Origin: Ignavibacteria bacterium
GTDB taxonomy: Bacteria > Bacteroidota > Ignavibacteria > Kapaibacteriales > Kapaibacteriaceae
NCBI GenBank assembly: GCA_013204605.1
Contig: JABMNI010000024.1
Coordinates: 1-55,848, forward strand
Reading direction: 5' to 3'
DNA length: 55,848 nucleotides
Numbering within the stretch: the stretch's first letter is position 1; the number at the start of each line of letters is the position of its first letter. The notes below the pieces were generated by a model. That model was not told the origin of the DNA and made no database searches. It saw only the letters and a program-made list of their open reading frames with translations. Both the position numbers and the translations under genes were made by a program. Shown piece after piece: positions 1 through 55,848 of the stretch.

Positions 1-87
1 ATTATTGGCTTACTTTCCGTTAATCTACGACGTAGCTCGAACCTCGTTTTTATTTCAACTAGCTTTTGGACATTCCCCATTGTCATT

Positions 88-122
88 ATCAAATTTTCAA
101 ATTTTCACATTTTCACATTTAC
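88..122. repeat. AT-rich low-complexity repeat (TCACATTT family)
   Basis: Degenerate short direct repeats built on AAATTTTCA and TTTTCACAT lie just past the 3' end of tRNA-Arg. The 16-base string TCACATTTTCACATTT at 105-120 recurs exactly at 35389-35404, so this is a dispersed intergenic family. I see no gene in bases 1-128. Confidence 0.6.
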
Positions 123-128
123 TCAGAG

Positions 129-202
129 TAGTCCCGAGCGGATTCGAACCGCTGACTTCCAGCTTCGGAGGCTGGCGTTCTATCCAGCTGAACTACGGGA
201 CC
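129..202 (-). tRNA. tRNA-Arg (anticodon CCG)
   Basis: Read on the minus strand this folds as a full cloverleaf. The acceptor stem is GGTCCCG paired with CGGGACT (first pair G-U). The D arm is followed by an anticodon stem CCAGC/GCTGG around the loop CTCCGAA, which gives anticodon CCG and decodes CGG. The T arm carries the invariant GTTCGAATC. The discriminator is A, and CCA is not encoded, so it must be added after transcription. It lies downstream of and in the same direction as the secreted propeller gene. Confidence 0.93.
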
Positions 203-330
203 AAGAACTGTCAAAATTACGGTATTGTTTGTTATGAATCCATTTGGATGCAACAAACAATATTCATGCAGCCAACCTGAACAATAAAATCTGTACGTTC
301 AGGACTCAAAATTGAGATTAACAAAAACGC

Positions 331-1404
331 CTATTCGGGGAGTTGGTATAGGGTGAGCCCCTTACCCATTAACAGTTCTGTACCGCAAAGAATTTGTGTT
401 GGACTGAAATGCAGCACGGAGTATAGCGGATCGGTACTTACAGGGATCGCTTTTTGAAGATTGCCAGTAATAATTACTGCCGTTGTTTTTGTTAACGCGT
501 TGGGAATTGTAATGAAGGTCCCGTTACGAAGTGAGCGGGCTCCGTGAAGCGGCGGCGTGCCACGGGGGAGCCTATCTACGATCCAGTTTTCTAGGTTGTG
601 CGTAGCTACCGCGTGGTTGGAACCATTGTCCATTGTATGAACAGCCAAGGTTGTACCATCGGGCAACGCCATAATAGTGTTTACCGAACCCGTGTGTCCA
701 GTTTTTATAAATTTCCAAGAGGCACCCGAATCTTGCGTGTAAAGAATTCTGCCGTGACTCATTCCAATGAACATGGTACCTCCAAACATTTCCTGGCAAC
801 GATCATTTCTTTCAGCTAACATTTCAATTGGTGGCTCAGGTAAAAGGGGGATAGATGTTTCCCAAGTTTTCCCACCATCTTTAGTTCTGCTAATTACCCA
901 CTTGCGTTCGATAGTTCTGCCAACGCTGCCAAGAATAATTCCGTGCGTAGGTGAAAAGAAATTTATGGTTACTATGCGGTCAACGTGTACATCGTCCAGA
1001 CCCAACAACTTCCATGATTTACCTCCGTTCGTAGTGTGATAAAGCTCGGTAGTATCCATCCGCAAAGTAATTGCATAGGCGGTATTTGCATCCAGCGGCG
1101 CAATATCTGAACCCCATCTCCACCAGTTTTGCGTTATAGATGAAGTGTCCCAAGAAAGCCCCCTATCCGTACTTCTAACCGCAAACACACCAGCTACTGT
1201 TGGCATTCGCTCAAGCGAGCTCGACGTAATTCCCCATATTGTTCCATCAATTGCATACTCTAGCTGCACAACCGCATTGGTCTCGAAATCTTGTCCGAGG
1301 TCCATCACTTGGGCGTTACTATTCGAAAATATTGCTGCCACTAGCAACGCAACAAACAAAAACAATTTAGCTGGATTCATAAATACTCTGTATAGATTTT
1401 TCAT
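331..1404 (-). CDS. secreted BNR/YCF48-like beta-propeller protein
   Basis: A 357-residue protein. It begins with a short charged stretch and a hydrophobic signal peptide (about residues 12-32, ending SNSNAQ). The body has repeated Asp-box-like strand turns of the type S/T-x-D-x-G-x-S/T-W: STDRGLSWD, TTNGGKSWK, TKDGGKTWE and TQDSGASWK. This pattern is typical of BNR, YCF48 and sortilin-like propellers, which fold as 6-8 blades outside the cytoplasm. No catalytic motif is visible and no C-terminal sorting domain is obvious. The function is unknown. It is the last gene before tRNA-Arg on this strand. Two ARGGGGCT motifs lie inside it (356, 1157). Confidence 0.75.
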   Translation of the reverse strand: MKNLYRVFMNPAKLFLFVALLVAAIFSNSNAQVMDLGQDFETNAVVQLEYAIDGTIWGITSSSLERMPTVAGVFAVRSTDRGLSWDTSSITQNWWRWGSDIAPLDANTAYAITLRMDTTELYHTTNGGKSWKLLGLDDVHVDRIVTINFFSPTHGIILGSVGRTIERKWVISRTKDGGKTWETSIPLLPEPPIEMLAERNDRCQEMFGGTMFIGMSHGRILYTQDSGASWKFIKTGHTGSVNTIMALPDGTTLAVHTMDNGSNHAVATHNLENWIVDRLPRGTPPLHGARSLRNGTFITIPNALTKTTAVIITGNLQKAIPVSTDPLYSVLHFSPTQILCGTELLMGKGLTLYQLPE

Positions 1405-1520
1405 TTCAGATGATATAGACTTTTCATTATCAAGTTCAGAACCGTGAAGTCAGGCGTCAAAACCTGCCGGCATAGTAACGAATTTCCGCGACACCGCGTG
1501 TTTGTCATTTACATTTAGGT

Positions 1521-2525
1521 TCAACGCTGCAATCCACAGGCTTCCGACAGCAATTCGTACGATTTCACTCTGTCTTCAAAATCTTGCGTAATTGTGACCA
1601 CCATAAATTCATCCACCGCAAACTTTTTCTTGTATCCTTCCAGCATATCCGCAACAGCTTCCGCCGTGCCAATCAATGCCGTCTGCTTCCGCATTTGCAC
1701 CACCATTTGCTCCATACTTGAATACTCAGGCGCCGGCATCTCGGAATTCACCAACGGAAACACAACATCCTTTGATCTTAAAAACGAATCAACAAACCAA
1801 CGCTGCGAGCACTCCGAAATTTGCTCAGCCTTCTCCGCTGTTTCTGCCACAAAGGCAACCAGCGCAATTATTGTGTAGGGGGCTGACCCATTCTTGCTAA
1901 CAAAAGATGTATGGTAGGTGCGGAGTGCATTGCTCATGTGAGTTGGATCAATAAACGATCCAAATACATATGGCAAGCCCCTTTCGCCAGCATTCTTCGC
2001 ACTTTCCACGCTGGTGCCCAACACCCACAGTTGAGGTGGCTCCACCAGGTATGGAACGGCAATCGCCTGACGCGAATTTGTGGGAATTGAAGGGTTGTTG
2101 AGCAATTGTTGAATTTCATCGAAGGTGTTCCAGGCATCAACCGGATTGTAGTTCAATAGTTTCACAACGCGCTGATCTCCGCCCGGGGCGCGGCCAAAGC
2201 CGGCATCTATTCTGCCGTCAGCCAGCACCTGCAGTAGACGCAGTCGTTCCGCTGTCTGCAGTGCATTTGCACTACCTAACAAGATTCCTCCGGTTCCCAG
2301 CCGAATACGCGACGTAGATGCAGCAGCACGCGCCACCATCAGTTCGGGAGATGCGCTGGCAAACGAAGCACTTCCGTGATGTTCAGAAAACCAGTACCTA
2401 TGGTATCCAAATTCCTCTGCTTTGCATACAAGCTGTTGAGTGTCTTTTATTGCTTGAATTGAAGTGCTGCCCTCGATTATAGGCGATTGGTCGAGGATTG
2501 AAAGCTTGAGTGTGGTTGTTGACAT
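1521..2525 (-). CDS. LLM-class flavin-dependent oxidoreductase (luciferase-like monooxygenase)
   Basis: A 334-residue soluble TIM-barrel flavoprotein of the bacterial luciferase-like family. It closely resembles the subgroup often annotated as 'luciferase family oxidoreductase, group 1'. Family hallmarks are RYWFSEHHG near residue 45, ASPELMVARAAA, the strand RIRLGTGGILL and the FMN-loop segment GFGRAPGGD. Members use reduced flavin and oxygen on unidentified substrates. I chose the start at 2525 (MSTTTLKLS) because the family begins directly with the LSILDQSP strand. An upstream in-frame start would add 29 residues unlike the family. It is divergent from the PpiD-like gene, and the tandem repeats lie between the two. 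Confidence 0.88.
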   Translation of the reverse strand: MSTTTLKLSILDQSPIIEGSTSIQAIKDTQQLVCKAEEFGYHRYWFSEHHGSASFASASPELMVARAAASTSRIRLGTGGILLGSANALQTAERLRLLQVLADGRIDAGFGRAPGGDQRVVKLLNYNPVDAWNTFDEIQQLLNNPSIPTNSRQAIAVPYLVEPPQLWVLGTSVESAKNAGERGLPYVFGSFIDPTHMSNALRTYHTSFVSKNGSAPYTIIALVAFVAETAEKAEQISECSQRWFVDSFLRSKDVVFPLVNSEMPAPEYSSMEQMVVQMRKQTALIGTAEAVADMLEGYKKKFAVDEFMVVTITQDFEDRVKSYELLSEACGLQR

Positions 2526-2646
2526 TTCAAACAAAAATAGCAGGCTTGCAATTGAGGTGTGTTCACTACAAAATATCGGGGTATTTTTGCCACTCATGAA
2601 AACGAAACACATAGCCCCCTTTCAAGAAGTTATTCCGCACGACAAC

Positions 2647-2730
2647 TTATGTGCACCATTCAACAACCTATGTGCACCATTCAACAACTTATGTGCACCA
2701 TTCAACAACTTATGTGCACCATTCAACAAC
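2647..2730. repeat. four 21-bp tandem repeats abutting a start codon
   Basis: Four head-to-tail 21-bp units (2647-2667, 2668-2688, 2689-2709, 2710-2730) share the core TGTGCACCATTCAACAAC. They are identical except for the first base of unit two. The last unit ends at the base before the ATG at 2731. Each unit holds the palindrome GTGCAC. Bases 2641-2646 look like a partial fifth unit. The unit is a multiple of three and would encode LCAPFNN in frame with the downstream gene if translation began upstream. Confidence 0.95.
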
Positions 2731-4620
2731 ATGAGTGATACCCGCGAAGGAGTAAATGTGCATAAACGTAACCGATCAAATGTATTCGAGAACAGATTTT
2801 CGCGGAACCTTTTATGCGCGGTTGTCCTGTTCGCGATTTGTTTGCTTGATGCTGTGGCTCAAGTTGAATCCAAACCTCAAGAAGCACCAAAACCTTATGC
2901 GGGGATAGTTGACGCCGATACAATTTGGCTGGAGACGTATTCGAAGGAGGTTGGCCGACGTGTTGCTTACCTGGGTGAGCGCAATAAACAAGGGTCGGCA
3001 GACATTTTTCAAGACACCTGGATGGACATGGTTAGGCACTTGGTGTTTGTTCGAGCTGCGCACGATAGAGGAATTGTTGTTAAAGAAAAAGACGTGGACA
3101 GTATTCTGTTAAAGTCGACCCCAGATTATGTCAGACGTGGTGTAGTTGATGCTCAGGGTAAATTTGATTTGCCCACCTTGACAGCAATGTTGTTTAACCC
3201 TGATTCGGTAGTGAAATCGCGTGCCCCTGATTTGTCGGCCAACGAATTCGCCGAGCAAGTATCAGAACTCAAGAAGTCGATGCAAGGATTGCGTCTGCAG
3301 ATAAAGATTACCACAACCGAGACTCTGCTACGAAATATACTGCGTAGTGGATTTAATCTCGACACCGCAGCACTTCATGATCAGTTTATTGTTGATGCAA
3401 CTCAATGCAAGGCCGATGTTGTTTTGATACCGTGCAATACTCGTGTGGCTATGCCGCTGGAGAAGGACATTGAGCGCTATCATGGTGTTAATCAATATGC
3501 GTATACAACCGCAGTTCCGTTGCGTAGAGTTGCCACATTAAGTTGGCCAATGGTTGCAGCGCCGGTAGACTCGGCCTTATTGTTGAATAACATTCGAGAA
3601 TTTATATTGTTGTTGAATAAAGCCAAATCTGCAGTCATCAGAGATTCGCTTTGGAATAGTGTTGCAGCCACTACAAGTTCTGGAGTAGCGCGATTAAATG
3701 CAGACTCTTTAGCATCGCGCGAGTTTTACAACGCTGTGAAAGGTAAAAAAGCGGGTGCAGCTGCAGGACCCATCATTACTCAGGCTGGCGTTCACGTGTT
3801 GTTAATCGATAGTGTTTTTACACTTCCTAAAACCAAGAACAAACAATATGACATTCGAATTTTAGCCACGCAAATTGAACCAAGCCGAGAAACTATCGAC
3901 AGTATTCTGCACGAAGTCACAGAGTCGCAGTCTATGTACGATCAGGGGAAGCCCCTTGGCGAAGTAGCAACAAAATTTGGCCGGACCATAGAACTATCAA
4001 GATACTTTTCAGCTACCGATAAACTGTTCGGCTCGTACCGCCAAACGGAAGCTGCGTTTTCAACGCAAGTTGCCGCCGGTTGTCCACTGGTTGAAACGCC
4101 GGAGAAGGGTGTAGTTCTTGCCGTGGTGATAGATAGCATTGCACCAGGGTCGTTGCCATTAGAGGCAGTGCGTGACCGCGTTATTGCTGACTTACAACGT
4201 CAAATTGGATGCACTGATACTGAACGGTATGCGAAGTCTGTTAAGGGGCTTATAATACGCCTTCCAGAGGGAGTGATGATAATTGCAGACAAGATTAATA
4301 CAGCCGAAATTCATCGCGACGTGAATATTGAAGTGGGTGGAATGATTGGCGATAATTTGTTCGATACCGTGGCTGCCACCGCTGCCACTTCTTCGCGGGG
4401 GCCCGGATTAATTGGTCCTTTTCTTGGAGATCTTGGTTGGTATTATATGAACATCATTTCCATTGTACATCCAGACGAAAATGAATTCGACTTGTACGTT
4501 AAACTAAAAGTGGCCGAGGCAGTTGAAAGTCAGTTTGAGAAGTACTGGGCAAAATTTCAGAACGATTTGGTTCGGGATGCCTCGATCACCGATAACCGTT
4601 GGGTGTACTTCAGGTACTAA
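2731..4620 (+). CDS. PpiD/SurA-like peptidyl-prolyl isomerase family chaperone (divergent)
   Basis: A 629-residue envelope protein. After a basic N-terminal stretch comes a hydrophobic segment (about residues 27-44, LLCAVVLFAICLLDAVAQ) acting as signal peptide or anchor. Next is a SurA_N-like helical region with the YLGERNKQGSADIFQDTW stretch. The middle resembles the region where Bacteroidota PpiD proteins carry a PpiC domain: GPIITQAGVHVLLIDSVF matches the family's GP(I/V)xTxxGxHxxxI pattern. The C-terminus is helical. Such proteins assist folding of exported proteins. The isomerase domain looks degenerate, so chaperone activity alone is possible. In-frame ATG 2597 and GTG 2758 are alternative starts. 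The stop is four bases before the HAD gene's ATG, which suggests co-transcription. Confidence 0.6.
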   Translation: MSDTREGVNVHKRNRSNVFENRFSRNLLCAVVLFAICLLDAVAQVESKPQEAPKPYAGIVDADTIWLETYSKEVGRRVAYLGERNKQGSADIFQDTWMDMVRHLVFVRAAHDRGIVVKEKDVDSILLKSTPDYVRRGVVDAQGKFDLPTLTAMLFNPDSVVKSRAPDLSANEFAEQVSELKKSMQGLRLQIKITTTETLLRNILRSGFNLDTAALHDQFIVDATQCKADVVLIPCNTRVAMPLEKDIERYHGVNQYAYTTAVPLRRVATLSWPMVAAPVDSALLLNNIREFILLLNKAKSAVIRDSLWNSVAATTSSGVARLNADSLASREFYNAVKGKKAGAAAGPIITQAGVHVLLIDSVFTLPKTKNKQYDIRILATQIEPSRETIDSILHEVTESQSMYDQGKPLGEVATKFGRTIELSRYFSATDKLFGSYRQTEAAFSTQVAAGCPLVETPEKGVVLAVVIDSIAPGSLPLEAVRDRVIADLQRQIGCTDTERYAKSVKGLIIRLPEGVMIIADKINTAEIHRDVNIEVGGMIGDNLFDTVAATAATSSRGPGLIGPFLGDLGWYYMNIISIVHPDENEFDLYVKLKVAEAVESQFEKYWAKFQNDLVRDASITDNRWVYFRY

Positions 4621-4623
4621 TGT

Positions 4624-5220
4624 ATGCATGAACTAATAATCTGCGATTTAGGTGGGGTGTTATTCGACATTGATTTCAAATTGACGGTAGATGCATTTCA
4701 GAATTTGCGCGGATACCACGGCAAACGAATTGCGTTCGGGGTGGACGATCAGGCTGACGTGTTTATTCGTTATGATAAGGGTCAGATTTCCACAACGGAA
4801 TTCATTGCTGAATTGCGCACGCTGTACGGTTTTACTGGCGCTGACGGTGACATTGCGAATGCGTGGTGCGCACTGTTGAAATCGCCATTTACTTTTGCTA
4901 CGCGGACAGTAGCTGCACTGTCAGGTAAAGCAAAGCAGATTGTCCTGTTGAGTAATATCAGCGAACTTCATCTACAGCAAGAATCTAAATCGTGCGGTGA
5001 GATATTTGCATTGTTTGACGCACTATACTTTTCGTGTAGAATCAACCTTCGAAAACCCGACCCCAAAGCGTACCTGTATGTTTGCGAATTACACGGAGTA
5101 ACACCGGAGAACACGTTGTTAGTTGACGATTCTCCGGCAAACTGTTTAAGCGCGGCAACTATAGGAATGAAAACGTACAGAGTGTCTGACCCGTCCAAAA
5201 CTGAGTTCAGCATTTTGTAG
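4624..5220 (+). CDS. HAD-superfamily hydrolase (subfamily IA, YihX-like)
   Basis: A 198-residue cytoplasmic phosphatase-type protein. Motif I is ICDLGGVLFDID, with the nucleophile Asp8 and a Gly where many members have the second Asp, as in YihX-like phosphatases. Motif II is LLSNIS, motif III the lysine in RKPDPKAY, and motif IV LLVDDSPAN. A helical cap lies between motifs I and II. The fold is certain. The substrate is not visible and may be a sugar phosphate. It follows the PpiD-like gene by three bases, so it is probably translated from the same message. A strong palindromic terminator lies 50 bases downstream. Confidence 0.88.
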   Translation: MHELIICDLGGVLFDIDFKLTVDAFQNLRGYHGKRIAFGVDDQADVFIRYDKGQISTTEFIAELRTLYGFTGADGDIANAWCALLKSPFTFATRTVAALSGKAKQIVLLSNISELHLQQESKSCGEIFALFDALYFSCRINLRKPDPKAYLYVCELHGVTPENTLLVDDSPANCLSAATIGMKTYRVSDPSKTEFSIL

Positions 5221-5270
5221 ATTGTTTGGTCTTGCATTGTAGTTAGCTGTTTCAAATTTTATAGAAACAA

Positions 5271-5302
5271 AAACGGGTTCGAGAATATTCTCGAACCCGT
5301 TT
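5271..5302. terminator. bidirectional intrinsic terminator (perfect palindrome)
   Basis: A perfect 32-base inverted repeat with half-site AAACGGGTTCGAGAAT and its exact complement. The outer A/T runs give a U tract in both directions. It sits between the convergent HAD gene (plus) and the large SBBP gene (minus), so it can end both transcripts. Confidence 0.9.
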
Positions 5303-5352
5303 AAATGTACTTCTATATCTGAAATCAGCCAACCGAATCAGGCTATCTGAAT

Positions 5353-8300
5353 TTATCTTACTACAGATAGCATGGTGCTCAAAACTTGCCCATTGCTAAC
5401 CAACTGCAAGGTATACGTTCCTGTTGCAAGTTGACCGATTGAAACCTGCACCTGACCATTAGCATTTTGCGCCGGAATAACTGAGCGTAACACCTCAGCC
5501 CCTTGACTATTTCTAATGATTATCGACGCGCTTGAATTCAGTTGTGGAATAGTAACGTTAACAAACTCAGAAGCAGGCTGTGGATGAATTGCAAGCAGTT
5601 TACCATTCAAAGCTGGATCATCATTTACTCCGTTAGGACCAACTACAATTGAAGCTTCTTCCGTAGTTGAAGTGCCGCAAGCTGATTTAATTACGCACTG
5701 GTACTTACCGGCATCGGTCTGACTTACGGATTTTATTGTTATCACAGGAGCTTGAAATTCCGAACCTGGCAACACAGTTCCGTCATGCTTCCATTCAAAT
5801 CGCATGTCTTGACCACGAGCCTCAACACCCAACACTACATCAACACCGTTTGCAACACTCTGTGATTTTGGTTGAACGGCAATTATTGGCTCGGCGGCCA
5901 CTTCAACCATTACCGCACTACTAGTTACAGCGGCGCAGTTGTTTGTAATCACTACGTCATAGCTTCCGGCATCGGTAGTTTGTGCGGCAGCAATCGTTAA
6001 CTCCAGCCCTGTGACACCGCTGATTGGAAGACCATTCTTGCGCCATTGCACAGTAACTGAACTACCAAGTGCATCGAACTTCAACTTGATTTCCTTGTCG
6101 GGACAACTTGTGATTGGCTCCGGTGCAGAAACCACTGTGGGCGGTACCAGGATGTTTAGAGCTGTAGCGGTAGACACTTCATGACCATGTGCCGTGCGAA
6201 CTCTGAATTTACACATCGCATCACCTGGTACTTCAGCTGGAATAATGTAATTAAACGACTTCGATTTGATTTTTGAACCAATTTCCGTCCAGGTAGTACC
6301 ATTGTCTTGAGAAAAATCGACCGCATACTCTTCAGTACTTGCCAGCTCACTTGTTGACCAGCGCACGGAAACTGATTTTTCACGGCAAATCGGATCTATT
6401 GGCGCTGGTCCATTATACGTAACTAAACCTGAAGCCCATTTTGCAACAAAGGCATCGCCAGCTCCCTTAAGGGGAGACCCAGGAAATGAAGATTCAGTTC
6501 GTCCTGCAATGAAGTTATCTCCTAAAGCATCTTTCACGATTGACACGGGATAGTCATTACCCAACCATCCAACAAAGGTTGACTGTTTCACCTCTTCTAC
6601 AGAAAACTTTGTGACAAAGCCATCAAATCCACCAAACTGATTGTAGTTCGCGCCGGCGCCAATAACTGGGAAATCTGAACTATTCGTGTGTCCAGTTGCA
6701 ACAACTACATTGTTGGCATCAAGAACAGCGGATGTGATAAAATCATCGCCTGTGCCACCCAAATAGGCTGCCCCACGAAGCTTTAAGCCATCTTTGCTCA
6801 ACACGCCCAAAAACCCATCTGCTCCACCTACATACGGCGAGTTAGGCAGAGTAGCCAAATTTGGGGACCTAGTTTGACCCACAAAGTAAACCGATCCTTC
6901 TGCATCCGCAAAAACATCGGTCGCAACGTCATCTTTAGTTCCGCCGAAATACGTGGAGAATACTAACGCGCCAATTGAATTGAATTTCACAACTACAGCA
7001 TCGGAAGTACCTCCATTGTAGTCTACGTCATATGAATTGACCCCGGTTTCTTCCCAATGGTCATACGTATAGTATCCATCGCCAGGAACAAAAACTGCTG
7101 TCTTAACGGGAAAAGTTTCAAATTGATTGGAGTTCGTCGAGCCACATACAAGAATAGCAGAATTCGCATCTAGTGCTACATTCGTGAAGAAGTCATCATC
7201 TGGTCCACCAAAAAAAGTGAAGTAGGTGATGTTCAGCATCTTGGCGTGTACGAATACAACAAATCCATCACTCTTGCCATTGTTGGCGTTCTTGTGGCCT
7301 GGCACGTTTGTAATTCCACTAGTAGAATTAGTAGAACCTACAATAACTGCTAAATCCGAAGGATTTACTATAACTCCAGTTGGACGGTCTTCTTTATCCC
7401 CTGCCAAATACATCCCGGCAATCTCAGTAGATAAATCAGCCGACAATAACAACGCAAAACCATCCACCGTTCCTGAATAAGTCTGGCCCATAGTAGTTCC
7501 CTTCACAGGGAAATCAGCCGAATTTGTTTCGCCGACAGCCCAAACCTCACCTTTAGAATTCAATGCGATATCTCGCACCCGCTCATTTTTAGCGCCGGTG
7601 ATATACGTCCAGTGTTTTACAGTCTTCAAATCCGGTCGAACAACAGCAATAAAACCGTCTTCACCAGCACTGCCAGTGGTGTTCAAGCCGCCGGTTGGCA
7701 CAACGAAATCAAACGAAGTTGTCCAACCACATACCACAATGTCACCATCTTTATTGATTCGCATTGCCGTAACACCTTCATCGGCACCGCCGCGCAACCC
7801 AAGCACAGCAACTACAGGGTCGATTGTAAGGGCCTTGCCCATATCTCGATTTGCTACGTTAAAACCAAACTCATTGGAAACTACAGTACTCGAAGTTTTT
7901 CTTGTATTCGATGCCACATCCTGGTACGAAATAATCCCAGTCATAGTAAACTCACCTAGCGAGGTTGTGCATCGTATCCCGTTGGCAGTTGCGTTGACCG
8001 TCTTTGCTCCCTTTACCGCGAACAACGGGTTCGGCACGCGCGTCCCTGCATCGGCGTGAACGTTGTACCTAATCTGGTAGCCTTCCCACACGTATTCAAC
8101 ATGGATGCCCTTCAAAACATTTCGCACGGTAACAGTAGATGCTGTTTGTAGGGGGCTTTCCCCGGCGCCCGAAGTAAGAATGCTGACGGTAGGCATATCA
8201 GAAGACTTTGTTAGTATAACATCCTCCGACCCTTTCGAGCCAACAACGCTCAAACGAACCTTCTGTGTCATTACCACGCCCGTAGCATCCTTCAGCCTCT

Positions 8301-8478
8301 GATCGATGATCATTCCCGTTTTCGTAATCCAGATCATGGAATTTGGAGTAGCTGCACCGTATAAAACCTCCGACGGCCACCGTCCATCATTGCCCACAAA
8401 AACGTGAGGTTTTGGAGTGCCAAAAGCTGCAATACAAGTTGTTGCAAGTATTGCCATCAAAACGTATAAATGTCTCAT
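5353..8478 (-). CDS. large secreted SBBP-repeat / Ig-like protein with T9SS-type C-terminal domain
   Basis: A 1041-residue extracellular protein with a signal peptide at residues 1-20. An N-terminal domain (HVFVGNDGRWPSEVLY, then MIWITKTGMIID) resembles the module that commonly precedes SBBP repeats. From about residue 220 to 690 there are repeated SBBP propeller units of the type GG-x-DD-x-x-x, with strands such as GDIVVCGWTTS and VYFVGQTRS. Ig-like modules follow (QWRKNGLPISGVTG and FEWKHDGTVLPGS, each followed by DAGxY). The last 75 residues (HPQPASEFVNV, then IIIRNSQGAEVLR, then TGTYTLQLVSNG) look like a type A T9SS sorting domain. The role is probably surface adhesion or binding. No enzyme motif is seen. 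Confidence 0.85.
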   Translation of the reverse strand: MRHLYVLMAILATTCIAAFGTPKPHVFVGNDGRWPSEVLYGAATPNSMIWITKTGMIIDQRLKDATGVVMTQKVRLSVVGSKGSEDVILTKSSDMPTVSILTSGAGESPLQTASTVTVRNVLKGIHVEYVWEGYQIRYNVHADAGTRVPNPLFAVKGAKTVNATANGIRCTTSLGEFTMTGIISYQDVASNTRKTSSTVVSNEFGFNVANRDMGKALTIDPVVAVLGLRGGADEGVTAMRINKDGDIVVCGWTTSFDFVVPTGGLNTTGSAGEDGFIAVVRPDLKTVKHWTYITGAKNERVRDIALNSKGEVWAVGETNSADFPVKGTTMGQTYSGTVDGFALLLSADLSTEIAGMYLAGDKEDRPTGVIVNPSDLAVIVGSTNSTSGITNVPGHKNANNGKSDGFVVFVHAKMLNITYFTFFGGPDDDFFTNVALDANSAILVCGSTNSNQFETFPVKTAVFVPGDGYYTYDHWEETGVNSYDVDYNGGTSDAVVVKFNSIGALVFSTYFGGTKDDVATDVFADAEGSVYFVGQTRSPNLATLPNSPYVGGADGFLGVLSKDGLKLRGAAYLGGTGDDFITSAVLDANNVVVATGHTNSSDFPVIGAGANYNQFGGFDGFVTKFSVEEVKQSTFVGWLGNDYPVSIVKDALGDNFIAGRTESSFPGSPLKGAGDAFVAKWASGLVTYNGPAPIDPICREKSVSVRWSTSELASTEEYAVDFSQDNGTTWTEIGSKIKSKSFNYIIPAEVPGDAMCKFRVRTAHGHEVSTATALNILVPPTVVSAPEPITSCPDKEIKLKFDALGSSVTVQWRKNGLPISGVTGLELTIAAAQTTDAGSYDVVITNNCAAVTSSAVMVEVAAEPIIAVQPKSQSVANGVDVVLGVEARGQDMRFEWKHDGTVLPGSEFQAPVITIKSVSQTDAGKYQCVIKSACGTSTTEEASIVVGPNGVNDDPALNGKLLAIHPQPASEFVNVTIPQLNSSASIIIRNSQGAEVLRSVIPAQNANGQVQVSIGQLATGTYTLQLVSNGQVLSTMLSVVR

Positions 8479-8645
8479 GTATGTCGTCCTTCGAATGATA
8501 AAATTCAGTTTTTAGTCCCTATCTACGTCGCCTGCAGCAATTCACAAATTTCGTATAATCTTCGTAAAATGGTTTTCGCCGCAATCCAACAGCAACTTGC
8601 TTTTGACCAAAAGGTTACAACGAACTAATGGCTTTTCCTTTTAAT

Positions 8646-9848
8646 TCATTCAGGCAAGGGAATTCCGCGGGTTTCCCTGGCCCACCGTAGGGTAAAAAGG
8701 CCAATTAAATACGCTGCCGAGAAAACAAACATAGCATTATGGTAGCCATTCAGCAGAGGCACCAATACCCCCATAAAAACCACGGCCACTACCGTTAGGA
8801 GTCTTCCCGTATTGAAACTGATTCCGGTAGCGAAAGCTCGGATTGATGTAGGGAATAGCTCCGTAATGTAGGCACTAAGCACGCCCTGATTTAGGCCTAT
8901 AAAAATGCTGAGTAAAAAAGTAAGGCTGAATAGCAGTAGTCCAGGTTGTAATGGTATCAAGAATACCAACGCTGTAACCGAAAAGCATCCAACGTACCCA
9001 ATGGAGGCGGCTCGGCGGCGGCCAATTGCGTTCGATACGAAGCCGCTGATAAAGCCCCCTACCACACTTCCTCCACCCAACATCATGTTGGTTATTGAGC
9101 GGTTGTGCTGCGCTTGGATTTGGGTTGAAATACTGCCTATCCAGGTTGGCATCCATACAAAAACGGCCCACAAGCCCACTAACATGGAGCCGAATAGCAT
9201 GGTTGCAATGGCAAGGTCTTTACGATGGTTTTGATCAAACACCGATACCTTGGTGGGAAGTTTAGCTACCGCAACTTTGCCCCAAAGTTCACTTTCCTTA
9301 ATGAAAAACTGGACCGCGAACACCAGCAGAACCGTTACGCCACCAACCAGATACGCTGTGCGGAAATCGGGCACGTTAGCGCCAATAATCCCCGATAAAA
9401 TGAATCCAACGGGGAAGGCGTTGATCAAGATTCCAACTACACGCGCGCGATTGCCGTTAGCCCAGGCCTCCGAAACCATTACGGCGGTAAGTAATAGAAT
9501 GCTGCCGGCACCGGCACCGGTAATTACACGAATGGCGATGAGTTGTTCAACACTTTGCACGAAACTTGTGGCTACAATTCCTAGGGTACACGTTGCCACG
9601 CTGAGAAGTAACGCACGTTTGCGTCCAATTTTGTCGCCCAACATTCCTAGCAACACAGCTCCCACTGCCCACCCCAACAAGAATGCTGCGCCGGCGGCCG
9701 ATCCTACTTGTGCAATAGTTGCTCGCTCTGAACTACCGGTTAGTTCTTTAACGATCAGCGGCAGATATCCGCTAAACAATGTAGCGGCAACTCCGGCACT
9801 AACGGTTGAAAGCCAGCTGATTGCGTACAGCACGTAGCGTTGGTTCAC
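8646..9848 (-). CDS. MFS transporter
   Basis: A 400-residue integral inner-membrane protein with about 12 hydrophobic segments in two halves. The loop between helices 2 and 3 carries the MFS motif A (GMLGDKIGRKRAL). A weaker copy, GFVSNAIGRRRA, occurs in the second half. The N-terminus (LSTVSAGVAATLFSGYLPLIVKEL) and overall layout resemble sugar or organic acid:proton symporters of the SHS/AAHS type. The substrate cannot be read from sequence. It is divergent from the B12-riboswitch gene, with the start codons about 300 bases apart. The riboswitch is on the other strand, so it should not control this gene. Confidence 0.85.
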   Translation of the reverse strand: MNQRYVLYAISWLSTVSAGVAATLFSGYLPLIVKELTGSSERATIAQVGSAAGAAFLLGWAVGAVLLGMLGDKIGRKRALLLSVATCTLGIVATSFVQSVEQLIAIRVITGAGAGSILLLTAVMVSEAWANGNRARVVGILINAFPVGFILSGIIGANVPDFRTAYLVGGVTVLLVFAVQFFIKESELWGKVAVAKLPTKVSVFDQNHRKDLAIATMLFGSMLVGLWAVFVWMPTWIGSISTQIQAQHNRSITNMMLGGGSVVGGFISGFVSNAIGRRRAASIGYVGCFSVTALVFLIPLQPGLLLFSLTFLLSIFIGLNQGVLSAYITELFPTSIRAFATGISFNTGRLLTVVAVVFMGVLVPLLNGYHNAMFVFSAAYLIGLFTLRWARETRGIPLPE

Positions 9849-9910
9849 TTGATCCTAGAGTAATGAACTGCAAATATAGAATAGTGTATTTTCGTAGCCT
9901 ATTATTCAAT

Positions 9911-10081
9911 TGTGGTTGCACCATGTGGTGCATTAAAATGGGAAGCAGGTGAAAATCCTGCGCGGTTGCGCCGCCGTAAGGGCAGACGAATTGCACGTGT
10001 TCGATTAATCGAACAACCACTGGCTAAAGCTGGGAAGGTAGTGCAAGGAGAATGAAGCCCGAGCCGGAAGACCTGCCACAG
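9911..10081 (+). promoter_or_regulatory. cobalamin (B12/AdoCbl) riboswitch aptamer
   Basis: The conserved core elements occur in order: GGTGAAAATCC (from 9948), GCCGCCGTAAG (9970-9980), the B12-box region ACCACTGGC (about 10016-10023) followed by GGGAAGG, and finally AGCCCGAGCCGGAAGACC. The closing P1 helix pairs TGTGG (9911-9915) with CCACA (10076-10080). These are the signature blocks of the cobalamin riboswitch family. When B12 is abundant such elements normally shut off the downstream gene, here the secreted propeller at 10148. Confidence 0.96.
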
Positions 10082-10094
10082 TATCCTAACATAT

Positions 10095-10140
10095 TGGTCA
10101 AACTCTGACCACCGCGCTGCGCAAACAGCGTCAGAAAGGA
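10095..10140 (+). promoter_or_regulatory. riboswitch expression platform: alternative hairpins and Shine-Dalgarno
   Basis: Two mutually exclusive hairpins can be drawn. One is TGGTCA-aactc-TGACCA (10095-10111). The other uses CTGA + CGCTG (10105-10119) paired with CAGCGTCAG (10126-10134). The second ends directly against AAAGGA (10135-10140), which is seven bases before the ATG. This fits translational control by masking the ribosome binding site. There is no U tract, so transcription termination is less likely. Confidence 0.6.
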
Positions 10141-10147
10141 TTTCGAC

Positions 10148-11428
10148 ATGCGTCGCATTGTCGCTATTTTATGCACTTCTATGGTGCTAACATCAATTGG
10201 TTTTTCAACCCCCATCACCGCATCGGAAACCGTTGCAACACCCCCGCAAGCCGTTACGGTAGTGCCTCAGGGCGACGTTGTGCATGTGTTCTGTAACCGT
10301 ACGGATGCGAATTTCGACGACGTACAGGACGCCGGCGATAGTCCTGCCGCCTGGTTGATTGTTGATGCTAAAACTAAGATGGTTTTGAGTTCCATGAATT
10401 TTCCGTGGGCTAATGTTGTTGCTTCACGTCCGGCGTTGTTGAAGGATGATTTGTATGTTTTAGTAAATGATTCTGTTCACAATTACAGCGTTTCGAATAT
10501 GAGTTTGAAACGAACGAAGTTCGTTGGCACCTGTGCGGCGTTGAGCCTTACCATGGACGGCAACTATTTAGTTACGAGCTATCGCCCGAATTTTGTCGAC
10601 CCAGGAAAACTACGCGGCTACGCTACCTCCGATCTTTCTCGCACTTCCGAATTCGCAGCCGGCATTAACGTTCAACAAACCTTAGAAATTAATTTCAACG
10701 ATACCTTTTTTTCGTACACATTGAATGAAGGAAGTTTTGGAAGCGAAGATGGTACACTTCAAATGACCCGATCTGATGCTCCAGATGGCAACGACACCGT
10801 TATTGCAACGGGCGGATTGTTAAATCACATGTGTCCAAGTTCAGATTCATCTCACGTATATGTAACCATGACGGGCACACACGAAGTTGCAGAAATCGAT
10901 GTGGCTCTCGGCGTGGTTAGCCGCAGAATCCCAACGCTTACCACCGGATACGATGGACCTCGCGAGTGCTTGGTTCATGACAACCGTTTGTTCGTGTCGA
11001 CGTTTTCCGGTGACGTACGAATTTTTGATATAGCTGATGGCGCTCTAGTTGGTAAGATTTCCCTGTCAGCAAAACCAGAGGGGATTGCAATCGTGAATAA
11101 TGAGCTATGGGTAACTAGATCCTTCGAGTTGGATGGGTACGGCGCGGAAATCAATATCGAAATCTACCCGTTGAATTCAACTACTAGCATTTCAGCATCA
11201 AATTCTTCTACTCAAAATCGCAGCGGAATTCTTGTAACCAACAATGTAATTTCTGTTCCCGAATTTAGTGGGAACAGCAACGTGCATGCAGTATCCAGCC
11301 TAGGCAAGAGTTACAGTTTGAGTATTGATTCTTCCGGATTGATTGATTTAAAGGGGCTAATCCCCGGTGTGTACGTGCTGCAATCCCAAAAGAAAAATCT
11401 TACATTGAGTTATCAGCCAATTCATTAA
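10148..11428 (+). CDS. B12-regulated secreted YncE-like beta-propeller (putative surface cobalamin-binding protein)
   Basis: A 426-residue protein with a signal peptide (MRRIVAILCTSMVLTSIGFS). A propeller built of YVTN/YncE-like blades follows, for example SSHVYVTMTGTHEVAEIDVA, RLFVSTFSGDVRIFDIADG and PEGIAIVNNELWVTRS. The last 70 residues (VHAVSSLGKSYSLSI, then GLIDLKGLIPGVYVL) resemble a T9SS sorting domain. It is the first gene behind the cobalamin riboswitch and has a good ribosome binding site. In Bacteroides the B12-controlled surface propeller BtuG binds cobalamin and hands it to BtuB. The blade pattern here is similar, but there is no lipobox and no BtuB neighbour. Fold and regulation are well supported. 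Cobalamin binding is inference. Confidence 0.72.
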   Translation: MRRIVAILCTSMVLTSIGFSTPITASETVATPPQAVTVVPQGDVVHVFCNRTDANFDDVQDAGDSPAAWLIVDAKTKMVLSSMNFPWANVVASRPALLKDDLYVLVNDSVHNYSVSNMSLKRTKFVGTCAALSLTMDGNYLVTSYRPNFVDPGKLRGYATSDLSRTSEFAAGINVQQTLEINFNDTFFSYTLNEGSFGSEDGTLQMTRSDAPDGNDTVIATGGLLNHMCPSSDSSHVYVTMTGTHEVAEIDVALGVVSRRIPTLTTGYDGPRECLVHDNRLFVSTFSGDVRIFDIADGALVGKISLSAKPEGIAIVNNELWVTRSFELDGYGAEINIEIYPLNSTTSISASNSSTQNRSGILVTNNVISVPEFSGNSNVHAVSSLGKSYSLSIDSSGLIDLKGLIPGVYVLQSQKKNLTLSYQPIH

Positions 11429-11472
11429 TCTTAACTGCTGTTCAGAAGTTTACAGAAGTTTAGTTTTGCAGT

Positions 11473-14400
11473 ATGCTATATATACTTCTCTTGCTAAGTT
11501 CAGTCGCGATTAGTACGGCTCAATACTCACCTACTCCAACGTCTCAAAAATTGGCTTTAGATTTCAAGGCTCTACATGCTAGGTGTGTAGGGCCTTTTCG
11601 CGCTGGCCGATCACTTGCCGTAGCGGGGCATCCGGATCAGCCCCTTACTTATTATTTCGGAGCCACGGGTGGTGGCGTGTTTAAATCGGAAGATGGGGGC
11701 GATACCTGGCGCAGTATAAGCGATTCGAATTTTACTGCGGCGAGTATTGGTGCGATTACCGTTGCGCCTTCCGATCCGAACGTGATTTATGTGGGCACGG
11801 GTGAAACTGATATTCGTGGTAATATTTCGCCGGGCGATGGAGTTATGAAAAGCACGGATGCAGGTGTGACGTGGAAGCATTTGGGGCTGAACCAAACGCA
11901 GATGATTGCAGACATTGTAGTGCATCCGACCGATCCCAACCTAGTTATGGTTTCGGCCATGGGTCAGATTTTTGGAGCGAACCCCGAGCGTGGCGTGTAT
12001 CGAAGCACAAATGGTGGTGAGAGTTGGAAACAAGTTTTGTTTCGAAATGATTCTACCGGTGCATTGACGTTAAAAATGGATCCGCTTAATCCGCGCATTA
12101 TATATGCCTCACTTTGGCAGGCGTACAGAAACGCGTATAGTCTGTCATCGGGCGGTGCCGGTAGCGGCTTATTTAAAAGCACCGATGGTGGCGAAACGTG
12201 GAAAGAACTAACAAAACAACCGGGAATGCCAAAAGGTACCATTGGTAAAATTTGCGTTGATGTTTCTCGCGCGCAACGGAACTTGATTTGGGCCATGATT
12301 GAAAACGAGAATGGCGGTTTGTTTAAGAGTGTCGATGCCGGAAACTCGTGGAGCCGTGTTAGCTCCAATAACGACATCAAACAGCGTCCGTGGTACTTCT
12401 CGCACGTTTACGCCCATCCCACCGATGCTAACGTTGTGTATGTTTTGAATGTGGGTATGCATAAAAGCATCGACGGTGGCGTGAACTTTACGGGAGTGCG
12501 CACAAATCACGGTGACCATCACGATTTTTGGATCGATCCAAAAAATCCCTCGCGTATGATTCTGGGCGATGACGGAGGTGCCGTGGTAACTACCGACGAC
12601 TGCCGGCATTGGACCGAGGATGATATTGCAACCGCGCAATTCTATCACGTAAGTGTAGATTCGCGCTTCCCTTACCGTCTGTACGGCGCTCAGCAAGACA
12701 ACTCAACGTGTTCCATTCCTAGTAGAATAATTGGTGGTTGGAGCATTGATAAAAACGACTGGTACTCGGTTGCCGGATTTGAAAGTGGTTATGTAATTCC
12801 TCACCCTACCGATCCCGACATTACCGTGGGCGGCAACTACTCCGGCTACATCGGCAGAAAAAGTCAGTTACTCAACCAAGAGCGCGATATAAGCGTGTAC
12901 CCCAACAATCCAATTGGTGAGGGGGCTGGCTTGCGCGGTGAAAGATTTCAATGGACGTTTCCAATACTGTACTCACTTCACGATCCAACCATACTTTATA
13001 CGGCCTCGCAGCACGTGTGGCGCAGTTCAAACGAAGGGCAAAGCTGGACAAAGATCAGTCCAGATTTAACACGCAACGATTCAACAAAACAGGTTGCCTC
13101 CGGCGGACCCATTACGAAGGACAACACCGGAGTTGAAGTTTACAACACCATCTTCACGTTAACAGAATCTCCAACTGAACGCGGAGTGTTGTGGGCCGGC
13201 AGTGACTGTGGCAAGGTGCACGTTAGTCGCGATAGCGGTACAACGTGGACCGATATAACACCAAGCGGTTTACCCGAATCCATGATCAGTATCATCGATG
13301 CCTCGACGTTCGACAACGGCACCGCCTTCATCGCCGTAAACAGATACAAACACAACGATGCTAAACCATACATTTTCAAAACATCGAACTACGGAGCATC
13401 TTGGCAAAAAATCACAAAGGGAATTCCCGACGGTTCGTTTGTTCGCGTAGTCCGCCAAGACCCCTTCCGCAAGGGTCTGTTGTATGCCGGAACCGAACGC
13501 GGTCTGTTCATTTCTTTCGATGAGGGGGCTTCGTGGAGCAAGTTTATGCTGGATTTGCCCCTTACTCCAATTCACGATTTGGTGATACATCCTACCGAAC
13601 GTGATTTAATTGTTTGTACTCATGGTAGGTCGTTTTGGATTGTAGATGATCTTACACCACTGCATCAATATCAACCATCAACAAAATTTTTGACGGCTTA
13701 TGCGCCGCGTCACACCTACCGCGTTAACGGCGGATCGTGGAGCTCACCTACAATGTCTGTAGGAGAAAATGCTCCCGCTGGCGTGTTGTTGCATTATGCG
13801 CTTGCCGATACAACGCAAAGCGAATTGACCATCGCCATTCGCACTGTTGCCCGTGACTCCGTCATTACCTTTTCAAGTAAAAAAGATCTCAAAGGCGAGG
13901 CGTACAAGGTTGACAACAACTTTTACAAAGACTCATTGTTCCGTCCAAACAGTCATGCGCCCACTGTGCGAAAGGGGCTTAACCGGTTTGCATGGAACAT
14001 GGAATATCCGCCGGCCGAAGAAATCGAGAACATGTTATTGTGGGGTGGTGGCGTAGATGGGACACGAGCAATGCCTGGGCTGTACACCGCAACTATTGCT
14101 GTTGGCATGGACACGCAAACGGTGAAATTTGAAATACGAATGGATCCACGCTTAAAAGTTTCGATGTCAGACCTGAAAGCTCAATTTGATTTTCATACCA
14201 TGGCGAACAGACGATTGACTGAAATTCACAAAACCGTGAAACGAATTCGAAACATCAGCAAACAATTATCAGTTGCAACGGACCGATTGAAAGATCTCGA
14301 TTCGACAACCATAAAGCCCCTTACAAAACTTTCAAAAACTATTACGGATTCGCTGCAGAAAATCGAACAAGAATTGGTGCAAACAAAGGCGAAGGCGTTT

Positions 14401-14637
14401 CAGGACCTTTTGAATTACCCCGTGAAACTCAACAACAAAATTGCAACGTTGGCGAGTGTTGCGGCGTCGGCCGATGCTCAGCCTACACTGCAGACTATTG
14501 AACTGTTCGGAATTTTAGACAAGAAGGCGCGGGCGTATTTGTCGCAGGTCAACGAAGTAGAAGCGACGTTAATCACACAGTTTAACCAACAAATTTCCGA
14601 GCTGAAATTACCGGCGGTGTTGCCGGAGAAAAAGTAA
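11473..14637 (+). CDS. large secreted sortilin/BNR-repeat propeller protein (VPS10-like)
   Basis: A 1054-residue exported protein with a short signal peptide (ending SVAISTAQ). Two propeller domains are rich in Asp-box turns: SEDGGDTW, STDAGVTW, STNGGESW, STDGGETW, SVDAGNSW and SRDSGTTW. These are joined by the GTGETDIRGNISPGDG segment typical of the large Bacteroidota family annotated as 'VPS10/sortilin-like' or 'glycosyl hydrolase BNR'. Around residues 780-870 is a beta domain. The last 170 residues are helical and probably coiled coil. The family is not proven to be enzymatic, although GH74 shares the repeats. It starts 44 bases after the riboswitch gene and ends one base before the PAP2 start codon. 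Confidence 0.85.
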   Translation: MLYILLLLSSVAISTAQYSPTPTSQKLALDFKALHARCVGPFRAGRSLAVAGHPDQPLTYYFGATGGGVFKSEDGGDTWRSISDSNFTAASIGAITVAPSDPNVIYVGTGETDIRGNISPGDGVMKSTDAGVTWKHLGLNQTQMIADIVVHPTDPNLVMVSAMGQIFGANPERGVYRSTNGGESWKQVLFRNDSTGALTLKMDPLNPRIIYASLWQAYRNAYSLSSGGAGSGLFKSTDGGETWKELTKQPGMPKGTIGKICVDVSRAQRNLIWAMIENENGGLFKSVDAGNSWSRVSSNNDIKQRPWYFSHVYAHPTDANVVYVLNVGMHKSIDGGVNFTGVRTNHGDHHDFWIDPKNPSRMILGDDGGAVVTTDDCRHWTEDDIATAQFYHVSVDSRFPYRLYGAQQDNSTCSIPSRIIGGWSIDKNDWYSVAGFESGYVIPHPTDPDITVGGNYSGYIGRKSQLLNQERDISVYPNNPIGEGAGLRGERFQWTFPILYSLHDPTILYTASQHVWRSSNEGQSWTKISPDLTRNDSTKQVASGGPITKDNTGVEVYNTIFTLTESPTERGVLWAGSDCGKVHVSRDSGTTWTDITPSGLPESMISIIDASTFDNGTAFIAVNRYKHNDAKPYIFKTSNYGASWQKITKGIPDGSFVRVVRQDPFRKGLLYAGTERGLFISFDEGASWSKFMLDLPLTPIHDLVIHPTERDLIVCTHGRSFWIVDDLTPLHQYQPSTKFLTAYAPRHTYRVNGGSWSSPTMSVGENAPAGVLLHYALADTTQSELTIAIRTVARDSVITFSSKKDLKGEAYKVDNNFYKDSLFRPNSHAPTVRKGLNRFAWNMEYPPAEEIENMLLWGGGVDGTRAMPGLYTATIAVGMDTQTVKFEIRMDPRLKVSMSDLKAQFDFHTMANRRLTEIHKTVKRIRNISKQLSVATDRLKDLDSTTIKPLTKLSKTITDSLQKIEQELVQTKAKAFQDLLNYPVKLNNKIATLASVAASADAQPTLQTIELFGILDKKARAYLSQVNEVEATLITQFNQQISELKLPAVLPEKK

Positions 14638-14638
14638 T

Positions 14639-15268
14639 ATGTCCAGAGCGGCATGGTGGTACGTAGGTGGGTTGTTGTTTTCAATTCCGCTTCTAGTGGC
14701 ATATGTAGACATACCCGTTGCGCAGTTTATACACGACAACTCCAATTACGGAACCGAATTTTGGGGAAGTTGGTTAGAAGAGATTGGGAAATCTCACTGG
14801 GTATTAATTGCGCTGGTGGTAGTTTTTGGATTCACGGTTCGAGGCCGAACGCAAGTTGCGCGAGGAGTGGCAGTGGTTTTTTCGGCCATTGCATTGTCGG
14901 GCATTGCGGCGAATGTTGTAAAAGTTTTGGTGTGCAGGTCGCGTCCACCGCTCTACTTTTCCGACCACATTTTCAGCGCCAAGCTACTCGCTTTCGACAT
15001 CAATTACATTTGGAATTCATTCCCAAGTGGCCATGCTACAACTGGCTTTGCTATTGCCTTGGCGGGTGAATACGTGTTACCCAAGTATCGAGTATTGTAC
15101 TGGATTATTGGGCTCTTAATAGCGTTTGGCAGAGTGTTGTACAACGTTCACTACGTAAGCGATGTGGTAGGAGGAATTGTTTTAGCAACGCTAGTAACGT
15201 TGTTCGTAATTCGGTTAGATCAGCGATATGGCAACCGAATAAACAAACTAGGGAGATCAGCTAAGTAG
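14639..15268 (+). CDS. PAP2-family membrane phosphatase
   Basis: A 209-residue polytopic membrane protein with the three phosphatase signatures: K-x6-RP (KVLVCRSRP), PSGH (NSFPSGHAT) and R-x5-H-x3-D (RVLYNVHYVSD, where Gly replaces the usual Ser before Arg). About five or six hydrophobic segments place the active site at the outer face of the inner membrane. Homologues dephosphorylate undecaprenyl pyrophosphate, phosphatidic acid or lipid A. The substrate here is not determinable. The start codon is one base after the stop of the BNR gene, so translation is probably coupled. It is convergent with purE. Confidence 0.9.
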   Translation: MSRAAWWYVGGLLFSIPLLVAYVDIPVAQFIHDNSNYGTEFWGSWLEEIGKSHWVLIALVVVFGFTVRGRTQVARGVAVVFSAIALSGIAANVVKVLVCRSRPPLYFSDHIFSAKLLAFDINYIWNSFPSGHATTGFAIALAGEYVLPKYRVLYWIIGLLIAFGRVLYNVHYVSDVVGGIVLATLVTLFVIRLDQRYGNRINKLGRSAK

Positions 15269-15307
15269 TACGTGAGTGGTTCGGTAGCATTGAATTGCTT
15301 TCCTATT

Positions 15308-15805
15308 TTACAACAGATTATTTTTCTTCCTCGACTCTTCCGCCAACGCGGTTTTGTAGTCACTAATTTTCGCCTGCAAATCTTCGTTGTAGGTACCCAG
15401 AATTTGCACTGCGAGCAACCCGGCATTTCGGCCACCACCAATTGCTACCGTAGCAACAGGCACGCCTGCGGGCATTTGCACAATACTCAATAGCGAATCC
15501 ATACCGCGAAGATTACGCGTAGGAATAGGTACGCCAATTACTGGCAACGAAGAAAACGATGCTATCATTCCTGGTAAATGGGCGGCTCCACCTGCCCCTG
15601 CAATAATCACTTTTATGCCGCGCTGTTGCGCTGAAGTTCCATACTCCATCATTTCGTGAGGCGTACGGTGCGCACTAACCACACGAATTTCGTAGGCAAT
15701 GCCAAACTCATTGCAAATGTGAGCGGCTTCCTTCATAATGGAAAGATCAGAATCGCTTCCCATTACAATTCCAACCAATGGAGAGTCCGATTTCATATCA
15801 TTCAT
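15308..15805 (-). CDS. purE: N5-carboxyaminoimidazole ribonucleotide mutase
   Basis: A 165-residue class I PurE. It moves the carboxyl group of N5-CAIR to C4, giving CAIR in purine synthesis. Key motifs are [13 protein letters not shown] near the N-terminus, [13 protein letters not shown] with the catalytic His, and [15 protein letters not shown]. The length is normal for the octameric enzyme. Its start overlaps the engB stop by four bases (ATGA arrangement), which implies translational coupling. Its usual partner purK is not in the window. A second in-frame Met lies three codons downstream, and either could be the start. Confidence 0.96.
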
Positions 15806-16422
15806 TCTTCTTCCTCCGTTGAAAATGCTTTTCTAGCTTTCTTCATGATACCGATTATCGAGGGTCGGCCCAGACCAACCTTCGCCGAAGTTGCAACCAC
15901 ATCTACCACGTTCGCGCACGATGATAACAGCTCATTCATTTGGTCAATCCGCGACTGCACCTGCTTCTCTGAAAGTTTATCACACTTAGTCAGCAACACA
16001 ACAAACTTTTTCTGAGCAAACTCCAATTCTTCCAGCATAGCCATGTCAAGCGGTTGTGGATCGTGACGGGCATCCACCAACACGCAAATTAGTGCAAGGG
16101 GCTCTCTGGTTTCTATGTAGGTGTGGATGAGTTTCGAGAACTGCGAACGTTGTTCCTTACTCACACGGGCATAGCCGTATCCGGGAAGGTCCACCAAAAC
16201 CATTCCAAGGTCGGTTTCGAAAAAATTAATCTCTTGGGTTTTGCCGGGCGTGTTTGAAACACGGGCAAGGCTTGAGTTACGCGTTATGGCGTTTATCAGC
16301 GATGACTTACCAACGTTCGATCTTCCTATCATTGCAACTTCGGGCATGCTATGCGCAGGGAAGTGCTCGGGAGCTGTGGCGCCCTTAATAAACGTGGCTT
16401 GTATGTGTTGTGCGACTGCCAT
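15802..16422 (-). CDS. engB: ribosome biogenesis GTPase EngB/YsxC/YihA
   Basis: A 206-residue GTPase with G1 [11 protein letters not shown]3 DLPGYG, G4 TKCDK and G5 TSA all intact, in the TrmE-Era-EngA-EngB family order. EngB acts in assembly of the large ribosomal subunit. The acidic C-terminal end (FSTEEEE) is short. It lies directly below the rplQ terminator, so it probably has its own promoter or relies on readthrough. It is coupled to purE by a four-base overlap. Confidence 0.96.
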
Positions 16423-16432
16423 AAAAAACGAA

Positions 16433-16459
16433 AACGCCGAGTGATAATCACTCGGCGTT
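16433..16459 (-). terminator. intrinsic terminator after rplQ
   Basis: A 12-bp perfect stem AACGCCGAGTGA/TCACTCGGCGTT with a three-base loop. On the minus strand it is followed by TTTTCGTTTTTT. It sits between rplQ and engB and would end the long ribosomal protein transcript. T-rich flanks on both sides would let it work in either direction. Confidence 0.9.
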
Positions 16460-16483
16460 AAAAAATCGTTTACTACCTAACAG

Positions 16484-17131
16484 TTAGGCTTTGTCTTCTT
16501 GATCAGCTGCTGCGTCAGATCCACCATCTTCTGCTGGTGCGTCAGTTTCAGGCGCATCTGGAGTTGGTGTATCAATGGTTGCTTCCGCAACATCTACTAT
16601 CTTTTCTTCAATTTCCGGAGCTTCATCAACTGGAGCTGCAACTTCTGCAACTGGTGCTGCTTTTTTAGCAGCACGCGGCTTAGGCTTAACTGTTGTTGGC
16701 TTCTTGCGCGTTTTTGCGCTTACTCGGCCGTCTTGCGGGTTAGACCAATCCACCAATTCAATCAATGCTTCTGGGGCGTTATCGCCACGTCTGATACCGA
16801 GTTTAACAATTCTCGTATACCCACCATTGCGCTCAGCAACCAATGGAGCAATTGTATCAAATAGTTCTTGAAGTACTGCTTTGTTCTTAATAAATCGTCC
16901 AACCATTCTTCGGCTGTGAACATCAAGTACTGCCGAAGCAACACGCTCGCTGTTATGAGCATTGCGTGCGCGAGTAATCAAATGTTCAGCAAAAGGGCGT
17001 AGCTCTTTTGCCTTAGCTACGGTTGTAATTAGGCGTTTGTGTTCAAATAACGACGTAGCCATGTTCGACATCATAGCCTTTTTATGGCTTGCTGTTCTTT
17101 TTAGCTTACGTCCTGCATATCCGTGTCTCAT
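16484..17131 (-). CDS. rplQ: 50S ribosomal protein L17 with long C-terminal extension
   Basis: The first 120 residues are canonical L17 (MRHGYAGRKLKRTASHKKAM, then RRGDNAPEALIELVDW), which lies near the tunnel exit of the 50S subunit. About 95 further residues follow. First comes a Lys/Pro/Ala linker (KKPTTVKPKPRAAKKAAP), then a strongly acidic Ala/Glu/Asp/Pro tail ending QEDKA. Typical L17 is about 116-130 residues. Similar low-complexity tails occur on L17 in some Bacteroidota. The role of the tail is unknown. It is the last gene of the alpha operon and is followed by the terminator at 16433. Confidence 0.95.
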   Translation of the reverse strand: MRHGYAGRKLKRTASHKKAMMSNMATSLFEHKRLITTVAKAKELRPFAEHLITRARNAHNSERVASAVLDVHSRRMVGRFIKNKAVLQELFDTIAPLVAERNGGYTRIVKLGIRRGDNAPEALIELVDWSNPQDGRVSAKTRKKPTTVKPKPRAAKKAAPVAEVAAPVDEAPEIEEKIVDVAEATIDTPTPDAPETDAPAEDGGSDAAADQEDKA

Positions 17132-17159
17132 AGTACCGTTCCTTCAGAATCTTCTGTTA

Positions 17160-18155
17160 TTAGCTAGTGCCTTTTGCTTCTTCTTTCAGCACCCACGATA
17201 CATCCATACCAAACGTAAGACCGTTCTGATAGACAACATCGGCTAATTCAGCAAGCGATTTTCTTCCAAAATTTCTAAACTTCAACAAATCTGATTCTTG
17301 TAGCATTACAAGATCTGCAAGAATTTTAATATTTGCTGCTTTCAAACAGTTGTGCGCGCGAACACTCAGTTCAAGTTCATCTACGTTTTTCAACAATAGT
17401 TTGCGAACGCGTTGACGCTCACGCTCTGCTTCAGAATTTCCACCCATGCTATCATCAACGTCACCCGGCTTTGCTCCAAGGAACAAAGAAATGTGCTGAC
17501 GGAAGATATTGGCTGCATGAGCAACAGCATCTTTAGCTGTGATCGATCCATCTGTTACTACTTCTAGCACCAAACGCTCGTAGTCAGTTTTTTGTCCAAC
17601 GCGAAACGGTTCAACCGTATAGATTGCGTTTCTGATTGGAGTAAAGATTGAATCGATTGGCAACATACCAACTGGGTAATCGGCGGTTGCATGTTCTTCA
17701 GAAGGCACGTAGCCTTTGCCACGGCCAAATCTCAATTCAACGTCAAAGTCCGCATCGGCTGCAAGATTGGCAATCATATGCGATGGATCCAACACTTCGA
17801 TTTCGGGGCTTGCATCAGCAATATCTTTTGCTGTGAATACGCCGCCACCTTTAATACGGAAGTTTACTTTGTTGGCTGCTTTTTTGTCTGCAAGTCTGAT
17901 TCGAACATCTTTTAAGTTCAGAATAATCTCGCACATGTCTTCAACAACACCCGGTATTGTTTGGAACTCATGTAGCACGTCGCTAATTTTCACTCCGATA
18001 ATGGCCGTACCCGGAATTGAAGAAAGCAATACTCTACGGAACGAATTTCCTAGAGTAACGCCGTATCCTTCTTCCAATGGGTTGAGGATGAAGCGAGCGT
18101 GATACGGGCTTCCGAGTTCTTCAACCACTATATCTTCTGGCATCTGCATCTGCAT
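17160..18155 (-). CDS. rpoA: RNA polymerase alpha subunit
   Basis: A 331-residue alpha subunit. The N-terminal assembly domain is recognisable from NPLEEGYGVTLGNSFRRVLL, and the acidic linker ends near AERERQRV. The C-terminal helix-hairpin-helix domain (LSVRAHNCLKAANI, then LLKFRNFGRKSLAEL) contacts UP elements and activators. I chose the start at 18155 because upstream codons would overlap rpsK, and GGAAGG lies nine bases before this ATG. Only 52 bases separate it from rpsK. The rpsD gene that normally sits here is absent. Confidence 0.96.
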   Translation of the reverse strand: MQMQMPEDIVVEELGSPYHARFILNPLEEGYGVTLGNSFRRVLLSSIPGTAIIGVKISDVLHEFQTIPGVVEDMCEIILNLKDVRIRLADKKAANKVNFRIKGGGVFTAKDIADASPEIEVLDPSHMIANLAADADFDVELRFGRGKGYVPSEEHATADYPVGMLPIDSIFTPIRNAIYTVEPFRVGQKTDYERLVLEVVTDGSITAKDAVAHAANIFRQHISLFLGAKPGDVDDSMGGNSEAERERQRVRKLLLKNVDELELSVRAHNCLKAANIKILADLVMLQESDLLKFRNFGRKSLAELADVVYQNGLTFGMDVSWVLKEEAKGTS

Positions 18156-18207
18156 GTATTTTGACCTTCCTAAGTCGTGTTTTTTCGGTTTACGGATTTC
18201 GAGTTTT

Positions 18208-18594
18208 TTAGACGCGTCTGCGTTTCGGCGGACGACAACCGTTGTGAGGCAACGGGGTACGATCAATGATCGATAATACTTCAAGCCCGGCACCCGTAAG
18301 TGCGCGGATAGCTGCTTCGCGACCAGAACCTGGTCCACGCACAACTACTTCAACTTTCCGTAGACCCATTTCATAGGCATCACGAGCGGCTTTATCGGCC
18401 GACACCTGCGATGCATATGGAGTGTTCTTTTTCGAACCTCTAAAACCATTCTTTCCGGCCGAAGACCAAGAAAGAGTGTTTCCGTATGTGTCTGTAATGG
18501 TTACAATAACGTTGTTGAACGTAGCTCGCACAAACGCCTTACCGTGTACATCGGATACAATTTTGCGTTTAACACGTTTTTTTGGTGCTGCCAT
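18208..18594 (-). CDS. rpsK: 30S ribosomal protein S11
   Basis: A 128-residue S11 of the platform near the E site. It shows [33 protein letters not shown], the [13 protein letters not shown] segment and the basic end [13 protein letters not shown]. It lies between rpsM and rpoA. An AAAGGAA sequence lies shortly before the ATG. Confidence 0.98.
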
Positions 18595-18645
18595 AACGTA
18601 ATAATTCCTTTCGTGTGAAAGCCGGCTACTAGCCGAACTTTACCT

Positions 18646-19023
18646 TTACTTCTTCGTTGCTTTCTTCTTACCGGCTACTGTCTTGCGCTTGCCCTTACGA
18701 GTACGTGCATTAGTACGAGTACGTTGCCCGCGAACTGGCAAGCCCCTTCTATGACGTAATCCACGGAAGCATCCAATATCCATCAATCGCTTGATGTTCA
18801 GCTGCACTTCTGATCGAAGGGCACCCTCGGTTTTCAATTCACCAATTACTTGGCGAATCTTAGCAACCTCTTCATCAGTCCAGGTTGAAACACGTTTACT
18901 GTGATCCATACCGGCCAGATCTAGGACACGGACACTTAGCTTATCGCCAATGCCGAAAATGTATGTAAGCGCGATAACACCGCGCTTGTTTTTTGGTAAG
19001 TCTACTCCAGCTATTCGAGCCAC
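18646..19023 (-). CDS. rpsM: 30S ribosomal protein S13
   Basis: A 125-residue S13 of the 30S head, which contacts the A/P-site tRNAs and L5. It opens with [15 protein letters not shown] and contains [20 protein letters not shown] lysine-rich tail ends KKATKK. The start codon is GTG at 19023, with AGGAG seven bases upstream. It carries one ARGGGGCT motif at 18741 in the conserved RRGLP segment. Confidence 0.98.
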
Positions 19024-19038
19024 TCTAATTCTCCTGGT

Positions 19039-19155
19039 TTACCCTTGACGTTGCTTTAAGCGGGGATTCTTCTTGTTAATAATATACACTCTGCCTTTAC
19101 GACGGACAATTTTGTCGTCGGGGCTGCGCTTTTTAACCGATGCTGTTACTTTCAT
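19039..19155 (-). CDS. rpmJ: 50S ribosomal protein L36
   Basis: A 38-residue protein from ATG 19155 ([19 protein letters not shown], ending NPRLKQRQG). It has no cysteines, so it is the zinc-free type, with Asp where related Bacteroidota forms keep a single Cys. L36 binds 23S rRNA late in 50S assembly. The position between infA and rpsM is canonical, 15 bases from each neighbour. It is too short for a simple long-ORF scan. Confidence 0.95.
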
Positions 19156-19170
19156 AATTCACTCCATTCG

Positions 19171-19389
19171 CTATTTATAGCGATATACAATTCGCCCTTT
19201 TGTCAAATCATAGGGCGACATTTCAACTGTTACCTTATCGCCACGATAAATCTTGATAAAGTGCATTCGCATTTTTCCAGATACGTGGGCCAAAATTTTG
19301 TGTCCATTGTCAAGCTTCACAATAAACTGCGTATTGGGGAGAGTTTCCTCAATCACACCATCAACGCGTATGGAATCTTGTCTGGACAT
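19171..19389 (-). CDS. infA: translation initiation factor IF-1
   Basis: A 72-residue OB-fold protein ([20 protein letters not shown], then [20 protein letters not shown], then KGRIVYRYK). It occupies the A site of the 30S subunit during initiation. The length is exactly normal. It follows map by ten bases and precedes rpmJ, the classic spc/alpha junction. Confidence 0.98.
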
Positions 19390-19399
19390 TATTACCTAA

Positions 19400-20200
19400 T
19401 TAGTTCATCAAAGTGAGAATTCTTGGCGTTTTTCCGTCCACTATAACTGTGTGTTCGAAGTGCGCGGATGGTTTTCCATCTGCCGCATACACAGTCCAAC
19501 CGTCCGAAGACGTGTGAACTTGGAACTGTCCAGAATTAACCATCGGCTCGATTGCAATTGCCATTCCGTTACGGAGTTTAGCATTTGCGAAACGGGCTCT
19601 GTGGAGCAATCCAGGAACAAAGTTGGGGATAGGGGGCTCTTCGTGAAGATTCCTTCCAATACCGTGGCCAACCAGTTCTCTAACAACCGAGAATCCCTGT
19701 TTTTCAACGTGCGTTTGAACAGCGCGAGAAATGTCGTACACTTTATTTCCTTCAACAACCTGCTCGATGCCCAGCATCAACGCCTGTTGTGTAGCGTCTA
19801 ACAACCTCTGCTTTTCAGATGATATCTCGCCCACTGCAAATGAGTAAGCGCTATCACCAAAGAATCCATCCAGACAAACTCCGCAATCGACCGAGACAAT
19901 TTGTCCTTCTTTCAACTTCCTCGTTCCCGGCATACCGTGAACAACTTCTTCATCGATGCTGATACAAAGTGTGTATGGGAATATTTTCCCGTCTACCTCA
20001 TATCCTTTAAATGCTGGCTCTCCACCCTTAGTGCGGATAAAGTCCTCAGCAATGGCATCTAACTCTTGCGTGGCTACACCAGGTTTAATGTGTGCCTTAA
20101 CCGTTGCAAATGTATCTGCTACTACTCGACAGGCAGCTTCGATTTTGGAAATCTCTTCAGCTGAATACGTAATAGTATCGATGTCTGAAACCGTCATCAT
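19400..20200 (-). CDS. map: methionine aminopeptidase, type I
   Basis: A 266-residue pita-bread metallopeptidase that removes the initiator Met from nascent chains. Metal ligands are visible in order: Asp in VSVDCGV, Asp in FFGDSAYS, His in GHGIGRNLHEEP, Glu in AIEPMV and Glu in AHFEHTV. The substrate-site His is in VVHGMPG. No N-terminal zinc-finger extension is present. Its ATG overlaps the secY stop by four bases, which implies coupling. Confidence 0.97.
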   Translation of the reverse strand: MMTVSDIDTITYSAEEISKIEAACRVVADTFATVKAHIKPGVATQELDAIAEDFIRTKGGEPAFKGYEVDGKIFPYTLCISIDEEVVHGMPGTRKLKEGQIVSVDCGVCLDGFFGDSAYSFAVGEISSEKQRLLDATQQALMLGIEQVVEGNKVYDISRAVQTHVEKQGFSVVRELVGHGIGRNLHEEPPIPNFVPGLLHRARFANAKLRNGMAIAIEPMVNSGQFQVHTSSDGWTVYAADGKPSAHFEHTVIVDGKTPRILTLMN

Positions 20201-21549
20201 CCCGAAATGGCACCTGCACGTCCGCGAATTTTACCTGTCTTCATAAATCCGTCGTAGTGTCGCATTAGTAAGTGAGATTCAATTTGCTGCAGCGTATCTA
20301 GCGCCACTCCAACAATAATCAACAAACTCGTACCGCCAAAGAACGAAGCAAATATTGGAGGCACTTGCATAACTGAACCAACAAACGTTGGCAGAATTGC
20401 AACCAGCGCCAAGAATACCGCTCCAGGCAGTGTAATTCGAGTCAATATATTTTCTATGTATTCAGCCGTCGGCCCGCCTGGACGGACGCCAGGAATAAAG
20501 CCGCCATTTTTCTTCATGTTATCAGCAACCTCTTTCGGATTGAAAGTAATTGCTGTGTAGAAGTACGTGAAGAACAAAATCATTATACCATACGTTGCTG
20601 CATACGTCACACCTTGTTCGCCAAACAATCTGCTAATGTCCTGCCAGAAAATACTTTCTGGGAAAAAACTTGCGATGGTTGCCGGGACAAACAAAATTGA
20701 CTGAGCAAAAATGATAGGCATTACGCCCGCAGTGTTAACGCGCAAAGGAATGTATTGAGTTGTTCCACCATAAACTTTTCTGCCAACAACTCTTTTTGCG
20801 TACTGCACCGGTATCCGCCTAGCCCCTTGCGTAACAAGAATAACTGAAGCAATAATTCCTGCTAACAATAGCAGCAATATTAAGTCAACAACAAAGCTTC
20901 GTGAACCTGCCTGTATTAGACTTACTTCTTGCGAAACTGCAGTTGGGAAACGTGCGATAATTCCGATAAAGATGATCAACGAGATTCCGTTACCAAGTCC
21001 GCGGTCAGTGATTTGTTCTCCAATCCACATCAGTGAAATGGTTCCTGCGGTGAGGATCATGATAGTAGATAATACCCAGAAGAATCCGGCGTCTGGAACT
21101 ACTGACATCCCTCCGGCACCTGCGGTTGTACCTGCGATTTTTGTTGCAACACCCCATGACTGCAGTGCGGCTAAGAATACCGTGAGTAGTCTGGTGTATT
21201 GATTGATTTTTCTACGACCGTCTTCACCTTCGCGCTGAAGCTTTTGAAGTTCAGGAAGGACCACTCCGCCAATTTGCAGGATAATGCTGGCTGAGATATA
21301 TGGCATAATACCAAGTGCAAACAGGGCTGCATTGGAGAAAGCTCCACCTACAAACATGTCATACAAACCAAAGATTGTACCGCTGTCACCCATCGCCGAT
21401 GCCTGCGTCAAAAGATTTACGTCAACACCAGGAATGGTAATGAACGAACCTATTCTAACGCCAAGCAAAGCAATAAGAGTAAAAATCAAGCGCTGACGTA
21501 GCTCCTCGATTTTCCAGATGTTGCGTGCTGTGGTAATTATATTAGCCAT
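20197..21549 (-). CDS. secY: preprotein translocase subunit SecY
   Basis: A 450-residue protein with ten membrane helices forming the SecYEG channel. Recognisable parts are RIGSFITIPGVDVN at helix 1, the plug region, the MWIGEQITDRGLGNGISLII loop and the cytoplasmic GGFIPGVRPG loop that meets SecA or the ribosome. The start overlaps the end of rplO by eight bases. Its partner secE lies at 55560 on the same strand. Confidence 0.98.
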   Translation of the reverse strand: MANIITTARNIWKIEELRQRLIFTLIALLGVRIGSFITIPGVDVNLLTQASAMGDSGTIFGLYDMFVGGAFSNAALFALGIMPYISASIILQIGGVVLPELQKLQREGEDGRRKINQYTRLLTVFLAALQSWGVATKIAGTTAGAGGMSVVPDAGFFWVLSTIMILTAGTISLMWIGEQITDRGLGNGISLIIFIGIIARFPTAVSQEVSLIQAGSRSFVVDLILLLLLAGIIASVILVTQGARRIPVQYAKRVVGRKVYGGTTQYIPLRVNTAGVMPIIFAQSILFVPATIASFFPESIFWQDISRLFGEQGVTYAATYGIMILFFTYFYTAITFNPKEVADNMKKNGGFIPGVRPGGPTAEYIENILTRITLPGAVFLALVAILPTFVGSVMQVPPIFASFFGGTSLLIIVGVALDTLQQIESHLLMRHYDGFMKTGKIRGRAGAISG

Positions 21550-22003
21550 CGATATTTACCGCTCCTCCGGCCGACTCAATTTTCACTTTTGCCGAGGCCG
21601 ACACCTTGTTTACGTTAACTGTGAGTTTAGCCGCAAGTTTTCCGTTGCCTAAAATTTTGATAGGTAGGTTACGCTTGCGAATTGCTCCAGCAGCGAATAG
21701 TACTTCCATATTTACAATTCCGCCAGGCAGTTTTTGCTCATCAACCAAACGCTGCAATACTGCTACGTTTACTTCTTGGTGTTCGATGCGATTGATGTTC
21801 GTGAATCCAAACTTTGGAACTCTACGCTTCAGACTCATCTGTCCACCCTCGAAGCCTGGGCTCTGGCTATAGCCACTAGTTGATTGGTGACCTTTATGTC
21901 CACGTGTAGAGGTTCCGCCGTGACCTGAACCTGCGCCTCTACCAATGCGTTTTTTCTTGTGTCTCGAGCCCGGGGCCGGAGATAAATTTCCTATGTGTTT
22001 CAT
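21542..22003 (-). CDS. rplO: 50S ribosomal protein L15
   Basis: A 153-residue L15. The glycine/arginine-rich N-terminal arm that threads into 23S rRNA (RIGRGAGSGHGGTSTRGHKG, then FEGGQMSLKRRVPKFGF) is followed by the globular domain. It lies seven bases after rpmD and overlaps secY, the standard spc order. Confidence 0.98.
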   Translation of the reverse strand: MKHIGNLSPAPGSRHKKKRIGRGAGSGHGGTSTRGHKGHQSTSGYSQSPGFEGGQMSLKRRVPKFGFTNINRIEHQEVNVAVLQRLVDEQKLPGGIVNMEVLFAAGAIRKRNLPIKILGNGKLAAKLTVNVNKVSASAKVKIESAGGAVNIDG

Positions 22004-22010
22004 CGTTACT

Positions 22011-22193
22011 TCAGCCTTCCACTTCTTCTACAGTTACCAGATGTCTAACTGTGTTAATCATTCCAAGAATTTGTGCATTCTTAGTCTTGATTGAAACATT
22101 GTTAGGACTGCCAAGCCCTAAAGCTTTAATAGTTGCCTTATGATTTTTCAGCGAACCAATTACGCTTTTTACTTGTGTTATTTTCAGTTTCAT
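22011..22193 (-). CDS. rpmD: 50S ribosomal protein L30
   Basis: A 60-residue bacterial-type L30 (KLKITQVKSVIGSLKNHKAT, then LGMINTVRHLVTVEEV). It binds 23S rRNA near the 5S RNA region. The length is normal. It sits between rpsE and rplO. Confidence 0.97.
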   Translation of the reverse strand: MKLKITQVKSVIGSLKNHKATIKALGLGSPNNVSIKTKNAQILGMINTVRHLVTVEEVEG

Positions 22194-22212
22194 GTAATTC
22201 TCCTGACCTGCC

Positions 22213-22716
22213 TTAACCGTTCACTACTTTATCAACAGATACACCACGGCGAGCTGCGACACTTGTAATATCTTCAAGCTGCATTAACGCATTCATTGTG
22301 GCTTTAACCGTGTTGTGGGGATTTGAGGAGCCCATCGATTTAGTTAATACGTCCTTCACTCCGGCAAGCTCAAGAATTGCGCGTATACCACCGGCAGCAA
22401 TAACTCCAGTACCAGGTGTAGCTGGACGTATCAATACCTTTGCCGCACCAAATCTTCCGATAACTTCGTGTGGAAGGGTGCCTCTAATTACGCGAACCTT
22501 AACGACGGCTTTTTTTGCCGCATCAGTTGCCTTCGTTACTGCAATAGATACTTCACCGGCTTTACCTAGGCCGTATCCTACATGACCATTTTCGTCACCA
22601 ACAACAACCATGGCTGAAAAGTTGAATCTACGTCCACCTTTTACAACCTTGGCAGTTCTGCCAACGTAAACAATTTTATCCTTGAGATTTAAATCCGATA
22701 GCTTATGTTTTGCCAC
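22213..22716 (-). CDS. rpsE: 30S ribosomal protein S5
   Basis: A 167-residue S5. The N-terminal double-stranded RNA-binding-like domain ([20 protein letters not shown], then [18 protein letters not shown]) includes the loop where fidelity and spectinomycin mutations map. The C-terminal domain has [21 protein letters not shown]5 forms part of the mRNA entry helicase site with S3 and S4. Confidence 0.98.
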
Positions 22717-22744
22717 GTGTCGTGTCTCCGTTTTCAGATTCTAA

Positions 22745-23116
22745 TTAGAAGTCTAAACCACTCTCGCGAGCAGCTTCGGCTAAGGCCTTTACACGGCCAT
22801 GATATAAAAAGCCATTCCTGTCGAACGCAACTTTTTTGACATTGGCAGCAATAGCGCGCTGACCCAATGTGCTGCCTACAATTTTGCTTGCATCTACTTT
22901 AGAGATACCTGCTTTTATCTTACCACGAACCTCTGGGTCCATAGTAGAAGCACTCGCAATTGTAGTTGCCGTAACATCATCTATGATTTGAGCATAAATG
23001 TGAGCATCCGAACGAAAAACCGTTAGGCGTAATCTTTCCGGTGAACCCACAATACCCTTGCGCGAACGCTTGTTGCGGCGCTCATAGCGGACATGTTTTA
23101 ATCGAATTTTTTCCAT
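22745..23116 (-). CDS. rplR: 50S ribosomal protein L18
   Basis: A 123-residue L18 (RLKHVRYERRNKRSRKGI, then RLTVFRSDAHIYAQIIDD, then VAFDRNGFLYHGRVKALAE). It binds 5S rRNA together with L5. It is slightly longer than the usual 117 residues. It is eleven bases from rplF. Confidence 0.98.
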   Translation of the reverse strand: MEKIRLKHVRYERRNKRSRKGIVGSPERLRLTVFRSDAHIYAQIIDDVTATTIASASTMDPEVRGKIKAGISKVDASKIVGSTLGQRAIAANVKKVAFDRNGFLYHGRVKALAEAARESGLDF

Positions 23117-23127
23117 TTCTTTAGACC

Positions 23128-23667
23128 TTATTTACCTGCCGACTTACCAGTTTTCCTGCGTACATATTCGCCTACATACCTAACACCCTTGCCCTTATAA
23201 GGCTCTGGTGGACGTAGCTTGCGAACCTTGGCAGCCACTTCGCCAACAACTTCTTTGTCGTACCCTTTAATCGCCAATAATGTAGGCGACGATACTACAA
23301 ATTCAATTCCATCAGGCGGAATAAACAAGATTGCATGCGAAAAGCCTAACGAAAGTTGAAGACTCTTTCCACGCATTTCAGCCTTGTATCCAACACCTTC
23401 TATTTGAAGATTCTTCGTGAACCCGTTTAGCACACCTTCAATCATCCACGCAATACGCGCACGAGTTAAACCATGCATCGCGCGAACTTTCTTGTCTTCA
23501 CCATTGCGGTGAAAAGAAAGAGTTTCGCCTTCACGTGTGTGCGTGATTCGACTATCAAGACCGAATGTTAGTTCGCCCTTTGGTCCCTTAACGGTACAAA
23601 TCTCATTAGCAAATACCACTGATACTGCCGACGGGATTTCAATTACTTTTTTACCTACTCTTGACAT
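23128..23667 (-). CDS. rplF: 50S ribosomal protein L6
   Basis: A 179-residue L6 with two homologous domains (MSRVGKKVIEIPSAVSV, then GVGYKAEMRGKSLQLSLGFS, then PEPYKGKGVRYVGEYVRRK). It lies near the factor-binding centre of the 50S subunit. Length and ending are canonical. Confidence 0.98.
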   Translation of the reverse strand: MSRVGKKVIEIPSAVSVVFANEICTVKGPKGELTFGLDSRITHTREGETLSFHRNGEDKKVRAMHGLTRARIAWMIEGVLNGFTKNLQIEGVGYKAEMRGKSLQLSLGFSHAILFIPPDGIEFVVSSPTLLAIKGYDKEVVGEVAAKVRKLRPPEPYKGKGVRYVGEYVRRKTGKSAGK

Positions 23668-23694
23668 GACTTATTAGCTCCTAAATCCTAGCCG

Positions 23695-24090
23695 TTACCA
23701 GATTGTACACAAAACTTCACCACCAACGTGCTCACGGCGCGCTTGCTTATCGGACATAACACCACGAGGAGTTGAAATGATAGCAATGCCTAAGCCGTTT
23801 CGAACGCGAGGCAGCTTATCAGCACCCGAATACACTCTTCGCCCAGGTTTACTTACTCTATGAATCTCTCGAATAACAGGCTGTCCAAGATAATATCTCA
23901 ACTTAATGTTAAGTACGCCTTGTTTGCTGTCATCTTCGGTTTCAAAACCTGCAATGAAACCCTGATCTTTTAGGATTTCTGCAATAGCTACTTTAAGCTT
24001 CGAATTCGGTATTGAAACTGTTTTATGTTTTGCTGCCGACGCATTGCGAATGCGTGTTAATAAATCGGCTATGGTATCTGTTACTGGCAT
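23695..24090 (-). CDS. rpsH: 30S ribosomal protein S8
   Basis: A 131-residue S8 (DTIADLLTRIRNASAAKHKT, then KPGRRVYSGADKLPRVRNGLG, then GGEVLCTIW). It is an early 16S rRNA binder of the central domain and in other bacteria represses its own operon. The C-terminal GEVLCTIW is the family ending. Confidence 0.98.
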   Translation of the reverse strand: MPVTDTIADLLTRIRNASAAKHKTVSIPNSKLKVAIAEILKDQGFIAGFETEDDSKQGVLNIKLRYYLGQPVIREIHRVSKPGRRVYSGADKLPRVRNGLGIAIISTPRGVMSDKQARREHVGGEVLCTIW

Positions 24091-24137
24091 AATTATCGTC
24101 GTATTTTTTCTGAAGAGTACAGGATTGACTGGACCAA

Positions 24138-24407
24138 TTACCAGCTTGCTTTACGGATGCCCGGAATTTTACCTTCCAGAGCGAGTTGCCTAAACATGTT
24201 ACGGCATAAACCAAACTTTTTGTAAACTGCTCGGCCCCTTCCAGTAACATTACATCTACTGCGAACGCGAGTTGGCGCACTGTTACGTGGAAGTTTTTGC
24301 AAACCTTCCATGTCACCTGCTGCTTTTAATTCAGCACGCTTTGCCGCGTACTTCTCAACAAGTCTTTTGCGTTTTTCGTTACGCGCTATGATGCTTTTCT
24401 TGGCCAT
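24138..24407 (-). CDS. rpsN: 30S ribosomal protein S14 (long, zinc-free type)
   Basis: An 89-residue S14 ([20 protein letters not shown], then [20 protein letters not shown], ending GIRKASW). It lacks the pair of CxxC motifs of the short zinc form, so it is the long type typical of Bacteroidota and Proteobacteria. It belongs to the 30S head. Confidence 0.98.
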
Positions 24408-24422
24408 ACGTCTCTCTTATCT

Positions 24423-25046
24423 TTATTCGTTCTTGCGAAAAGGAAAACCAAATTCCGAAAGAAGCGCGTGCGCTTCTTCATCGGTCTTGGCTGTTGTCAC
24501 AAATGTGATATCCATACCCGAAATCTTGGTCACTTTTTCAACGTCAATCTCAGGAAAAATAATCTGCTCTTTAATACCTACCGTGTAATTTCCGCGGCCA
24601 TCAAAACTTTTATCTGAAAAACCTCTGAAGTCACGAATACGCGGAGTTGCAATGTTGATCAATCTGTCAAGAAACTCATACATATGAGCCTTGCGAAGTG
24701 TAACGCGGGCGCCAATTGGCATGCCTTCGCGCAATTTGAAATTTGCGATAGACTTACGTGCGCGAGTAACCGACGGACGCTGACCTGCGATAAGCTCAAG
24801 CTCATTCACTGCCACATTCAACACCTTTGTATCTGCCGTTGCTTGACCTACACCAATGTTGATCGAAATTTTCTCAATTTTAGGCACTTGCATTACTGAA
24901 CTGTATCCAAACTTTGTCATCATCGCCGGGATAACCTGTTCAACATATACACCACGCAAACGCGGCGCATTCGGAGTGTCCTTGATGTCCTCCATCCTTG
25001 GACCTTCCGGCTTAAAATCGATTTTCTTGACTACTGTCTTTGCCAT
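24423..25046 (-). CDS. rplE: 50S ribosomal protein L5 (N-terminally extended)
   Basis: A 207-residue L5 with the family core from about residue 30 ([20 protein letters not shown], then [15 protein letters not shown], then [20 protein letters not shown]). It binds 5S rRNA and contacts S13 across the subunit bridge. The first 25-30 residues ([20 protein letters not shown]) are extra compared with the usual 179-residue protein. No better internal start exists that keeps the core. Confidence 0.96.
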
Positions 25047-25073
25047 GATATCTCTATCCCGCTAACCGGTTTC

Positions 25074-25394
25074 TTACAATACTTCTTGAGTTGTTTTAGC
25101 AATGCGCTTTACAACGCTTTTGCCGTTTACCTTACTACGCTCGATTGCTATCCGAGTAGGCTTGCCATTCTTGTCCACTAACATCACTTTTGAATAATGT
25201 AAGGGGGCTTCGATATGCGCGATTCCTCCGTTTGGATATTTCTGCGACGGACGCATAGCTTTCGACCTCATGTTGACGCCTTCAACAAGTACCTGCATCT
25301 TCTCAGGAGATACCATCAATACGCGTCCAACATCGCCCTTGCTGTTTCCAGCAATTACTTTAACTGTGTCGCCTTTTTTGATTCTTAGTTTCAT
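25074..25394 (-). CDS. rplX: 50S ribosomal protein L24
   Basis: A 106-residue L24 with the KOW motif at the N-terminus (KLRIKKGDTVKVIAGNSKGD) and QKYPNGGIAHIEAPLHYSKV. It is an assembly initiator of the 50S subunit. The IEAPL codons contain an ARGGGGCT motif (25202), the only one found between 20.9 and 32.6 kb. Confidence 0.97.
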   Translation of the reverse strand: MKLRIKKGDTVKVIAGNSKGDVGRVLMVSPEKMQVLVEGVNMRSKAMRPSQKYPNGGIAHIEAPLHYSKVMLVDKNGKPTRIAIERSKVNGKSVVKRIAKTTQEVL

Positions 25395-25402
25395 GATCTA
25401 CC

Positions 25403-25771
25403 TCAGATTACCTCTGGTGCCAGAGATACGATCTTCATAAAATTCTTTTCGCGAAGCTCGCGAGCTACCGGTCCGAATATTCTCGTTCCACGCGGATCGT
25501 TGTTATTGTTAATTACCACGGCTGCATTTTCATCAAAACGAATAAATGACCCGTCGCGGCGACCAACTTCTTTTTTTGTTCTCACAATTACAGCCTTAAC
25601 CACTTCGCCTTTTTTAACGGCGGCTTGTGGTAATGCCGCTTTCACGGAACACACCACTATGTCGCCAAGTGAAGCATAACGCTTACCATGGCCACCAAGT
25701 ACACGGATACAACGCAGCTTACGTGCGCCAGAATTATCCGCTACTACTAGATTGCTTTCTTCTTGAATCAT
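25403..25771 (-). CDS. rplN: 50S ribosomal protein L14
   Basis: A 122-residue L14 ([20 protein letters not shown], then [20 protein letters not shown], then [20 protein letters not shown]). It lies at the subunit interface, bridging to the 30S and contacting L19. The length is exactly canonical. Confidence 0.98.
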
Positions 25772-25783
25772 TGTTGTATCTCC

Positions 25784-26065
25784 TTACTGAGCACGTTCGA
25801 TTATTTCAACTAAACGCCACCGTTTTCTAGCACTAAGAGGTCTACTCTCAATAACTTTTACAGTGTCTCCGATGTTGCACTCATTGGCCTCATCGTGAGC
25901 CATAATTTTCTTTGTTTGCTTATAATACTTGCGGTACAACGGGTGCGCTACTTGACGCTCGATCGTTACCACAATGGTCTTGTTAGATTTATTACTAACT
26001 ACCTTACCAGTACGGAGCTTTTTACGCCCGGTGGTGTTGGTCTCTTGTATGTTTGTTTCTGCCAT
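25784..26065 (-). CDS. rpsQ: 30S ribosomal protein S17
   Basis: A 93-residue S17 OB-fold ([20 protein letters not shown], then [19 protein letters not shown], then [16 protein letters not shown]). It binds helix 11 of 16S rRNA. A 13-residue N-terminal stretch precedes the core. Confidence 0.97.
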
Positions 26066-26079
26066 GTGTTATCCGTATC

Positions 26080-26286
26080 TCAATTACCGTTAGTTGCACG
26101 TTCAGTCAAAAGTGTTCTCATTCGCGCCACATCTTTACGAAGCGTACGAATGCTGGACGTATCATCCAGTTGACCAAGCGCTGCCTGAAATCGTAGACGA
26201 ACGATGTTTTCTTCGCTTTCCTTAACAAAAGATTCAAGCTCCTGTGTAGTGAGACCCCGAAGATCCTCAGCTTTCCTTGATTTCAT
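26080..26286 (-). CDS. rpmC: 50S ribosomal protein L29
   Basis: A 68-residue helical L29 (EDLRGLTTQELESFVKESEE, then LRFQAALGQLDDTSSIRTLR). With L23 it surrounds the peptide exit tunnel. It starts three bases after rplP. Confidence 0.97.
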   Translation of the reverse strand: MKSRKAEDLRGLTTQELESFVKESEENIVRLRFQAALGQLDDTSSIRTLRKDVARMRTLLTERATNGN

Positions 26287-26289
26287 TTC

Positions 26290-26709
26290 TTATCCTTCTA
26301 GATCTACTCGTTGAACAAACTTGCACTTCACAGGCAGCTTGTGCGAAGCCAAACGAACCGCTTCCATAGCGCGCTCCTTCGTCACTCCGTCGATCTCGAA
26401 CAGAATGCGCCCTGCTTTCACAACCGCCACCCAAAGCTCTGGATTTCCTTTCCCGGAACCCATTCGCGTCTCCGCGGGCTTCTTCGTAACCGGTTTGTCC
26501 GGGAAGATTCTAATCCACACTTTACCGTCCCTGCGCAAGTACCTATTAATGGCAATACGAGCAGATTCGATCTGGCGATTTGTGATCCACGCACCCTCGA
26601 GCGATTTCAAACCATACGAACCGAACGCTACTAGCGAACCTCTGTATGCTTTTCCGCGACGACGGCCGCGTTGGGTTTTTCTATGTTTTACTCTTTTTGG
26701 GATGAGCAT
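26290..26709 (-). CDS. rplP: 50S ribosomal protein L16
   Basis: A 139-residue L16 ([20 protein letters not shown], then [20 protein letters not shown], then [20 protein letters not shown]). It helps position A-site tRNA at the peptidyl transferase centre. The RMGSGKG loop, with the Arg that is hydroxylated in some bacteria, is present. Confidence 0.98.
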
Positions 26710-26729
26710 GACGCTAACCTAAGCCTGTC

Positions 26730-27377
26730 TTACTGTTCCTTGTTCTGTTGCTTGCCTATTACGTCACCTCGGCATATCCATACTTTTACACCAATCGAAC
26801 CGTAAATAGTCTCGGCACGGCCCATGGCATAATCAATGTCAGCGCGAAGTGTGTGCAATGGCACCCGACCTTCTTTATACTGTTCTGTCCGAGACATATC
26901 TGCTCCGCCGAGTCGGCCTGAACACATAACACGAACGCCTTCTGCTCCAACACGCATAGTGCTGCTTACTGCATTCTTCATCGCTCTACGGAAAGAAATT
27001 CTTCCTTCCAACTGGGACGCAATATTGTCTGCTACCAGTTGAGCATCTAACTCCGGTCGCTTAATTTCACTGATAAGAATTTTAACTTCTTTTTTCGTGA
27101 TCTTTCGCAATTCTTCTTCTAGCTGTGCTATGTCTTTTCCAGATCGACCAATTATCACTCCCGGTCTAGAAGTATTGATTGTAATTCGCAACTGCTTGGC
27201 AGTACGCTCTATAATGATCCGGCTAACACCAGCTTTTTTCAGTCGATTTTTCAAGTAGCTGCGAACCATCAGGTCTTCCTGAAGTTTCTCCGCAACGTTT
27301 TTCTCATCAAACCAGTTGGCATCCCATTGGCGGATGATTCCTAAACGTAGCCCGATTGGATTGGTTTTCTGACCCAC
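26730..27377 (-). CDS. rpsC: 30S ribosomal protein S3
   Basis: A 215-residue S3 with the KH domain signature VIIGRSGKDIAQLEEELRK and the C-terminal domain RRAMKNAVSSTMRVGAEGVR. It forms the mRNA entry channel and helicase site with S4 and S5. It directly adjoins the rplV stop with no intervening bases. Confidence 0.98.
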   Translation of the reverse strand: MGQKTNPIGLRLGIIRQWDANWFDEKNVAEKLQEDLMVRSYLKNRLKKAGVSRIIIERTAKQLRITINTSRPGVIIGRSGKDIAQLEEELRKITKKEVKILISEIKRPELDAQLVADNIASQLEGRISFRRAMKNAVSSTMRVGAEGVRVMCSGRLGGADMSRTEQYKEGRVPLHTLRADIDYAMGRAETIYGSIGVKVWICRGDVIGKQQNKEQ

Positions 27378-27728
27378 TTATTGCTCCGATTCCTGTTTAG
27401 CTGAAACAATAATTGTAAGATGATGCGAGCGCTTCCTGATGCGATAGGCACGGCCCATCGGGGCTGGCGAAATACGCTTCATTGTTGGACCCGGATCTAC
27501 AAATATTTCTTTAACCACTATCGAATCTGGATCGATTCCAGAATCTTTAGCACGTAGATTATCAATGGCGGATTTCAACGTTAATACAACATCAGATGCC
27601 GCCATCTTGTCCGAAAATTGCAGGATGTTCAATGCTTGTTGAGCATTTTTACCACGAATAAGATCAACAACTAATCGCATCTTACGAGGCGATGATCTTG
27701 TATGTCTTTTTATTGCGCGTGCTTCCAT
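27378..27728 (-). CDS. rplV: 50S ribosomal protein L22
   Basis: A 116-residue L22 (RHTRSSPRKMRLVVDLIRGK, then MKRISPAPMGRAYRIRKRSH). The PAPMGRAYRI hairpin lines the exit tunnel and is where macrolide resistance changes occur in other bacteria. It sits between rpsS and rpsC. Confidence 0.98.
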   Translation of the reverse strand: MEARAIKRHTRSSPRKMRLVVDLIRGKNAQQALNILQFSDKMAASDVVLTLKSAIDNLRAKDSGIDPDSIVVKEIFVDPGPTMKRISPAPMGRAYRIRKRSHHLTIIVSAKQESEQ

Positions 27729-27733
27729 TGTTC

Positions 27734-28021
27734 TTATTTCTTCCCTGTTTTCAGATCTTTTCTGTTACCCGAGTGCCCACGGTACGTACGTGTTGGCGAA
27801 AACTCACCCAACTTGTGCCCTACCATGTTATCAGAAACATAGACAGGAATAAACTTATTGCCGTTATGAACCGCGAATGTATGCCCTACAAAGTCCGGGG
27901 CAATCGTTGAAGCCCTTGACCAAGTTTTGATCACCGTTTTTTTCGGTGAATCATTCATTGCGATAACCTTTTTAAGCAACTTGTAGCTAATGAAAGGTTC
28001 TTTTTTGAGAGAACGTGGCAT
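27734..28021 (-). CDS. rpsS: 30S ribosomal protein S19
   Basis: A 95-residue S19 ([19 protein letters not shown], then [20 protein letters not shown], then [17 protein letters not shown]). It forms the head complex with S13 near the A-site tRNA. It is slightly longer than the 92-residue standard. Confidence 0.98.
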
Positions 28022-28043
28022 TTAGAATAACTCCTTCGTCGAC

Positions 28044-28880
28044 TTAAGCGTTTCTACCGCGAATGATCAGTGAATTTGAGGCCTTTTTCTTCTTACGTGT
28101 CTTAAGACCCTTAGCCAATTGTCCCCACGGGGAACGTAAATGCTGACGGCCACCACCGGATTTCGAACGTCCTTCACCACCACCATTCGGGTGATCAATC
28201 GGGTTCATCGCCATACCACGTGTTTGTGGTCGAACTCCGAACCAACGCATTCTTCCAGCTTTACCATACAAAATATTCTCGTGCATTGCATTACTTACTG
28301 TTCCCAGCGTAGCCATGCATACCGACGGCACCATTCTGATCTCGCCCGAAGGCAATTTCAATTGTGCCATCTTACCATCAATACCTACCAATTGCGCCGA
28401 TGTTCCCGCCGAGCGTACCATCTGACCGCCCTTACCAGGCTTCATTTCAATGTTATGTACCTGTAATCCAACAGGTATTTTGTTAAGGGGTAATGCGTTT
28501 CCTTCACGCAATTCTGACCCCTCACCACTCATAAGAGTGTCTCCAACCTTGATCTTGTCTGGCGCCAAGATATAACGCTTCTCTCCATCAGCATACTCAA
28601 GTAAAGCTATCCTGCATGTACGATTTGGATCGTACTCGATAGTCATGACCTTCGCTGCCATTCCGACTTTGTTTCGTTTGAAATCAATAATCCTGTACTG
28701 ACGCTTATGCCCACCACCACGGTGACGTGAGGTTATACGACCAGTGTTATTTCTACCACCAGATTTCTTTATTGGCTCAAGCAACGACTTCTCTGGCCTA
28801 TTTGTTGTAAGCTCTTCGAAGGTGCTAACGCTGTAAAAGCGAGTACCGGGTGTTATTGGTTTTAAATGTCTAATGCCCAT
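28044..28880 (-). CDS. rplB: 50S ribosomal protein L2
   Basis: A 278-residue L2 ([20 protein letters not shown], then [11 protein letters not shown], then [19 protein letters not shown]). It binds near the peptidyl transferase centre and bridges to the 30S. The conserved histidine of the [11 protein letters not shown] loop is present. Confidence 0.98.
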
Positions 28881-28900
28881 TGATCTTTACTCCATTTACC

Positions 28901-29203
28901 TTATTCTTCACTGCCTTCGCCCGACACTATATCTATAGTCTGTCCCGGCTTCAGTGTGATATAGGCTTTCTTCTTAAGGTTAGTTCTACCAACCTGCACA
29001 CCCTTACGAGTCATACGTTGCTTCAACTTGCCCTTAGTTACTACCGTACGAATTGTTAACGGCTCGACGTCGAACATGTGCTTAATAGCAGCACGGATTT
29101 CAATTTTATTTGCATGCGGGTCAACTTCGAAAACATACTGATTGATAAATCCAACCTTGGTAGCCTTTTCCGTAACAACGGGTTTTCTTAGTACTGTAAT
29201 CAT
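28901..29203 (-). CDS. rplW: 50S ribosomal protein L23
   Basis: A 100-residue L23 (LRKPVVTEKATKVGFINQYV, then DPHANKIEIRAAIKHMFDVE). It is the exit-tunnel docking site for trigger factor and SRP. The order rplD-rplW-rplB is canonical. Confidence 0.98.
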   Translation of the reverse strand: MITVLRKPVVTEKATKVGFINQYVFEVDPHANKIEIRAAIKHMFDVEPLTIRTVVTKGKLKQRMTRKGVQVGRTNLKKKAYITLKPGQTIDIVSGEGSEE

Positions 29204-29214
29204 AATTCGAATCC

Positions 29215-29847
29215 TTAGTTGGCGTCACCAAATGTTTGGCGAATTGTGTCAATCGCACTCTTGAAAATCACAAGTTTTCCATGGTTCAAAACATCATATG
29301 TAGATATTTTGTCCGCCAAAAATGTTGTAAATCCAGGAACATTACGCGCCGACATTACTATATTCTTGTCAACCTGAGGAATCAACATCAAAACTTTCGA
29401 ACCTTCAACATTCAAGGATTTCATCAACGCTATAATCGACTTTGTCTTCGCCGTATCTAGCGTGAAATCTTCCACCACAATGATGTTGTTTTCAGTTGCT
29501 CTAAGAGACAAAGCAGACTTCCGCGCCAAGCGCTTCATTTTCAGAGGAATATCTACGCTATACGTGCGAGGCACTGGACCATGAATGGTACCCCCGCCCG
29601 GCATCAACGGCGATCTGTTGGTTCCACGGCGAGCTCCGCCGGTTCCCTTTTGCTTGAACGGTTTATGACCACCGCCACGCACTTCAGAACGCGTCTTCGT
29701 TTTTGCAGTACCCTGTCTGCGGTGTGTTAAGTAAGCTCGAACCGCCATATACATGGCGTGCTCGTTAGGCTCTACTTCGAAGACTGACGCAGGAAGCTCT
29801 ATCGAGCCTGCCTTCGTTCCATCTTGTTTTAATACATCCAAAGTCAT
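29215..29847 (-). CDS. rplD: 50S ribosomal protein L4
   Basis: A 210-residue L4 whose tunnel loop is clear (QGTAKTKTRSEVRGGGHKPF, then KQKGTGGARRGTNRSPLMPG). The globular domain ends in helices. L4 also represses the S10 operon in enterobacteria, but I see no evidence either way here. Confidence 0.98.
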   Translation of the reverse strand: MTLDVLKQDGTKAGSIELPASVFEVEPNEHAMYMAVRAYLTHRRQGTAKTKTRSEVRGGGHKPFKQKGTGGARRGTNRSPLMPGGGTIHGPVPRTYSVDIPLKMKRLARKSALSLRATENNIIVVEDFTLDTAKTKSIIALMKSLNVEGSKVLMLIPQVDKNIVMSARNVPGFTTFLADKISTYDVLNHGKLVIFKSAIDTIRQTFGDAN

Positions 29848-29860
29848 GACAGTTTTCTAA

Positions 29861-30481
29861 TTACAGCTTGACAATTTCAACCATTGAATTCATAGCTCCA
29901 GGAATACTACCTTTGATAAGAATCAAGTTCTCATCTGGCACCACCTGAAGGACGACAAGATTACGTACCGTAATACGCGTTCCACCCATTCTACCACCCA
30001 TGCGCATTCCCTTGAATACACGCGAAGGATATGAAGATGAACCAATTGAACCCGGAGCACGTGGGCGGTCACTCTGTCCGTGCGAAGTCATACCAACACC
30101 AGCAAAGTGGTGACGTCTAACTACACCTTGAAAGCCCTTACCCTTACTTGTTGCCGATACTTTGATCTTATCGCCAACCGTAAACGCGTCCACCGTTACA
30201 ATATCACCAGACTTAACCTTATCAACGAGTTCTTTGAATTCCTTCAAGGTTCGCACGGGTTCAACACCGTGTTTGGCTAAGTGGCCTGCTTTAGGTCTAT
30301 TAACTTTTCTCTCAGGAATCACTTCGAAACCCAATTGAACAGCTGAATAGCCATCAATTTCTTCTGTTTTTACTTGCACTACTGGGCAGGGACCAGCTTC
30401 AATTACGGTACAAGGAACAAATGCTCCGTCTACCGTGTAGATGCTCGTCATGCCGAGTTTGCGTCCAAGAATTGCACTCAT
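29861..30481 (-). CDS. rplC: 50S ribosomal protein L3
   Basis: A 206-residue L3 (LGRKLGMTSIYTVDGAFVPC, then SKGKGFQGVVRRHHFAGVGM, then RVFKGMRMGGRMGGTRITVR). Its tip reaches the peptidyl transferase centre, and the conserved Gln in GKGFQG is the methylation site in E. coli. Confidence 0.98.
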   Translation of the reverse strand: MSAILGRKLGMTSIYTVDGAFVPCTVIEAGPCPVVQVKTEEIDGYSAVQLGFEVIPERKVNRPKAGHLAKHGVEPVRTLKEFKELVDKVKSGDIVTVDAFTVGDKIKVSATSKGKGFQGVVRRHHFAGVGMTSHGQSDRPRAPGSIGSSSYPSRVFKGMRMGGRMGGTRITVRNLVVLQVVPDENLILIKGSIPGAMNSMVEIVKL

Positions 30482-30495
30482 GCGTATTATTTTCC

Positions 30496-30804
30496 TTAGA
30501 CTTTCACTTCAACATCTACGCCCGCTGGTAGTTCCAGACGCATTAGTGCATCAATCGTCTTCTGCGTAGAGCTGAAGATGTCGATTAAGCGCTTATGCAC
30601 TCGAGCTTCAAATTGTTCACGTGATTTTTTGTCAACGTGAGGTGACCTAAGTACGGTATATACCGATCGTTCCGTTGGTAATGGAATTGGTCCAGATACC
30701 ACGGCACCGGTTTGTTTAACCGTCCTTACAATTCGTTCAGCCGATCGATCAATTAAATTGTGATCGTATGAGCGAAGTTTTATGCGAATGCGCTGCGTTG
30801 CCAC
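30496..30804 (-). CDS. rpsJ: 30S ribosomal protein S10
   Basis: A 102-residue S10/NusE ([20 protein letters not shown], then [20 protein letters not shown]). It sits in the 30S head and, free of the ribosome, partners NusB and NusG in antitermination. It follows tuf by 28 bases, so the str and S10 groups run together. Confidence 0.98.
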
Positions 30805-30832
30805 TCGTTCGTTCTCCTGGTTTGAGTATTAA

Positions 30833-32041
30833 TTACTCAATGATTCCTGTCACTACACCTGCGCCTACTGTACGGCCGCCTTCGCGAATTGCGAAACGCA
30901 AACCCTCTTCCATAGCAACCGGTGTAATCAGTTCTACTTCAAGATTGTCAATGTTGTCACCAGGCATGATCATCTCAACACCTGCTGGGCAGTTCAATAC
31001 ACCTGTAACGTCTGTAGTACGGAAATAAAACTGTGGACGGTATCCGTTGAAGAATGGAGTGTGACGTCCACCCTCTTCTTTTGTCAATACATAAGCTTGA
31101 GCTTTGAACTTGTGGTGAGGTGTAATCGAACCCGGCTTCGAAACAACCATTCCACGCTCTAGTTCTTCTTTATCTACACCGCGAAGTAGCAAACCAACGT
31201 TGTCGCCGGCACGACCTTCATCAAGAAGTTTTCTGAACATCTCAATACCAGTAACCGTGCTTTTCTTTTTTAAGCCGAATCCAACGATTTCAACTTCTTC
31301 GTTTACTTTTACTATTCCACGCTCAATACGACCTGTTCCAACTGTTCCACGACCTGTGATCGAGAACACGTCCTCAACGGGCATCAAGAATGGCTTATCA
31401 ATGTCACGAATCGGAGTAGGAATGTACTCATCTACAGCCAACATAAGCTCTAGGATACACTTCATGTCCTCATCATCAGGAGCAGTATCATCACTCGATG
31501 CTGCATCAAGTGCTTTAAGTGCTGAACCTTTTACAATTGGGATCTCGTCGCCCGGATATTCGTACTTCGTAAGAAGTTCGCGAATCTCAAGTTCAACTAG
31601 GTCAACCAATTCCGGATCGGCAATATCCACTTTGTTCATGAACACAACGATACGTGGCACACCAACCTGGCGAGCTAATAAGATATGCTCGCGAGTTTGT
31701 GGCATCGGTCCGTCAGTTGCGGCAACAACAAGAATTGCACCGTCCATCTGAGCTGCGCCTGTGATCATGTTCTTAACATAATCGGCGTGACCCGGGCAAT
31801 CTACGTGAGCGTAGTGACGATTTACTGTCTCGTACTCAACGTGCGCCGTTGCAATAGTGATCCCTCGTGCTTTTTCTTCTGGTGCGTTGTCGATTGAATC
31901 AAACGAGCGCTTCTCTGCTAAACCTTGTTTAGCAAGCGTCATTGTGATTGCCGCTGTAAGAGTTGTCTTACCGTGGTCAACGTGTCCAATAGTGCCCACG
32001 TTAACGTGCGGCTTATTGCGGGAAAATTTTTCTTTAGCCAT
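30833..32041 (-). CDS. tuf: elongation factor Tu
   Basis: A 402-residue EF-Tu delivering aminoacyl-tRNA to the ribosome. G1 is [10 protein letters not shown], the effector region is [15 protein letters not shown]3 is DCPGH, G4 is NKVD and G5 is SAL. Domains 2 and 3 follow ([16 protein letters not shown], then [20 protein letters not shown]). It is about eight residues longer than E. coli EF-Tu because of an acidic insert ([13 protein letters not shown]) in domain 1. A 227-base spacer towards fusA may hold a separate promoter. Confidence 0.98.
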
Positions 32042-32268
32042 ACTGCAAACTCCTCAGGAAGATGAAGTGTTTGTTGATTGAAATGTGAATTGTAAGTCGA
32101 TCAAATTGTCCTGAACACGTTAACCGATGGTTGTCGGTCGTTGGGTTTGGAACAGAAAACAAAGCTACGGAAAAAAGTTGGAATAAAAAAAAGACACACT
32201 ACACCTATGCCGTTTCCCTTGTGGGCTCAGCCGGAGCAGTGCGAAATCGTTTGTCAGCAAGTACTGTG

Positions 32269-34314
32269 CTATTTCTTCACAGCAGGTTCGTATCGAGCAA
32301 AATGCATCGAATACGATCCTCTTCCTTGCGTTAGCGATCGCAACTGCGTCACGTAGCCGAACAATTGTGAAAGCGGCACCACCGCCGTCACAACTTGCAG
32401 AATATCTCGGGAATGAATTCCCTCAACTCTGCCCATACGCGAACTGAGATCTGCAATGACCTCACCTACGTATTCCTCGGGCGTAACGACCTCGACCTGA
32501 AAAAGAGGCTCCATGATAACAGGAGCAGCTTTCCGTGCCGCATCTTGTGCGGCAATCGAGGCGGCAACAGCGTAAGCTGTTTCCGTTGCGTCATCTTCAT
32601 TATAAGCCGCGTCAGTGAGGACGGCCATGATATCAATCATGGGGTATCCAGAGACGGGTCCAACTCGAAGGGCCTCAATAGCCCCTTTCTCAACACTCTT
32701 AATGTACAAATCGGGAAGTGTCTGCGGTGCGAGCTCGTTTCGGAACTCAAGACCTTTTCCCGCTTCATTCGGCCGAACAAGAATGGTTACTTGTCCGAAT
32801 TGATTCTTACCTGCAGCGCTGCGAATAAACTCTCCATTCGCAGATGCGGTGTTTGTTACAGTTTCTCTGTATGCTACCTGGGGTTTTCCAACACGTACGG
32901 GAACGTTAAACTCCCGCTTTAAACGGTCTACGATGATCTCCAAATGAAGCTCACCAACACCGTTGATTATTGTCTGTCCTGTTTCTGCATCCGTATGAAA
33001 TCTGAACGTCGGATCTTCTTCAGAGAGCCGATGTAGGGATTCCGTCAGTTTTTCCTGATCTGCCTGAGTGCGCGCTTCAATCGATTGATTGATAACGGGC
33101 TCAGCAAAGTGGATGTTTTCTAAAAGGATCGGGTATTTTGTATCCGATAATGTGTCGCCAGTTTTTGTGAATTTTAACGCTGGAATTGCCACAATATCGC
33201 CGGCAAATGCTTCGCTTAATTCTTCACGTTTGTTGGCACTCATTCGTAGGATTTTTCCTACTCTTTCTTTCTTGTCGCTACCAACGTTGAGTATCTGCTG
33301 TCCAACCGTTAGTGTTCCAGAGTATATTCGAATAAAGGTTAATCGTCCAACAAATGGATCGGTAATTACTTTAAAAGCTAATGCCGCTATACTCTCATCG
33401 TCGCTAGGTTTTCTCGTTTCTTCTTTATCGGGATTGGCTACGTTGTGTCCGTGGACGTGGCCTACGTCTAGGGGGCTTGGTAGGTAGTGCAACACTCCGT
33501 CTAACAACTGCTGAACTCCTTTATTTTTAAAGGCCGTCCCACAAAATACCGGTGTAATTTTAAGGTGAAGAGTTGCGTTTCGTATTCCGCGCATTAGGTC
33601 TTCTACACTAATTTCATCACCACCAAGGTATCGCTCCAACAACGTATCATCATGTTCAGCAACAGCTTCTACTAATTCTTGTCTTGCCTTTGTTGCTGCT
33701 TCAATCCATTCATCTGGAATGGACGTGAACTCAAAGTTCCCGCCATCGCTTTGTTCGAAAATTATTGCCTTCATTGAAAGAAGATCAATAACACCTTTGA
33801 ATTTATCTTCAGCGCCATACGGGATTTGCACTGCTACCGGTTTGGCTGCTAATTTCGACCTCATCATATCCAACACTCTGTTGAAGTTGGCTCCTACCCT
33901 ATCCATTTTGTTCACGAACGCTATGCGCGGAACGAAATATTGGTTGGCTTGGAACCAGACTGTTTCAGACTGAGGCTCAACTCCAGCCACGGCACAGAAA
34001 AGTGCTATAGCTCCGTCAAGTACTCGCAAAGATCTCTGAACTTCGGCCGTAAAATCTACGTGGCCGGGAGTATCGATGATGTTGATTGTATGATCGGCCC
34101 AACTACATGTTACTGCAGCAGAAGTAATGGTTATTCCCCGTTCCTTCTCCTGGTCCATATAATCCGTGAACGCAGTGCCTTCGTGCACTTCGCCCATTCT
34201 ATGCAATACACCAGTGTAGTACAGAATGCGTTCGGTGGTTGTAGTCTTACCAGCATCAATGTGTGCCATGATGCCGATGTTCCGAACACGTTCAATTGCC
34301 ACTTGTCTGGGCAT
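32269..34314 (-). CDS. fusA: elongation factor G (str operon copy)
   Basis: A 681-residue translocase GTPase: G1 [10 protein letters not shown], switch [16 protein letters not shown]3 DTPGH, G4 NKMDR, then domains II-V ending [16 protein letters not shown]. It sits in the standard place between rpsG and tuf. With the canonical [15 protein letters not shown] segment it looks like the ordinary bacterial type, though its domain IV ([20 protein letters not shown]) is divergent. Because a mitochondrial-type EF-G lies upstream, the two may divide translocation and recycling. That division is inference. Confidence 0.95.
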
Positions 34315-34359
34315 GCTTGTTTTGTTTCTCTTACACTTTCAAAGAACAATTACAGGGAA

Positions 34360-34827
34360 TTACCAGCGGAAATGTGCAAATGCCCTGTTAGCATCGGCCA
34401 TTCTATGCATTTCATCTCTACGTTTGATTGCTCCACCTTCACCATTGGCTGCTGCCAATAGCTCGGAAGCGATTTTAGATGCCATTGTTTTATCGCGACG
34501 TTCTGAAGCGTATTTCTTGATCCACCGGATAGCTAGGGCAACTCTACGGTCATCACGTACTTCCATCGGAACTTGATACGTGGCGCCACCAACTCGGCGG
34601 GGACGAATCTCAACTCCTGGCGAAGCATTAGCCATTGCCTTGCGGAATGTTTCCAACGCATCTGTCTCAGTTTTCTTGGCAATTATCTCAAATGCCTCAT
34701 ACACGATGGAACGAGCAACGCTCTTTTTTCCATCTTCCATGATGTTGTTTACAAACCGAGCCACTGTAGCGTCATTATACCTTGGGTCTACAGCTTTTCT
34801 TCTATTATCGGATCCTTTTTTACGCAT
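34360..34827 (-). CDS. rpsG: 30S ribosomal protein S7
   Basis: A 155-residue S7 (ARFVNNIMEDGKKSVARSIV, then NASPGVEIRPRRVGGATYQV, then MHRMADANRAFAHFRW). It nucleates assembly of the 30S head and lines the E site. It precedes fusA by 45 bases and follows rpsL by 17. Confidence 0.98.
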   Translation of the reverse strand: MRKKGSDNRRKAVDPRYNDATVARFVNNIMEDGKKSVARSIVYEAFEIIAKKTETDALETFRKAMANASPGVEIRPRRVGGATYQVPMEVRDDRRVALAIRWIKKYASERRDKTMASKIASELLAAANGEGGAIKRRDEMHRMADANRAFAHFRW

Positions 34828-34844
34828 CGCTTTTTACCTTGTTG

Positions 34845-35231
34845 TTACTTCTTAGCACCAGGAATAACCTTTTTAGCGCCGTACTTCGAACGCCCTTGTT
34901 TCCTGTTCGCTACACCCTGTGTATCCGCAGCTCCACGCACGATGTGATATCGTACACCCGGAAGGTCTTTAACCCTACCGCCACGTATCAACACAATTGA
35001 GTGTTCCTGTAAATTGTGACCTTCACCCGGAATATAGGCCGTTACCTCAAGCCCGTTGGTTAAACGAACACGAGCAACTTTTCTAAGTGCCGAATTCGGC
35101 TTCTTAGGTGTTGTGGTATATACACGAGTACAAACTCCACGCCTCTGCGGACAAGACTGAAGAGCAGGTGATTTACTCTTTACTATAACCTCTACGCGTC
35201 CTTTGCGGACTAACTGACTGATGGTAGGCAC
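34845..35231 (-). CDS. rpsL: 30S ribosomal protein S12
   Basis: A 128-residue S12 of the decoding centre. The streptomycin-site loops are wild-type in appearance: [11 protein letters not shown] keeps the Lys equivalent to K43, and [15 protein letters not shown] keeps the second conserved Lys. It is the first gene of the str block, and the next gene upstream is the second EF-G, 223 bases away. Confidence 0.98.
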
Positions 35232-35334
35232 TTATTCTCCGAAATATAAAAAGCCGAACTCCGGCAACGATCGAGTTACCAGAGCCTGCAAACTTACTGA
35301 ATTGATTTGAAACCACCAAGATGTCAATGTGGAA

Positions 35335-35360
35335 ATTTGATAATTTGAGAATCCCAATCC
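35335..35360. repeat. 26-bp direct repeat, left copy (flanks second EF-G)
   Basis: This 26-base segment starting ATTTGAT and ending CCAATCC matches 37661-37686 at 23 of 26 positions in the same orientation. The two copies bracket the EF-G2 gene. It lies in the 223-base spacer that also carries the TCACATTT repeats. Confidence 0.7.
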
Positions 35361-35380
35361 CCAATTCTCAATGCCAAATG

Positions 35381-35457
35381 AACAATTCTCACATTTTCAC
35401 ATTTGAATTTTCATATTGGAATTCTCACATTTCCACATTTCCACATTCTCACATTTA
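35381..35457. repeat. AT-rich low-complexity repeat (TCACATTT family)
   Basis: Seven or eight degenerate units such as TCTCACATTT, TCCACATTT and TTTCACATTT run to the stop codon of the second EF-G gene. The family is shared with 88-122 near tRNA-Arg. With the direct repeat above, this fills most of the spacer between rpsL and the EF-G2 gene. Confidence 0.75.
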
Positions 35458-37557
35458 CTTGTTTTCTTCGAGGCGTTTCTTCTGATATTCTTTTACCATC
35501 TCCTCTTGTAGGTTCTTTGGTATCACAGAATATTTCTTGAATTCCATTGAAAACTCGCCTTTTCCTTGCGTTACGCTGCGAATATCGGTTGAGTAACCGA
35601 ACATCTCGGAAAGGGGTACTTCGGCTTCGACAGTTACGTATTTCGATAACGCGTCGTTATCGGTTCCCATGATAACGCCCCGACGCTGGTTAATCTGACC
35701 GATTACCGTGCCTTGGAATTCTTCCGGTGCCGAAACTTCAAGCTTCATTATAGGCTCAAGAATTACGGGTTTTGCCTTCGCATATGCTTCGCGGAAGGCC
35801 ATGATAGAAGCTAGTTTAAAGGCCATCTCTGATGAATCGACAGCGTGGAATGAACCATCATCGATGGTAACTCGAATTCCAACTACTTTTTGTCCAATCA
35901 ACGATCCTTCAACAATGGCTTCGCGGAATCCTTTATCGCAAGCCGGGATGTATTCACGAGGAATTACACCACCCACAATATCATCTACAAATTCGTAGTT
36001 CTCAACAGCATCAAGGGGTAGGGGTTCCACAGAGCCCCCTACACGAGCAAATTGACCACTACCACCGGTCTGCTTTTTGTGCGTGTAATTGAAGTTTGCT
36101 GGCTGAGAAATTGCCTCGCGGAAGGCCACTTTTGGACGTCCAACAATGATTTCCGTAGCATACTCGCGCTTAATACGCTCGATGTAGATTTCAAGGTGAA
36201 GCTCGCCCATTCCTTTGATAATCGTCTCTCCACTTTCGTCGTCGCGGGTTACGCGGAACGTAGGGTCTTCCTTCGTAAAGCGGTTTAGGGCCTTGGAGAA
36301 GTTAGAAAGTCCGGTCTTTTCTTTCGGAGATACCGCAAGCTCAATTACCGGCTCAGGAACAAACATGGAGGTCATGGAGTAACGTACCTTACCGTCGGTA
36401 AATGTATCGCCAGACGCACAGTCCACGCCAAACATGGCCACAATATCACCGCAACCGGCCGTATCAATCTCGTTCATCTCCGCAGAGTGCATTCGCGCCA
36501 AACGCGGAACTTTTACTTTTTTGCCGTTTACAACGTTGATAATGTTGTCGCCCTTGGTAATCGAACCTTGATAGATCCGCATATACGTAAGCTGCCCGTA
36601 TCGCCCGTCCTCAAGCTTAAATGCAAGCATTACAAGAGGCTTTGTGGAATCGCTTTCCAACATTATCTTGGCTTCGTTATTGTCCTGATCGAGCGCTTCG
36701 TTTTGAATATCACTTGGGGATGGCAAGAACAACCCAACACCGTCCAACAAAAGTTGAACACCTTTGTTCTTAATTGCCGAACCGCAGAATACGGGAGTCA
36801 TTTTTAAATCTAGAGTGCCTTTGCGAATGGCGGAGATAAGTTCTGCCGACTCCACGGGCTGGTCCATCAAGAACTTCTCCATAAGGCTGTCGTTGTAGTC
36901 AGCAGCCACTTCGATTAGGCGGTGACGCAATTCTTTTGCCTTATCCATAAGATCGGCAGGAATTTCCTCGCGGCGTAAATCTTCGCCACTCTCACCGTCG
37001 AAATACACGGCTTTCATTTCGATTAAATCGATGATGCCGTTTAGTTTTTCTTCTAAGCCGATTGGGTACGTAACGAAGGCCGGGTTGTGTCCAAGCTTGT
37101 CAGCCAATTGCTCGGAAACTCTGTCAGGGTTAGCGCCAGCGCGGTCTACCTTGTTGATAAAGGCAACTCGAGGGACGTTATAGCGGCGCATTTGACGGTC
37201 AACCGTAATCGACTGCGACTGCACACCAGCTACCGAACACAATACCAATACGGCGCCATCAAGAACGCGCAATGCACGCTCAACCTCTACCGTAAAGTCA
37301 ACGTGGCCCGGTGTATCAATGAGGTTAATTGATAAATCACCCCACTGGCAAAACGTTGCCGCGGACTGAATTGTAATTCCTTTTTCGCGCTCCAAATCCA
37401 TGGAGTCCATTTTCGCTCCCACTCCGTCTTTGCCACGCACTTCGTGAATCGCATGGATTCTTCCAGTGTAAAACAAAATACGCTCCGACAACGTGGTTTT
37501 GCCGGAATCAATGTGAGCTGAGATTCCAATGTTTCGGACGTTCGTCAAATCGAGCAT
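35455..37557 (-). CDS. second elongation factor G, mitochondrial EFG1 / spdEFG1 type
   Basis: A 700-residue EF-G with all five domains: G1 [12 protein letters not shown]3 DTPGHVDF, G4 NKVDR. Several segments match the mitochondrial EFG1 family rather than ordinary [22 protein letters not shown] with ITIQSAATF in switch [14 protein letters not shown] in domain III, and [19 protein letters not shown] in domain IV. The end carries a charged tail ([16 protein letters not shown]), as in mitochondrial EFG1. spdEFG1 proteins are known from spirochaetes, planctomycetes and some deltaproteobacteria and act in translocation. The gene lies upstream of rpsL, between direct repeats. Confidence 0.93.
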
Positions 37558-37660
37558 GATGACTTAGATAGATGTTGGTAAAGACGACAAAGATAAGGAA
37601 AAAGGCCCAATGTTTAAATGTGCACTTCGCTACACTCAGGGTGAGAAGATTAATTTGAGA

Positions 37661-37716
37661 ATTTGATGATCTGAGAATGCCAATCCTTAATCCTTAATCC
37701 CTAATCCCTAATCCTC
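37661..37716. repeat. 26-bp direct repeat (right copy) and 7-bp CCTTAAT/CCCTAAT tandem array
   Basis: The right copy of the 26-base repeat (37661-37686) runs into five 7-base units: AATCCTT twice, AATCCCT twice, then AATCCTC (37682-37716). The array enters the last codons of the neighbouring MFS gene, whose C-terminus RIRD and stop are encoded by it. Confidence 0.85.
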
Positions 37717-38906
37717 CACTTAACTACCCCTACCGTTACCAACGTCATCACCCCGCCAAACACAATACTCGGTACCAACCCAATTAGCTTGGCCGCAACC
37801 CCGCTTTCAATGGACCCAATCTCGTTCGACGACGAAACAAACATGGTGTTCGCCGCCGCAACTCTGCCGCGCATTTCATCGGGAGTGTGAATCTGCAACA
37901 AGGTGTGGCGGATAACAACGCTCACACTGTCGAAACATCCCACAAAGAACAACATTATCACACTCAACCAAAAGAGCTCACTCAGACCAAAACCAATTGT
38001 GGCTATGCCGAATCCTGTAACACTCCACAGGAGAATACGAAATGTGTTTTTGGTAGGTGGACGCACGCTCATAAAGGCCATCACGAGTACCGATCCTATG
38101 CTGGGCGCCGCTCGCAGCACCCCGAGTCCCGACGCATCTGTGTGTAGAATCACATCCGCCACCATGGGCAAGATGGCCACCGCACCACCAAATAACACCG
38201 CGAACAAATCCAACGATAACGCGCTAAGAATTATCCGATGCCCAAAAATAAAACGCAACCCCTCCAGTACATCATCACGTAGCCCCTTTCCAATAGTTTT
38301 CCGCACTAATGCCGGCATGGTGGGCAGTCCGAACACCGCAACTATTCCAATGCACATTGAAATCAACGTGGATACTGCGGCCCAGAAAACACCAAGTTGA
38401 CCGTAAATAATCCCGCCCAACAGCGGGCCCGATATCATGGCTGCCTGCCACACGCCGCTACCAATTGCCGTTGCCTGCGCCAAATCTTGCCGCGGGGCCA
38501 CAATGCTGAGCGCTGCAAACATCGCCGGCGAGTACATACTTCGGGCAAATCCATTAAGCACCACCATGCTTAAAAGCAGAAAAATAGTCGTGGACTGTCC
38601 CAGATGGTTTATGGCAAGGGGCTGAACCAGATAGCCCGTTCCAATAGCCGAAATAAAAATGAGTGAACACGCAATTTTGACGGCCGATTTTTTGTTCATG
38701 CGGTCAACCATGTAGCCAACCGGGAGCGCCGCGCCTATGGCAGGAATGGCCTCCGCCAGACCCACCATTCCTAACATGAGTGGATCCTTCGTAATGGCAT
38801 ACACCGTCCACGCTACTACCAGGGCCTGCATGTGCCATCCACAGGCTAGGAAAAAACGGAGGGTTAGGTAGGCGCGGAATTGTGGTAGCGCAATGAGTTG
38901 CTTCAT
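37701..38906 (-). CDS. MFS transporter (EntS/MFS_3-like)
   Basis: A 401-residue inner-membrane protein with about 12 helices. The N-terminus (FRAYLTLRFFLACGWHMQALVVAWTVYA, recognisable from FFLACGWHMQ) and the loop GYMVDRMNKKSAVKIA fit the exporter subgroup related to the enterobactin exporter EntS. FGHRIILSALSLDLFAVLFG at mid-protein is also typical. The substrate is unknown. The last four residues and stop come from the 7-bp tandem array. It is divergent from the DAACS symporter, with only 29 bases between start codons. Confidence 0.85.
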   Translation of the reverse strand: MKQLIALPQFRAYLTLRFFLACGWHMQALVVAWTVYAITKDPLMLGMVGLAEAIPAIGAALPVGYMVDRMNKKSAVKIACSLIFISAIGTGYLVQPLAINHLGQSTTIFLLLSMVVLNGFARSMYSPAMFAALSIVAPRQDLAQATAIGSGVWQAAMISGPLLGGIIYGQLGVFWAAVSTLISMCIGIVAVFGLPTMPALVRKTIGKGLRDDVLEGLRFIFGHRIILSALSLDLFAVLFGGAVAILPMVADVILHTDASGLGVLRAAPSIGSVLVMAFMSVRPPTKNTFRILLWSVTGFGIATIGFGLSELFWLSVIMLFFVGCFDSVSVVIRHTLLQIHTPDEMRGRVAAANTMFVSSSNEIGSIESGVAAKLIGLVPSIVFGGVMTLVTVGVVKWRIRD

Positions 38907-38935
38907 AGGTAGCCGAAAATACTATCTTGCACGCC

Positions 38936-40204
38936 ATGAGCATAGCAATAAAAAAACCTTGGTGGCACCTGTCACTCACAAAACAGATTTTATTAGGCCT
39001 TGCAGTTGGTGGCGCGTTCGGCCATTTTGCTCCGCAATATGCCACACAAATTGGATGGTTACGCGACATTTTCATCCACCTTATCAAGGCCATTATTGCG
39101 CCGTTGGTTTTTTCGACAGTAGTAGTTGGAATTGCCGGTGGCGGCGATGTGAAAAAACTTGGACGTCTTGGTTTCAGATCGATTCTATACTTTGAAATTG
39201 TAACGACAATTGCGTTGTTCTTGGGATTGCTCGTTGTAAACGTTGTGGGTCCGGGATATGGAATTGTTTTGCAGGGCGACACGGGAGCGTTGGGGGCAGT
39301 GGTACAGACCCATCCCAAAACGCTCATCGAAACCATTGTTCACATATTCCCATCGAGTATTATTCAGGCAATGGCAACGGGCGATGTGTTGCAAATAGTT
39401 GTGTTCTCGGTACTGTTCGGAATTGCACTAAACTCAATTGGTGAAAAGGGTCGGCCCGTACTTCAGTGGTGCGAGAGTCTCAGCCAACTAATGTTCAAGT
39501 TCACCAACCTTGTAATGATGTATGCACCTATTGGCGTGGGTGCGGCCATGGCAGCAACTATCGGACACCAAGGCTTAGAAGTGCTAACCAATCTAGGCAT
39601 GCTGATTGGTTCACTATACATAGCATTAATCTTGTTCACGGTGGTTGTGTTGGGATCCGTAATCTGGATTGCGCGTATCCCGCTTATGCCCTTCATCCAT
39701 GCCGTACGCGAACCTTTCACGCTGGCCTTTGTAACCACATCAAGCGAAAGTGCGTTACCACTCGCAATGGAAAACATGGAAAAGTTCGGCGTTCCCAAAC
39801 GCATCGTTTCATTTGTAATGCCTACCGGCTACAGTTTTAATCTCGATGGTACAACACTCTACCTTGCAATGGCTAGCGTGTTTATTGCCCAAGCCGTCTC
39901 CACCACCGTCCCCGGCTTTCACCTAGACTTCGCACAACAAGTTGCCATGATGTTAACACTCATGATAACCAGCAAAGGCGTGGCGGCCGTGCCACGCGCT
40001 TCGCTAGTAATTTTGTTAGCCTGTGTGAATTCATTTCTACCCGCACCCTACGGCGCCATTGGCGTAGCCATGATTTTCGGAGTCGACGAGATAATGGACA
40101 TGGCCCGCACCAGCATCAACTTGCTCGGCAACTGCCTTGCAACCGTGGTTATGGCCCGATGGGAAGGTGCCTTCGATTCCGAAATGGCACGGAACTCATT
40201 TTAA
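38936..40204 (+). CDS. dicarboxylate/amino acid:cation symporter (DAACS family)
   Basis: A 422-residue membrane protein of the GltP/DctA fold. The re-entrant hairpin motif is TTSSESALPLAMENMEKFGV, and the unwound helix 7 signature PTGYSFNLDGTTLYLAMASVF is intact apart from the usual family variation. VVVGIAGGGDVKKLGRLG marks the cytoplasmic loop after helix 2. It imports glutamate, aspartate or C4-dicarboxylates with Na+ or H+. The choice is not visible. The ATG at 38936 is preferred over the in-frame TTG three codons upstream. It is convergent with the beta-helix gene, 22 bases away, with no clear terminator. Confidence 0.93.
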   Translation: MSIAIKKPWWHLSLTKQILLGLAVGGAFGHFAPQYATQIGWLRDIFIHLIKAIIAPLVFSTVVVGIAGGGDVKKLGRLGFRSILYFEIVTTIALFLGLLVVNVVGPGYGIVLQGDTGALGAVVQTHPKTLIETIVHIFPSSIIQAMATGDVLQIVVFSVLFGIALNSIGEKGRPVLQWCESLSQLMFKFTNLVMMYAPIGVGAAMAATIGHQGLEVLTNLGMLIGSLYIALILFTVVVLGSVIWIARIPLMPFIHAVREPFTLAFVTTSSESALPLAMENMEKFGVPKRIVSFVMPTGYSFNLDGTTLYLAMASVFIAQAVSTTVPGFHLDFAQQVAMMLTLMITSKGVAAVPRASLVILLACVNSFLPAPYGAIGVAMIFGVDEIMDMARTSINLLGNCLATVVMARWEGAFDSEMARNSF

Positions 40205-40226
40205 CTTTTACTGATTCTAATTTTTG

Positions 40227-42248
40227 TTAAGGGGCTTTACAGAACGTAGTCCGGTAATTTGTTCCACCAACATTTACAGATAACGCATAAACTCCGGCTG
40301 CCAATTGCGATAGCTCTGATGTTGCAACGCCATATACAAAGTTTGCTCTTGTAATTATTTGACGTCCGTCAGTTCCCGTAATCCGAATTTCATTTTCACC
40401 GTTAACGGTGCTAGCAACATTAATAGAAAAAGTATTGTCGTTTACTGGATTTGGCGATACGTGCGCCTTCAACATTTCAAACGCAGATTTGTTCTCCTGA
40501 ACACCGGCTGGGATATCTGAAAAACGCAGATGGTATCGCTCCCACGTGTCGGAACAGAAGTGCCCAATAACAATGAAGTTATCTCCTAACGGACGGATAA
40601 TAATTGCATCACCTTCCATCACTTCAGCAGTCGTCACATTGGTGTCGGTCATGAGTGGCACAATTACCGCGTCATGAGTAACTATGGATCTTACACCATT
40701 CGTAGGCATCGTGCTAATGTCGGCGGCACGCAACGCCTCATTAGCCGCTCCACCACTGTTGGCCCAATGAGACTTCACCTCGTATTTTCCGTGCATTTTA
40801 CTATTCGATTCCCAACAACGGCACACAGGGCTTGAAGGTACGTCACCGATTTGAATTCCAAGTGACCGCATATGCTTGCCAACACTTGCAGCTTGATCTC
40901 TGCCTTCTAAAATCAGATTGCGTCCGGGAAAGCACTCCGGTGCCGGACCTTTGTCTTTGGAATCCCAATCAGTTTTCATGTGACGGAATAGTAAAACAAG
41001 TTTACCTGTTCGAACTTCCTCCATGATGGCCTGATACTGGTCGTGACCCACACGCTGCGTTTCGTACGCGCCCAGATCAATTTTTCGAAACACCAATCTT
41101 GCACTACCAATAACATCGGTTTTATGGTGGTTTACAAATCGATCAATTACACCCGCATCGATACCCGTCGAACCTAGCGCGAGTACGAGGCCATCGTCAT
41201 CAGTTCCAAAATATCCATCAGCACCGAATGGGTCTGATTGATTTGTAAACTGCGGATCGTTTTGATAAAATCCCAAATCAAAATCACGTTCGATAAGATT
41301 CGCAGTGCTAGTCAACATTGAGGTGTCGCCAGAATTCAAATTCATTGCCACGTGCTTGGTTGTATCCTCTTCAACGCCATTCCACATAATACTATTTTGA
41401 ATGTGTCCACCGTTCATAGCGGCAGTCCGGCCCGTGCCACTACTAACCGTATTCATTGAGAACGTGGTGTTGGTCACGTACACAAAGGCATTGCGCGTAT
41501 CAATCGCACCGCCTGTTGTTCCAGCACTGTTTCCGAAAAAAACGCAAGATGAAATCTGCGGAATTCCAACTACTCCGTCAATAGCTATGGCACCACCGGT
41601 AGTTGCTGAAACATTATTCAAGAAACCACATTGGCCAAAGTATATTCCCCAGCCATACTTCTGAGGGTCGACGCCATTCTTTACAGACACTGCGCCACCG
41701 GCACCTGTGGTGGAGTTTTTAGAAAACACACAGTATTCAAATTTCACACGGTCTGCACCATCAGCAATAACTGCCGCGCCAAACTCGCCCGTGTTTTCTG
41801 TAAAATGACAATTGTAAATTCTTGCCGTACCACCATTAATAACTAGTGCATGCTGGGTAGCCCCCTTCAAATAAAATCCGTCGAGTTGGGCGGTGGTATC
41901 GCAATTAGTAGCCTGCACTATCACGCCTAGGTTGCTGGCAATTAGGTTGACGGGATGGCGGAACCAATCTCTTTTTTCACGCACGTTTTCCAAGCCATAA
42001 AAGCCGCCGAAAATTTTAACACCAATTTTCAGTTGAAAGGTTTCAGTAATTAAATATGAGCCTCGAGCCACCCAAATTTCATCGCCGGCAGTTGCTTTAT
42101 CAAGCGCAATTGCAATGGTGCGAAGTGGTGTTTCCCAACTCTGACCATCGTTCCCTAATTCGGCAACGGGATGCACGTACAAGGTGTCGGCCTTGGAAAT
42201 TGCAACACCAAGTGTCAACATGAACAGGGTAAGAAAAATTTTAATCAT
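40227..42248 (-). CDS. secreted beta-helix / histidine-phosphatase fusion with T9SS-type C-terminal domain
   Basis: A 673-residue exported protein; the start MIKIFLTLFMLTLGVAISKA gives a clean signal peptide. Residues 20-395 form a right-handed beta-helix of the polymorphic-repeat kind (IYNCHFTENTGEFGAAVI, FEYCVFSKNSTTGAGGAV, ISSCVFFGNSAGTTGGAI). Residues 410-575 look like a branch 1 histidine phosphatase: LVLLFRHMKTDW with the catalytic Arg-His at 422-423, then EGRDQAASVGKHMRSLGI, SSPVCRCWES with the second Arg, and IVTHDAV with the second His. The last 75 residues (VSPNPVNDNTFSINV, then AAGVYALSVNVGG) are a T9SS-like sorting domain. Met replaces Gly in the RHG motif. Activity is plausible but unproven. 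Seven bases separate it from the upstream gene. Confidence 0.75.
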   Translation of the reverse strand: MIKIFLTLFMLTLGVAISKADTLYVHPVAELGNDGQSWETPLRTIAIALDKATAGDEIWVARGSYLITETFQLKIGVKIFGGFYGLENVREKRDWFRHPVNLIASNLGVIVQATNCDTTAQLDGFYLKGATQHALVINGGTARIYNCHFTENTGEFGAAVIADGADRVKFEYCVFSKNSTTGAGGAVSVKNGVDPQKYGWGIYFGQCGFLNNVSATTGGAIAIDGVVGIPQISSCVFFGNSAGTTGGAIDTRNAFVYVTNTTFSMNTVSSGTGRTAAMNGGHIQNSIMWNGVEEDTTKHVAMNLNSGDTSMLTSTANLIERDFDLGFYQNDPQFTNQSDPFGADGYFGTDDDGLVLALGSTGIDAGVIDRFVNHHKTDVIGSARLVFRKIDLGAYETQRVGHDQYQAIMEEVRTGKLVLLFRHMKTDWDSKDKGPAPECFPGRNLILEGRDQAASVGKHMRSLGIQIGDVPSSPVCRCWESNSKMHGKYEVKSHWANSGGAANEALRAADISTMPTNGVRSIVTHDAVIVPLMTDTNVTTAEVMEGDAIIIRPLGDNFIVIGHFCSDTWERYHLRFSDIPAGVQENKSAFEMLKAHVSPNPVNDNTFSINVASTVNGENEIRITGTDGRQIITRANFVYGVATSELSQLAAGVYALSVNVGGTNYRTTFCKAP

Positions 42249-42255
42249 AGTATTC

Positions 42256-44358
42256 CTAGCGAATATTGAAAAGAAGGGACGTGGCAGTGGTACGTTCAAA
42301 CCTACGTAACACTATGAAAAACCCATTAACGATATGTGATTTTATCTGCGGAAAAGGAAGGTCGATTTGCGAAGTACAAACTTCTCGACCCGTTACGTCA
42401 ACAACCGTGAGTTCGCGGAAAGCGCCATACGCCTCTGAATAATTCGAATTATTTTCTGCTGCGTGATCTGCATGCTCGTGATGTTGTTCGTCGTTGAACA
42501 CTGACGTTACAGTTCTAGGAACTCTAAACAATCCGCTCCAAGTACTGAATGTAAAATAACTATCAGAGGCAAAAGTGGCTAACACTTCCGTGTTATGATC
42601 AACCTCGACCGGCTGCATTACCCACGTGTTACCGTTATTGCCGCTAATGCACACGCCCTGTCGCACCTGGTCTGAACACCACACACACAGCACAGAATCA
42701 GCACTAGAAATTTTTCCTGAAAACCTATATGGTGTGAAAATCTGCACCCACGTCAGACCACCATCGGTCGACTTTCGAAGTGAGGTGGACAAATTAATCA
42801 GCAAGCCATCGCGCGTCTTGGTCGTTCCAAGATATCTACCATCGGCTATATCCGACGTTACAACCCTCAACTCAGCCAACGCAAATCCCTCGGGATCAAA
42901 CACGGTATTAATAATCTGCACTTGCAATGGCGCAGGTCCAAATTCAAACCTTAGCATGTGTATCGAATCATTCTTCACGGCCATATCAAAGTAATCGCCA
43001 CTTATCGTAATCGCCTGCCACGCCGCCGCATCATTCGCACGCTGCATCACGGCATCGGCACGCCATAGGTAGGTGCGCGGTCCGTCTTTGTCCACGCCAT
43101 GCACCTCACGCGATGATTCAATCTGACTCACAATTGTGTTGCTTGGCAAATCATACTTCCACGCGCCATCTCCCAACAACCAAAACTCATCCCCTACCGA
43201 AAATATCTTTTCTGTATTGCTAATGTTGGGTACTCGATTTATTGAAAGGGGCTTTGTGGCATTTGCATCCCAACGTGCAACAACGCGCTGAAGGCCCAGC
43301 CAATCACCTGCGTGAAGTAACACATTGTTCGCACCTGCAATACTCTTCCCACCGGGTCCGAATAAACCATCATTCCATGCCGTGATGCTGCCGTTCTTCG
43401 TGGCACAACGGGCTAGGCTAGGACCCTGTAAGAACACCATCAAACTTCCTTGGCTATCAATCCCGTAGCAACGCTCGGCGGGAGTTTTTCCAAGATTGAT
43501 TACAAATGAAAACGTACCATGTAGCGGCAATCTTACTATCCCGTTTTTAAATGGGAAATATGAAGTGTCGTTCCAAACCACGAAGTCTTCCATTACTCCC
43601 AATTCGGAGGTTTTAAACGGAAGCACGTATTCAACTTCGGTAGTTTGCGTACGTACAATCATTGTTGAGTCGAATAAGAATCCTACATTGCCCCTACTGC
43701 AATTGAAAATATTTTTTACGTTCGGGATTGATTTTAAAGTCCAGCCCAATGCATCTGCAGCGTCAACAGAAATAGCAAATGCCGCTACACCATTCGCAGA
43801 CACAAACAAGGAGTCGGCACTATGCATCCAACTATAGGCGTAGTTCTCACATGGCAACGCCACATTAATCTGACGTGTTGTACTTCCCAAAATATCGACC
43901 AGTGTAAACACAAGCTCAGATCCATAATAATCGCACGTATCAGCGTACACGGTTATCCCATTCGCGAAGCCTGCTACACTGAATGATGCCGGAACTTCGT
44001 GAGCTTGCAACCACGTAGCCCCCTTATCAGAAGAAACAAACAGAACACGTTTGCTAGCTAATCCGGTTCTCACCAGCACACTGGCAATTATCGTATCGGC
44101 TGAGACGTAAAGCGGGGTGATGCCTGCGGCGCCGGGGATTTCGGCGCATCTTGTCCATGGTGTTGTTACGGACTCGTTGCGGTATATAGCATCGAAGGCA
44201 CAAGCATAATACATGCGAGTGCCTTCGGCGATAAGTTCGATATGTGCCGATCCCGTGGGGACCGGAATACGTTCCGGCGTTTGGGCCGTAACTGAGACTA
44301 CTACCAGTGTTAAAAGTAAGATGGTCAGGAGATTCTTCAATGTCTCTCGAGGTCCCAT
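42256..44358 (-). CDS. secreted BNR/sortilin-like propeller protein with C-terminal sorting-like domain
   Basis: A 700-residue exported protein with a signal peptide (LLTILLLTLVVVSVTAQ). Asp-box turns SSDKGATW, STDGGLTW and SGNNGNTW indicate a beta-propeller. A His/Asp/Glu-rich stretch (DEQHHEHADHAAENN) near residue 630 links to a terminal domain with LTVVDVTGREV and NGFFIVLRRF, resembling T9SS sorting domains. No enzyme motif is visible. It starts 19 bases after the rpoC stop on the same strand and ends seven bases before the beta-helix gene. It may therefore be expressed partly as an extension of the rpoBC transcript. Confidence 0.75.
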   Translation of the reverse strand: MGPRETLKNLLTILLLTLVVVSVTAQTPERIPVPTGSAHIELIAEGTRMYYACAFDAIYRNESVTTPWTRCAEIPGAAGITPLYVSADTIIASVLVRTGLASKRVLFVSSDKGATWLQAHEVPASFSVAGFANGITVYADTCDYYGSELVFTLVDILGSTTRQINVALPCENYAYSWMHSADSLFVSANGVAAFAISVDAADALGWTLKSIPNVKNIFNCSRGNVGFLFDSTMIVRTQTTEVEYVLPFKTSELGVMEDFVVWNDTSYFPFKNGIVRLPLHGTFSFVINLGKTPAERCYGIDSQGSLMVFLQGPSLARCATKNGSITAWNDGLFGPGGKSIAGANNVLLHAGDWLGLQRVVARWDANATKPLSINRVPNISNTEKIFSVGDEFWLLGDGAWKYDLPSNTIVSQIESSREVHGVDKDGPRTYLWRADAVMQRANDAAAWQAITISGDYFDMAVKNDSIHMLRFEFGPAPLQVQIINTVFDPEGFALAELRVVTSDIADGRYLGTTKTRDGLLINLSTSLRKSTDGGLTWVQIFTPYRFSGKISSADSVLCVWCSDQVRQGVCISGNNGNTWVMQPVEVDHNTEVLATFASDSYFTFSTWSGLFRVPRTVTSVFNDEQHHEHADHAAENNSNYSEAYGAFRELTVVDVTGREVCTSQIDLPFPQIKSHIVNGFFIVLRRFERTTATSLLFNIR

Positions 44359-44377
44359 TTACAGCAACACCGTTTCA

Positions 44378-47300
44378 TTATGCTTCCGTTGTTGCTTTTT
44401 TCCTGGAAGGCTTTCTTACCGGAGGAGCATCTTCTTCTTCGACTGTAGGAAGAATAGCGTCGGCTCCAAAAATATTGCCGATATCAGAAGTAACAACCAT
44501 TCCATGATAAGCGCGCAAGCCCGTTCCTGCAGGGATTAGCTGACCGAGAATGATATTCTCTTTCAAGCCCTGAAGTTTGTCAACCTTAGCGGCCGCAGAT
44601 GCATCTGCAAGTACGCGGGTTGTTTCCTGGAACGAAGCTGCCGACAACCATGATTCAGTTGTTAATGATGCTTGCGTGATTCCTAGCAATAATGGCTCTC
44701 CAATTGCAGGATCGGCGGTTGCACTCTTAACGGCTTCTTTTTCTTTTTTCTTAAGCTCAGCGTTGATTTCACGAAGCATTTTCTTCTCAACAATCTGACC
44801 AACCTTAAGTTTAGAATCGCCTTTGTCAAGAATTACAACGCACGACTTTAAGCGCTCATTCTCATCGTTAAATCTGATACGATCAATGTTGTCGCCTTCA
44901 AGGAATTGCGAGTGTCCCGCATCAGAAATCTTAACTTTTTGAAGCATCTGGCGAACGATAACTTCGATGTGCTTATCGTTGATTTTCACACCCTGCATAC
45001 GGTAAACTTCTTGAATCTCGTTTACCAAATACGCTTGAACTTCGTTAATACCTTTGATGTGTAGGATGTCATGCGGATTGATAGCTCCCTCTGCAAGTCT
45101 ATCACCGGCACGAACCAAGTCGCCATCTTGTACAAGTACGTGCTTACCAATTGGCACACCGTACTCGCGCTTCAATTCACCATCCAACGATGTTACGTTA
45201 AGAATACGTGATCCACGCTTTGGCTTGTCGATCGAAACAATACCATCAATTTCCGTAACCGAAGCTGGGCTTTGAGGTGAACGTGCTTCGAACAATTCAG
45301 TAACACGTGGCAAACCTCCCGTGATGTCACGCAAACGTCCAAGGTCACGCGGCATCTTAACAAGCTTAGTACCAATTGCAACCGGCTCACCATCATCAAC
45401 CACGATTTGAGCGCGTGTTGGAATGATGTACGATTGAATCAAGTTACCTTCTTCGTCTACGATCTCAATTGCAGGACTCTTGGTACGGTCACGAGAATCG
45501 ATAACGATTTTCGTAGTGTGACCAGTCTGCTCATCAATTGCTTCTTTGAACGTTAGGTTAGAATACAAGTCACGGTAACGGACCCTACCAGCCTTCTCAG
45601 TAATGATAACTGAGTTATATGGATCCCATTCGTAAAGTGTATCGCCTTTTTTAACTTTTTGCTTGTCTTTAACTGTCAATTCCGATGCGTAAACCACATC
45701 GTACTTCGTAACAACACGATTCGTACCCGGCTCAACAATGTTGATTACACCAGATCTCGATACAACAATGTTCACATCATCTGTGTCGCCGATGGTTGTT
45801 ACCTGACGGATATTCTCGAACTGCACAATACCATCAAACTTCGCTTGAGCAGCATTCTGCGACAAGCTTAACGATGCCGTACCACCTGTGTGGAACGTAC
45901 GTAGCGTAAGCTGTGTACCCGGCTCACCGATAGACTGCGAAGCGATTGTACCAACTGCTTCTCCAGTGTCAACCATTCTGCCCGTGGCCATGTTACGTCC
46001 GTAACAATTAGCACACACACCTCTGCGCGATTCACATGTAAGTACGCTTCGAATAAGTACTGACTCTATTGGCGATTCTTCGATCTTTTCAGAAATTTCT
46101 TCAGAAATCACTTCTGCACTTCTGCAGTAAACTTCTTCAGAAATAGGATCAACTACATCCACCAAACTAACACGACCAAGGATGCGCTCCTTAAGTGGCT
46201 CTTTAATATCCTCGCCATCTTTCAGTGCGCGCATTTCCATTCCACGAATTGTTCCACAGTCCAAGCCCGCAATAACAACATCTTGCGCTACATCATGCAG
46301 CCTACGTGTTAGGTACCCGGCATCGGCCGTCTTCAACGCCGTATCGGCCAGACCCTTACGAGCACCGTGTGTAGAGATGAAGTACTCAAGTACACTCAAT
46401 CCCTCTTTAAAGTTCGAGATAATCGGATTCTCAATCAATTCCGAGCTGGATGAGGCAGCAGATTTTTGTGGCTTAGCCATCAAACCGCGCATACCGGCCA
46501 GCTGACGGATTTGCTCCTTTGAGCCCCTTGCCTGTGAATCCATCATCATAAAGAATGTATTGAAACCTTGCTGGTGCGATGCCATCTCGCTGTACAGCTT
46601 ATCGGCAACCTTATTCGTTGCCGTACTCCACGTGTCGATAATCTTGTTGTAACGCTCACCCTCGGTAATTACACCCGAGTGGTAGTAGTCTTCAATCTTA
46701 TCAACTTCGCGTTGTGCTTTTTCAATAATTACTACTTTTGCGTCGGGAATTACCACGTCGGAAATCGAAACCGACAAGCCACCGCGCGTTGCAGTAATAA
46801 AGCCCGCCTCTTTCAATTTGTCCAAAAATTCCACCGTCTTAGCCGGACCAGCTTTGCGGAAACAATCAGCAATTACTTGGCGTAAACGCTTCTTGCCTAA
46901 GGTCTCGTTCAAATACCCAAGCTCTGTAGGAACGATATAATTCAGTAGAATTCGGCCGGTCGACGTTTCAATAATCTCGCCTTTAATGCGCACCTTAATC
47001 TTGGCGTGCAATGCAATGCGATTGTTGTTATGTGCAACAACCACTTCATCCGGCGATCCAAATATTTTACCTTCGCCTTTTTGTCCGTCGCGCATTTTCG
47101 TGAGGTAGTACACCCCAAGAACCATGTCCTGCGATGGTACCGTGATAGGCTCGCCATTCTGAGTGTGCATGATGTTGTGACTACTAAGCATAAGTAGTAA
47201 CGACTCAAGCTGGGCTTCGTGACTAAGCGGCACGTGAACGGCCATTTGGTCACCATCAAAGTCAGCGTTAAATGCCGTTGTCACCAACGGGTGCAACTGA

Positions 47301-48661
47301 ATAGCCTTGCCCTCAATCAAACGCGGCTGAAACGCCTGGATACCCAAACGGTGCAACGTTGGTGCACGGTTTAATAGTACCGGATGGCCATCAATTACGG
47401 TGTCGAGAATATCCCAAACTTCCGTAGTTTTTTTCTCAACTTGTTTTTTCGCACTCTTAACTGTTTTACAATGTCCACGCTCGATCAGTTTTCTGATGAT
47501 AAGGGGCTTAAACAATTCAACCGCCATGTCCTTTGGCAAACCACACTCGTGGATTTTCAATTCAGGACCTACCACAATTACTGAACGACCAGAATAGTCA
47601 ACGCGTTTACCGAGTAGGTTTTGACGGAAACGACCAGTCTTGCCCTTAAGGGTGTCGGCTAGTGATTTCAGTGCGCGTTGAGAATCCGATCTGATTGATC
47701 TGCGCGAATTGTCGAACAATGCATCTACAGCCTCTTGAAGCATACGCTTCTCATTGCGAAGAATAACTTCGGGAGCTTTGATATCGATTAGACGCTTTAA
47801 GCGGTTGTTACGAATAATAACACGACGATAAAGATCGTTCAAATCACTCGTTGCAAATCGTCCACCTTCTAGAGGCACCAACGGACGCAGGTCCGGAGGA
47901 ATCACGGGAATAATATCCAATACCATCCACTCGGGGCGATTTGGTTCTTTACCTTCGGTATGACGGAAAGCGTCGAGGATTCGCAGACGCTTTAACACGT
48001 CGGCTTTTTTCTGCTGCGACATGTCTTCGCGAGCAATCTCACGAAGTGCATAATATTCCTCGTCGGGAGTTACCCGAGTCAAACATTCCTTGATTGCTTC
48101 GCCACCAATTAAGGCGATAAACTTTCTAGGATCATCATCATCTAGGCTACGTTCTTCCGAGCTAAGATTTGCCAATACCTCTAGGTATTGATCTTCTGTC
48201 AGCAAATCTTTTGGCTGAAGACCAGTGGAGCCTGGCTGAACAACTACGTATGATTCGTAATAAACAATTCGCTCGATATCTTTTGTAGGCATTCCAATAG
48301 CGCCAGATATCTTGCTTGGTAACGAACGTAAGAACCAGATGTGAACAACCGGCACGGCCAACATAATGTGACCCATGCGCTCGCGACGAACGCTCTTTTG
48401 TGTTACTTCAACACCGCAACGCTCGCAAACAATTCCTTTGTACCGAATACGCTTGTACTTACCGCACGCGCATTCCCAGTCGCGAATTGGACCGAAGATT
48501 TTTTCGCAGAATAAGCCATCTTTTTCGGGTCTGAATGACCTATAGTTGATAGTCTCCGGTTTTGTTACTTCACCGTGCGAACGGTTCAGTATATCATCCG
48601 GCGATGAAATGCGAATAGTGATTTGCGAGTAGCCTCGCTTTGGTATGTTATGATACTGCAT
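44378..48661 (-). CDS. rpoC: RNA polymerase beta' subunit
   Basis: A 1427-residue beta' subunit. The N-terminal zinc ribbon is [20 protein letters not shown], the catalytic loop is [10 protein letters not shown], and the second zinc site uses the Cys of DCGTIRG plus [13 protein letters not shown]. The trigger loop region is recognisable near [16 protein letters not shown]. Length and order fit Bacteroidota-type beta'. The C-terminal tail ([12 protein letters not shown]) is basic. rpoB lies 77 bases upstream. Confidence 0.98.
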
Positions 48662-48738
48662 CGTGTCTCCGAAGAGTCAGGGTTTCGATCAAAATATTTT
48701 TAGATATAGCCATCAGGTCTTGTGCGCTTGTGAAAGGA

Positions 48739-51700
48739 TCACTCCATCTTCACATCTAAACACAAGCCTTGAAGCTCTCGAACAAGAACGTTGAATGATT
48801 CAGGAATGTTTGGCGTCGGAAGATTATCACCCTTCACCAAAGCCTCGTACATTTTTGCACGGCCCTGAACATCATCACTCTTGACTGTTATCATTTCTTG
48901 TAATGTATGCGCTGCACCATATGCCTCAAGTGCCCATACCTCCATCTCACCCAATCGCTGACCACCGAATTGTGCCTTACCACCTAGCGGCTGCTGCGTG
49001 ATAAGCGAGTATGGTCCGATTGACCTAGCGTGAATCTTATCTTCAACCAAGTGGGATAGCTTCATCATATAAATGATACCAACGGTCACTTCATTGTCGA
49101 AAGCATCACCAGTTCTACCATCAAACAACACAGCTTTTCCCGAAGTAGGAAGGCCTGCTTTAGTTAGATACTCACCCACTTCACTCCATGATGCGCCATC
49201 AAAGATTGGAGTTGCAAAGTGAATTCCTAGTTTCTTGCCGGCCCATCCTAATGCTGTCTCGTACAGCTGACCCAGGTTCATACGCGATGGTACGCCAAGT
49301 GGGTTCAGTACAATATCAACAGGAGTTCCATCAGGAAGAAACGGCATATCCTCGATAGGTACAATTTTCGAAACAATACCCTTGTTACCGTGCCTACCGG
49401 CCATCTTGTCACCAACCTGAAGCTTACGCTTCTTAGCAACATAAACCTTGGCCATCTGCAAAATTCCCGGCTGTAATTCATCACCGGCGGCAATCTTGTT
49501 ACGTTCAATTCTTCCGTCGAGCATTAGTTGCTGGCGTCGCACTTCGTAATTATCGAGCAACGTTTTAAGCATCACCATTTTCTTCCTATCGGCAACCCAA
49601 TCCTGTTCGAAGTTCATTGCCGAAGGAATAAATGTTCCACCTTCAAATTTGGCAACGAATTCTTTATCAGAAAGCTTTGCACCGGAACGGAAAACGATAG
49701 TATCGTTTACAGACCTAATACCAAGACTTGTTTCGCCATGAAGAAGTTGTCCAATACGCTCAACACAATTTGCATCCAACGCACGCAGTGATTGCTGCTC
49801 GCGTTTTGTAATCAAGTCCTGGCGTTTCTTTTCTTCTTGTCTGAACTCGCTATCGCTGGTAAGCACCCTTCTAGCAAAAAGTTTTGTGTTAATCACAATA
49901 CCTTTAAGTCCGGGAGGCGCCTTAAGCGAAACATCTTTTACATCGCCGGCCTTGTCACCAAAGATTGCACGTAGCAACTTCTCTTCGGGAGTAGGATCAG
50001 TTTCACCTTTCGGTGTGATTTTACCAATTAGAATATCACCTTCGCGTACCGTAGCCCCCTGCCGCACAATACCGCGATCATCGAGGTCTTTCGTAGCTTC
50101 TTCACTTACGTTAGGAATCTCGCGAGTAAATTCTTCTTCGCCGCGTTTTGTATCACGAACTTGAAGTGTGTACTCTTCGATGTGCACAGATGTAAATACG
50201 TCCTCCGCAACTAGACGCTCACTAATTACAATTGCATCCTCAAAGTTATAACCTCTCCAAGGCATGAAGGCAACAAATACGTTGCGGCCTAATGCGAGTT
50301 CACCCATGTCGGTAGATGCTCCATCAATGATGGGCTGTCCACGTTTAACACGTGTACCTGCATGAACCACCGGACGCTGATTGATTGAAGTGTCTTGGTT
50401 TGTACGATAAAACTTTAGCAAGTCATATCGCATTACTCTATCATCACTAAAATCAACGAGTTTTTCATCGTCGGTACGTTTGTCATCGTAGCGCACTTGA
50501 ACATAGTCGCCGCATACGTATTCTACAATACCATCATCTTCGGCCAAGATTAGCGCACGAGAATCGCGAGCAACCTTAGCTTCCATTCCTGTACCAACAA
50601 GCGGAGCATCAGGGCGCAACAAAGGCACACCCTGGCGTTGCATATTCGAGCCCATGAGTGCACGGTTTGCATCATCATGCTCGAGGAACGGAATTAAAGA
50701 TGCAGCTGGAGATGTGATTTGATCTGTAGTGATCTCCATGAAATTGATTTCACTTGGATGCAGAACTTTAAAGTCACCACTTACTCGGGCCTTAACACGC
50801 TCACCTGATAGTCGTTGCTTACTATCAACAGCAGTCGAGGCAGGAACAATAATCATGTCCTCCTCTTTATCCGCAGATAGGTACTCAATCTCCGATGTAA
50901 CTACACCGTTTACTACTTTGAAATACGGTGTCTCGATAAAACCAAATTTGTTCACGCGAGCATGGATAGCTAGCGATGAAATCAAACCGATGTTCGGACC
51001 TTCCGGAGTCTCAATCGGACACAAGCGTCCGTAGTGCGTATAGTGAACGTCACGTACCTCGAAGCCTGCGCGCTCACGCGTCAAACCACCGGGTCCTAGA
51101 GCAGACGTACGACGTTTGTGAGTTATCTCGCTCAATGGATTTGTTTGATCCATGAACTGCGATAACTGATTTGTTCCGAAGAACTGATTAATAACACTGG
51201 TAATTGTACGGGCGTTAACCAATTCAGAAGGAGTAATGTTCTCGCTATCGCGAACACTTAGTCGTTCCTTAATGGTACGAGCCATACGGGTCAGGCCAAG
51301 ATTGAACGTCGACTCAAGCTGCTCACCAACTGTACGAACACGTCGGTTTGCAAGGTGATCGATATCATCAACAGGCACCTTGCTGTCGCGTACTTCAATC
51401 AAGTATTTAACGATAGCCACAATGTCATCTACGGTCAACGTAGTAACATCCAACGGCACCGTCATATTTAATTTTTCGTTAATGCGGTAACGACCTACAA
51501 TACCTAAATCGTAACGTTTTGGATTGAAGAACAACTTCTCTAGCAAGCCCCATGCAGTTTCAAGATCGGGTGGATCGCTTGAACGAAGTTGACGGTAGAT
51601 TGTCTCTAGCGCATCTTCACGAGAGCGGGCAGTATCTTTTGCCAATGTCTTAGCAATGATAGGCTCATCGTTAGGGTTTTCATATTTGTACAAACGCACG

Positions 51701-52563
51701 GTTTCAACATCGGCTTGCGTTAGCTGCTCAACCAATTCTGGAGTCAGAATAAAGTCGCGCTGCGCAATGATTTCCCCTGTCGAGCTGTCAACCACATCCG
51801 CTGCTATTCTTCTACCCAAAATCTCGTCGGTCATTGTAGCTGTTGCAACGTCCTCGGTCAATTCGAACAAATTGAGCAAGTCATCATCACTCGAATATCC
51901 AAGTGCACGCAACAACGTTGTTACCGGAAATTTTTTCTTTCTGTCTATATACGCGTACATCACATCATGGATGTCGGTAGTAAACTCAACCCATGATCCC
52001 TTGAAAGGAATAATGCGAGCCGAGAAAATCTTCGTACCATTCGGGTGAACGGCTTCATCAAAGAAACAGCCCGGAGACCGGTGGAGCTGGGCTACAACAA
52101 CTCGTTCTGCGCCGTTTATGATAAAGGTGCCTCGAGGCGTCATAGCAGGAATCTGACCGAGGTATACCTCTTGGTCGATTGCTTCTATATAATCTTCTGA
52201 ATTAGGGTCGGCTTTCGAAGATAGGCGCAGGCGAGCTTTCAGCGTTTTCGCATGTGTAAGCTCACGTTCGCGGCATTCTTCTTCGCTGTACTTTGGCTTC
52301 TCAACAAAGTAGTCCAAGAAGCTCAATTCGTACACGCCTGAATTATCTTCGATCGGAAAGTTATTCTGAAATGCACGCTGCAATCCAAGCAGTCGGCGCT
52401 CGGAGGGGGCTGTGTTTTCCTGAATAAATTCATCGAACGAATCTATTTGTATACCCAATAGATCCGGGTACATAGATGGTCTCTGCAAATGACCAAACGT
52501 TACGCGTTCGCGCAAGCGGTGCATAGGCAGAGTATAAAGCGATGTATCTTGATTACTGTGCAT
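48739..52563 (-). CDS. rpoB: RNA polymerase beta subunit
   Basis: A 1274-residue beta subunit. The rifampicin pocket reads SQFMDQTNPLSE and RRTSALGPGGL, keeping the Asp, His, Arg and Ser residues that matter for binding. The position usually Ile or Leu before SALG is Thr. Conserved PEGPNIGLI, GRNVFVAFMPWRGYNFEDAI and KMAGRHGNKGIVSKI are present, and the end is GLCLDVKME. It heads the rpoBC pair, separated from rplL by a hairpin-bearing spacer. Confidence 0.98.
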   Translation of the reverse strand: MHSNQDTSLYTLPMHRLRERVTFGHLQRPSMYPDLLGIQIDSFDEFIQENTAPSERRLLGLQRAFQNNFPIEDNSGVYELSFLDYFVEKPKYSEEECRERELTHAKTLKARLRLSSKADPNSEDYIEAIDQEVYLGQIPAMTPRGTFIINGAERVVVAQLHRSPGCFFDEAVHPNGTKIFSARIIPFKGSWVEFTTDIHDVMYAYIDRKKKFPVTTLLRALGYSSDDDLLNLFELTEDVATATMTDEILGRRIAADVVDSSTGEIIAQRDFILTPELVEQLTQADVETVRLYKYENPNDEPIIAKTLAKDTARSREDALETIYRQLRSSDPPDLETAWGLLEKLFFNPKRYDLGIVGRYRINEKLNMTVPLDVTTLTVDDIVAIVKYLIEVRDSKVPVDDIDHLANRRVRTVGEQLESTFNLGLTRMARTIKERLSVRDSENITPSELVNARTITSVINQFFGTNQLSQFMDQTNPLSEITHKRRTSALGPGGLTRERAGFEVRDVHYTHYGRLCPIETPEGPNIGLISSLAIHARVNKFGFIETPYFKVVNGVVTSEIEYLSADKEEDMIIVPASTAVDSKQRLSGERVKARVSGDFKVLHPSEINFMEITTDQITSPAASLIPFLEHDDANRALMGSNMQRQGVPLLRPDAPLVGTGMEAKVARDSRALILAEDDGIVEYVCGDYVQVRYDDKRTDDEKLVDFSDDRVMRYDLLKFYRTNQDTSINQRPVVHAGTRVKRGQPIIDGASTDMGELALGRNVFVAFMPWRGYNFEDAIVISERLVAEDVFTSVHIEEYTLQVRDTKRGEEEFTREIPNVSEEATKDLDDRGIVRQGATVREGDILIGKITPKGETDPTPEEKLLRAIFGDKAGDVKDVSLKAPPGLKGIVINTKLFARRVLTSDSEFRQEEKKRQDLITKREQQSLRALDANCVERIGQLLHGETSLGIRSVNDTIVFRSGAKLSDKEFVAKFEGGTFIPSAMNFEQDWVADRKKMVMLKTLLDNYEVRRQQLMLDGRIERNKIAAGDELQPGILQMAKVYVAKKRKLQVGDKMAGRHGNKGIVSKIVPIEDMPFLPDGTPVDIVLNPLGVPSRMNLGQLYETALGWAGKKLGIHFATPIFDGASWSEVGEYLTKAGLPTSGKAVLFDGRTGDAFDNEVTVGIIYMMKLSHLVEDKIHARSIGPYSLITQQPLGGKAQFGGQRLGEMEVWALEAYGAAHTLQEMITVKSDDVQGRAKMYEALVKGDNLPTPNIPESFNVLVRELQGLCLDVKME

Positions 52564-52626
52564 TAGATGGGGCTCCCATGCCTTTTTTCAAGGCGAATTC
52601 TGCAGGTTGTTGTAAAGACAAGAATG

Positions 52627-52655
52627 CCCGGGACAGCACAAAAGTCCATCCCGGG
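52627..52655 (-). terminator. rplL-rpoB intergenic hairpin (attenuator or processing site)
   Basis: An inverted repeat CCCGGGA/TCCCGGG with a 15-base loop lies in the 113-base spacer between rplL and rpoB. It is GC-rich but has no strong U tract after it on the minus strand. It is therefore better read as a partial attenuator or RNase processing stem, which is common at this junction in other bacteria. Confidence 0.5.
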
Positions 52656-52676
52656 TGTTTAAACCGTCGATTTGAT

Positions 52677-53048
52677 TTACTTCAATGTTACCTTAGCACC
52701 GGCATCTTCAAGTTTCTTCTTAAGAGCTTCTGCTTCGGCTTTAGGTGCTGCTTCTTTAACGATTTTTGGAGCGCCTTCTACAAGGTCTTTAGCTTCTTTC
52801 AAGCCCAGACCAGTGATCTCGCGAACTGCCTTAATAACGTTCAATTTCTGAGCGCCACCTTCGGTCAATTCAACATCGAACTCTGTTTTCTCTTCTTCAA
52901 CAGGTCCGGCAGCAGGTCCGGCAGCCATCATTACAGGGGCTGCAGCAGTTACGCCGAATTTTTCTTCCAATGCTTTTTTAAGATCAGCAGCTTGTACAAG
53001 TGTAAGAGCGCCAATTTTTTCTACTAAGTCTTCTACTACGTTCGCCAT
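52677..53048 (-). CDS. rplL: 50S ribosomal protein L7/L12
   Basis: A 123-residue stalk protein. The N-terminal dimerisation helices are followed by the Ala/Gly/Pro hinge ([16 protein letters not shown]). The C-terminal domain reads [20 protein letters not shown], then [12 protein letters not shown]. Multiple copies recruit EF-Tu and EF-G. It follows rplJ by 46 bases. Confidence 0.98.
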
Positions 53049-53094
53049 GTGAATATCTCCGTGTTATATCTGTTTTTTGATTTTGTTTAATTAC

Positions 53095-53619
53095 TTACGC
53101 TGCTTGTTTTTTAGCAACTTCTTCAACAAGCATTGCTACGTCGCGCATTACTGCACCAACGCTACCAACAATACCTGAGATCGGCGCATGAATGCTACCG
53201 ATGATTTGTGAAATCAGTTCTTCGCGCGTTGGCAATGCTGCTACTAGCTTAAGCTGAGAACCATCATACATCTGACCTTCAATTATGGCAACCTTCAACT
53301 TCGGCTTTTCACCTTTGTCGAAGTACTGCTTGATAATTTTGGCAGGTGCAATAGGATCTGCAGCACCAAAAATCACGGCTGTTTGTCCAAACAGCTGACT
53401 CTCCTCTACTTCATAGCCTCCAACTTCGGCAAGTGCACGTAAAATCAAGGTGTTTTTAGCAACCTGAATTGTAACGTCCTTACCTTTAAGTTCGCCTCTG
53501 AATTTTTGATCCAGTGCTACACTCATACCGGTGAAGTCCACAAAGTATAAGCTGGTCGCCTTGCTGATTTTCTCAACTAGGGTAGCTACTACTTCGCGCT
53601 TTTTTTCCTTCGTTATCAT
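53095..53619 (-). CDS. rplJ: 50S ribosomal protein L10
   Basis: A 174-residue L10 (REVVATLVEKISKATSLYFV, then AKNTLILRALAEVGGYEVEE). It anchors the L7/L12 stalk through its C-terminal helix. The 97-base spacer upstream could hold an L10 autoregulatory leader. I can draw only weak pairing there (TTCACG with CGTGttGAA) and do not claim it. Confidence 0.97.
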   Translation of the reverse strand: MITKEKKREVVATLVEKISKATSLYFVDFTGMSVALDQKFRGELKGKDVTIQVAKNTLILRALAEVGGYEVEESQLFGQTAVIFGAADPIAPAKIIKQYFDKGEKPKLKVAIIEGQMYDGSQLKLVAALPTREELISQIIGSIHAPISGIVGSVGAVMRDVAMLVEEVAKKQAA

Positions 53620-53716
53620 AAGCTCCGGTTATCCATTTTGTTAGTGTTCCAAATTCAACACGTTTTTCAACGGTTAGAAGCGTGAATTCGAAACATGCGT
53701 AATAGTCAAATTGTTA

Positions 53717-54418
53717 TTAATGATCGGCACCAACACTATGCTCGTCTACACGAACACTTGGTCCCATTGTAGATGTAAAGTGTAAACTCTTTACATACTT
53801 TCCTTTTGCAGTTGTAGGCTTTGCGCGCATAACCGTAGCAACAAACGTCTGAACGTTTTCATTAAGCTTCTCAGCGCTAAACGAACACTTGCCAACGGCA
53901 GCGTGTACGTTACCCGCCTTATCAACACGAAACTCAATCTTACCGGCTTTCACTTCGGCAACAGCTTTAGCAATATCAAATGTTACGGTTCCACTCTTCG
54001 GATTAGGCATCAAACCACGTGGTCCAAGAATCCTACCAAGTTTTCCTAGCTCACCCATTGAGTCGGGCGTAGCTATAATGATATCAATATCCGACCAGCC
54101 CCCTTGCAGCTTCTCCAAATACTCAGAGAAACCCGCAAAATCAGCGCCGGCCTCGAGGGCCTCTTTGTCCTTAGGCGACTTAGCAATAACCAACACGCGT
54201 ACACTTTTACCCGTTCCGTGTGGAAGAGCAACTGTGCCACGTACAAGCTGGTCAGCCTTACGAGGATCAACACCTAGGTGCATAGAAATTTCGAATGACT
54301 CATCGAATTTTGCAGTTGCGGCCCCTTTTACTAACTCAACTGCCTTCGTGAATTCGTACGCCTGCGTTCTATCTACAGACTTCAACGCCTTTACGTACCT
54401 CTTGCCTTGTTTTGGCAT
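53717..54418 (-). CDS. rplA: 50S ribosomal protein L1
   Basis: A 233-residue L1 of the mobile L1 stalk ([20 protein letters not shown], then [20 protein letters not shown], then [20 protein letters not shown]). I chose ATG 54418 because the family begins with this basic stretch. An in-frame start 13 codons upstream would leave only about 20 bases to rplK and adds unrelated residues. It carries an ARGGGGCT motif at 54097. Confidence 0.97.
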
Positions 54419-54478
54419 ATAAACTCCAGTTTGTTGTGCGAACGGCTTGCTAAGCAAACCTCCAACAGTGTGAAAAAA

Positions 54479-54904
54479 TTATCCTTCTACAGTAATACCC
54501 ATCGAGCGTGCGGTGCCAGCAATCATGCTAACTGCACTGTCCATCGATTGAGCATTTAAGTCTTGCATCTTAATAGTTGCAATTTCTTCCAGTTGCGCGC
54601 GCGTTACGCTGGCAACTTTTTTGCGGTTCGGCTCGGCCGACCCTTTAGCGATTCCCGTTGCCTTGATAAGCAATACAGGAGCAGGTGGGCTCTTGATTTC
54701 GAACGTGAAGCTTTTATCACTAAAGTATGTAACCAAGATCGGCAAAATCATGCCGGCTTGCTTTGCGCTCTTAGCGTTAAACTGCTTTACAAACTCCATA
54801 CCAGGCAATCCGCGCTGTCCAAATGCCGGACCAACTGGCGGTGCCATCGTTGCTTCGCCTGCCTTGATTTGCAGTTTAAACGTGCCTATTACTTTTTTAG
54901 CCAT
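54479..54904 (-). CDS. rplK: 50S ribosomal protein L11
   Basis: A 141-residue L11 ([20 protein letters not shown], then [20 protein letters not shown], then [11 protein letters not shown]). It forms the GTPase-associated centre with L10 and L12. The length is exactly canonical. It lies between nusG and rplA. Confidence 0.98.
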
Positions 54905-54937
54905 CTTACGTACTCGCTAGTTTTGATTTCGTTTTAA

Positions 54938-55001
54938 TGATTCGCTGACTCAATGATTGTCAGACTCAAAGATTCTCTGACTCAATGATTCTCTGACTCA
55001 A
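54938..55001. repeat. four 16-bp tandem repeats overlapping the nusG 3' end
   Basis: Four head-to-tail 16-base units with consensus TGATTCTCTGACTCAA occupy 54938-54953, 54954-54969, 54970-54985 and 54986-55001. Unit two is the most divergent. The unit nearest the gene encodes the last residues of NusG (ESENH) and overlaps its stop codon. The remaining units fill the nusG-rplK spacer. Confidence 0.93.
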
Positions 55002-55545
55002 CCTGATTAAAGTCTAATTCAATCGGAGTTTTGCGCCCAAGAATACCAACTTCAACCTTCAGCTTTTGCTTCTCGTTATTTACTTCTTTAACCGTGCCGT
55101 TAAAATTTGCAAACGGTCCATCAATCACTTTTACCGGATCGCCTTCACGGAACGTAATTACCGCCGTTGCGATATCCTTACGCTCTTCAACTCTACCTAA
55201 AATTCTATCTACTTCATCTTTCTGCAATGCCTGTGGTTCAGTTTTTGTTCCAACAAAACTGATTATTGACTGCAATGAAAGTATTATCTCTTTTAATCGC
55301 TTATCAAGCGAACACTCAATAAGAATGTACCCAGGCAAAAAGTTTTTTACCTTGGTACGGCGCTTTCCGTTGCGCACTTCAAATACCGTTTCTTGAGGAA
55401 TCACAATGCTAGTAACACGGTTCTCCATGCTTAAACGCACCATTTCTTGCTCAATGGCGGTTTTTACCTTGCCCTCGTGACTCGTAAAGGTTCGTATTGC
55501 GAACCATTTTAATTCAAGGGGCTGAACCTGAGTTGCATCAATCAT
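54982..55545 (-). CDS. nusG: transcription termination/antitermination factor NusG
   Basis: A 187-residue NusG. The NGN domain (KWFAIRTFTSHEGKVKTAIE, then VKNFLPGYILIE) binds the polymerase clamp. The KOW domain (FREGDPVKVIDGPFANFNGT) links to Rho or S10. The C-terminus VESENH is written by the 16-bp tandem repeat. It lies 14 bases after secE in the usual order. Confidence 0.98.
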   Translation of the reverse strand: MIDATQVQPLELKWFAIRTFTSHEGKVKTAIEQEMVRLSMENRVTSIVIPQETVFEVRNGKRRTKVKNFLPGYILIECSLDKRLKEIILSLQSIISFVGTKTEPQALQKDEVDRILGRVEERKDIATAVITFREGDPVKVIDGPFANFNGTVKEVNNEKQKLKVEVGILGRKTPIELDFNQVESENH

Positions 55546-55559
55546 TTATAAGTATCCAA

Positions 55560-55745
55560 TTATCCGTATATCAGTTTCATGATCTGAGCCATAGCCTGAT
55601 CAATTACAAATACTACAGATGTAATAAACAAGCACACCACAATAACTACCATGGTGCTTTCACGCAGCTGCTCGCGGGTTGGCCACGATACCTTGCGCAT
55701 CTCCTTGTTCACCTCAGTGAAAAAGTTTTTCGTTATACCCAGCAT
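55560..55745 (-). CDS. secE: preprotein translocase subunit SecE
   Basis: A 61-residue SecE with the conserved amphipathic helix (NFFTEVNKEMRKVSWPTREQ) and one membrane helix (MVVIVVCLFITSVVFVIDQA). It clamps SecY. I chose ATG 55745 because an upstream in-frame Met would overlap the 3' end of tRNA-Trp. The tRNA-Trp-secE-nusG order is the widespread bacterial arrangement. Confidence 0.97.
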   Translation of the reverse strand: MLGITKNFFTEVNKEMRKVSWPTREQLRESTMVVIVVCLFITSVVFVIDQAMAQIMKLIYG

Positions 55746-55778
55746 GTCTTCTCCTGTGGTCGAAATTTTCGTCGTCAG

Positions 55779-55848
55779 CACGGGCGGTAGGACTTGAACC
55801 CACAGCCTGCGGTTTTGGAGACATCTGCTCTACCAGTTGAGCTACACC
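55779..55848 (-). tRNA. tRNA-Trp (anticodon CCA), 5' end cut by the window
   Basis: On the minus strand the sequence GGTGTAGCTC starts at the window edge, so only about the first three acceptor bases are missing. The anticodon loop CTCCAAA gives CCA, the T arm is GTGGGTTCAAGTCCTAC, and the acceptor 3' side CGCCCGT plus discriminator G follow. No CCA is encoded. Its position next to secE is typical. Confidence 0.93.

Follow-up and report, generated by a model that had tools for sequence, protein, structure and literature searches.

The results presented here point to a locus that probably encodes an extracellular cobamide-capture protein, one that is repressed by B12, exported by the T9SS and works alongside BtuB and BtuG. 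The locus lies in the window, the whole 55,848-nt stretch of an Ignavibacteria bacterium contig (JABMNI010000024.1) that was analyzed, and its features are collected in Table 1. In gut Bacteroidetes, BtuG was described as a lipoprotein that forms the lid of BtuB. Judged by profile alignment, the propeller encoded in the window is a circularly permuted homologue of BtuG, and it most likely acts like BtuG. Support for a role in capture comes from a complete and single riboswitch, the conservation of the riboswitch-propeller pair, gene order with btuB, homology to BtuG and a rotation test, as well as from the charge of the protein, a T9SS tail together with SprA, and the presence of B12-dependent enzymes without CbiC. 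The case is weakened by fold searches that do not single out BtuG, by upper-ligand aromatic residues that could not be mapped, and by a sorting tail that is weak when searched alone.

Table 1. Features of the riboswitch-propeller locus, in window coordinates
Feature	Position	Strand	Basis
Cobalamin riboswitch aptamer	9896..10094	+	Rfam RF00174; only cobalamin riboswitch detected in genome
P13-like hairpin, putative expression platform; candidate kissing partner of loop L5	10114..10131	+	Leader folds; 24/27 leaders
Shine-Dalgarno-like AGAAAGGA	10133..10140	+	Sequence; abuts 3' side of hairpin
T9SS-type secreted, circularly permuted BtuG-like beta-propeller (predicted), 426 aa	10148..11428	+	ORF, profile against BtuG structures, rotation test, structure model
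Signal peptide region, residues 1-25, no lipobox	10148..10222	+	Sequence
Propeller N-terminal half, residues 24-181, probable counterpart of BtuG C-terminal half	10217..10690	+	hhalign; ends GINV/GINP = BtuG GLNP
Propeller C-terminal half, residues 182-345, probable counterpart of BtuG N-terminal half	10691..11182	+	HMMER, 182-340 to 46-215 of 8blw_B
C-terminal T9SS type A sorting domain-like beta-sandwich	11219..11425	+	Model, family profile, TIGR04183 in relatives
Sortilin/VPS10-BNR propeller protein, 1054 aa	11473..14637	+	Pfam PF15902, 1.3e-33; 44 nt after propeller gene
PAP2-like membrane phosphatase, 209 aa	14639..15268	+	Assigned by eye

The aptamer matches its Rfam model with 97.3 bits (gathering score 31.5; cmscan, E 4.3e-23), and model positions 1-189 are all covered. 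This match bears out the complete cobalamin riboswitch that a preliminary description of the same DNA had placed ahead of the propeller gene, although the riboswitch starts 15 nt further upstream than the position given there (9911). It is the single cobalamin riboswitch match in the whole 2.69-Mb genome, which is listed as 100% complete. In class I cobalamin riboswitches, loop L5 forms a kissing loop with hairpin P13. The hairpin that follows the aptamer in the window has the stem GCGCUG/CAGCGU and the loop CGCAAA, and lies 16 nt ahead of the start codon. Of 27 leaders, 24 have a post-aptamer hairpin with a loop starting CGC; the best-scoring stem for one leader (L061) may be another hairpin. 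Within the window's family, 13-26 nt usually separate the end of the hairpin from the start codon; the distance is 89 nt in one exception and 41 nt in another, for which a different stem may have been chosen by the scan. Since this hairpin and its CGC loop recur with stem sequences that vary, the leader anatomy appears to fit an L5-P13 kissing loop governing translation. A search of 9700-11600 gave no terminator-like site. A direct pairing of the L5 loop AAAUCC with GGAUUU at the Shine-Dalgarno exists in the window, but relatives do not conserve it and it was not relied on.

Throughout the order, the riboswitch and the propeller gene are kept as a pair. In a survey of 60 relatives, including Candidatus Kapaibacterium and Ignavibacteria MAGs, the propeller was found in 50 and a cobalamin riboswitch in 54. 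By coordinates, 47 of the 50 propeller-bearing genomes have the riboswitch immediately ahead of the propeller gene and in the same orientation. The three exceptions are one genome with the two on separate contigs (G049) and two in which no riboswitch was found (G052 and G056). Several propeller-less genomes (G024, G033, G040 and G036) have the riboswitch ahead of a gene for a DUF5074/BtuG-type lipoprotein. In a search of 296 genomes from the phylum, the propeller family profile (A2) was matched over its full length in the window's order and, outside it, only in G178, a genome belonging to a different order of the class; the other matches cover mainly the BtuG-like half and are proteins of ~350-380 aa that correspond to ordinary BtuG. 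Two relatives carry a second cobalamin riboswitch in another context. That of G008 (L067, G008:C3:130201-130446) precedes the class Ia ribonucleotide reductase alpha subunit, and that of G031 (L083, G031:C1:10850-11093) precedes a 780-aa ORF similar in size to the reductase subunit of G008.

The profile of the propeller family is closest to BtuG among proteins of solved structure. The best PDB matches are BtuG1 (2e-24), the archaeal surface-layer protein 1l0q, BtuG2 (2e-13) and BtuG3, with E. coli YncE (7e-5) ranked behind all BtuG structures. YncE and generic YVTN/NHL propellers share the overall fold of the window protein, whose model matches E. coli YncE with a Z of 30, but by profile the window protein is far nearer BtuG. 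To our knowledge, YncE has no riboswitch or BtuB linkage. A plain YncE-like propeller that lies behind a riboswitch by chance was rejected, given that the pair occurs in 47 of 50 genomes and that the profile prefers BtuG. Searches by fold with the propeller model (Foldseek and VIA) matched all seven-bladed propellers alike, with E. coli YncE and Leptospira Lp49 at the top and BtuG absent among the best 50 matches listed. The identities of the BtuG and BtuB structures in the PDB are as given in PMC10404256.

The alignment to BtuG is swapped. With HMMER, residues 182-340 match 46-215 of BtuG1 (8blw_B), whereas residues 14-181 match 212-376, and both swapped segments appear against BtuG1 and BtuG2 alike. 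In the rotation test, the propeller core was rotated at 30 points and each version was aligned to the profile of BtuG lipoproteins from the same order. The native order scored 154 over 168 columns; the peak, with the start at residue 185, scored 215 over 303 columns. This optimum is sharp, lying at 175-190 with the score dropping on either side, and true BtuG proteins used as a control peak unrotated. An independent split, in which propellers from outside the window's family were compared with BtuG of the window's family, peaked at 181, where the gain was smaller (132 vs 117). The C-terminal GLNP and N-terminal CEGLW of BtuG meet mid-chain in the propeller, at AGINP ... LNEGxFG. The propeller N-terminal half aligns best by hhalign with columns 219-338 of the mature BtuG-like profile, scoring 61 vs 50.6 for the next register, so its equation with the BtuG C-terminal half is the better fit by a modest margin. 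Some relatives encode doubled proteins with two permuted propellers sharing one tail. These were rejected as permutation intermediates because both halves are already permuted. No paper joining BtuG with circular permutation was found in a literature search.

BtuG2 makes 13 hydrogen bonds to the corrin, all from blades 1-4 (PMC10404256). The strongest conservation in the propeller family (EGxFG, GDTxNH, GPRE and S-T-Y/F) lies in the half that matches these corrin-contacting blades. No residue-by-residue mapping onto the propeller was obtained for the aromatic upper-ligand residues of BtuG (Trp194, Trp272, Tyr316 and Tyr335). The net charge of the propeller protein without its signal peptide is -16, compared to a reported -18 for BtuG2 (PMC10404256).

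The propeller protein carries the predicted export signals of a T9SS substrate, not those of a lipoprotein. Its ORF begins with ATG, and the first 20-25 residues (MRRIVAILCTSMVLTSIGFSTPITASE) resemble a cleavable signal peptide with no lipobox cysteine. Cysteines occur only at 9, 49, 129, 229 and 274, with none right after the signal peptide. The N-terminal lipobox cysteine and lipoprotein export signal (LES) of BtuG (PMC6143338) were looked for and are absent. The AlphaFold2 model, computed from the 29-member family alignment (A2) with a mean pLDDT of 89.2, places the propeller at residues 24-345 and, beyond a weak linker, a beta-sandwich of its own at the C-terminus (~358-424). Positions 353-420 of the family profile match the solved T9SS C-terminal domain 8glj (E 1.3e-4), TIGR04183 is matched by 17 of 29 family members, and the genome encodes the T9SS protein SprA (875 bits). 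The protein qualifies as predicted T9SS type A cargo by its sorting domain and by the machinery of its genome. The preliminary description of a 426-residue propeller with a signal peptide and without a lipobox thus holds. The T9SS-like C-terminus that it proposed is upheld by the family profile, TIGR04183 and the modelled sandwich, but not by the Por_Secre_tail models, which do not recognize the tail of the window protein searched singly. Elsewhere in the window, 5353-8478 on the minus strand encodes a 1041-aa secreted protein with an SBBP propeller repeat, Ig domains and a T9SS tail.

The gene directly downstream of the pair is btuB in most of the order's other families, a synteny that had been proposed as a check together with conservation of the pair itself. 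Families f2 (G023, G039, G032 and G051) and f6 (G027) have the order riboswitch, T9SS propeller, TonB receptor, a ~290-aa protein (c1) and a lipoprotein. In families f4, f8 and f10, and in G030 of f9, the propeller is followed by the TonB receptor alone. In G178 the riboswitch precedes a doubled propeller, c1 and BtuB. The receptor profile has BtuB1 of Bacteroides thetaiotaomicron as its best structure (8blw_A, 1e-87), followed by BtuB2, BtuB3 and E. coli BtuB. The lipoprotein is canonical BtuG, since among solved structures its profile matches BtuG1 best (2.8e-47, over the full length), along with BtuG2/3. Structurally, the c1 model comes closest to the BtuH domain that BtuG1 carries as a fusion (8blw_B 390-660, Z 13.3; 158 residues, 22% identity), ahead of the next match at Z 10.5. 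A T9SS tail follows this domain, and c1 has no DUF4465 Pfam match. In several genomes of the window's family the c1 ORF starts with a short cysteine-rich stretch, CCGSxCRHCPY (L134:8820-9908, L137:8133-9242, L140:7230-8261, L142:8156-9202 and similar), which resembles a small zinc-binding protein joined to the N-terminus of c1.

Neither the window nor the window's family has btuB next to the propeller. In this family BtuB, c1 and BtuG lie together, in the window's genome on contig C22. The btuB gene (G000:C22:817-2721) scores 515.6 bits, compared to ~61 bits for the next receptor in the genome. Between btuB and btuG, L131:2724-3590 encodes a 289-aa T9SS-tailed protein with a predicted fold closest to that of the BtuG1 BtuH domain (Z 13.3), and which by its model is probably a second T9SS-exported B12-binding protein. 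No riboswitch was found before this btuB up to an E of 5, where the only matches were two sub-threshold ones to eukaryotic snoRNAs. Gene order across the order indicates that an ancestral operon is split in the window's family, with the riboswitch staying with the propeller. The absence of BtuB noted previously is therefore true of the locus but not of the genome, where another operon holds btuB, the lipoprotein gene btuG and a BtuH-like T9SS gene; a lone capture protein in a BtuB-less genome was rejected on this ground. The proposal of a B12-capture protein of this lineage with a different mode of export gains support from the conserved pair, the downstream btuB and the best PDB matches to BtuG. 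BtuG had been likened to the propeller in role. A similar role is still the likely one, but the two are also homologous, and the permuted protein occurs beside canonical BtuG and does not replace it. Downstream of the propeller gene, the sortilin/BNR gene is found in about half of the loci of the window's family, and the PAP2-like gene follows it, or the propeller directly, in most. Both genes probably belong to the same riboswitch transcript as the propeller.

The window's bacterium needs cobamides and probably imports them, as MetH and methylmalonyl-CoA mutase were found in its genome and CbiC is absent from it. A FecCD/BtuC permease gave no match in 32 of 40 genomes searched, including that of the window. 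DUF6580 membrane proteins are encoded in 56 of 60 relatives, and the window's genome has a copy at G000:C60:72720-73223. In G055 a DUF6580 gene (L202:3971-4633) is directly behind a cobalamin riboswitch and is followed by a c1-like gene, and in G050 a second cobalamin riboswitch lies, by position, next to a DUF6580 gene. DUF6580 is a candidate inner-membrane cobamide transporter. A literature search found no paper on DUF6580.

BtuG1-3 of B. thetaiotaomicron (eLife 2018, PMC6143338; Nat Commun 2023, PMC10404256) and the window protein are seven-bladed propellers of one homologous family with B12-riboswitch control and strong negative charge. Surface export is expected of the window protein, and linkage to btuB is seen in most other families of its order. 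Unlike BtuG, the window protein is permuted and has a T9SS sorting tail and a plain signal peptide instead of a lipobox and LES; the propeller of its family is apart from btuB, an ordinary lipoprotein BtuG coexists with it, and doubled versions occur in some relatives. It is not classed as BtuG because the BtuG blade order was found only after rotation at residue 185, and because both the lipobox and local btuB linkage are absent. The btuB-partner gene of the order likewise encodes a protein resembling the BtuH domain, which forms the C-terminal domain of BtuG1 (mBio 2022, PMC8941943; PDB 8blw chain B 390-660). However, this protein is T9SS-exported and not lipid-anchored, and it is a neighbor in the BtuB operon, distinct from the propeller.

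When cobalamin is sufficient, the aptamer would close and the L5 loop would dock on the P13 hairpin beside the Shine-Dalgarno, turning translation off. When cobalamin is scarce, the 426-aa protein would be made, exported by Sec and carried across the outer membrane by the T9SS via its C-terminal domain. The mature protein would be a seven-bladed BtuG-type propeller with a circularly permuted chain, in which the half corresponding to the corrin-binding blades of BtuG would be at the C-terminal end, just ahead of the sorting domain. Its most likely function is to bind cobamides on the cell surface and hand them to BtuB, supplementing BtuG as the lipoprotein lid. In the window's family the capture protein would have kept the riboswitch, with btuB, the BtuH-like gene and btuG elsewhere without a recognizable riboswitch. 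Binding, export and hand-over to BtuB are inferred from these features.

Alternatively, the propeller may be a surface scaffold or adaptor of the B12 regulon that has kept the fold but lost the pocket and, for example, docks BtuB or BtuG without binding cobamides. Another role is conceivable since a canonical lipoprotein BtuG is already with BtuB in the genome, and such a role would agree with the unspecific fold searches and with the low identity to BtuG (~16% in the rotated profile alignment). However, the conserved EGxFG, GDTxN, GPRE and S-T-Y/F of the corrin-contacting half align with the same motifs in BtuG1, the negative charge resembles that of BtuG2, and the propeller is nearly always the first gene of the riboswitch, making a scaffold without a ligand quite unlikely. 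A protein that does bind B12 could instead be shed or borne on vesicles as a diffusible trap, a protein 'cobalophore', and not serve as a donor that stays on the cell and feeds BtuB. Some T9SS type A cargo is set free and some is held at the surface, the propeller has no lipid anchor, and the tandem-doubled forms of relatives would raise binding capacity. The shared operon with btuB in most other families argues for a donor at the cell surface and leaves the diffusible trap rather unlikely.

It is also conceivable that no permutation took place, and that the C-terminal half shares ancestry with the first blades of BtuG while the N-terminal blades arose by independent blade duplication. Propeller blades are repeats, the alignment in native order is already significant over its 168 columns, and the two registers of the N-terminal half score not far apart. 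Against this, rotation adds 61 score units and aligns 303 of 322 columns at a sharp optimum, the BtuG ends meet in the chain as AGINP (GLNP) and then LNEGxFG (CEGLW), and both swapped segments are seen with two BtuG proteins. Independent duplication thus seems very unlikely. The preferred interpretation is still a permuted BtuG homologue that captures cobamides.

More broadly, and tentatively, the order may have built a T9SS-exported suite for B12 capture, comprising a permuted, sometimes doubled, BtuG and a BtuH-like protein beside lipoprotein BtuG. In one family the riboswitch would serve the capture protein alone, with the transporter operon lacking a recognizable riboswitch, and inner-membrane import would occur via DUF6580 replacing BtuCD. 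If the assignment as a capture protein is true, B12 capture by the BtuG fold would reach further and be more versatile than the gut system suggests, extending to an uncultured, free-living order with another route of export, and secreted micronutrient-binding proteins would join the known jobs of the T9SS. As a naturally occurring permutant, the propeller would also serve to dissect B12 binding and release by BtuG. The permuted propeller, the BtuH-like protein and DUF6580 are named targets in a lineage that needs B12 and lacks a synthesis marker.
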